A DNA stretch of 30,769 nucleotides from a virus, in the IMG/VR virus record IMGVR_UViG_3300035459_000014, positions 1 to 30,769 of that record; one strand, 5' to 3'. Both the position numbers and the translations under genes were made by a program. Below, one piece after another: positions 1 through 30,769 of the stretch (positions are counted from its first letter, which is position 1; every line of letters starts with the position of its first letter). The notes beneath the pieces were generated by a model. That model worked only from the letters and a program-made list of their open reading frames with translations. It did not search any database and was not told where the DNA came from.

Positions 1-19
1 ACGTGTGCTCTTCCGATCT
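1..19. other. Illumina TruSeq adapter remnant
   Basis: The first 19 bases are the reverse complement of the start of the standard TruSeq read adapter (AGATCGGAAGAGCACACGT). This is library-construction sequence left on the contig end, not phage DNA. It happens to stay in frame with the gene read leftward into it, and adds the peptide RSEEHT, a familiar signature of adapter contamination in protein databases. Confidence 0.97.
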
Positions 20-1006
20 CCACGGGTAGCCGTTCTTGATTATTGCCGCCCCCAGGGAATGAGCGGGCGAGCGCGTATGACGTTGGGCGGCGTATGGCAA
101 GCGCGCCTCATCCACGCAGCAACCAATTTCGGCGGCAAAGTGTTCCCCGCTTATATCTGTGGTAATGCTGAAATGGTGTGAATGTGCCATGAGAACGTTA
201 CAAAAATATTTTGCAGATAGGGCCGCGGCGGTAGATTGAGCCGCACTCTTGGGATGGTCAATCAACCACCTCTTTCCTCCGCTGGTCAAATAAGAAAAGT
301 AAAACGGGGCAATGCGCCACTTATCCCCAACTCCCAAAAGCGATTTTAGCTCTTCCGGATTCAATGCAGTTTGCAATGCCCTCAATAGCCGCCCCTCGTG
401 GTTGCCGATGACAAAATCTATCTTGTCGAATTGTTTTTCCAGTTCCCTTAGAGCTTTTTTCGCTATCCCCAATTCCGTTGACATTCCATCCTGCTCGTCT
501 TTTTGTCCTATCTTTCCGATAATCCCGAACAAAATCTCTTGTTGCCTGCTTCCTAGGTTCTTAGCGAATTCAACCAGTTCCGCCTCTGCCTCCGCGGTCA
601 TGCCCCCATCGTTAGGATTTTTCCAGTTTGGCTCCCATCCCGACAGGCTATCAAAATGAAGTAGATCCCCGGCCGCGATACATTGTCTTATGTTCCATGC
701 CTCCGCTAGTTTCAAACATTGGTTTATAAATTCGGCATGGTGGAATGGCATTTCCATATCCGGCAGAACTAAAGCGTCGCCCTCCATTTCCAAAGGCTCA
801 TCGTATCGGGGATATGGCGACTCTGCCAGCGCGAATTTATCATGCAACATGTAATCAAGCTGTATTCGGATCGCGTTCTCTGACCTGCCGAACCTCATGT
901 AATCCTTGCAAAATTCTCTCTTTGTGATGTAAGGCGGCTTTCCAGAATATGCCGTTAGCAATTGGTCTTTTTCTTTTGGCGTCCACATTTTGCCAACATT
1001 AGGCAT
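20..1006 (-). CDS. Calcineurin-like metallophosphoesterase, 3' truncated
   Basis: Partial gene. The start is ATG at 1006 behind a strong AGGAGG site at 1011-1016. The reading frame is open for 329 phage-derived codons, then runs into adapter, so the C-terminus is missing. The metallophosphoesterase signature is present in order: LPDMEMPFHH (81-90, metal site I), GD (113-114), GNHE (201-204), DH (250-251) and AHSHH (275-279). These residues normally bind two metal ions and activate water for phosphoester cleavage. Residues 7-55 look like a small Myb/SANT- or HTH-like helical segment (WTPKEKDQLL) that could bind DNA. It is the last gene of the lysis end of the operon. Phage members of this family are thought to act on nucleic acids or nucleotides; the substrate is not evident here. 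Confidence 0.85.
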
Positions 1007-1025
1007 AATTCCTCCTGACAACACA

Positions 1026-1050
1026 GACGCCTGACTACATGCCAGGCGTC
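1026..1050 (-). terminator. Intergenic hairpin between holin and phosphoesterase genes
   Basis: Perfect 8-bp inverted repeat (GACGCCTG at 1026-1033 with CAGGCGTC at 1043-1050) and a 9-base loop, in the 75-base gap downstream of the holin gene and just before the phosphoesterase ribosome binding site. There is no U-tract on either side, so it is at best a weak or factor-dependent terminator, or an mRNA-stabilising or processing element. Confidence 0.4.
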
Positions 1051-1081
1051 CGATATTAGATTGTCGCTGCTCTGCGTATCG

Positions 1082-1552
1082 TCATTGGGCAGATGTTGAG
1101 GTATTTTGTGTTGAGGTACTTTGGCTTGCCAAATTTTCCGAGAAAGTTAAAGTGCCTACCTTTGTTCCAGTCAATCCAACTGAATTGACCTCAAATGGCG
1201 GTAATTTTGCCACATCTTTTTCTGTAACCGCCTCGATCAAATCAACATTGATGCAGCCGAAGCCCTTGGAGTTCAGATAATTTTGTAATGCCTGAATTAC
1301 CCAAGCCTTTGCCTGTGCTCCGGTTGGCAATAATCCCGCCTTACGCATCTGTTCTGCTCCGGCCACAAATACCGGCGAGAACTGTCTTAAAACATCCTCC
1401 CATTTAGTGGCCTGTTGTGGATATTTTGTTAGAATTGTTTTCCATTCTTTCACGACAAATGCGGAAATCCACCCAAACATGGCAACCGCAAGTAGCGGAA
1501 CAACAACCATCAAAACTTGCTGTAATAGGTTCATCCAAAATGTTGCGTTCAT
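1082..1552 (-). CDS. Holin, LLH-like (holin superfamily 6)
   Basis: A 156-aa protein with one N-terminal membrane helix (about residues 9-34: LLQQVLMVVVPLLAVAMFG and following) and a long soluble region. The sequence contains W-EDVLRQFSPVFVAGAEQMRK and an AWVIQALQNYLNSKGFG segment, the pattern of Holin_LLH proteins in which a helical cytoplasmic domain follows one transmembrane segment. The last 15 or so residues are a Ser/Thr/Gln-rich tail. Holins accumulate in the inner membrane and trigger release of the endolysin. The gene follows the endolysin and a second small membrane protein, a typical lysis cassette. The start is supported by AAAGGA eight bases upstream. Family assignment is by pattern, not by search. 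Confidence 0.72.
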   Translation of the reverse strand: MNATFWMNLLQQVLMVVVPLLAVAMFGWISAFVVKEWKTILTKYPQQATKWEDVLRQFSPVFVAGAEQMRKAGLLPTGAQAKAWVIQALQNYLNSKGFGCINVDLIEAVTEKDVAKLPPFEVNSVGLTGTKVGTLTFSENLASQSTSTQNTSTSAQ

Positions 1553-1567
1553 TTTTCTTTGTCCTTT

Positions 1568-1840
1568 CTATTTTTTGAATATGAGCATGGCGACCATTCC
1601 GACGAAGGTCAATATCTCGCCGATGGTCAATAGAATTACGTTCTTCCCGAAATCTTTTTTACCGTCTCGATCATCCTGAAGGTCTTTCACCTGTTCTTGG
1701 ATAAGATGTACGTCGCTTTTTAGCCCCGGCTTGCCGTTGCCATTGATACATTCCAGCAACTTATTCATTCCATCTGACAGCGTTGTTAATCGTTCTTCGA
1801 TGTGAGCGAGTGCGATTTCCGATTTCGTTGATTGTGCCAT
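1568..1840 (-). CDS. Small coiled-coil/transmembrane protein, XhlA-like lysis accessory
   Basis: A 90-aa protein with a predicted coiled-coil half (IALAHIEERLTTLSDGMNKL, then LIQEQVKDLQDDRD) followed by a lysine-flanked C-terminal membrane helix (about 68-88: NVILLTIGEILTFVGMVAML) ending in FKK. This resembles haemolysin XhlA-type phage proteins, which sit beside holin and endolysin genes and assist lysis; an alternative is a second holin. It lies between the endolysin and the LLH-like holin, with GGGAG eight bases before the ATG and a 12-base gap from the endolysin stop. Confidence 0.6.
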   Translation of the reverse strand: MAQSTKSEIALAHIEERLTTLSDGMNKLLECINGNGKPGLKSDVHLIQEQVKDLQDDRDGKKDFGKNVILLTIGEILTFVGMVAMLIFKK

Positions 1841-1852
1841 GATGATTTCTCC

Positions 1853-2851
1853 CTATTTGCTTATGTATGCTGCGAATACATACGTTCCGTCGGCGAGCTG
1901 CGCCCAACCATTAGAGATATTGAGAATGTTCAACACCTCGCCCTGGACCGCATAGCGCACCCACGCGGACGTCGCAGATGGCTGAGAACGGACATTAATT
2001 CTCGGATAAATGACCTTGTAGGCGTTTATCGGGGCTGGTGGGGCTTCCTGTGGGCTGTTTTGGGGTAAATTCACCGCTCCACCCAAAGACGTGATGAATT
2101 CTTGCGAAAACACCGACACGTCCAACGGCATTGGTTGATTGGCTTGATTGTAGGAACCGGGCAAAATGCAGACGTCCCCGGTAAATTGATGTCCAACAAC
2201 CTGTCCGGGAAGTTGTCCGGGCGCAAGGGCGATGTCGTAATTTGGCAACCAGCTTTCCTTGAGGGTTGCCCATGTCATCTGAATTGCTTCCTTGGGTTGC
2301 TTCCCATATTGCGGGACCCACGCCTTGTATTTTGGCAGCCAGGAATTCATCCCCGGCGCCCAGGATGAGACAAAGCCTTGGTTCGTATATACGCCGCTTT
2401 GCGGAAACTTGGAATTAAGTTGAGCGACAAACGCCTCGTTGTGGATGCTGATATTCGCGGCGGGGGCTACTGGTACCGCGGATGCGTCTATTTTGCCGAC
2501 GCGCCACATTTGCCAGGCTCGCCAATCTATCCACCACTGTTCCTGGTCAGCCCAGACCCACTTTATTGGCAGACCTTCCGTCTGAATGGTTTGCGCCACC
2601 CAATCGGCCTGCGTGACTGGATCCTGGGTAATATCATCCCAATAATATGCTTGTAAAACCATTCCGGCGGCTATGGTATCCCGGCATTGCTTCAGCGAGA
2701 CAGGTGAGAGTGTTTTCTTGCCGCTTGCGTCGTAGGATGAATACAAACCGACAACAACAGACTGGCATCCAGTCGCGACAAACTCTTGTGCGTTGATGTG
2801 GTCGCACCATATAGAGACATCCGGAACGAGGACGGGGTCAACGATTTTCAT
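1853..2851 (-). CDS. Endolysin: GH25-type lysozyme with SH3b domain
   Basis: A 332-aa protein that should cleave peptidoglycan glycan strands at host lysis. The first 250 residues follow the GH25 (Chalaropsis-type muramidase) pattern: PDVSIWCDHI at 10-19 (Asp11 at the usual N-terminal active-site position), VWADQEQWW at 99-107 giving the D-x-E catalytic pair Asp102/Glu104, GVYTNQGF at 153-160, WVPQYG at 178-183, GHQFTGD at 220-226 and a closing LDVSVF at 243-248. A Pro-rich linker (263-275) leads to a C-terminal SH3b-like wall-binding domain, with INVRSQPS, GEVLNI and NGWAQL repeats. There is no signal peptide, so it depends on a holin, and holin-like genes follow. Its ATG overlaps the upstream stop as ATGA. 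Confidence 0.88.
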   Translation of the reverse strand: MKIVDPVLVPDVSIWCDHINAQEFVATGCQSVVVGLYSSYDASGKKTLSPVSLKQCRDTIAAGMVLQAYYWDDITQDPVTQADWVAQTIQTEGLPIKWVWADQEQWWIDWRAWQMWRVGKIDASAVPVAPAANISIHNEAFVAQLNSKFPQSGVYTNQGFVSSWAPGMNSWLPKYKAWVPQYGKQPKEAIQMTWATLKESWLPNYDIALAPGQLPGQVVGHQFTGDVCILPGSYNQANQPMPLDVSVFSQEFITSLGGAVNLPQNSPQEAPPAPINAYKVIYPRINVRSQPSATSAWVRYAVQGEVLNILNISNGWAQLADGTYVFAAYISK

Positions 2852-3222
2852 TTTGTCGCCCGACTAGGTTTCGCCATATCATTTGTGCCGACTTTTGTGC
2901 TTATCACTGCAATACTATTCAGCCTCGCACTTATCACCGCAACCTGCGTCTTGTCCGCCCCGCTCGCCTCTGCCGCAGTTTGGAGCGTGTCAATGTCATC
3001 CTGACTGACATCATGTCCCAGGCTGGCGGCATTTTGGTATCCTATCGCCAGGATTTCCACCGTGTTCGCGTTGGACAAATCCTGCTCGTCCAGTGCAATC
3101 GGATTGATAACCACGTCGCAAAATAACGACCCATCCTCCTGCTCGACCGGATCGGCCTGTGTTACATACTCGACCATCTGGTCATAATCAGGCATGGGTG
3201 CATACATGATTGGATTGTCCAT
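2848..3222 (-). CDS. Small acidic protein after the receptor-binding protein
   Basis: A 124-aa protein of unknown function. I place the start at ATG 3222 because it overlaps the upstream stop as TAATG and has GGAAGG about seven bases ahead; a longer reading would overlap the receptor-binding gene. The sequence is acidic in its first half (YDQMVEYVTQADPVEQEDGS), then mixed helical, ending in a basic tail (KPSRATK). Position between the receptor-binding protein and the endolysin suggests a tail-fibre chaperone or minor tail accessory, a role often encoded there. It does not resemble the basic four-helix Avd protein of DGR systems. Confidence 0.7.
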   Translation of the reverse strand: MDNPIMYAPMPDYDQMVEYVTQADPVEQEDGSLFCDVVINPIALDEQDLSNANTVEILAIGYQNAASLGHDVSQDDIDTLQTAAEASGADKTQVAVISARLNSIAVISTKVGTNDMAKPSRATK

Positions 3223-4541
3223 TAGCCACCTTCCCTTACCAATCGCCCGCCGATGGAGATGGTCGCGTACGAAGAGGCGAAGCTCAGAAGCCAGAACGAC
3301 AGACCGGCGAGCGTACCGCCGTTCCAAGTCCCGCCGCAAATGGCAATTCGTTGCCCGGTGCTACAGTAGTAATAATCGGCATAATATGTGTTATATGCAC
3401 CTCCTACGGTGATCGGTAATTCGGCAAATGGATTAGCCGCGTCGAATCCCATTGCCTCTATATACCCATTTGCGGCCGCATTGGTGTATCCGAGTTGTAC
3501 ATATGGGGCCGCAAATAAATTGCTGGCATAATTAGACGGCGTGCGACAGACCCACGCCTGATAATCCGCCGCAATGTTGACTCCATCGATAAATTGATAA
3601 ACGCTACCCCAGGGGTTCTCGATGCCGCGGTATATGCATGGGTGCAGTCCATCCGAATTCGAGACCGGACTGCCGGATTTGGCTGCGATCCCCGCCGAAA
3701 ATCCGGATTTCCAGCCGACATTGTAGAGATAATTTCCCACGGCAATATTGACGGTTGCGCCGTCGAACGAGAGCGCCTTGTTGCTGCCATCGTAGACATC
3801 GATCGATGTGATATTTCTGCCGTAACAGATCTGGTTTCCTCCCTGCGACGTCCCGATCCCTATTGGTTGCCCGACCGCATATAGTGCCGCCGTAGCGTTG
3901 GCAACGATGATGCGATTGACGGCGGTTTCGGCCACGGTTGCCAGATGCGTTGCCGAGTACTGTCCATTCGTCCATCCCGTCATTTTGGACTGCGAATGCA
4001 GTGTGGCAAATTCCACATAGAACAGTGTCCGTAGAACATCATGGACGTGGATGTCCATCTGCTGATATCCCGCGCCGTTATTTTGCGCAAAAGTGCGGAA
4101 ATTTACGATGGTGTCGTTGATATACGGATATTGGCCCGATTGAGATATGAGTTTCGTTCCGGATTTTGCGGCATTATATTTGCCAACATCAACATAGTTG
4201 GCGGTCGCAAAACAGGCCGGGAGATAGGCACTCCCGAATGGCTGTCTCGATATTCGCCACGTCCGCGCTGCCCCGACTGCGGTTTTTTCGATCCAGAATT
4301 TTGGGATGCGCACAAAAACATTGCTATATGAATCGGTGATGCCATCCACGATATCCCGATAGATTTCTGCCGCATCGAAATTGTTGACTACCGGCGTCGC
4401 GTCGACGCCCGCATTCGCCACCATCCCAACCGCATCATCGGTGCGCGTCAATGTCGGGCTGGAGCCGCCATTCCATGCCACCCCATAGATTTTCGGCTTG
4501 GCAAAAATCGATGTTATATCTGGAGACAAAATTGGTTGCAT
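3222..4541 (-). CDS. Receptor-binding tail protein with C-type-lectin fold, DGR-target type
   Basis: A 439-aa tail-tip protein. The C-terminal half carries the C-type-lectin/formylglycine-enzyme-like signature YRGIENPWGSVYQFIDG (304-320). It ends in the layout of DGR variable proteins: TYYADYYYCSTGQRIAICGG (385-404), then TWNGGTLAGLSFW and SSYATISIGGRL. In such proteins (Mtd, TvpA and many phage tail proteins) aromatic and Ser/Asn residues at these positions form the ligand-binding surface. The N-terminal region (1-290) is probably attachment and trimerisation structure. The ATG directly follows the upstream stop with GGAGG ahead. No reverse transcriptase or template repeat is in the window, so active diversification is unproven. 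Confidence 0.82.
   Translation of the reverse strand: MQPILSPDITSIFAKPKIYGVAWNGGSSPTLTRTDDAVGMVANAGVDATPVVNNFDAAEIYRDIVDGITDSYSNVFVRIPKFWIEKTAVGAARTWRISRQPFGSAYLPACFATANYVDVGKYNAAKSGTKLISQSGQYPYINDTIVNFRTFAQNNGAGYQQMDIHVHDVLRTLFYVEFATLHSQSKMTGWTNGQYSATHLATVAETAVNRIIVANATAALYAVGQPIGIGTSQGGNQICYGRNITSIDVYDGSNKALSFDGATVNIAVGNYLYNVGWKSGFSAGIAAKSGSPVSNSDGLHPCIYRGIENPWGSVYQFIDGVNIAADYQAWVCRTPSNYASNLFAAPYVQLGYTNAAANGYIEAMGFDAANPFAELPITVGGAYNTYYADYYYCSTGQRIAICGGTWNGGTLAGLSFWLLSFASSYATISIGGRLVREGG
3228..3401 (-). other. Putative variable region (VR) of the receptor-binding gene
   Basis: These bases encode residues 381-438, where DGR-diversified lectin-fold proteins keep their variable residues. Candidate surface codons are mostly of the NNC/NNT form expected from adenine-mutated AAC/AAT template codons (TAC, TAT, AGC, CTC, TTC, TCC), separated by constant stretches such as GGCGG and the IGGRL end. 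The assignment rests on protein pattern only, because no template copy is in the window. Confidence 0.45.
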
Positions 4542-5762
4542 TTAGCCTCCCAACTGTACTCCGGCTAGTCGTACGGTCACAACTCCAGCATTCGCTGGTG
4601 TTCCTGCGCCTTCCGAGCACAACCTGACGAACAAATGCGTATCCGCCGGGTCACACTTGATGACCTCCCAGCCTCTCCAGGTTCCCATGCAGGTATCCGA
4701 CCCGGCTCCCTCTGTCACCGGATAGATGTCGTAATAATCCCGCCTGTAATTTCCGTTGGCGAGTAGCACGGTAAATGTGGATTGGTCTACCAGCACAGGC
4801 ACTTGCCCGATGTAAATATATACTCTGACCGCGCCGGTCATTGCAATTCCGGGCAGGCTCACTTTTATTTCGGACAGGACAACTCCGCCGCCATTGACTC
4901 CCGCCACGTCGAACGCCAGCATTTTCGATACAGTTCCTCCCGAGCCGGATGGTGATCCGGCTGGCGATGCGGCGGTAAATTTGATGGTGGTCGCATTCGT
5001 ACCGGCGATGGTCTGATAGTTGCCGTCTACTCCGGTTACCCCCCAGCCGCTATTTACCCCCGCCACCGTGATGTAATCGCCCACCGCAATGGCGCTCCCG
5101 GATACCGTCAGTGTCACAGTGGTGCCGGAAATGGATACTCCCGTTACGACCAGGTTGCAGTTGATGGATTGCTGCGCCGTATATGGCGTAGCGTTGGCCG
5201 GCCTGGTAAGTGAATCCACCACCGAGAATGATGTTGCTACTTTTGCTTGACTGACCGGTTGTGTAGTTTGCCAAAACGTACCCGTTACCGCCAAACCCGC
5301 ATTCAGTTTTGCCCAGATAGCAGACAACCACCCCAGGAATCCAACGCCTCCAGCCGGCAATGATGCTCCTGTGATGACAGTTCCGGAAGCATCCACTTTT
5401 TGCCCATCGTTGGCGGTAACAGAACCGCTGATAGGCAATGTTTTTCCACTACCGATGACAGTCTGGAACAATCCGACCAGCGTTGACAACCACCCCCTAT
5501 TGCCAACCCCAACCGTTGTACTTCCGGCTTGTGTGCCCGCTCCGGTTCCAATGGGGTCAGTTCCATCAATGACCGGCCACGGAGTAGTCCCAGCCGCGCC
5601 TTGGTCAACCTTGCCAATCTCAATTGATTCTATTTCGATTGTGGCGTCTACTCCCAGAGTATAAATTTCCCTGCCCTGCGCATCTTTATTGCCCGTATCA
5701 TGCGCCAGGATCGCTATCGCTGAACCATCCGATCCATCTGCTCGTATTGATTTGTCTGCCAT
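4542..5762 (-). CDS. Virion structural protein, probable tail fibre/appendage
   Basis: A 406-aa protein, Gly/Ser/Thr/Val-rich and predicted beta-structured, in the distal tail cluster. Two related segments, NRGWLSTLVGLFQTVIG (about 88-104) and GFLGWLSAIWAKL, look like short internal repeats. Residues around 200-280 (GVSISGTTVTLTVSGSAIAV through GNYQTIAGTNATTIKFTA) form an Ig-like beta domain common in phage structural proteins. The C-terminal 120 residues (VRVYIYIGQVPVLVDQSTF onward) look like a jelly-roll or carbohydrate-binding-type module. AAGGAG precedes the ATG, and the gene directly abuts the receptor-binding protein. The exact role is not recognised. Confidence 0.75.
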   Translation of the reverse strand: MADKSIRADGSDGSAIAILAHDTGNKDAQGREIYTLGVDATIEIESIEIGKVDQGAAGTTPWPVIDGTDPIGTGAGTQAGSTTVGVGNRGWLSTLVGLFQTVIGSGKTLPISGSVTANDGQKVDASGTVITGASLPAGGVGFLGWLSAIWAKLNAGLAVTGTFWQTTQPVSQAKVATSFSVVDSLTRPANATPYTAQQSINCNLVVTGVSISGTTVTLTVSGSAIAVGDYITVAGVNSGWGVTGVDGNYQTIAGTNATTIKFTAASPAGSPSGSGGTVSKMLAFDVAGVNGGGVVLSEIKVSLPGIAMTGAVRVYIYIGQVPVLVDQSTFTVLLANGNYRRDYYDIYPVTEGAGSDTCMGTWRGWEVIKCDPADTHLFVRLCSEGAGTPANAGVVTVRLAGVQLGG

Positions 5763-5811
5763 TTTATATCTCCTTATTTTACTTACTGCACTTTGGTTGT
5801 GCTATTGACAC

Positions 5812-7107
5812 TCATGCGGGCGTTGCCACAAGCGCGCCGCTTGTCACGGATATCCGGTATCTAGTTCCGGTGACGGTATCCTTGAGTATTATACCTTTGG
5901 TTGCGTCTGTTATTTCAATATCATTGGCGGATACTATCCTTCCGTCGCCGTATATCGTCGCCAATAACTGCGGGGTAGTCGCGCCGTTCGGCGTGCCCCA
6001 AAACTCGATGCGGGTGCCTTGGTGGGTTGCATCGAAATCCTCATCTGCTACCGCCCGGAAATCGGTGGAATTGGACTGATGGGAGCTATCGTACCAACCC
6101 TGTATTCGATACCGCCCCAAAACGGTATCCTTGATTACTGCCGCCGGACTACCGGGCACGCCCAAAGACCGGATTAATAAATCCGAAGGGGCGTATGCAG
6201 GAGTTGCGCTATAGCCCCACACCCTAACTGCTGGATGTTCTCCCATAACATTCGCGTCGGTTGGATTTGTAGCCGGTGCTACCGTCCCACCCATGACGAA
6301 CACGCCGTTTTGATACGTGAAGTTGGCGTTTCCGGTTATGGCTCCTATGCTATTTGCATAAGCGATTTCATTAGCCCCTAAGGTGGGTGTTACGCTTGTG
6401 CTCACCATCTCCATGTGCCTGAGGTCGGTAAAATTCGACAGTGCCGGGGTATATACCAGCGGCGCGGTCATGCCGTGATACAGCATGATAAGATAGAGCG
6501 GCATATCTCCGGATGGTAATACCGGCCAATCCGCGATGGTCAGCGCGCTCGGCGTTGCCTGTGTGCTGCCAGACGTGAAATGTATCGAGCCGTCTGCGGG
6601 TGACACGGACATCAGTATGTATAACGCCCCGGAGCCGGGAATATAACTCGCCATGTCATAAGTAACCGTTCCGCCCGCAATCCAGCCCGCGGAAGTATAG
6701 ATCGGGGTGCGGTATAGATTTATGGTAAAGTCGGTCGTGGTAGCGGGCTGGACAATCCAAGGCGTCCATTGATCGCCGGCGACTGGCACCATGTCCGTGC
6801 CGCCCGAACCCCATGCGTGCGTCCACCAGTGCGGCCCTACTTTCGGTATGGCGTAATCGTTGTAGAAGTCCCAGGCCTCGTTGACCTGGAGCTTTTTGTC
6901 TATCATCTTGACCCAGACCGGATATCCCAATTCATTCGGTGCAACTTTGTTCCAGACGACAGACACATGCCCGTCCACATCGGTCGCGTAGACCTGATTG
7001 AGAGTTCCTGGAACAGCTACCACAGAGCCATTTCCCAAGAACATTAATTTTCCCCTGTTGGTGGCCTGTTTTTTTGCCTCTGCGATAATATCGTCACGTA
7101 TGGTCAT
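5812..7107 (-). CDS. Tail fibre / baseplate appendage protein
   Basis: A 431-aa protein starting with a short helix (MTIRDDIIAEAKKQATNRG), followed by beta-rich sequence. The first half (GKLMFLGNGSVVAVPGTLNQ onward) resembles an attachment domain. The second half contains TYQNGVFVMGG, RYRIQGWYDSS, TRIEFWGTPNGATTPQLLATIYGDGRI and a closing KDTVTGTRYRISVTSGAL, the layout of trimeric fibre shafts and knobs that describe features on the previous strand. The ATG overlaps the hub-protein stop as TAATG. No ribosome binding site is clear, so translation is probably coupled. The 49 bases after its stop hold no feature except the next gene's ribosome binding site. Function is inferred from position and composition. 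Confidence 0.72.
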   Translation of the reverse strand: MTIRDDIIAEAKKQATNRGKLMFLGNGSVVAVPGTLNQVYATDVDGHVSVVWNKVAPNELGYPVWVKMIDKKLQVNEAWDFYNDYAIPKVGPHWWTHAWGSGGTDMVPVAGDQWTPWIVQPATTTDFTINLYRTPIYTSAGWIAGGTVTYDMASYIPGSGALYILMSVSPADGSIHFTSGSTQATPSALTIADWPVLPSGDMPLYLIMLYHGMTAPLVYTPALSNFTDLRHMEMVSTSVTPTLGANEIAYANSIGAITGNANFTYQNGVFVMGGTVAPATNPTDANVMGEHPAVRVWGYSATPAYAPSDLLIRSLGVPGSPAAVIKDTVLGRYRIQGWYDSSHQSNSTDFRAVADEDFDATHQGTRIEFWGTPNGATTPQLLATIYGDGRIVSANDIEITDATKGIILKDTVTGTRYRISVTSGALVATPA

Positions 7108-9797
7108 TAGAGCGCCAATATTTGCCAGGTAGCAGAACCTGAGTATTTTGCATCAATCCCGGTAATGTCACCGCCGTTACCGGGATATGTTTGCACTAAG
7201 TTTTCAATAGTGTCGTTGACCTGCAGGTAAGCGGTAAGTGGCCCTACCCAAGGCGTTGCCGGTAAATGCCTGCCCGTACCAATTAATGGCTGATATAGCG
7301 ATATTCCCTGCCCAAATCCGGCCAGATTCCCCACGGCTAAACTTAATTGCACTATATTGTCGGTATAGGGCGTATATTCATTGGAAACCTCTACATTTGC
7401 GCAAAGAACTGCCATATATAAACCGGCCTTCAATACTGTTACAGACTCGCCATAAATGCCGGAAAAATAAGCTGCATCGTTGAATGAATTTACTGCGTCC
7501 CGCGTCCACGTTGCCCAGGTTGCCGGAGGAAAGTATGGATAATGTTGATAGTCAGCAGTAACCGTGCCGGTGTTTAGAACTAACGATGCTTTTATCCCGC
7601 TTCCTGGCAGCGCAAACCACGGTATGGGCGGATAACTAGGCAACGGGACGGGCGGGTAAGTGGTTGTCGATGGAGGCGTGGGGGCCGGGACTACTCCGGT
7701 AGTCGCCAGATCCTCGAACGTCTCTGCGTATGCGCTCACGACGCACGACATGAACCCGCTCTTTGCATCGTAATTCAGGGTGATGACTTTCGGGATGACA
7801 TTCGAGGCGAACTGGATACCGCGCGGGTTGTCTGCGGCGTCGCGTTCCACATACACGAACTGCCCCGGCGCGCAGTCAATGAATCGGTTATTCTGTGCCA
7901 GATTGAGCGGCACGGTTGGGTAGGTATTATTCGCCCGCGCAATATACAGGCTGGTCAGGCTGTTGAGTTGCGCCTGGTCAGTTACGATTATCTGCGGCAA
8001 ATTGTCGGAGATCCCAAATTGCTTGTACGAACTGCCGGGCGAATAGGCCAGCAATGCCGTTCCTACTCCGCTATTGCCCCACGCATACTCCACACCCGCG
8101 CCCGCGAGAAATCCCGTTTTCGGTTGTGGTTCCCTGGATATGTCCAGCTTGCCTAATTCCATGTCGGCCTTCGTAGCCGACATGACCACCGGGATACTTG
8201 ACCGGCTGGTAGAAGGCACCAGTTCGGGCGGAATGAATATATACATTTGCCCGTACCGGTTACAGCATGGGATTGCCAGCAGGTTATTCCACGCGCTGGA
8301 TTTGATTTGCGCCCATAACGAGCCTTCTTGTTCCGATAATACCGGGACGGGGCGCGTGTCTCCGGTGGGGTAATAATCTGCGATGAAGCAGAGTGTCGAT
8401 TGCCAATATAACAAGCTCCACAAGCCGAAGTCCCAGGTCATGTGATGGATTTTGTGCCAGTCCGTGGATGCGCTATCACTATCCTCGATACCGAGAATAT
8501 ACTCAGTGGATTGGTTGAGCCAATAGGCCATGCCCTCCACGGTGAAATCGACGTATGCGCCGTTGGGGTCAAAGTGCATGGACTGTTTATCTATCCAGCC
8601 CTCGCAAACAATATTTTCGCGGTATGGCACAGGCCCGAGGCTTTTTTCGGTTACGCCGTTCAACACGCTTATGGTCACGCTTGCCCCGGCGGATTCGTCG
8701 GTTAGTTTTTCATTCAGGACTAATGTGGTAGCAACTCCGCCGGTCTTGACGGTGTACAGCCCATCGTTATGCGCCGAACCGGTTATTTGAATATCCATTC
8801 CGGTCGTGAATACGTCCAGTCCGCCACTTGCGCTGATAGTCTTGGTAGCCGCGTCAAATGCAATTCCCACAGAAGTCAGGCTGGTGAGGTCTTTGTACCA
8901 ATCGCGTGCAAATAAAATAACCTGCTGCCTATCCTTTACGTTGGCAAATTCGGCCTGGTCGTACATGCGGACGGTGAAATTCCAGCCTCCATCGTTATCC
9001 CGGTCGCACGTCGGCATACTGGTCAGGTTAAATTGGTTGACGGGTGGATTAGACTTGTCAAACGCCGTAATGGTGCGCCATGCGGTCGTGCTCCTGCCAT
9101 TGGTTCCCGTGAGGGTGCAATAGATTTTATACGTGCCGGCCGCGGTGACCTGGAAGGTTGGGTTCTGTGTACTGCCCCCGGCGATAACGCTGATGTTGCT
9201 GCCAAGCGCGCCCCATGACCAACTCGATAGCCCGGTGCCGTTTGGCATAAATGACCCCGATCCGTCGAACATGATGCTGGCGGGCGTGCTTGGGGTGATG
9301 GTGTAATCGATAATATTGATAATGGCATCCGGCCCCAGGTTGGCTACCGGGTTTGGATTGACATATTGGTCGGAATAGCTGATGTCATAATCCATGTAGA
9401 GCGTGATCGGGTCGGTGGTCTTCTGCCTGCGGTAGCGCACCCAGGGAAGGAAATCATCCACGACGGTCAGGTAAACCCCGTCCGCCAAATGCAGGTCGGA
9501 GGTTGCGCCGACGTATAAATAGGTTGCGTCAGCTGCCTTACGGATGCGCCCAATCCCGAGGTCGTATAATCCCGCCGCAGAGCCTACCCAGAGCGTGGAC
9601 ATTGCCGGGATGTTGGCGTATGCGCCCACAGTAACGTTGTGATAGGCGATTTGCACAACCGAATCGAGGCTTGACGGAGTGCCGTCCACTTGTGCGGCGA
9701 ATAAGACATGACTTTGCGGGAACGCCAAATAGAGCGCACTGGCCTGGTGGTCGGAGCGGATATACTGGAGTTCGGTGGAAGTCATTGCGCGGGTCAT
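7107..9797 (-). CDS. Large tail hub / tip protein with PKD-like domain
   Basis: An 896-aa protein, the largest in the tail cluster, at the position of the tail hub or tip protein after the tape measure and distal tail genes. Residues about 149-246 form a PKD-like Ig domain (PVANLGPD, FDGSGSF, then the closing GTYKIYCTLTGTNGRSTTAW). Residues about 320-385 hold a small beta module (TKTISASGGLDVFTTGMDI, NDGLYTV). The central part (400-700) is Trp/Tyr-rich and hub-like. A proline-rich linker at about 705-735 (PAPTPPSTTTYPPVPLPSYPP) joins a C-terminal domain that looks like a trimeric jelly roll (GLYMAVLCANVEV). An alternative start lies at residue 5. Adhesion to host surface polymers is an inference from the PKD-like and jelly-roll parts. 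Confidence 0.75.
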   Translation of the reverse strand: MTRAMTSTELQYIRSDHQASALYLAFPQSHVLFAAQVDGTPSSLDSVVQIAYHNVTVGAYANIPAMSTLWVGSAAGLYDLGIGRIRKAADATYLYVGATSDLHLADGVYLTVVDDFLPWVRYRRQKTTDPITLYMDYDISYSDQYVNPNPVANLGPDAIINIIDYTITPSTPASIMFDGSGSFMPNGTGLSSWSWGALGSNISVIAGGSTQNPTFQVTAAGTYKIYCTLTGTNGRSTTAWRTITAFDKSNPPVNQFNLTSMPTCDRDNDGGWNFTVRMYDQAEFANVKDRQQVILFARDWYKDLTSLTSVGIAFDAATKTISASGGLDVFTTGMDIQITGSAHNDGLYTVKTGGVATTLVLNEKLTDESAGASVTISVLNGVTEKSLGPVPYRENIVCEGWIDKQSMHFDPNGAYVDFTVEGMAYWLNQSTEYILGIEDSDSASTDWHKIHHMTWDFGLWSLLYWQSTLCFIADYYPTGDTRPVPVLSEQEGSLWAQIKSSAWNNLLAIPCCNRYGQMYIFIPPELVPSTSRSSIPVVMSATKADMELGKLDISREPQPKTGFLAGAGVEYAWGNSGVGTALLAYSPGSSYKQFGISDNLPQIIVTDQAQLNSLTSLYIARANNTYPTVPLNLAQNNRFIDCAPGQFVYVERDAADNPRGIQFASNVIPKVITLNYDAKSGFMSCVVSAYAETFEDLATTGVVPAPTPPSTTTYPPVPLPSYPPIPWFALPGSGIKASLVLNTGTVTADYQHYPYFPPATWATWTRDAVNSFNDAAYFSGIYGESVTVLKAGLYMAVLCANVEVSNEYTPYTDNIVQLSLAVGNLAGFGQGISLYQPLIGTGRHLPATPWVGPLTAYLQVNDTIENLVQTYPGNGGDITGIDAKYSGSATWQILAL

Positions 9798-9799
9798 AA

Positions 9800-10204
9800 T
9801 TACGCCGGTGGACTTGTCAAAATCATGTTTCGGAATGTGATTGCGAATGCTTGCCGCGTCCTCGCGTCGTACTCTTCAGCCAAAGACGGCCACACCATCG
9901 TACAGGTGTAGTACAGGAATTCCGCCGAATCATCGTTCGTGCGAGTGTGTATGACCACAGGGGCCGACGCGCCGGGGCAGAACGTCCGCAGCATGTCACG
10001 CTCTTCCTGTGTGATGGTCGTCCATGATTGCACCACGGAAGGCAAGCCCATGCCGCGCTGTGTCAGGTCGTCCAGGTCTACCGTTGCGGCGTAGGGATGG
10101 TAGGCGGTCTTGGGATAATGCACGGGCGGCAGTAACGCGGCGTAATTCGACGTGCTGTTGATGTCGAACCCGATCTCGAAATCCAGGTCATAGCTTCCGG
10201 TCAT
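9800..10204 (-). CDS. Distal tail-type small tail protein
   Basis: A 134-aa protein. I choose ATG 10204, which overlaps the tape-measure stop as ATGA and has CGGAG upstream; an in-frame ATG at 10228 would extend into the tape measure gene. The sequence (SYDLDFEIGFDINSTSNY, HYPKTAYHPYAATVDL, then FAITFRNMIL at the end) is a compact beta protein. Its place between tape measure and hub is that of the distal tail or tail-completion protein that joins tube and tip. I do not recognise a specific family. Confidence 0.7.
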   Translation of the reverse strand: MTGSYDLDFEIGFDINSTSNYAALLPPVHYPKTAYHPYAATVDLDDLTQRGMGLPSVVQSWTTITQEERDMLRTFCPGASAPVVIHTRTNDDSAEFLYYTCTMVWPSLAEEYDARTRQAFAITFRNMILTSPPA

Positions 10205-12378
10205 TTCTTGAACTCCGTCATTGCCCATTCGCGCACGCCGCGATTTACCAGATCGCGCACCACCAATCTATCCTGTGCGGTCAATCCGGATACATTAACA
10301 GAGCGGCTATCGACGTAGCTTGAAGAGGCCGCGCCGCCGCTTCTCCCGCCGATCATGGCTGCAATCAAGTTTTGCTGTGTCAGTCTGCCGCCTACGATCT
10401 GTTCGGCGTATCTCACGGTATCGGGCGCCACTACCCATTCCGGCTTCCCGGTCGCATTGCGGGCGACGCCGGGGAAGAAGTAGCCGCCTTCGTCCCGGAG
10501 CACCGGCGCGGTTGGGCTAATATTGGTATAGGGGTTGTAATAACTCTGATTGCCACTAATCCCCATGCTTTGCAGGAAGGCGTTATAAGCCGCGGCGGTT
10601 TGTGTCTCTGCAGCAGTTACCACGCCGATCAATGTGTAGTATTGTTGTAACCATGCAGTCTGTTCCGTGTTAAGTTCGTCTGATAGGTTTTGTTTGAGTT
10701 GGGTTATCTTGTCCTTATGGTTCTGTTCGATGGTATCCAACTCTTTTTCGTGCTGGGTAGCTTCGGAGGCTTGCTGTTCGGCAAAGGCATCGTCCCGGCG
10801 CTGTTTGGATTTGTTGTAATTATCCAGTTCGTCGGATTGCTGTTGCTGGAACGAGGCCAGCCGTTGCGCTGTCTGTTCATCGTAATTGCGTTGATTATCT
10901 GCCAGAGTTTTCGCTAATTGTGTCCGTCTTTGTGCATCGGCCTCGCTGTAATCGCGTTGGTCTTTGGCCTTTTGTTCAGAATAATCCCGGTTCTCTTTTT
11001 CGATGCCTAACACGTCATGGGATTGTGTCAGGTCTTGGAGCTTGTCTTTATGCGATTGCTCCAGATCCGCCATTTGATTCTGGTAGGTCTGTTGTGCCTG
11101 TAACTCTGATGCCTGGAAATTGGCAATGGCATCCGACTGTTGCTGTTGGAAGTTGGCTAAATCCTGCGCTTGCTGTTCGTTGAAGTCACGCGTCTCTTTG
11201 GCGACGTTATCCTGATAATCTTGTAACGCCTGTAAATCTTCTTGGTTATGCGCGGCCTCTTCCTGTGTCCGTTGCTCAAGATAGGTATTTTCGGCTTGCG
11301 TGGCGGATTGATAATAACTGGCGTTTTCCGTCTTCATCGCGTCGTGGTATGATTTCTGCGTGGCGGCGATGCTTTGTTGGTAGGACGTGAATTCGGTCAA
11401 TCCGGTGTTGTAATCTGCCTGCGACATGCCGCCGGATGTGCCAACCGCGCCGTTAGTTGTGCCTGTAAATTTCCAAGGATTCGGCGCGCCGGTTAGAGTA
11501 AGTGCCCATGAATCGATTGATTTAGCGAATTTCTCTATACCCTGTCCAAGGCTGCCCATGTGCGGCCACCAATTCTGGCTCATCCAATTAGTTTCAATGG
11601 CCGCCAGCTCTGGGAATATCTGTAATGCGCTTGGTGCATTAGCTGGTTTTAGGGCGTTATAACCTGCCGTACCCAATAATATTCCGCCTACAGCAGCCAC
11701 AATGGGAGCAAGTGTAGTCATTAAACTCGCGCCCCCAATTGCGCCGGTTATTGTACTTCCACCCGCGCCCTCTATTGCTCCCCCAGCTTGTATTTTTGCG
11801 GCGGTCAGCATAGTTGCCGCAGCGCCTGCTTGTATCTTGGCGGCTGAGTTCATTCCGCCAGAGGCAATCAATTGGATGTCAACAACTGCTCGGTCAACTT
11901 CAGTAAATACTTTTCCGGCCGCGGCGATGGTAACTAATCCACCAGCCAATCCCACTGCTGCCTGGATAAGTTTAGGGTTTTCTTGAGAGAATTTTGAGAA
12001 TTGGGAAACGATATTCGCGACTTGGGTATATCCAGGCAATAATCCCTCTGTTACCACCCGCCCCACGTCAATGGTAGCCTGTTTTATTTCAGTAGTATCC
12101 GCCAACCATTGTTTAGATAGTGCCTCGTTCTGACCAGCCGCTTTGATATATTCCTGACTGGCGGCAATGGCCGGCACGTACACCGCCGCGCCCGCCAATC
12201 CAATAGCCGTGAAGACCTGCGAGAGTTCGCGCAGCTCCATCCGGTTGCGGCGAAGTTGCTGCTCCTGGTTGCTGAGAATGGACGTGGTAGCGCTCAATCC
12301 AGAATTGGTTTGCTGAATCGAGGACTGGTCAAGTCCATACTTCAGGATAATATCAAGAGTTTTCTGCTCGTCGCCCAT
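10201..12378 (-). CDS. Tape measure protein
   Basis: A 725-aa protein that would span the tail lumen and set tail length, then take part in DNA delivery. It has hydrophobic segments (about 134-156 and 210-240), Ala/Gly-rich stretches, and a long charged coiled coil at about 325-600 rich in Gln, Asp and Glu. The coiled coil has internal repeats such as FQQQQSD (twice) and RDYSE/NRDYSEQK. The C-terminal part (RDEGGYFFPGVARN, KPEWVVAPDTVRYAEQIVGG) is the common tape-measure end. It follows the frameshifted assembly chaperone, the standard order. By the usual 0.15 nm per residue rule the tail would be about 110 nm, a rough inference. The start ATG lies one base after the chaperone stop. Confidence 0.93.
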   Translation of the reverse strand: MGDEQKTLDIILKYGLDQSSIQQTNSGLSATTSILSNQEQQLRRNRMELRELSQVFTAIGLAGAAVYVPAIAASQEYIKAAGQNEALSKQWLADTTEIKQATIDVGRVVTEGLLPGYTQVANIVSQFSKFSQENPKLIQAAVGLAGGLVTIAAAGKVFTEVDRAVVDIQLIASGGMNSAAKIQAGAAATMLTAAKIQAGGAIEGAGGSTITGAIGGASLMTTLAPIVAAVGGILLGTAGYNALKPANAPSALQIFPELAAIETNWMSQNWWPHMGSLGQGIEKFAKSIDSWALTLTGAPNPWKFTGTTNGAVGTSGGMSQADYNTGLTEFTSYQQSIAATQKSYHDAMKTENASYYQSATQAENTYLEQRTQEEAAHNQEDLQALQDYQDNVAKETRDFNEQQAQDLANFQQQQSDAIANFQASELQAQQTYQNQMADLEQSHKDKLQDLTQSHDVLGIEKENRDYSEQKAKDQRDYSEADAQRRTQLAKTLADNQRNYDEQTAQRLASFQQQQSDELDNYNKSKQRRDDAFAEQQASEATQHEKELDTIEQNHKDKITQLKQNLSDELNTEQTAWLQQYYTLIGVVTAAETQTAAAYNAFLQSMGISGNQSYYNPYTNISPTAPVLRDEGGYFFPGVARNATGKPEWVVAPDTVRYAEQIVGGRLTQQNLIAAMIGGRSGGAASSSYVDSRSVNVSGLTAQDRLVVRDLVNRGVREWAMTEFKK

Positions 12379-12379
12379 T

Positions 12380-13056
12380 TCAATGACCTTCGGTCAACTC
12401 CCGGATATGCCGGTATTTTTCTCCCAGGCCTCGCAGGGCAATTACATCATCCTGCCATGATTCGTCGTCTGTAAGCGCCTGGTGAATGGAAATCTGGAAG
12501 GAGAACGCCTCCAATACTGAAAGCAAATGTTGAACGTCCCGGAGCGGGTGATTGAGGTGTATGACCTCACGTTTTTTGCGGCCTCGTGGTGGTTTTGCCT
12601 GCTGGATTTCCTCTTCGGCTTTTCCGGGGTAATCCAGGAGCGGCAAATCCTCTACGTCTTCTTGCTTGATTTCTCCGCTTGTCCGGTAGAATCCTTTGAG
12701 CCACCGGAAGGCCGCGTGGCTTTTTTTTGGATTTCTTCCAATTGATCAGAGGTGAGATCATAGCGCCACTGCGGGTTTACTTCCAGCACGCGCCGCTCCC
12801 ATAACGAGGTGAAGGCATCCGGAAGTTTCCGCATCAATTCGATGCTGAATTTTGCCGGTTTCCCGTCCACCTCCAGTTTTAGGATGTCTGAAGGAACCGA
12901 GAGAGTAGCAAAGAGCGAGTGCGCCCGGAATGGGTGCTTGTCGTCTTTCGGGACGTCGTAGGTTACGGTGCCGCGCTGGATACCTTCATCGGTCGTGGCG
13001 GCGCGTATGTCGATTTCAGCGCAAACAGAACCATCGTCATAGGACAAATGCTTCAT
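12380..13056 (-). CDS. Tail assembly chaperone, long form made by -1 frameshift (G-T type)
   Basis: This joins two overlapping frames. Codons 1-112 are read from ATG 13056 to the A8 run at 12721-12728. A -1 slip on CAA AAA AAA then continues in the frame of the downstream ORF with no stop in between and ends at 12380, giving about 225 aa. In long-tailed phages the short and long chaperones bind the tape measure and tube subunits during tail assembly and are absent from the virion. The gene lies between tube protein and tape measure, as in lambda G/GT. The extension is charged (KPPRGRKKREV, VIALRGLGEKYRHIREL). The arrangement and slippery site are visible; actual frameshifting is inferred from family knowledge. 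Confidence 0.85.
12652..13056 (-). CDS. Tail assembly chaperone, short form
   Basis: The 134-aa product made when no frameshift occurs. It terminates at TAG 12652-12654, shortly after the slippery run. The N-terminal two-thirds (MKHLSYDDGSVCAEIDIRAA through SLWERRVLEVNPQWRYDL) is a compact domain. The C-terminal tail after the slip site is Ser/Lys-rich and low in complexity, as is usual when it is not functionally constrained. GGAAAG precedes the ATG. Together with the long form it should guide tape-measure-dependent tube polymerisation. Confidence 0.82.
   Translation of the reverse strand: MKHLSYDDGSVCAEIDIRAATTDEGIQRGTVTYDVPKDDKHPFRAHSLFATLSVPSDILKLEVDGKPAKFSIELMRKLPDAFTSLWERRVLEVNPQWRYDLTSDQLEEIQKKATRPSGGSKDSTGQAEKSSKKT
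12721..12729 (-). promoter_or_regulatory. -1 programmed frameshift slippery site
   Basis: On the coding strand the frame-0 codons here are CAA AAA AAA GCC, so A_AAA_AAA forms an ideal heptamer for tandem -1 slippage. The -1 frame is open from here into the downstream ORF, while frame 0 closes 22 codons after the last AAA codon. Confidence 0.82.
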
Positions 13057-13067
13057 GTATTCTTTCC

Positions 13068-13090
13068 GGGGCAGGTGATCCGCCTGCCCC
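13068..13090 (-). terminator. Hairpin after the tail tube gene
   Basis: Perfect 8-bp GC-rich inverted repeat (GGGGCAGG with CCTGCCCC) and a 7-base loop, placed between the tube protein stop and the chaperone start. It lacks a U-tract. It may act as a partial terminator or as a 3' mRNA stabiliser that lets the abundant tube protein be made in excess over the chaperone and tape measure. Confidence 0.5.
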
Positions 13091-13096
13091 TATTGG

Positions 13097-13912
13097 CTAT
13101 TCCTCGTACCAGATTACTATACGGTCGTTCGAACTCGGCTTTGTCGTTGGCGTGACGGTAGTTACCGAGGTATTGACAACTCCTGCGGTACTATCCAGCG
13201 TATCATTCACGAAGACCGTAACAGCAGTTTCATCGTAGGCCAACGCGGGCAGGACATAATCCGACTCGGTTCCTGCAGCCAGAAACGCGCACAGGTGCGG
13301 TATCCCGGTGCTCTTGCCTTTTATGGCCTGTTGCGATAATGCGCCGTTGGTCGCATCGACCAGGGCGACGCCCCAAGGTGTCAGGCTGGTATAGTTCGGA
13401 ACGATCTTGAATATCTCATCCTGCGGCGTTTCGGCGTTGCCTGAGGCCAACCATACCGCCTTGGCATAGGGGAAGAAGTACCAATCCCACGAGCCTTCGC
13501 CAGTCGGAACCTCGTTGCTGGCAGAATATGCCAGGATGCCCAAATACGGCTCGAAGCCGCGTTTGTTGGTTTGCATGGGAATCCAACGGGTTGATAATCC
13601 GAGCGTATCGACCTTCGCGCCGGTCAGGACAGCCAAAACATCCAGGTTCGCCATGCCCACGTGCAGATCGGCGTCCATGCCGGTCGCGGGCGGCAGAACC
13701 TGCAAGGCCTCGACTTTATCGTCACCAACCTGTGAAATGATACGGGGTTGGGCGTTGTTGACGGTCAGGGTACGGGCGCTCTCGTATTGGAGGCCTTCGT
13801 ATCCGACTGTCGAACTTGCCGCAAGCGGCGTTTGGTACGTGTTCAACTGAAAGAATGAAACGTACCGAAAACCAATCTTGAAACCTTTATTCGGAAGGGT
13901 AGGTGGTGTCAT
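13097..13912 (-). CDS. Major tail (tube) protein
   Basis: A 271-aa protein with a strong AAGGAG site. Position between tail terminator and assembly chaperone identifies it as the tube subunit, present in many copies in the tail. It begins with a short N-arm (MTPPTLPNKGFKIGFRYVSF) and is beta-rich with turns such as VGYEGLQYESARTLTV and RGFEPYLGILAYSASNEVP. The C-terminal 60 residues (AYDETAVTVFVNDTLDSTAG and after, Thr/Val-rich) look like a small Ig-like decoration on the tube surface. Family similarity is by layout and position rather than by a unique motif. Confidence 0.85.
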   Translation of the reverse strand: MTPPTLPNKGFKIGFRYVSFFQLNTYQTPLAASSTVGYEGLQYESARTLTVNNAQPRIISQVGDDKVEALQVLPPATGMDADLHVGMANLDVLAVLTGAKVDTLGLSTRWIPMQTNKRGFEPYLGILAYSASNEVPTGEGSWDWYFFPYAKAVWLASGNAETPQDEIFKIVPNYTSLTPWGVALVDATNGALSQQAIKGKSTGIPHLCAFLAAGTESDYVLPALAYDETAVTVFVNDTLDSTAGVVNTSVTTVTPTTKPSSNDRIVIWYEE

Positions 13913-13931
13913 GTTCTGTTTACTCCTTTTT

Positions 13932-14402
13932 TTACTCGCCCGTGGCGTATGTCACCGGGATAATTCGTTCAACGGCTAAAGCCCATTCACATCCGGCGTA
14001 ATTTCCGACGCCTGCATAGGCGAACGCTTTGACGCCGGTAGAGCCTATCAATACGGCCCGCTTGATGCCTGCCAGCTTCCCCAGTCGTGGGTGGGCCAGC
14101 AATTCGTCACGGATTAGTGGGAGGCGTCCTTTTATCCGGTCTTCCACTTCGCCGGGGATTCCGACCGTGATCGTCGCCTCATACAACCGGATATAGACGG
14201 TGGTCGTTTCCAGCTTTATATCTTCGCTGTCTGCATAAGGCGTGTATTTCTGCGCTCCGACGAAGTAGCACACTGACGGGGTGCTGATGTCTGCGGGCAG
14301 GTTGGGATATGCAATCGCGATGCCCGTCACGCTTTTGTTGGCGTTGGCAATGCTTGCGAGGGCGGCGATGGTCGCTTCGATGTCGGTCGGAGTAGCTACC
14401 AC
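13932..14402 (-). CDS. Tail terminator / tail completion protein
   Basis: About 156 aa from GTG 14402, chosen because AAGAGGG lies upstream and the overlap with the previous gene is only seven bases; an in-frame ATG at 14432 adds ten residues but has no properly spaced ribosome binding site. The alternating pattern (helix TDIEATIAALASIANANK, then strands YPNLPADISTPSVCYFVG, ETTTVYIRLYEATITVGI, LPLIRDELLAHPRL, CEWALAVERIIPV) is that of gpU/HK97 gp10-group terminator proteins. These form a ring that stops tube growth and joins the tail to the head. It sits between head-tail connector and tube protein, as expected. Confidence 0.72.
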   Translation of the reverse strand: MVATPTDIEATIAALASIANANKSVTGIAIAYPNLPADISTPSVCYFVGAQKYTPYADSEDIKLETTTVYIRLYEATITVGIPGEVEDRIKGRLPLIRDELLAHPRLGKLAGIKRAVLIGSTGVKAFAYAGVGNYAGCEWALAVERIIPVTYATGE

Positions 14403-15001
14403 GGCACCACCCTCTTGTAGCTTTTTATCCATTCCTGCAAGCGCACAGGAACGGCTTTGGTGTAGGTTGCGGTTCCGAGTTCGGCGACGCCCATTGAATC
14501 GGTCAAGCCGGTTTTATTCTCTTTGTAGACCCGGATGGACATAACAGTCACGTTTTCCTGGAGGTCTGCCGGTAGCCCGGAGGTGTCCGTAGCTATTCCG
14601 CCGGTGTAGGTCATTTGAACCTGCACCTTGCCGCGCGTCCCGTTCACGAGGGCAGCGTATTCCGCCGTGACCCTGTAGCCGTCGATGGTCAGGTGATTGA
14701 TATCCACCTGCACCCAACCGGTATATGTATCAGGACGCCATGCCATTGAAGCAACTGAGGCGATAACGGGCTTATGGGGCCAGACGACAATATTGCCATC
14801 CTTGTCCACCTGACCATATAGGATTTCATTGGTTTTGGTTTCAGAGAGCAAATAATTGTCGCTATCCGGGCCGGGCCTGCCGGTCAGTTCCCGGTCCAAC
14901 CAACGCGAAGCCGCGGTGACAATGCCGCTGAGTTGCGTATCATCGTTACTAACCTGTATGTCGTTTTCCAATGTCACGTTGGTCAGGCTGGTGTAGTCCA
15001 T
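14396..15001 (-). CDS. Head-tail connector (gp6-like adaptor)
   Basis: A 201-aa protein starting at ATG 15001, which overlaps the previous stop as TAATG. The N-terminal helical part (MDYTSLTNVTLEN, TAASRWLDRELTG) followed by a beta insertion (ILYGQVDKDGNIVVWPHKPV, GWVQVDINHLTIDGYRVTAE) and a C-terminal helix (ADLQENVTVMSIRVYKENK, PVRLQEWIKSYKRVVPW) matches HK97 gp6/SPP1 gp15-type adaptors. These bind under the portal as a dodecameric ring and take up the tail. Gene order supports it. The protein is longer than the minimal HK97 adaptor because of the beta insertion. Confidence 0.78.
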   Translation of the reverse strand: MDYTSLTNVTLENDIQVSNDDTQLSGIVTAASRWLDRELTGRPGPDSDNYLLSETKTNEILYGQVDKDGNIVVWPHKPVIASVASMAWRPDTYTGWVQVDINHLTIDGYRVTAEYAALVNGTRGKVQVQMTYTGGIATDTSGLPADLQENVTVMSIRVYKENKTGLTDSMGVAELGTATYTKAVPVRLQEWIKSYKRVVPW

Positions 15002-15291
15002 TATTTAGCCTTCCTTGCGGCGCGCTTCGGTTTTTCGGGCTGTTCGTCATTGTCTTCGATGGGCGGAGGAACCGGCATTGTGCTTTTGTTATACGGAGCT
15101 TCTGGTTTAGTTTCTTCGACGGGCGCGGCGGGTTGTCCGGGCGGCATTGGCAATATCTCGCCCGCTGCGAGCAGTTCAAATGCCAGTTTGCTACTCGCGG
15201 GCAGGTCAATGATTCCATTTGCCACCGGGAACGTGCCCTCGACGCTGCTCCAGGCTCCTGCGTCTTTCCTCGTTACTCGAAATTTTGTCAT
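15001..15291 (-). CDS. Small Pro/Lys-rich structural-region protein
   Basis: A 96-aa protein of unknown function. The first 50 residues (MTKFRVTRKDAGAWSSVEGT, LAFELLAAGEILPMP) form a small domain. The remainder is low-complexity and Pro/Glu/Lys-rich, ending in the basic KPKRAARKAK. Small proteins like this are often found between capsid and connector genes, as head accessory or DNA-contacting factors. Its ATG overlaps the upstream stop as ATGA. Confidence 0.65.
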   Translation of the reverse strand: MTKFRVTRKDAGAWSSVEGTFPVANGIIDLPASSKLAFELLAAGEILPMPPGQPAAPVEETKPEAPYNKSTMPVPPPIEDNDEQPEKPKRAARKAK

Positions 15292-15500
15292 GCTGCACTT
15301 CCTTTCTGTGCCAACGCGTCCAGGCGCTTGATAATCTGTTTTTTAATCGCCGGATTTTCTTTTGTTTCCAGCTGCTCCAATTGAGCCAACCAGAAATCAC
15401 AATCTTGGATCGCGCCATTGATAATATTTAGGTTGGCAATCAACTGGTCACGACTAGCCTCTAAAACTTTCTTGCGTGATTCGATCTGTTCCTTATCCAT
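15288..15500 (-). CDS. Small coiled-coil protein
   Basis: A 70-aa, almost wholly helical protein (MDKEQIESRKKVLEASRDQL, AIQDCDFWLAQLEQLETKEN, QIIKRLDALAQKG). I use ATG 15500 because AAAGG lies upstream and a longer frame would run into the preceding gene. It is translationally coupled to the next gene. Function unknown; small coiled-coil proteins of this kind occur beside capsid genes in other siphoviruses. Confidence 0.68.
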   Translation of the reverse strand: MDKEQIESRKKVLEASRDQLIANLNIINGAIQDCDFWLAQLEQLETKENPAIKKQIIKRLDALAQKGSAA

Positions 15501-15514
15501 TGCCTGCCTTTCTA

Positions 15515-16393
15515 CTAAGCCCGCGTGAGCGGGAAGGTGTATTTCACGCCATCGCAATAAATGACACCCCATCTATCTTGGGTGCCGCTCAATCCCGCGT
15601 TGGCAATACCGTTTAATCCGGAAACATCAAAGAGAGAATCCCAGTTTCCGGCGACAGGATTGGTAATATGCACTGCGGCAGCGCGCCCGGTTTTAGTGCC
15701 AAAATTGGCCGGGTGCAGACCCAAGCCGGAAATAACCGTATTGGCCGCAATGGTTGCACCGGCAGCCAAATCCATGAAGCCCGATACTGCGGCGCGCACA
15801 GTGTTGATGGATCCGGTCAATGTCAGCGTACCCTGACTCTCGAAGTGGCCCATGATTCCGGCTTCGTTCCCGCCCGAATTATCGGAAACGATATGCTTAA
15901 GTTGTCCTTCCAAACCGAAGGCAGAGGCATTCGGGGTGGCAGAAATAGCCGTGCCAATCAAGAAGCGGGCATGAGAAGCGCGCACAGATATTCCATCTGT
16001 CAGGGCAGCTCCGCCCGTATCGGCATAAACACCATGCGCCTTTGTAACGCTGGCATTCAGGGTTACGCCCGCCGTATCTACGGAGCTGGACGATACGCCC
16101 TGCGCGTATAAACCGGCCGCGCTGAGTGTTAGCGTTCCATCCATAGACAAGCTATGGATGGTGGCGACGTTCCGGCTTCCATCAACAGTTACTGCCCGGC
16201 TTGCCACAACTGTCCCGGCGGTCAGTCCAGCCAATAATGTAGACGGTTGAACAAGCGAAGTGGTTGACAAAGCCGCGACCAACGCTTCGAGCGTGTCGCC
16301 CAGATTTTTATCGTCCACCGGCACGGTCGCCCTTCCGGTCTTTATCCATGCCAGTATCGCAGCGACATTTTGAGAAATATCATTAGTTGCCAT
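15515..16393 (-). CDS. Probable capsid decoration or head-fibre protein
   Basis: A 292-aa protein immediately downstream of the major capsid gene, with AAAGGAG before its ATG. It begins with a short helical segment (ISQNVAAILAWIKTGRATVP, NLGDTLEALVAALSTTS), which could anchor to the capsid. It continues as Ala/Gly/Thr/Ser-rich beta repeats (SLSMDGTLTLSAAGLYAQG, VTLNASVTKAHGVYADTGG) and ends with VIYCDGVKYTFPLTRA, typical of fibre-like appendages. Placement suggests a protein that coats or projects from the head. No specific family is recognised. Confidence 0.65.
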   Translation of the reverse strand: MATNDISQNVAAILAWIKTGRATVPVDDKNLGDTLEALVAALSTTSLVQPSTLLAGLTAGTVVASRAVTVDGSRNVATIHSLSMDGTLTLSAAGLYAQGVSSSSVDTAGVTLNASVTKAHGVYADTGGAALTDGISVRASHARFLIGTAISATPNASAFGLEGQLKHIVSDNSGGNEAGIMGHFESQGTLTLTGSINTVRAAVSGFMDLAAGATIAANTVISGLGLHPANFGTKTGRAAAVHITNPVAGNWDSLFDVSGLNGIANAGLSGTQDRWGVIYCDGVKYTFPLTRA

Positions 16394-16408
16394 GTTTTCG
16401 TACTCCTT

Positions 16409-16432
16409 TGGGAGGGCCTTTTGACCCTCCCA
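16409..16432 (-). terminator. Hairpin after the major capsid gene
   Basis: An 8-bp perfect stem (TGGGAGGG at 16409-16416 with CCCTCCCA at 16425-16432) and an 8-base loop lie between the capsid stop and the next ribosome binding site. There is no U-tract. Like the hairpin after the tube gene it may stabilise the capsid mRNA end or partially terminate transcription. Confidence 0.5.
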
Positions 16433-16447
16433 TTTTGGAGAATAGAC

Positions 16448-18010
16448 TTACCCGTTGCCGATATTGGTAATCATGCCAAGGGCAGGCGGGAAGTAATCCG
16501 CTAATACGCCGTCGAAGTAAACGCCGGTTTCGTACTTGAGCGTCCGCATGGGCCATTCCATCTGGAAGTAGTCGCGGCGGAGTTTCATTTCCAGCACATT
16601 CGGGACGTTGCTCATCGGATAAGGCAGCGTATGGGTCACGCCGATCATTGTGCCGGCGGGAACATACGGGTGGATAATCAATTCCTGGCGGACACTGGTA
16701 TAGGGGTTGAGCAGGTATTTCACGATCTGCCCACCAGTCATACCGTCTTCGCCGCCCGCGTAGTTGATGTGCATCGGGTTGGCTGCCAGCACTTTCTTGC
16801 TGATGTTGCGAGCTTCCTGGCTATTCACGTACCAGGCATCGAAGCCCAGGCGGTAGTTATCCCAACGGTCACGGTTGCATGTGTCGATTTCAGGAATGAC
16901 GCCATCGCTATCGGCGGACGAAAGCGGAGTGCCGGTTCCGGAAGTGCCGGTCGCCATAGAAGCGAAGTACGCGCCATTGCTGGCATATTTCGCGCAGATG
17001 GGGATCAATCCATCCCAACCATAGGCATTCTCTTCGTGAGCCGTGCCGACGCCGGTAACGTTTGCGAGCAGTTGTGTGTCGGTTCGGAATGTGCTGATGG
17101 AGAAGCTATTGATCGTGGTGATAGCCTGCAGGTAATAATTTCCTGAGGTGGCTAAATCCATGAACCAGGCGTAAGCAACCGCGCCGGGGATAGCCGTGGT
17201 GTAGCCGTAAATTACGTTGGCCGTGCCAGTTCCACCAGAAATAGCGCCGGTTGTGCCGGGGGAAGAGGGCTTGCTTGACCCGCCGCCGAAGTTGAAGGTC
17301 GCGGAACCATCCGCCGGGGTGACAGTCACCAATCCGGGAATGCCAACAGTGGCAGAGACGGCGATAGATGAATTCAGCTTGCCTTCGTTGGTCAGGGCAA
17401 CTACCTCGCATCGGTATGTACCGTCTGCGATTGCTCCGCCGGAAGTGGCATATCCAAGGGTCGGTGTGGCCGGGGTGGATGCAGCGCCGCCAGCCGGGGT
17501 CAGCAGGACACTGTTATTCGCGCCTACGATCTGACGCTCTTCCATGATCATCGTCGCCCACAGTAGCCGCATGGCGGTTGTGGCGCGGATGTCTTCAAAG
17601 TTGACCGCGCCGAGTTCTGCTTGCACGGAAACGAAGTCTTCCAGCCCGAGGGTCACATAGTTCGCAGCTCGCGGGGTGGCGGTTGTGGTCACAACGCCCT
17701 GGCGGGTAGCCTCAGGCACAGGGCCGGCCAACCCGGCAGTGTTGATGCCGTTGACTTCGATCCAGTTGGTCGCAGGACCGCCATTACCCGGTACGCGCGG
17801 TAGGCGGTTGCGAATGGGTGTGATAACAGGGATCAGGTTCTTGGCAGGGCGCTGAAGGTCGTAATTCAAAATTCCGAGTGCGACTTCCACGCCCTGGCTG
17901 GACGCCTGAGTGTTGACGGTTTTTGCGAGAACGCCTTTATCGTTCTTGGTGGCCGCCTTGAATTCATCGACGGCAGCCTGTGCTAATTGGGAAATGGTCT
18001 GAAGAGCCAT
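16448..18010 (-). CDS. Major capsid protein, HK97 fold with inserted domain
   Basis: A 520-aa protein, long for HK97-fold capsid proteins. It lies directly after the protease-scaffold gene and has an AAGGAG site. Residues 40-170 (GVEVALGILNYDLQRPAKNL, LIPVITPIRNRLPRVPG, GLEDFVSVQAELGAVNFED) and 330-520 (DGLIPICAKYASNGAYFASM, NPYTSVRQELIIHPYVPAGT, RDYFQMEWPMRTLKYETGVY) give the usual N-arm/E-loop, peripheral and axial domains. Residues about 180-322 are a Gly/Thr/Ser-rich insertion with fibronectin- or Ig-like features (GTYRCEVVALTNEGKL, YAWFMDLATSGNYYLQAIT) that probably projects from the capsid surface. Residues near the N-terminus are predicted helical, as in a delta or N-arm region that may be trimmed. 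Confidence 0.92.
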   Translation of the reverse strand: MALQTISQLAQAAVDEFKAATKNDKGVLAKTVNTQASSQGVEVALGILNYDLQRPAKNLIPVITPIRNRLPRVPGNGGPATNWIEVNGINTAGLAGPVPEATRQGVVTTTATPRAANYVTLGLEDFVSVQAELGAVNFEDIRATTAMRLLWATMIMEERQIVGANNSVLLTPAGGAASTPATPTLGYATSGGAIADGTYRCEVVALTNEGKLNSSIAVSATVGIPGLVTVTPADGSATFNFGGGSSKPSSPGTTGAISGGTGTANVIYGYTTAIPGAVAYAWFMDLATSGNYYLQAITTINSFSISTFRTDTQLLANVTGVGTAHEENAYGWDGLIPICAKYASNGAYFASMATGTSGTGTPLSSADSDGVIPEIDTCNRDRWDNYRLGFDAWYVNSQEARNISKKVLAANPMHINYAGGEDGMTGGQIVKYLLNPYTSVRQELIIHPYVPAGTMIGVTHTLPYPMSNVPNVLEMKLRRDYFQMEWPMRTLKYETGVYFDGVLADYFPPALGMITNIGNG

Positions 18011-18016
18011 TTTGAC

Positions 18017-19414
18017 TTACTCCTTTTTTGTATTTTGGACTTTCCGAATTTCGGCAGCGGCGATCAGTTCGCCAAACTTGGCAACTTCAGCCGGATTGTT
18101 GGCGGAGGCCTGGTATTTCTTCAAAACCTCGATGTCGTGGTCTATGGATTGCTGTGTTGGATCTGCGCTCGGAACCATGACGACCGGCCCCATGCCGGTG
18201 ACTCTTTCGACACGCTTGGATAGGTCATCGATTTTCTCGACTTCAACAACCAATTGAGCGATGTCCTTTGCCAATGCTTTATCGCCATCCGAAATAACTT
18301 TGCTGAGTTCGTCTTGTTTCTTGGCGAAGTCAGCCTTCACGAGGTCGAGCGCTTCGGCGGATTTCTGCATGTCTATCGGCATGACCGCCTTCATCGCCTC
18401 GCCCTCTTTCACAACGAGTCCGAGTTCTTCCAGGATGCCGAGAATCTTTGCTCGCAGGTCATCGTCGCTTGGGACAACGGGCTTCCCGTCATTGGCGGCT
18501 TCCGGCTCTTTAGCCGCACCGCCATCGTCCTTTGCTCCGTCTGCCGCGGGCGCGGCTTCGGTTTTCTGGAGTTCATCGGGCTGGATTGCTTTCTGTAATT
18601 TCTCAAGGTACGCCTTGAGAGTGGGTTGGTCTGCCTTGGCTAATATTTCGTCAAAGGCTTCCGGTTTCTTTTCTGGTTCGGTTGCCGGGGCTTCCGGCTT
18701 GGTTTCGTCTGCCATTGGTTCACCATCCTTTGTAACTGTCGCAAATTTTCGCATTTCGGTTGTTCCGTCTAACTTCACGAACTGGAATACCGAATCTGGA
18801 TTACATGCTTTATCGCAAAGAGTTGCTTCTACGGGGATACCTTCGCGTCGGATGTAGGGGCCATCAACCTTGCGCCACGGGCCATATCCACCGCCCACGG
18901 AAAACCCGGTATAAACTCCTGTATAAACTTTTTCCAAATCAACAGGGTCAATAACCTGCGCGCCGATATAAAAATCCTTCGTTGCGTCGCGCGCCTCAAA
19001 ATAAATTAATTTGCCCGCTGCGGACAAATTGCCACCATGCATAGCGCGCAGATTGCCCAGCGATTTGCCCTTGCTGTCCTTTTGCATTTCGGCTGACCAT
19101 TTCACAAAGTGCGGTTTTGAATGCTCATAATCAATGATTTCGCCCGCCCGGTCTGGAGTCTCATTGGAAAGAATGCCCCATACCTGGCCCTTGGCTTGGT
19201 CAACCTTTTCAAGTTGTACAAATTTCTCAAAATGGTCGGAGATAACCATTTTTTGCGCGTTATTATCGTCCGAGTGTGCGTTTAGCGCATTGCTGTATTT
19301 CTGCGCTTCGGCTTCGCTGTCGTATGGTTCGGCGTTTTTAACTTCGCCGGTGTCCGCATTGGCAACGTCGAACTTGCCCTTAGCTCGTTTTGACTTAACT
19401 GTGTGGAATGGCAT
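18017..19414 (-). CDS. Prohead protease-scaffold fusion (XkdF/S78-like)
   Basis: A 465-aa protein that should guide procapsid assembly and then digest the scaffold. The N-terminal domain (about 55-205) fits phage prohead serine proteases: VWGILSNETPDRAGEII at 78-94, a candidate catalytic His126 in NLRAMHGGNL, and Ser172 in TGVYTGFSVGGGY. Residues 230-465 are Ala/Glu/Lys-rich and mostly coiled coil (ILEELGLVVKEGEAMK, DLVKADFAKKQDELSK, ELIAAAEIRKVQN), the expected scaffolding part. It immediately precedes the capsid gene, seven bases apart, the standard order. AGGTGA precedes the ATG. The His and Ser assignments are from pattern and spacing. Confidence 0.82.
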   Translation of the reverse strand: MPFHTVKSKRAKGKFDVANADTGEVKNAEPYDSEAEAQKYSNALNAHSDDNNAQKMVISDHFEKFVQLEKVDQAKGQVWGILSNETPDRAGEIIDYEHSKPHFVKWSAEMQKDSKGKSLGNLRAMHGGNLSAAGKLIYFEARDATKDFYIGAQVIDPVDLEKVYTGVYTGFSVGGGYGPWRKVDGPYIRREGIPVEATLCDKACNPDSVFQFVKLDGTTEMRKFATVTKDGEPMADETKPEAPATEPEKKPEAFDEILAKADQPTLKAYLEKLQKAIQPDELQKTEAAPAADGAKDDGGAAKEPEAANDGKPVVPSDDDLRAKILGILEELGLVVKEGEAMKAVMPIDMQKSAEALDLVKADFAKKQDELSKVISDGDKALAKDIAQLVVEVEKIDDLSKRVERVTGMGPVVMVPSADPTQQSIDHDIEVLKKYQASANNPAEVAKFGELIAAAEIRKVQNTKKE

Positions 19415-19421
19415 TTTTCAC

Positions 19422-19760
19422 CTAGCCTTTGACCACCGCGGTCACGCGGGCCGTAGTAGCCTGCCCGATCAATTTGATCTGAACTTTGTAATAGCGCCAC
19501 ACGGCCAACGAGGTTGAATAACCACCTACCGGAGTCGCGCCCGAGCTAATCGTTAGTGTTGCTTCCGCCTGTACCACCTGCGAGTCGCTGAAATTCTTTT
19601 GATTGGCCCCCAAAACCTTGTAATACATCTGCGCGGATGTGGTCAGGTTGGCAACTGTGAAGCTGATGCACTGCCACTCAAGAGTGTCAACCGGATTGCC
19701 AACGTCCGCATAATCTGCGGTGGTTGCCTGGTCGTCAAAATAAATAACTTCTGCTCTCAT
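19422..19760 (-). CDS. Small beta-rich virion protein
   Basis: A 112-aa protein of unknown function. It is beta-rich and Thr/Val/Ala-rich (VDTLEWQCISFTVANLTTSA, YYKVLGANQKNFSDSQVVQA, WRYYKVQIKLIGQATTARV), with no cysteine pair or signal sequence. The layout resembles small jelly-roll or capsid-cementing proteins. It lies between the neck protein and the protease-scaffold gene, with AGGAG eight bases before the ATG and almost no spacer. A decoration or stabilising role is an inference. Confidence 0.68.
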   Translation of the reverse strand: MRAEVIYFDDQATTADYADVGNPVDTLEWQCISFTVANLTTSAQMYYKVLGANQKNFSDSQVVQAEATLTISSGATPVGGYSTSLAVWRYYKVQIKLIGQATTARVTAVVKG

Positions 19761-19763
19761 TCG

Positions 19764-20375
19764 TCACGCTCCTGCTAATTGGCGTACAAATTGATCCGCG
19801 GCCGCGCTCCAGATTTCGTCCAAGTCGGGCATGAGGCCGTCCACAACCTCATCCATTGGCGTCCATCCATACTTCCCCATGAGCGCCGCCTGGTCTGGCC
19901 CCTGCACCGGATCGGCATAGCTGGTATTGGTGCCGACTTCGCCGGTCACGCCTTCATCGGTGGTAGACACGTCAGTTGTCCAGGATTTGCCTAATTGTTC
20001 GGATGCGCCCTCCGCGGCTAATTTGTAACCTTGCACTTGACTGACGGCCCGGAGTAGTTTCGAGGCCTTGACAACACCGCGCGTCTTGCCGTATTTTCCA
20101 GACGCTGCGGCTTGCAGTGTTTCCCGCTTCATGATGGGATACCACCAGCCGCGTCCGCGCTCGTAAAATCCCATTGGCCTATGGTCTTTCAATGACATGC
20201 GCCCCGGTTGGTTGGCTTCGGTTTCTGGCGGATATTCGGCCATTCCGCCCTGAATGAGCCGCACTGATTCGGTCATGGTGTCCGTGGCAATCGGAAGGAA
20301 CGCTTGCGGCGATTGCGCCAAAGCGTCCTGAAATCCTGTCACTTGCGAGAAGTCGATAGTCGGTTCGTCTGCCAT
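19764..20375 (-). CDS. HK97 gp10-like neck / virion morphogenesis protein
   Basis: About 203 aa from ATG 20375; a TTG nine bases upstream is possible but less likely. The sequence (IATDTMTESVRLIQGGMAEY, PPETEANQPGRMS, FYERGRGWWYPIMK, then WTTDVSTTDEGVTGEVGTNT, SYADPVQGPDQAALMGKYGW) matches the pattern of phage virion-morphogenesis/HK97-gp10-type proteins. These have an N-terminal helix, a basic middle, and a T-x-Y-A-x-x-V/Q motif followed by a C-terminal helix. In such phages it acts at the head-tail junction. Here it lies unusually early, before the protease and capsid genes. It is the first gene after a strong terminator, and its own ribosome binding site is poor. Confidence 0.72.
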   Translation of the reverse strand: MADEPTIDFSQVTGFQDALAQSPQAFLPIATDTMTESVRLIQGGMAEYPPETEANQPGRMSLKDHRPMGFYERGRGWWYPIMKRETLQAAASGKYGKTRGVVKASKLLRAVSQVQGYKLAAEGASEQLGKSWTTDVSTTDEGVTGEVGTNTSYADPVQGPDQAALMGKYGWTPMDEVVDGLMPDLDEIWSAAADQFVRQLAGA

Positions 20376-20382
20376 ATACAAC

Positions 20383-20426
20383 AAAAAAACGCCTAAGTTT
20401 GCCGGACATTCCGGTTCACTCAGGCG
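20383..20426 (-). terminator. Rho-independent terminator, minus strand
   Basis: A two-part hairpin. A 9-bp outer stem (positions 20418-20426 with 20390-20398, one G-U pair) encloses an inner 5-bp CCGGA/UCCGG stem with a 3-base loop, and seven U residues follow (20389-20383). This is a convincing intrinsic terminator. It stops leftward transcription a few bases before the neck protein gene and closes the RNA unit to its right. Confidence 0.85.
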
Positions 20427-20454
20427 CTAACGTCTGCTCATTCCGCGCCTCCAG

Positions 20455-20484
20455 TGGAGGCCTTGCGGATTGCCCGTTAGGGCT
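20455..20484 (-). repeat. 30-bp repeat, copy 1 (in the RNA unit)
   Basis: Matches copy 2 at 20969-20998 in 29 of 30 bases (mismatch at 20469 versus 20983). Here it contributes the GCCC/GGGC hairpin and one strand of two further stems of the RNA candidate. One frame reads SPNGQSARPP, matching the peptide encoded by copy 2. Confidence 0.85.
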
Positions 20485-20591
20485 GAATTGATTATTTAGA
20501 TTTACATCTTGGTGTTGGAGTATCGGGTTTTTGCCCACAACAACCAACCGGCCCGCGGTCCAAGAGTAGCCTCATTTACCAAGACAAATAT

Positions 20592-20600
20592 ATTATATCA
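20592..20600 (-). promoter_or_regulatory. Extended -10 promoter driving the RNA unit
   Basis: TGATATAAT on the minus strand: a perfect TATAAT preceded by the TG of an extended -10. The -35 is weak (about half consensus at 17-18 bases spacing), as tolerated by extended -10 promoters. It lies just after the stop of the 67-aa membrane protein gene. Confidence 0.6.
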
Positions 20601-20634
20601 CAAACCTCAATTAGTGATTAATGTTTTGTCGAAC

Positions 20635-20838
20635 CTACCACAATCTTATATTCATAGAGTTTGTGACCTGCGCCATAAGTACGAGTAAAAAAATCGTTAT
20701 TGGCACAAGCACAGAACACATAGAATATAGAACGCACTTTTCCCATTTGTCATTTTTGGTAATCAACAACATGACCAGACAAAACACCGCACAGACCACA
20801 CAAATACAGGCCAAATAAAGCAAAATCAATTCTATCAT
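20635..20838 (-). CDS. Small two-helix membrane protein
   Basis: A 67-aa protein with two membrane segments (about 4-27: LILLYLACICVVCAVFCLVM; about 37-59: LYSMCSVLVPITIFLLVLMA) joined by a short charged loop (TKNDKWEK). GAGGA lies directly before the ATG, and only a few bases separate it from the previous stop, so it belongs to the same AT-rich cassette as the two genes upstream. Function unknown; small membrane proteins of phage accessory cassettes often act on the host envelope or on superinfecting phages, but nothing specific shows here. Confidence 0.7.
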   Translation of the reverse strand: MIELILLYLACICVVCAVFCLVMLLITKNDKWEKCVLYSMCSVLVPITIFLLVLMAQVTNSMNIRLW

Positions 20839-20845
20839 TTCTTCC

Positions 20846-21232
20846 TCACTTTCTGCCTTTGTAATGCTCTACTAAATCCGTTAGAGGCATCTGCGAACAT
20901 TCTTCACAAAAACTAACATCATTTACCAATTTAGTCGCGGGCTCTACACATCCTTCATATTGACAAATTGGAGGCCTTGCGGTTTGCCCGTTAGGGCTTT
21001 TCCAGCCTCCCGCTAATTCTAATTCTTTTGAGATATCTTCAGCCAAGGCATCATAAACCCTGCTGGCATCTGGAGACAAAATTTCTGACAATTTATCCCA
21101 CCAATCTTCTCGAAACGCCTTGAGACTCAGACCACCAGTTGCAAAGTAGCGGGATATTTCTATCAAGGCGTTGACAAATCTTTCTTTTCCAATTTCCGAT
21201 TTTACACGATTTGTATTTTCTTCGTATTTCAT
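20846..21232 (-). CDS. Zinc-ribbon accessory protein
   Basis: A 128-aa protein with a helical N-terminal part (residues 1-75: NRVKSEIGKERFVNALIEIS and SPDASRVYDALAEDISKELE) and a C-terminal four-cysteine site at Cys90, Cys95, Cys109 and Cys112 (C-x4-C-x13-C-x2-C), consistent with one bound zinc. Between them is SPNGQTARPP (79-88), encoded by copy 2 of the 30-bp repeat. The ATG overlaps the upstream YkgJ-like gene stop as ATGA. I do not recognise the family. The AT-rich composition sets it apart from the flanking head genes. Confidence 0.7.
   Translation of the reverse strand: MKYEENTNRVKSEIGKERFVNALIEISRYFATGGLSLKAFREDWWDKLSEILSPDASRVYDALAEDISKELELAGGWKSPNGQTARPPICQYEGCVEPATKLVNDVSFCEECSQMPLTDLVEHYKGRK
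20969..20998 (-). repeat. 30-bp repeat, copy 2 (in the zinc-ribbon gene)
   Basis: Matches copy 1 at 20455-20484 in 29 of 30 bases. Here it is coding, giving SPNGQTARPP, and it is GC-rich inside an AT-rich gene, so it stands out as foreign or strongly conserved. Confidence 0.85.
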
Positions 21233-21690
21233 CTTTTCTCGCTTTCTTTTTGATTATCTCCAATCTTCCAACGATTTATTTCCTTGAAATTATAACTGCA
21301 TTTTTTGAATAGCTCGACATGTTCCGGAATAATAGGCCACGCCAAACATAGCGCGCCTTCTTCGCCAATCAATAAAGACTTATGAAGGTGCATTGAGCAA
21401 TGTCCATTTATTAACAATGGACATATTTCTTCTGCCTTCCCAACCTCGCCAATTTTACGAAGTTTTATAAACCTGCGCATCCTGGGGGTGCAATATTCCG
21501 ACCAAATACCCACTGCATCTGTCGTGGTCCCCATTCTTCCCGCACCTTTATTGTTGGTGAGTTTGCCAACGCCATCGTATTCTATTCTGGTTTTGCAACA
21601 ATCCCCACAACCATTACATTCTCCGGTGCGCTCATATTCAATGCCTATCCCATTGTTGTAATCCCATTTTATAAATCTAGGAGGTTTCAT
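21229..21690 (-). CDS. YkgJ-like CxxCxxCC metal-cluster protein
   Basis: A 153-aa protein with an N-terminal CNGCGDCC motif (Cys25, 28, 31, 32) and further cysteines at 67, 90, 98, 115 and 131, the pattern of the YkgJ/UPF0153 zinc- or iron-chelating family. Family members are small metal-cluster proteins of uncertain biochemical role. It heads a three-gene, coupled, AT-rich cassette inserted between the MuF-type protein and the neck protein, both of which are normally adjacent. Only a weak purine-rich stretch precedes the ATG, four bases after the MuF stop. It is probably an accessory (moron) gene and not a virion part. Confidence 0.75.
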   Translation of the reverse strand: MKPPRFIKWDYNNGIGIEYERTGECNGCGDCCKTRIEYDGVGKLTNNKGAGRMGTTTDAVGIWSEYCTPRMRRFIKLRKIGEVGKAEEICPLLINGHCSMHLHKSLLIGEEGALCLAWPIIPEHVELFKKCSYNFKEINRWKIGDNQKESEKR

Positions 21691-21694
21691 TTAC

Positions 21695-23449
21695 TCATTC
21701 TTTCTGTGCAATTGGCGCCTGCACCGATGTCGCGTCCCAGCCCATCGCTGCCAGCATTGCCAGCGGATCTTCGTCGTGACGCGCCTCGAATTCGTCCGGG
21801 TTGGCTTTTTCGGCGTGGATGCGGTCATACAGCGATAGCGTCAGTGGCTCGCCGGATAACCACATCTCATCCCGCTCGATAGTTTCGTGAATCAGGATGT
21901 AATCGGCTTCGGCTATGTTGGCGTTGTCAATCAGCACCTCGCCTGGTTCGCACAATTTCGGCTTCTCGGGGATCTGGCCGCCATAAACCAAATCATTGCC
22001 GCCTTCTGTGAAGTCGATATAATGCGGGTCATGGTTTGGGTCACGCAGTTTATCCCCATCGACAATCCAGGCGATTTGCATCTGTCCGGGGCGCATGGGG
22101 TCGGGACGGGTTTTGTAGACGCGCAGATAATAATCACGGGAAACGGGGGCGGCGGTTGCGTCTGCCTTTGCAAGTTTATTCAACGATTTTCCGCGGACGA
22201 TGGCAACAATTTCATTGTCTTGAACCAAAACTTCATCCGAGTCATGAAATGATTCGTCTGCATTTATGTTTCTTCCTCTCAATAAAAATACATTATCACC
22301 ATATGTGCTGGCTCTATCAAACGCTTTTTGGAAATCAGATTCGTCGGTCGACGGAATATATATGGATGATGTTCCGGGCAATTCATATTCTGGAGCATCG
22401 TCGCCATGATAAGATGAATTTTGGAATTTGTCTTTTGGAATAAAATCATCTCCACGAAAAGAAAAATCGAGATTTGTTTCATCGTTGTCTATTATCTGTT
22501 TGGCCTGGTCAATTGATAAAACAGGATGACCAGAGATTGTTTTCGCTCTATTGAGTATTTCTTCGGAGTTTACTTTTGTATTCTCCATTGGCGGCTGATA
22601 ATTTTTTACATAATTCTCATATAAACTTCTGTTATATCCATATTCGATGGGCTTTGCATTATCGCCCCATCTCTCGCGCGCCCAATCACTATACCCCAGT
22701 GGCGAGTTTTTACCCTCCCCACATCCTGGCCCGCTTCCTCCTACCAATCCCGGTCTACCTTCGTGATCAAAATCTCCCGAACCTTCGCCGCCTTTGCGCA
22801 TGGTTCCAATTATAGCCATCTTCTCCAGGTCGTCAAACGCCTCGCCCAGATGGTCACCTTCCGACACGATCACGCCGTCCAGTCCCTGGCAGCCGCCTAC
22901 CGTTCCCCACGGCATTTCAAATTCCTGCGTGCATACGTCGGTATCCTTATTCGTCTGCCAGACAATGTAATCCTGGCCGCCAGCGCGCTTGATAGAGAGC
23001 CAGCACTCGCAATTCACATGCGTGTCCTCCACCGGAAGCACCGCGGCGGTCAATCCCAATTCCCGCTCATACGCCATTGACTCGCCTTGCGCGAATGCCC
23101 GCGTCATCTCGGTGGTCGCGATGCGGGATGCGCGCACCTGGTCAAATAAATGCGTATCCATCAGCGATTGCACGAGGTCACCATACGTGGCTCCGGGCGT
23201 GTCAATCCAATTGCTGATAATCTCGCCCACGCCGTCCTGAGTGGTTGTGTCAAGCTGCTGTAGCACGGTATCGGTGTAATCGCTGGCCCATTGCTCCGCG
23301 TCCTTATTGGCGAGCGTCGGATTGAAAGAGATATTCATCTTCTGCGCGGCCTGAGATTGCGCTATGAAGGCGGCGTGTTCTATGCGCGGCAACAGGATAT
23401 TCGCGAGCGTTTTTCTTTCGTTTGGCCAGAAGTCGGAGGGGAGGGTCAT
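21695..23449 (-). CDS. MuF-type minor head protein fused to two extra domains
   Basis: A 584-aa protein. Residues about 1-200 are the phage Mu gpF-like head domain (NERKTLANILLPRIEHAAFI, VRASRIATTEMTRAFAQGES, then LPVEDTHVNCECW and GGCQGLDGVIV). GEGSGDFDHEGRPGLVGGSG (221-240) is the Gly-rich hinge common in such fusions. Residues 250-430 form an AT-rich-encoded domain with FRGDDF, PGTSSIYIPS and DSDEVLVQDNE, faintly like an R-S-E ADP-ribosyltransferase layout. Residues 437-570 hold YLRVYKTRPD, a YIDFTEGGNDLVYGG segment and IHETIERDEM...YDRIHAEKANPDEFEAR, resembling a zincin-like HExxE motif. MuF proteins ride in the capsid beneath the portal and can deliver effector domains with the DNA. The head domain is confident; the other two are tentative. 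Confidence 0.78.
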   Translation of the reverse strand: MTLPSDFWPNERKTLANILLPRIEHAAFIAQSQAAQKMNISFNPTLANKDAEQWASDYTDTVLQQLDTTTQDGVGEIISNWIDTPGATYGDLVQSLMDTHLFDQVRASRIATTEMTRAFAQGESMAYERELGLTAAVLPVEDTHVNCECWLSIKRAGGQDYIVWQTNKDTDVCTQEFEMPWGTVGGCQGLDGVIVSEGDHLGEAFDDLEKMAIIGTMRKGGEGSGDFDHEGRPGLVGGSGPGCGEGKNSPLGYSDWARERWGDNAKPIEYGYNRSLYENYVKNYQPPMENTKVNSEEILNRAKTISGHPVLSIDQAKQIIDNDETNLDFSFRGDDFIPKDKFQNSSYHGDDAPEYELPGTSSIYIPSTDESDFQKAFDRASTYGDNVFLLRGRNINADESFHDSDEVLVQDNEIVAIVRGKSLNKLAKADATAAPVSRDYYLRVYKTRPDPMRPGQMQIAWIVDGDKLRDPNHDPHYIDFTEGGNDLVYGGQIPEKPKLCEPGEVLIDNANIAEADYILIHETIERDEMWLSGEPLTLSLYDRIHAEKANPDEFEARHDEDPLAMLAAMGWDATSVQAPIAQKE

Positions 23450-23910
23450 ACCGGATTCAACCTTGCAAAGTCACCAAACAATTCGCGGGCCGCTTTGTTA
23501 TAGGCGCGGGCGGCTTCAATGGCATTGTAGAAAAGGCCAATATATACCTTTTTACCACTCACCCTGATTTGTGCTTCCCAATAATTTTTATTCTTCCTTT
23601 TGTATACACCCTTATATTGGTTAGTGTTGTTTGTGTACGCACCTTTATTCCCCATGTTTTGAGCATGGGTACATGGCCTTAAGTTCTCATCTTGGTTGTC
23701 CAGGGTATCACCGTTAATATGGTCGCACTCCATTCCTTCTGGAGGCATTAATATCTCTCGGTGCATGAATATGGTTTTATATTTCTTTTTTGCGTAAACG
23801 TTTCTTACTGCATATCCATGATGATAGTGCCACTTCCACTGATTCAAGCTTTCAAATCTATGATTGGAAACTTTAGCAACCTTACCCTGAGAAAGCGATA
23901 TCTCTTTCAT
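23446..23910 (-). CDS. HNH homing endonuclease with AP2 domain
   Basis: A 154-aa protein. The HNH nuclease core is IFMHREILMPPEGMECDHINGD, with His50, Asp63-His64 and Asn66, then DNQDENLRPCTHAQNMGNKG (72-90). The C-terminal AP2 DNA-binding domain (about 97-152) reads NQYKGVYKRKNKNYWEAQIR, VYIGLFYNAIEAARAYNKAA and FGDFARLN. Such HNH-AP2 proteins are free-standing homing endonucleases that nick DNA lacking the element and promote its spread. The gene splits the usual portal-MuF neighbours, is AT-rich, has AGGTGA before the ATG, and couples to MuF through an ATGA overlap. No flanking intron splice site is seen. Confidence 0.88.
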   Translation of the reverse strand: MKEISLSQGKVAKVSNHRFESLNQWKWHYHHGYAVRNVYAKKKYKTIFMHREILMPPEGMECDHINGDTLDNQDENLRPCTHAQNMGNKGAYTNNTNQYKGVYKRKNKNYWEAQIRVSGKKVYIGLFYNAIEAARAYNKAARELFGDFARLNPV

Positions 23911-23917
23911 GGTTCAC

Positions 23918-25834
23918 CTATTTTATAGCAACGACTTTGGTCGCAATCCTATGAAGCAGGCCGTCTAAATATTCACGCATAGCTCTTTCCATTTCCGTTG
24001 ACGCTATGTCTTTCACGGTTTGGTTTGGATCGATGGCAGGATGAGACATTGATTTCTGCATATTCTCAAACTGGTCAGTGACACACTTTAGTGCGTTGGC
24101 AAATATCGCGTGAACCTCCGCCGGGTCTTTGGCTTTGCACACATCTGCAAAGATCGCCTTGCGTAATTCATCCGGCAAAACTGTATCTGTGAAATCTGTT
24201 TGTTGCCACCCTTTTTTCGAGAACCTTACGCTCTTTTCATCCCATACTCGCAAATCGGCTTCGATCGCCCGCCGTTGGTACTTCAGGGCTTCCTTGGGCG
24301 TCTGCGGAACCGGTGTCGTGGTGGTTGCGCCCCTCGTATCCAGTGCAGACATATTGGCGACATAGCCCTCCGGTGTAGCGGGTGCGGGAGGCGCAACAAC
24401 GCGGTATTTCTGCTCAATCCCAAGTCGGTCTTGCACATACTCGGGCGTGTAAATCAGGCCAACATAAATTTGGTCTACTTGCGCCGTTGCCAGCTCATCT
24501 TCTGGCGGCTCCAAGCCGATCCAGTGACTCTTGGCATAGGGCGCATTCAGCATATCCCGGTTGACGGCGTTTATCAACTGCGACAAGAAGCGGGTATAGA
24601 CGCTAATCATTCCACGCACCTGTGCGTTCTCGCCGCCCTGCATCATGCCTTTCCCGCCCAGCCCTGAATTGGAGATAATGCCGAATTCGGTCTTATCGTT
24701 GCCATAAGCCCAGCAACAGACGGTCATCAGCCATTCGTCCAACGTGGTTTTGTCGATGTCGCCCTGGGTCATGTTCTGGACAATCGTACCGGAACCGTCA
24801 TGCGGCATAAACTGAACCTTTGACCGACGGGCAAGGTCGCCTTGAATCATGCTGTTGTACCACTCGGTAAAACTCTTGATTTGGTCAACTGTCCACGTCG
24901 AAGGCAGCCCGGCGAACGCGGCTGGCACATTGCCCTCGGTGTAGTTTTGCACCAAGGAAGCATCTTTCTTGATTGCCGCAATGGACGCCTGGATAATAAA
25001 TTCGATGGGCGATACCCCGTATGGGCTGAATACACTGGACCGCATGGGCGTGTAATACATGTGGGTGCGGTCACACCACCAGCGCGGGTATCCGTATAGC
25101 ACCTGGATATATGCCGGCGCGGGCGGAGGCGGAACCTTGCCTCCGTAACTGGTGGTAGGACGAATGGTCGTACCGTCCACCATCGTTATTATCCCATCCG
25201 GATCAGGATACAACGTCAGGGAATCGGTTGCCAGCAATTCTTCCAGTGCCATATTGATAAAGTTGTCGAAGTCGTGAATCCCGTCCGGTTTCTCCCAAAA
25301 CTTGCTTACGTTATCGAGCAACACCGGGTTAGCTTGGTAGCTGGTGTTGTTAGCCTTAGCGAATTTCTTATCAAGCACGAACTCATGGTCGAGGCCGCGA
25401 ATGGTGCTCTTGATTTTTTCGATATTGAGCCGAATTTCCTTGCAGGCGAAGGATAAACCTCGCAACGTCGCGAAGTCGAGCAATCCATAGCCCATACGGG
25501 GAATATAACGCAGATTGACTCCAGGCGCATATTGGAACTGGCGCGGCTGGAGTTCGGGGTTTACCGGAAGTACTGGATTTGCCGGCGACATGAACGCGCC
25601 AACGTTGAAGGCGGCATAATCCGTCACGGTCAGGCCAGCATCGGCGGGATTCGGGTTTTGTCCAGGATTGCGCCCGTTGGCATTGGCAAGGAATATCGCC
25701 GCGGTGATTTTGTCGGTCAGTCCGCTTTGCGTCGCGAGTTGCGTCATTATCCCCTGTTGCGCCTTCTTGAGTTCTCCTATCTCGGAATATAACGGGGCGA
25801 GATCGCTTCCTTTCTGGTTGGTTTTGTTTGCCAT
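23918..25834 (-). CDS. Portal protein
   Basis: A 638-aa protein. The portal is a dodecameric ring at one capsid vertex through which DNA enters and leaves. Position after the terminase and before the MuF protein is diagnostic. Portal-like features are MGYGLLDFATLRGLSFACKE with IEKIKSTIRGLDHEF (wing/stem start), DNFINMALEELLATDSLTLY, WWCDRTHMYYTPMRSSVFSP followed by YGVSPIEFIIQASIAAIKKD, and WLMTVCCWAYGNDKTEFGII. These are standard for the SPP1/HK97 portal family. The C-terminal 100 residues are mostly helical and highly charged, as a barrel extension. The first 60 residues (QQGIMTQLATQSGLTDK) are helical. CGGAG precedes the ATG. Confidence 0.92.
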   Translation of the reverse strand: MANKTNQKGSDLAPLYSEIGELKKAQQGIMTQLATQSGLTDKITAAIFLANANGRNPGQNPNPADAGLTVTDYAAFNVGAFMSPANPVLPVNPELQPRQFQYAPGVNLRYIPRMGYGLLDFATLRGLSFACKEIRLNIEKIKSTIRGLDHEFVLDKKFAKANNTSYQANPVLLDNVSKFWEKPDGIHDFDNFINMALEELLATDSLTLYPDPDGIITMVDGTTIRPTTSYGGKVPPPPAPAYIQVLYGYPRWWCDRTHMYYTPMRSSVFSPYGVSPIEFIIQASIAAIKKDASLVQNYTEGNVPAAFAGLPSTWTVDQIKSFTEWYNSMIQGDLARRSKVQFMPHDGSGTIVQNMTQGDIDKTTLDEWLMTVCCWAYGNDKTEFGIISNSGLGGKGMMQGGENAQVRGMISVYTRFLSQLINAVNRDMLNAPYAKSHWIGLEPPEDELATAQVDQIYVGLIYTPEYVQDRLGIEQKYRVVAPPAPATPEGYVANMSALDTRGATTTTPVPQTPKEALKYQRRAIEADLRVWDEKSVRFSKKGWQQTDFTDTVLPDELRKAIFADVCKAKDPAEVHAIFANALKCVTDQFENMQKSMSHPAIDPNQTVKDIASTEMERAMREYLDGLLHRIATKVVAIK

Positions 25835-25839
25835 GATAT

Positions 25840-25989
25840 TTACTCCGGTCTTGCAAAAACTATTCTGATGGCAATGCCCAATCGCCTCCAGAACTTATAG
25901 GCACACATGCCGCGCAATTCTTCTTGGTATTGTTCCTTGACATATTCTCGCATGAGCTTTTTCATCCTGCGAACCGTTCGCATTCTCAT
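25840..25989 (-). CDS. Small basic peptide between terminase and portal
   Basis: A 49-aa, strongly basic helical protein (MRMRTVRRMKKLMREYVKEQ, EELRGMCAYKFWRRLGIAIR), unrecognised. The start is ATG 25989, which overlaps the terminase stop as ATGA; a longer frame would lie inside the terminase gene. It ends six bases before the portal start. The charge suggests nucleic-acid contact, perhaps in packaging, but this is a guess. Confidence 0.55.
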   Translation of the reverse strand: MRMRTVRRMKKLMREYVKEQYQEELRGMCAYKFWRRLGIAIRIVFARPE

Positions 25990-27272
25990 TTCGCTGCCCT
26001 TTCCGCTTGAGACTTCGCCCAAGCTATCCAACCGCTTGAATTGGTCAGATAGTCATCCAAATATCTCTCTGCATCGTTGGCGTGGTCATTCTCTTTCACC
26101 GGTTCGTCTTTAGATATGCCCGCCACGGTGATCTTCCAAATATACGATTCCTTTTCGTTGATGACATTAATACATCCGGGGTCAACGGTATAACGTGGTT
26201 TTCCATCGCCCTGTATTTTTAGTTTGTCTTGAATATGTTGTATGCCATCCAATACCCGCCCTTTGGCTGCGTGGGCATTTAGTCCAGCTTTCTTTAGCGC
26301 CGCTATTAAGCCAGCCGCCGCTTCGTCAACTGCCGCGGCTTGACAAGATTTTTCAAGATACCATTCTTTTGCCTTTGCAACTACAGCGCTTTCAAGTTGA
26401 TTGCATTCGTACCACTCCCGCGCAACGTGCCAGCGCCCATCGCTATCGATTCCAATTAACAAGATGACCGCCGGGTTGGTATAACCTTCATCCATCGCTA
26501 GATACCAGGATACCATTTCTGAATCTGGACGCACCTTGACGTGTACAGGTGGGTCAAATGTATCGTAGACCACGCCCTCTGCGGTTGCCCATATCCCCTC
26601 AAGTAGCCGTTTACGCCGCACCCCCGTCAATCCCTCCAAAGTGGTCAGAGTGCGCTTGCCCTGCTCAGTCAAATTTCCGGCACTATCGTACAGGGTTGGA
26701 TTGTCTCTGTGGTGACTGAGTATCATGCGGATCCGTGGACGGCTGCGGAGGAAGTGCTTGGATCCGCCCGGATTGCAATCTCCGAATACCTGCGTATATG
26801 GCATGATTGCACCGCGCCCGGTTGCGCGTGTGGTCATTACTTCCCAATCATTTATCTGCAACTCTTCCGCCTGGCACACCTGAATAAAATCACGCTCACC
26901 AGATAATACCTTGGTTGGGTTGTCCATCCCGCCGATCCATATCTGTGAGCCATTTGGGTAAATGATACGTTCTGGATTTTTGTCACCGCCAAAGTAATTT
27001 ACCGGGAAGTCACCAATAATACGCTTCATGGTCGTGAGAATGGTTCCCGGAATGGATGCGGCCACCTTGCGAACCAATGCCCCTTGAGCGCCGGGATACT
27101 CTCTGCAATTCCAGTGTGATTTATAACAAGCCGCAAAAGACTTGCCGGTTTCGGCGGGTCCAGCCAGCACCACTTCTGGTTCTTGGCTGCGTATTAATTC
27201 CAAATTACCGCCGCGCCACTCATAGGGCGGGTCATACTGTAATAGGGTGGCAATTTCCAAATCAGGATTCAT
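25986..27272 (-). CDS. terL: Terminase large subunit
   Basis: A 428-aa packaging motor ATPase-nuclease. Walker A is GPAETGKS (38-45). Walker B with the catalytic acid is FIQVCQAEEL (129-138), and the coupling motif is GDCNPGG (164-170). The RNase H-like nuclease domain has AMDEGY (Asp261), AVDEAAAG (Asp316) and NDHANDAERYL (Asp397/Asp400). I use ATG 27272, an 11-base overlap with the small subunit gene; a GTG at 27305 would add 11 residues deeper in that gene. It cuts concatemers and pumps DNA through the portal. Length and motifs are standard for the family. Confidence 0.95.
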   Translation of the reverse strand: MNPDLEIATLLQYDPPYEWRGGNLELIRSQEPEVVLAGPAETGKSFAACYKSHWNCREYPGAQGALVRKVAASIPGTILTTMKRIIGDFPVNYFGGDKNPERIIYPNGSQIWIGGMDNPTKVLSGERDFIQVCQAEELQINDWEVMTTRATGRGAIMPYTQVFGDCNPGGSKHFLRSRPRIRMILSHHRDNPTLYDSAGNLTEQGKRTLTTLEGLTGVRRKRLLEGIWATAEGVVYDTFDPPVHVKVRPDSEMVSWYLAMDEGYTNPAVILLIGIDSDGRWHVAREWYECNQLESAVVAKAKEWYLEKSCQAAAVDEAAAGLIAALKKAGLNAHAAKGRVLDGIQHIQDKLKIQGDGKPRYTVDPGCINVINEKESYIWKITVAGISKDEPVKENDHANDAERYLDDYLTNSSGWIAWAKSQAERAAK

Positions 27273-27654
27273 CTGGTTTCTTGGCCGCCAATAATGCGGT
27301 GACACGTTCGGCTATCTGGGTAGGAGTCATGGTTTCTGGAGCAAGCGCCTTGCCATCGCTCTTTACATCCACTTCATCCACCAGCGCGCCGGGGTATGCC
27401 AGCTTTATCACGTCTCGCCATGCCGCCGGGTTATTCGTGCTGGTCATGCGCCGAAGCATCGCAACCAAGCGGCGCACTCTCTGCGCTTTCCGGCCTGCCG
27501 TGGCGGGCATTTCAAGCTGCTCCGCCAGCACATTCTTGGCGAGATGGCGAAGCTCGATAATATCCTTGGGAACACCTTTCACGTTCCGGCGCGGGTCTGG
27601 CTTTCCCTTTTCGAATGGTATCAAGTTCTCAAGCGACTTCGGGTTAACTGGCAT
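27262..27654 (-). CDS. Terminase small subunit (probable)
   Basis: A 130-aa helical, basic protein directly upstream of the large subunit. It begins with an IPFEKGKPDPRRNVKGVPK segment, a Gly/Pro/Arg motif common at the N-terminus of phage small terminases and related DUF5681-like proteins, followed by helices (IIELRHLAKNVLAEQLEMPA, KAQRVRRLVAMLRRMTSTNN) and a C-terminal helix (TPTQIAERVTALLAAKKP). Small subunits recognise the packaging site and activate the large subunit. Position strongly supports the call. Unlike many small terminases, I do not see a clear helix-turn-helix motif. Confidence 0.75.
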   Translation of the reverse strand: MPVNPKSLENLIPFEKGKPDPRRNVKGVPKDIIELRHLAKNVLAEQLEMPATAGRKAQRVRRLVAMLRRMTSTNNPAAWRDVIKLAYPGALVDEVDVKSDGKALAPETMTPTQIAERVTALLAAKKPDES

Positions 27655-27659
27655 GTCTG

Positions 27660-27740
27660 CTAAATCTCTGTTTGCTGTGACAGTTTCACAAAAGTGCCCG
27701 GTTTCCTGTTTTCTCCAGTTATTACAGGTTCGTCGCTCAT
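27660..27740 (-). CDS. Possible 26-aa peptide between methyltransferase and terminase
   Basis: A short open frame from ATG 27740, which overlaps the methyltransferase stop as ATGA, to TAG at 27660. The product is 26 residues, starting MSDEPVITGENRKPGTFV. The overlap matches the coupling used by the real genes here, and GENRKPGTFVK resembles an N-terminal segment often seen in small terminases. It may therefore be a remnant or a detached N-terminus of that gene. No independent ribosome binding site. Confidence 0.35.
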   Translation of the reverse strand: MSDEPVITGENRKPGTFVKLSQQTEI

Positions 27741-28996
27741 AATTTCACAATCTCGATGCCAGGAAAGGCGTCTGTCATCCTCTGAAGACAAACCGCCACA
27801 TACTTTGGGTCTTTCTCGATTCCTTTGCATATTCTGCCGGTTCCGTGTGCGGCCACCATCGTGGACCCTGCCCCTAAAAACAAATCGAGAACAACGTCGC
27901 CAATTTCAGACGAGTTTCGTATTGCCCGCTCAGGTAAGAGTACTGGCTTCATAGTGGGATGTTCGTCACTGTTTCTTGGTCTCGCAATTTCCCACACGTC
28001 ATCAAGATTGCGCTGGTCACAAAAAGAACTCTTATTCTTCGAGTGCCATCCGTACCAAATTGGTTCATAGCGCCTGTGATATTTACTGCGCCCAAACACA
28101 AAAATATCCTTTACCCAAATCACAAATGCAGACCAATGAAATCCCTGTTTTCTCATTTCCCCCGCAAGAACGTCGAGGTATTCTGAAGCCAGCACACAAT
28201 ACACATCGCCACTGCAGGCGCTCACGAAGGCGCTAACGAAGGCGCTAACGAAGGAAGCATAATCCTTGTCGGACATATCATCATTGTCTAATAAATCTCT
28301 CTGCCGATGGCGGGGATTTGAATCCCCGCCAATTGCTACATTCCACGGCGGGTCAGTAAATATCATCTTTGCCTTTTCACCGCCCGTTACCTTATTTACA
28401 TCTTCTGGAACAGTGCTGTCGCCACACAAAATACGATGAGGACCGATGGAATATAAATCTCCGGTCTTGCATCCCCACTTCTCCAGTAATTCCGCCCCGC
28501 GGTCAATCTGCGGATCTGCGTCCTGCGCTTCGTCTTTCACGCCCATGTTATCCAGCATCTGCCCGAATGTCTTATCCTCTTTCCGCAATGCCGACAACAG
28601 CGCACCATCGCCCGCGGCCAGCGTTGCGAGTAGGTCCAGGTCGGGGTTATACGATTGCTTCCCAGATTCGTTATCTTCCAGCCCCAGCGCGACGGCTTCC
28701 GGGCTGCCCGGTTCGATGTCATCCCGCACGACATTCACGAGTTGATCGCCGCGCACATGCACGTTGACGATTTCCTTGAATCCCGCTTCGACCGCCTTCT
28801 CCAAAGTGTAGTTTCCGGCGTAAGTCACCGGGACTTCCACATCCTTCCCGGCAGACGCGATAGAACGGAACGCGCCGCGCTTTTGCAGGGAGTTGGATAG
28901 CAAAGCACCGCCGCGCGCCGTATGTTTATTCACGTTGGACGGGTCGGTGGTAGCACCTTGCTCAATTGGAAGTACCTCAACTAAAGGTTCAGGCAT
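27737..28996 (-). CDS. ParB-like domain fused to DNA adenine methyltransferase
   Basis: A 419-aa protein. The N-terminal half (about 1-100) matches ParB/Srx-like domains of phage origin: NKHTARGGALLSNSLQKRGA, then RSIASAG and VPVTYAGNYTLEKAVEAG. The C-terminal half is an amino-methyltransferase with motif IV DPPW (215-218), HPTMKP (346-351) and the AdoMet motif I DLFLGAGST (371-379). Motif IV precedes motif I, as in the beta class. It should methylate adenine (or N4-cytosine) in DNA, perhaps protecting phage DNA or marking the packaging site. Position next to the terminase genes is common in siphoviruses. Residues 249-260 are an FVSA triplication. It has no strong ribosome binding site. Confidence 0.88.
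   Translation of the reverse strand: MPEPLVEVLPIEQGATTDPSNVNKHTARGGALLSNSLQKRGAFRSIASAGKDVEVPVTYAGNYTLEKAVEAGFKEIVNVHVRGDQLVNVVRDDIEPGSPEAVALGLEDNESGKQSYNPDLDLLATLAAGDGALLSALRKEDKTFGQMLDNMGVKDEAQDADPQIDRGAELLEKWGCKTGDLYSIGPHRILCGDSTVPEDVNKVTGGEKAKMIFTDPPWNVAIGGDSNPRHRQRDLLDNDDMSDKDYASFVSAFVSAFVSACSGDVYCVLASEYLDVLAGEMRKQGFHWSAFVIWVKDIFVFGRSKYHRRYEPIWYGWHSKNKSSFCDQRNLDDVWEIARPRNSDEHPTMKPVLLPERAIRNSSEIGDVVLDLFLGAGSTMVAAHGTGRICKGIEKDPKYVAVCLQRMTDAFPGIEIVKL
28217..28252 (-). repeat. 12-bp tandem repeat in the methyltransferase gene
   Basis: Three head-to-tail 12-bp units (GGCGCTMACGAA on the plus strand, one base differing) encode FVSAFVSAFVSA in a helix between the DPPW motif and the following strand. 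The copy number fits slipped-strand expansion and keeps the frame. Confidence 0.9.
28309..28330. repeat. Perfect 10-bp inverted repeat inside the methyltransferase gene
   Basis: GGCGGGGATT (28309-28318) and AATCCCCGCC (28321-28330) are separated by two bases. It is coding (GGDSNPR region), so it may be fortuitous, but it could be a protein-binding dyad or a cruciform-forming site. It resembles a tRNA T-arm but no tRNA surrounds it. Confidence 0.6.
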
Positions 28997-29033
28997 TGGG
29001 GAGGCTTCCCGTCTTCGATAATTTGCACATAAT

Positions 29034-29291
29034 TCACCTGCCTATCAGTTTCGCGGCTTCTTCGACGCTGGTCACGATATGGTACATCTTGCCGATTTCC
29101 GCCTGCAATATTTGTTCGTTCACCGTCAGGCTGAGCTGTTCGTGTCGCTTGATCTCCACCACATAACAGGTATCCCGGTCGATAACCAATAAGTCGAATC
29201 CGGCGTGGCGATCCTGGCGGATTACGACACAGCCACATTGACGACGGAAGAATCGGACAATTTCCTTTTCGTTGGCGTCGCGCTTGTCCAT
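29034..29291 (-). CDS. VRR-NUC (PD-(D/E)XK) nuclease
   Basis: An 85-aa, minimal VRR-NUC domain. Catalytic features are Glu8, GFDLLVI with Asp33, VVEIK with the Glu46-x-Lys48 pair, and the following SLTVNEQ (54-60), typical for this superfamily of structure-specific nucleases. Phage versions probably resolve branched DNA or act in replication or packaging. It is the first gene of the leftward operon. ATG 29291 lies about seven bases from a TATAAT box, so the mRNA may be leaderless; no ribosome binding site is present. A short 18-codon frame (MNYVQIIEDGKPPQCLNL) follows its stop and overlaps the methyltransferase start; I do not count it as a gene. Confidence 0.85.
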   Translation of the reverse strand: MDKRDANEKEIVRFFRRQCGCVVIRQDRHAGFDLLVIDRDTCYVVEIKRHEQLSLTVNEQILQAEIGKMYHIVTSVEEAAKLIGR

Positions 29292-29298
29292 CGGGGCT

Positions 29299-29315
29299 AT
29301 TATACTACAATTGTA
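29299..29315 (-). promoter_or_regulatory. Putative leftward promoter with adjacent palindrome
   Basis: A perfect TATAAT on the minus strand (29304-29299), directly downstream of the palindrome TACAATTGTA (29306-29315). No good -35 is found at 16-18 bases. The palindrome lies where a repressor or activator could act. It would drive the whole leftward structural operon, starting almost at the VRR-NUC ATG. Confidence 0.4.
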
Positions 29316-29341
29316 TCATTGTTTATTCGTGCCAAAACCAC

Positions 29342-29370
29342 TTGACAAGGTATACCCGTTGAGGTATACT
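29342..29370 (+). promoter_or_regulatory. Strong sigma70-type rightward promoter with repeated operator-like element
   Basis: TTGACA (29342-29347) and TATACT (29365-29370) are spaced by exactly 17 bases. AGGTATAC occurs twice, at 29348-29355 and 29362-29369, 14 bases apart, within the spacer and overlapping the -10, each containing the palindromic GTATAC. This is a likely operator. Confidence 0.85.
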
Positions 29371-29394
29371 GGAACTATTCAAGAAAGGAAATCT

Positions 29395-29595
29395 ATGTCT
29401 GACCCAACAACGAAAATCCGCAAGTTCGACCTGCCCCGGCTGAAGGCATTCGCCGAGGCGCGCGGCCTGAAAAGCCGCGTAGAAGCCATCACCGCCATGC
29501 TTGACTTCTTCGAGATGACGGACAAAATCCCATCGCTGGAGTTCACCGGCAAAGGGAACGAGATCGACGCAGCGTTCAAGCAAGGACTGAAATGA
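29395..29595 (+). CDS. Small protein, possible ribbon-helix-helix regulator
   Basis: A 66-aa protein from ATG 29395 with AAGAAAGGA at the right distance; a longer upstream frame would start before the promoter and is rejected. The first 40 residues (KIRKFDLPRLKAFAEARG, SRVEAITAMLDFFE) suit a short strand followed by two helices, as in ribbon-helix-helix DNA-binding proteins. The C-terminal part (SLEFTGKGNEIDAAFKQG) is different. As first gene after a promoter carrying repeated elements, autoregulation is a reasonable but unproven guess. Family not recognised with certainty. Confidence 0.75.
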   Translation: MSDPTTKIRKFDLPRLKAFAEARGLKSRVEAITAMLDFFEMTDKIPSLEFTGKGNEIDAAFKQGLK

Positions 29596-29792
29596 CCGCC
29601 CAACTTTATCACTGCCGCGTATGGATACCAGGCGAACTCAGCCAGTTCCACTATCTGACCCGGGCGCAGGAAGATGAGTTCCGGTCGATGGGCTACTGGA
29701 TAGCCGAAACCGAAACCGAGATCCTGCCGGATGCTGCGGCTGAAGAACACGACCGCCAGATGGAAATCGGGTTCGCACGCGAAGGATATTAG
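29592..29792 (+). CDS. Small acidic phage protein
   Basis: A 66-aa protein, unrecognised. Its ATG overlaps the previous stop as ATGA, so it is co-translated. The N-terminal half has aromatic residues (LYHCRVWIPGELSQFHYLT), and the C-terminal half is acidic (ETETEILPDAAAEEHDRQME). It could be a partner of the preceding possible regulator, but nothing shows this directly. Confidence 0.7.
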   Translation: MTAQLYHCRVWIPGELSQFHYLTRAQEDEFRSMGYWIAETETEILPDAAAEEHDRQMEIGFAREGY

Positions 29793-29807
29793 TAGAAAGG
29801 GACAACC

Positions 29808-30536
29808 ATGTTATTCAAAAGTTTAGACGAAAACAACCACAGCCCGTATGCTGATTTTGACTTCAAAAAATACCTGCCAAAGATTGGCAAACCCGGCAGA
29901 TGGTTACCCAAAGTAACCGACTTGGAAATCTGCGCAAGCGGTTGGCATGGCTGCAAAGATGGCAACATTCTCGAATATCTGAATGCCAATATTTACGAGA
30001 TCGAAACGCGCGGAAAAGTACTGGAAGACAACGATAAATTCGCAGCGCAACAGATCCGCCTTATCCGCAAGTGCGAAGGCTGGAACGAAGTCAGCGCCCG
30101 GCTATTCGCCTGTGATTGCGCCGCGCATGTCCTGCCTATTTACGAGAAAGAATGCCCTGATGACAAGCGACCGCGTGAGTGTATCAAAGTAGCGCGTAAA
30201 TTCGCACATGGTAAAGCCACCCGCGAAGAAATGACTGCCGCCTGGGCTGCCGCCTGGCCTGCCGCCTGGCCTGCCGCCGGGGATGCCGCCTGGGCTGCCG
30301 CCAAGGCTGCCGCCTGGGCTGCCGCCTGGCCTGCCGCCTGGGATGCCGCCGGGGATGCTGCCAGGGCTGCCGCCAGGGCTGCCGCCAGGGCTGCCGCCTG
30401 GCCTGCCGCCTGGCCTGCCGCCTGGGCTGCCGCCGGGGATGCTGCCAGGGCTGCCGCCAGGGCTGCCGCCTGGGATGCCGCCGGGGATGCCGAGCATAAA
30501 TATCAAGCCCGGCCACTGATGAAGCTGTTGAAATGA
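29808..30536 (+). CDS. DUF7666-like protein with alanine-rich tetrapeptide array
   Basis: A 242-aa protein with a good ribosome binding site (AGAAAGGGAC). The first 140 residues ([78 protein letters not shown]) resemble a widespread phage protein family of unknown function. Residues 146-225 are 20 tetrapeptides of the form [W/G/R/K]-[A/P/D]-A-A, encoded by 12-bp units NGG-NNT-GCC-GCC. The result should be largely helical, with one side carrying the variable residue every fourth position. The role of the array is unknown. The C-terminus ([12 protein letters not shown]) is basic. Confidence 0.8.
30243..30482 (+). repeat. 20-unit 12-bp tandem array
   Basis: Twenty consecutive 12-bp units, with GCC GCC always constant. 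The first codon is TGG, GGG, AGG or AAG and the second GCT, CCT or GAT. Variation is limited almost entirely to one or two positions per codon. The opposite strand and the other plus frame are also open and read as collagen-like and PPG-like repeats; these are side effects of the composition. Confidence 0.95.
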
Positions 30537-30543
30537 GGGAACT

Positions 30544-30666
30544 ATGGACACCAAACATCCACTAGATGGCTGCCGCGGAATTGTGAACGGGCTGATACTA
30601 TCCGCCGTATTCTGGATAATCTGGATAGCCGCCGTCATCATAGTATTGAAGCTGATACTACACTAG
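30544..30666 (+). CDS. Small single-pass membrane peptide
   Basis: A 40-aa peptide beginning [12 protein letters not shown], with one long hydrophobic helix (about 13-39: [20 protein letters not shown] and after). A GAGGGAAC site lies right before the ATG, seven bases after the previous gene. Function unknown; such peptides are common in phage early operons. Confidence 0.65.
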
Positions 30667-30680
30667 GAAAGAGAGATGCA

Positions 30681-30769
30681 ATGACAATCGTAGAAGCAGT
30701 ATTAATCGGCGTTATCTTCTTCATGGCCCTGGTATGGGTGGAAGTGGATAAGAAGATCAACCAGAAATA
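30681..30769 (+). CDS. Small membrane protein, cut by the right end
   Basis: Only the first 29 codons are present (MTIVEAVLIGVIFFMALVWV then EVDKKINQK). One N-terminal membrane helix is followed by a charged segment. AGGAAAGAGAG lies upstream, and it is in line with the preceding membrane peptide gene, so the two may form a pair. The full length is unknown. Confidence 0.6.
   Translation, partial: MTIVEAVLIGVIFFMALVWVEVDKKINQK

Follow-up and report, generated by a model that had tools for sequence, protein, structure and literature searches.

Promoter-proximal terminators that control late genes have been described best in lambdoid phages, and Q binding elements differ from one phage to another. 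In lambda, the pR'-tR' region consists of a late promoter, a leader and a terminator ahead of late structural or lysis genes, and is subject to Q-dependent antitermination (PMC6606751, PMC4604602). In HK022, the put RNA is made right after the promoter, contains two stem-loops and lets the polymerase pass terminators; this RNA suppresses termination by itself, through the beta' zinc-binding domain (PMC9378689). In Xp10, where P7 brings about antitermination, host polymerase must pass intrinsic terminators before late genes (PMC6624301).

We analyzed a virus record of 30.8 kb (IMGVR_UViG_3300035459_000014; 30,769 nt) over its whole length, which is referred to as the window. Its head module lies on the minus strand in the order terminase, portal, HNH-AP2 endonuclease, MuF-like protein, an AT-rich cassette, a promoter-terminator unit, gp206, a 112-aa protein, prot465 and capsid. 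We use gp206 as the name of a conserved head-module protein; prot465 is a protease/scaffold-like protein, and the assignment of the major capsid protein is likely. The gp206 gene (19764..20375, minus strand; 203 aa from ATG) is the first head gene downstream of the unit, and homologues of its product are found in the relatives L003, L010-L013, L016, L018, L022, L023, L026, L027, L029, L053 and others. Genome scans with the window capsid protein and with the single portal sequence returned no relative. None of the three small ORFs in the cassette (20635-21690) has a recognised relative; one of them weakly resembles a CxxCxxCC zinc/iron-chelating domain. L007 had come up as a possible relative for the 128-aa ORF (20846-21232) and was set aside, since its match to the search pattern most likely arose by chance.

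The unit corresponds by sequence to the lambdoid pR'-tR' arrangement of a sigma-70 promoter, a short leader and a strong intrinsic terminator followed by late genes. The extended -10 element TGATATAAT (20592..20600, minus strand) is a perfect match, with a poor -35. TGNTATAAT occurs exactly once in the window; because about 0.8 such sites are expected per window by chance, a lone site proves nothing by itself. The predicted leader RNA of about 203 nt runs from a putative start near 20585 to the end of the U-run (20383..20585, minus strand) and is apparently untranslated. Its minimum free energy (MFE) is -76.8 kcal/mol (z = -4.0). The terminator is a nested hairpin, CGCCUGAGU-gaa-CCGGA-aug-UCCGG-caa-ACUUAGGCG (20390..20426, minus strand; -21.6 kcal/mol), followed by a U7 tract (20383..20389, minus strand). 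The ATG of gp206 at 20375 begins 14 nt past the first T and 8 nt past the end of the U-run. Promoter, fold and intrinsic terminator are present as an earlier reading of this DNA, made from the sequence only, had described them.

The window unit also differs from the described systems. Its first 35 nt, counted from a +1 set seven bases after the -10, contain no NANNAT, the -10-like pause element of a lambdoid Q leader; unlike pR', the unit lies inside the head module and not before an entire late operon. A lambdoid system has Q, whereas none was found in the window record, which is a fragment. As in the Xp10 system, late genes are preceded by intrinsic terminators, but no P7-like protein was identified, and the terminators studied here follow closely on a promoter of their own. 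Riboswitches and attenuators are similar in having a structured 5' domain and mutually exclusive antiterminator and terminator; unlike in these, neither a ligand nor a leader peptide nor an Rfam family was recognised. By analogy, the window unit most likely resembles an attenuated late promoter, and we assign it to none of the Q-type, put and P7 families.

We lean, by a small measure, toward reading the unit as an attenuated promoter that acts in cis and heads the gp206-protease-capsid gene group. From the extended -10, host sigma-70 polymerase would start near 20585, make a structured leader of about 200 nt and normally halt at the nested terminator at 20383, beside the gp206 start. The gp206, protease and capsid genes would then receive transcripts only upon read-through of this terminator. 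Such read-through might occur when the leader refolds into an antiterminator (20475-20488 / 20418-20432), or when a phage factor modifies the polymerase. It counts against this reading that the head genes could also be fed by read-through from upstream promoters.

The significance of the unit rests on comparison with relatives. We used a set of about 125 loci (2.53 Mb, both strands), most of which had been fetched as gp206 or capsid-protein relatives. Exact extended -10 sites numbered 24 in this set, and strong terminators numbered 67, counting all those as strong as that of the window. An exact extended -10 was located 30-260 nt upstream of a strong terminator 11 times (nine after near-identical loci were dropped) against 0.15 expected, an enrichment that is inflated by the concentration of both kinds of site in intergenic gaps. 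This co-occurrence accounts for part of the enrichment without explaining the one-sided order: with one -10 mismatch allowed, 18 non-redundant pairs ran from promoter to terminator and 0 from terminator to promoter. An ORF started at most 30 nt away in 15 of these 18 units. When 21 units were examined, a gene start lay 10-27 nt after the first T in 20, mostly that of a head morphogenesis gene, and the downstream protein matched gp206 or prot465 by BLAST in nine. The order of 18 to 0 and the regular distance to the gene start are why we favor the attenuated promoter. By comparison, they also support the earlier suggestions of a complete transcription unit and of a regulator of the downstream head genes, as relatives repeat this anatomy immediately ahead of a gene start, in most cases that of a head gene. 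This uncultured phage group places promoter-terminator units repeatedly before capsid-module genes. In L109, L116, L119, L129, L144 and L089, the predicted transcripts open with an AAYYRAAUAR-like sequence right after the -10.

It is doubtful that the product of the unit is the 203-nt transcript, as an autonomous phage sRNA acting in trans on RNAs or proteins of the host or the phage, with the terminator as nothing but its 3' end. Its own promoter, strong terminator and stable fold would suit such an RNA, and short sRNA-like units also occur in L028 and L029; however, the leaders of these two barely exceed the terminator hairpin. An sRNA also has no need of a terminator 10-27 nt before a gene start, as is nearly always seen in relatives, and the leader sequence is not conserved. 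This lack of conservation also weakens the attenuated-promoter reading, as does the fact that some promoter calls in relatives may be chance matches; the promoter site of L005, for instance, falls within an ORF.

The slot before gp206 was compared among relatives. A unit immediately precedes gp206 in L026, L088 and L092, as in the window, and in many other loci it precedes a protease-like or capsid-module gene. No terminator was present at the slot in L003, L011, L013, L016 and L018, and L010 has a terminator at the same place without a promoter. Such a terminator would fit a mere transcription boundary that closes the upstream operon or cassette (moron-like insulation), the -10 being a chance or leftover sequence. 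The AT-rich cassette upstream, whose ORFs have no relatives, and the one TGNTATAAT per window expected by chance point the same way. We nevertheless regard a boundary alone as unlikely; the enrichment of promoter-to-terminator pairs and their one-sided order speak against it, as does L029. This locus, whose portal and gp206 are 50% and 38% identical to those of the window, has no accessory cassette, and its order is MuF-like gene, extended -10, 59-nt leader, terminator and gp206. Its terminator is the closest to that of the window among the 66 other strong terminators (score 36.5; shuffles, -2.1 +/- 5.9). Because L029 has both promoter and terminator in this slot, they are not simply the end of a cassette, which is where the sequence-only reading had placed them. 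The retention of the promoter and a similar terminator with a different leader and no cassette is a further reason to favor the attenuated promoter. In a sister subgroup (L040-L042, L047-L050, L052, L054, L080, L082), two tandem terminator-like hairpins lie directly before the capsid gene start.

In 11 relative records, head genes are preceded by a leader RNA that is conserved and covaries strongly. Three members are directly before gp206: L026:7192-7312, L088:3828-3920 and L092:3832-3924, the last being close to L088. The others are L109:3958-4046, L115:1494-1587, L116:2620-2705, L120:4579-4671, L122:3672-3765, L129:2346-2438, L130:1992-2084 and L144:2275-2361. Their layout is P1-AGGAUA-P2-(hairpin)-P2'-GAAARG-P1', then P4-linker-P5-P4' and the terminator. 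P1 was aligned solely from where it adjoins the conserved loops; eight of its nine pairs were changed on both sides, its covariation score was reached by 0 of 500 shuffles, and slid controls collapsed. The run was also repeated with L088 in place of L119, a member by eye that the covariance model missed. Without guidance, RNAalifold recovered P1, P2 and P5 from an unsupervised alignment, and 11 of 16 pairs showed compensation. A covariance model built from seven sequences found the left-out L026 (E = 1e-6), L092 (1e-8), and L129 and L130 (8e-5 and 4e-5). The family model detected one copy per record, members scoring 32-84 bits, and no family in Rfam 15 matched this RNA. The nascent fold of most members has the same P4-(5-6 nt)-P5-(0-1 nt)-P4' shape. 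The pairing statistic for P4, whose strands were picked by eye, is modest by itself (Fisher p = 0.02). P4' sits in the 5' arm of the terminator, so that P4/P5 compete with it, and the fact that a helix of this covarying RNA overlaps the terminator arm also favors the attenuated-promoter reading.

The window leader is not a member of this family. With both covariance models, R1 and R2, and also with the filters off, the best window scores were 6.5-7.9 bits, at unrelated places, which rules out membership. The window does have the family's context, namely a promoter upstream, a strong terminator downstream and an adjoining head gene. The earlier reading had looked to a covariance-model search of the window leader; apart from R1 and R2, this gave no Rfam 15 match at the gathering score. 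The idea of a new phage non-coding RNA therefore stands for the slot and for the RNA of the 11 relatives, which is absent from Rfam, but not for the window leader, which is a non-member with no homologue found.

Like put, the relatives' RNA has two stem-loops after a promoter, and four members have NANNAT at +20 to +23, like putL, an element that the window lacks. Unlike put, it adjoins a terminator, which overlaps P4. A search of the HK022 genome with the family model gave no significant match (best E 0.21, inside the tape-measure gene). We tentatively raise the possibility that a new class of cis-acting RNA switch, with its own promoter and with a terminator at its end beside a capsid-module gene, times the head genes in these phages, the window RNA being a diverged or replaced version. 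The AGGAUA/GAAARG domain might sense a ligand, the state of the ribosome or a phage factor, or might act on RNA polymerase like put. The relatives' RNA is well enough defined to be tested as a possible new antitermination or riboswitch-like RNA of phages, and its alignment and model can serve for wider searches.

The fold signal of the window leader sits in the 3' 108 nt (z = -5.2), and the promoter with the 5' part (20455-20600) folds in an ordinary manner (z = -0.8). In the MFE structure, the 5' domain is closed by an 8-bp stem formed by GUCUUGGU (20578..20585, minus strand) and ACCAAGAU (20506..20513, minus strand). The coincidence of this stem with the predicted 5' end had been taken as unlikely by chance; however, about 5% of window positions begin an 8-bp stem. 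This argument therefore weighs little, as does that from the extended -10, with its 0.8 expected sites.

In the MFE structure of the nascent RNA without the 3' arm of the terminator, a candidate antiterminator helix forms between AUUCAGCCCUAACG (20475..20488, minus strand) and CGUUAGCGCCUGAGU (20418..20432, minus strand), the latter overlapping the 5' arm of the terminator. It encloses the hairpin UCCGC-AAG-GCCUCC-ACU-GGAGGC-GCGGA (20443..20469, minus strand), which is also part of the MFE structure of the whole leader, and the region of its 5' strand can alternatively form the hairpin GCCC-UAAC-GGGC (20472-20483, minus strand). The possible pseudoknot proposed earlier (CUAACG/CGUUAG) is better read as part of this alternative helix. 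As the helix excludes the terminator, it favors an attenuated promoter. This support is weakened by its only marginal advantage over shuffles (duplex energy, p = 0.04; pairing probability, p = 0.13) and by the matching tests in L012, L005 and L026-L029, none of which was significant one by one. The individual tests give no support to a universal antiterminator across these leaders, and we rejected it. When the window leader was aligned with the leaders of L012, L005 and L026, the result was no better than for shuffles. Neither the leader nor the sequence around it had a match in similarity searches against phages, plasmids and E. coli genomes.

A 30-nt segment of the leader (20455..20484, minus strand) is repeated with 29 of 30 identical positions inside the neighboring 128-aa ORF (20969..20998, minus strand). 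The copies share strand and reading frame, and 0 such repeats are expected by chance. No exact match to the repeat was found in the viral and genome contigs searched; its 20-base core had one match, in L006, which was discarded as an unrelated coding frame. Since the segment carries the antiterminator strand, the mRNA of the 128-aa ORF might conceivably base-pair with it, which is speculation.

The repeat also bears on whether the leader encodes a small protein, translated from the frame at 20416-20571 (51 codons, or 43 from TTG). The frame is open, and both repeat copies encode SPNGQ(S/T)ARPP in the same frame, an agreement that has a 1-in-3 chance. We consider translation very improbable, as the frame could start only at TTG or GTG, where no clear ribosome-binding site is seen, and runs into the terminator stem. 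Because tblastn gave no homologue of the 51-aa frame (best E 0.7), it is not a recognised gene.

A guide-type RNA of a TnpB/IscB mobile element had also been suggested. The structured RNA lies beside accessory genes, and an HNH endonuclease gene is about 3 kb away. This gene (23446-23910), free-standing and AT-rich between the portal and MuF-like genes, encodes the only nuclease nearby, which is of the HNH_3-AP2 homing type, not IscB or TnpB. No TnpB/IscB-type nuclease was found among the neighboring proteins scanned (Pfam, PHROGs), and no HEARO or other Rfam match was obtained. A guide RNA is thus scarcely credible here.

The adjacent MuF-like gene (21695-23449) is also partly AT-rich. Residues 1-208 (N-terminal) and 423-581 (C-terminal, 62% identical) of its product match L012, and the AT-rich middle part (about residues 210-420) has no match there; judged by sequence, this part looks like an inserted domain. 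Elsewhere in the window, a 242-aa ORF with an Imm5-like match contains a 12-bp tandem repeat array (30187-30526) that codes for AAW/AAR(P/D)AA-type repeats.
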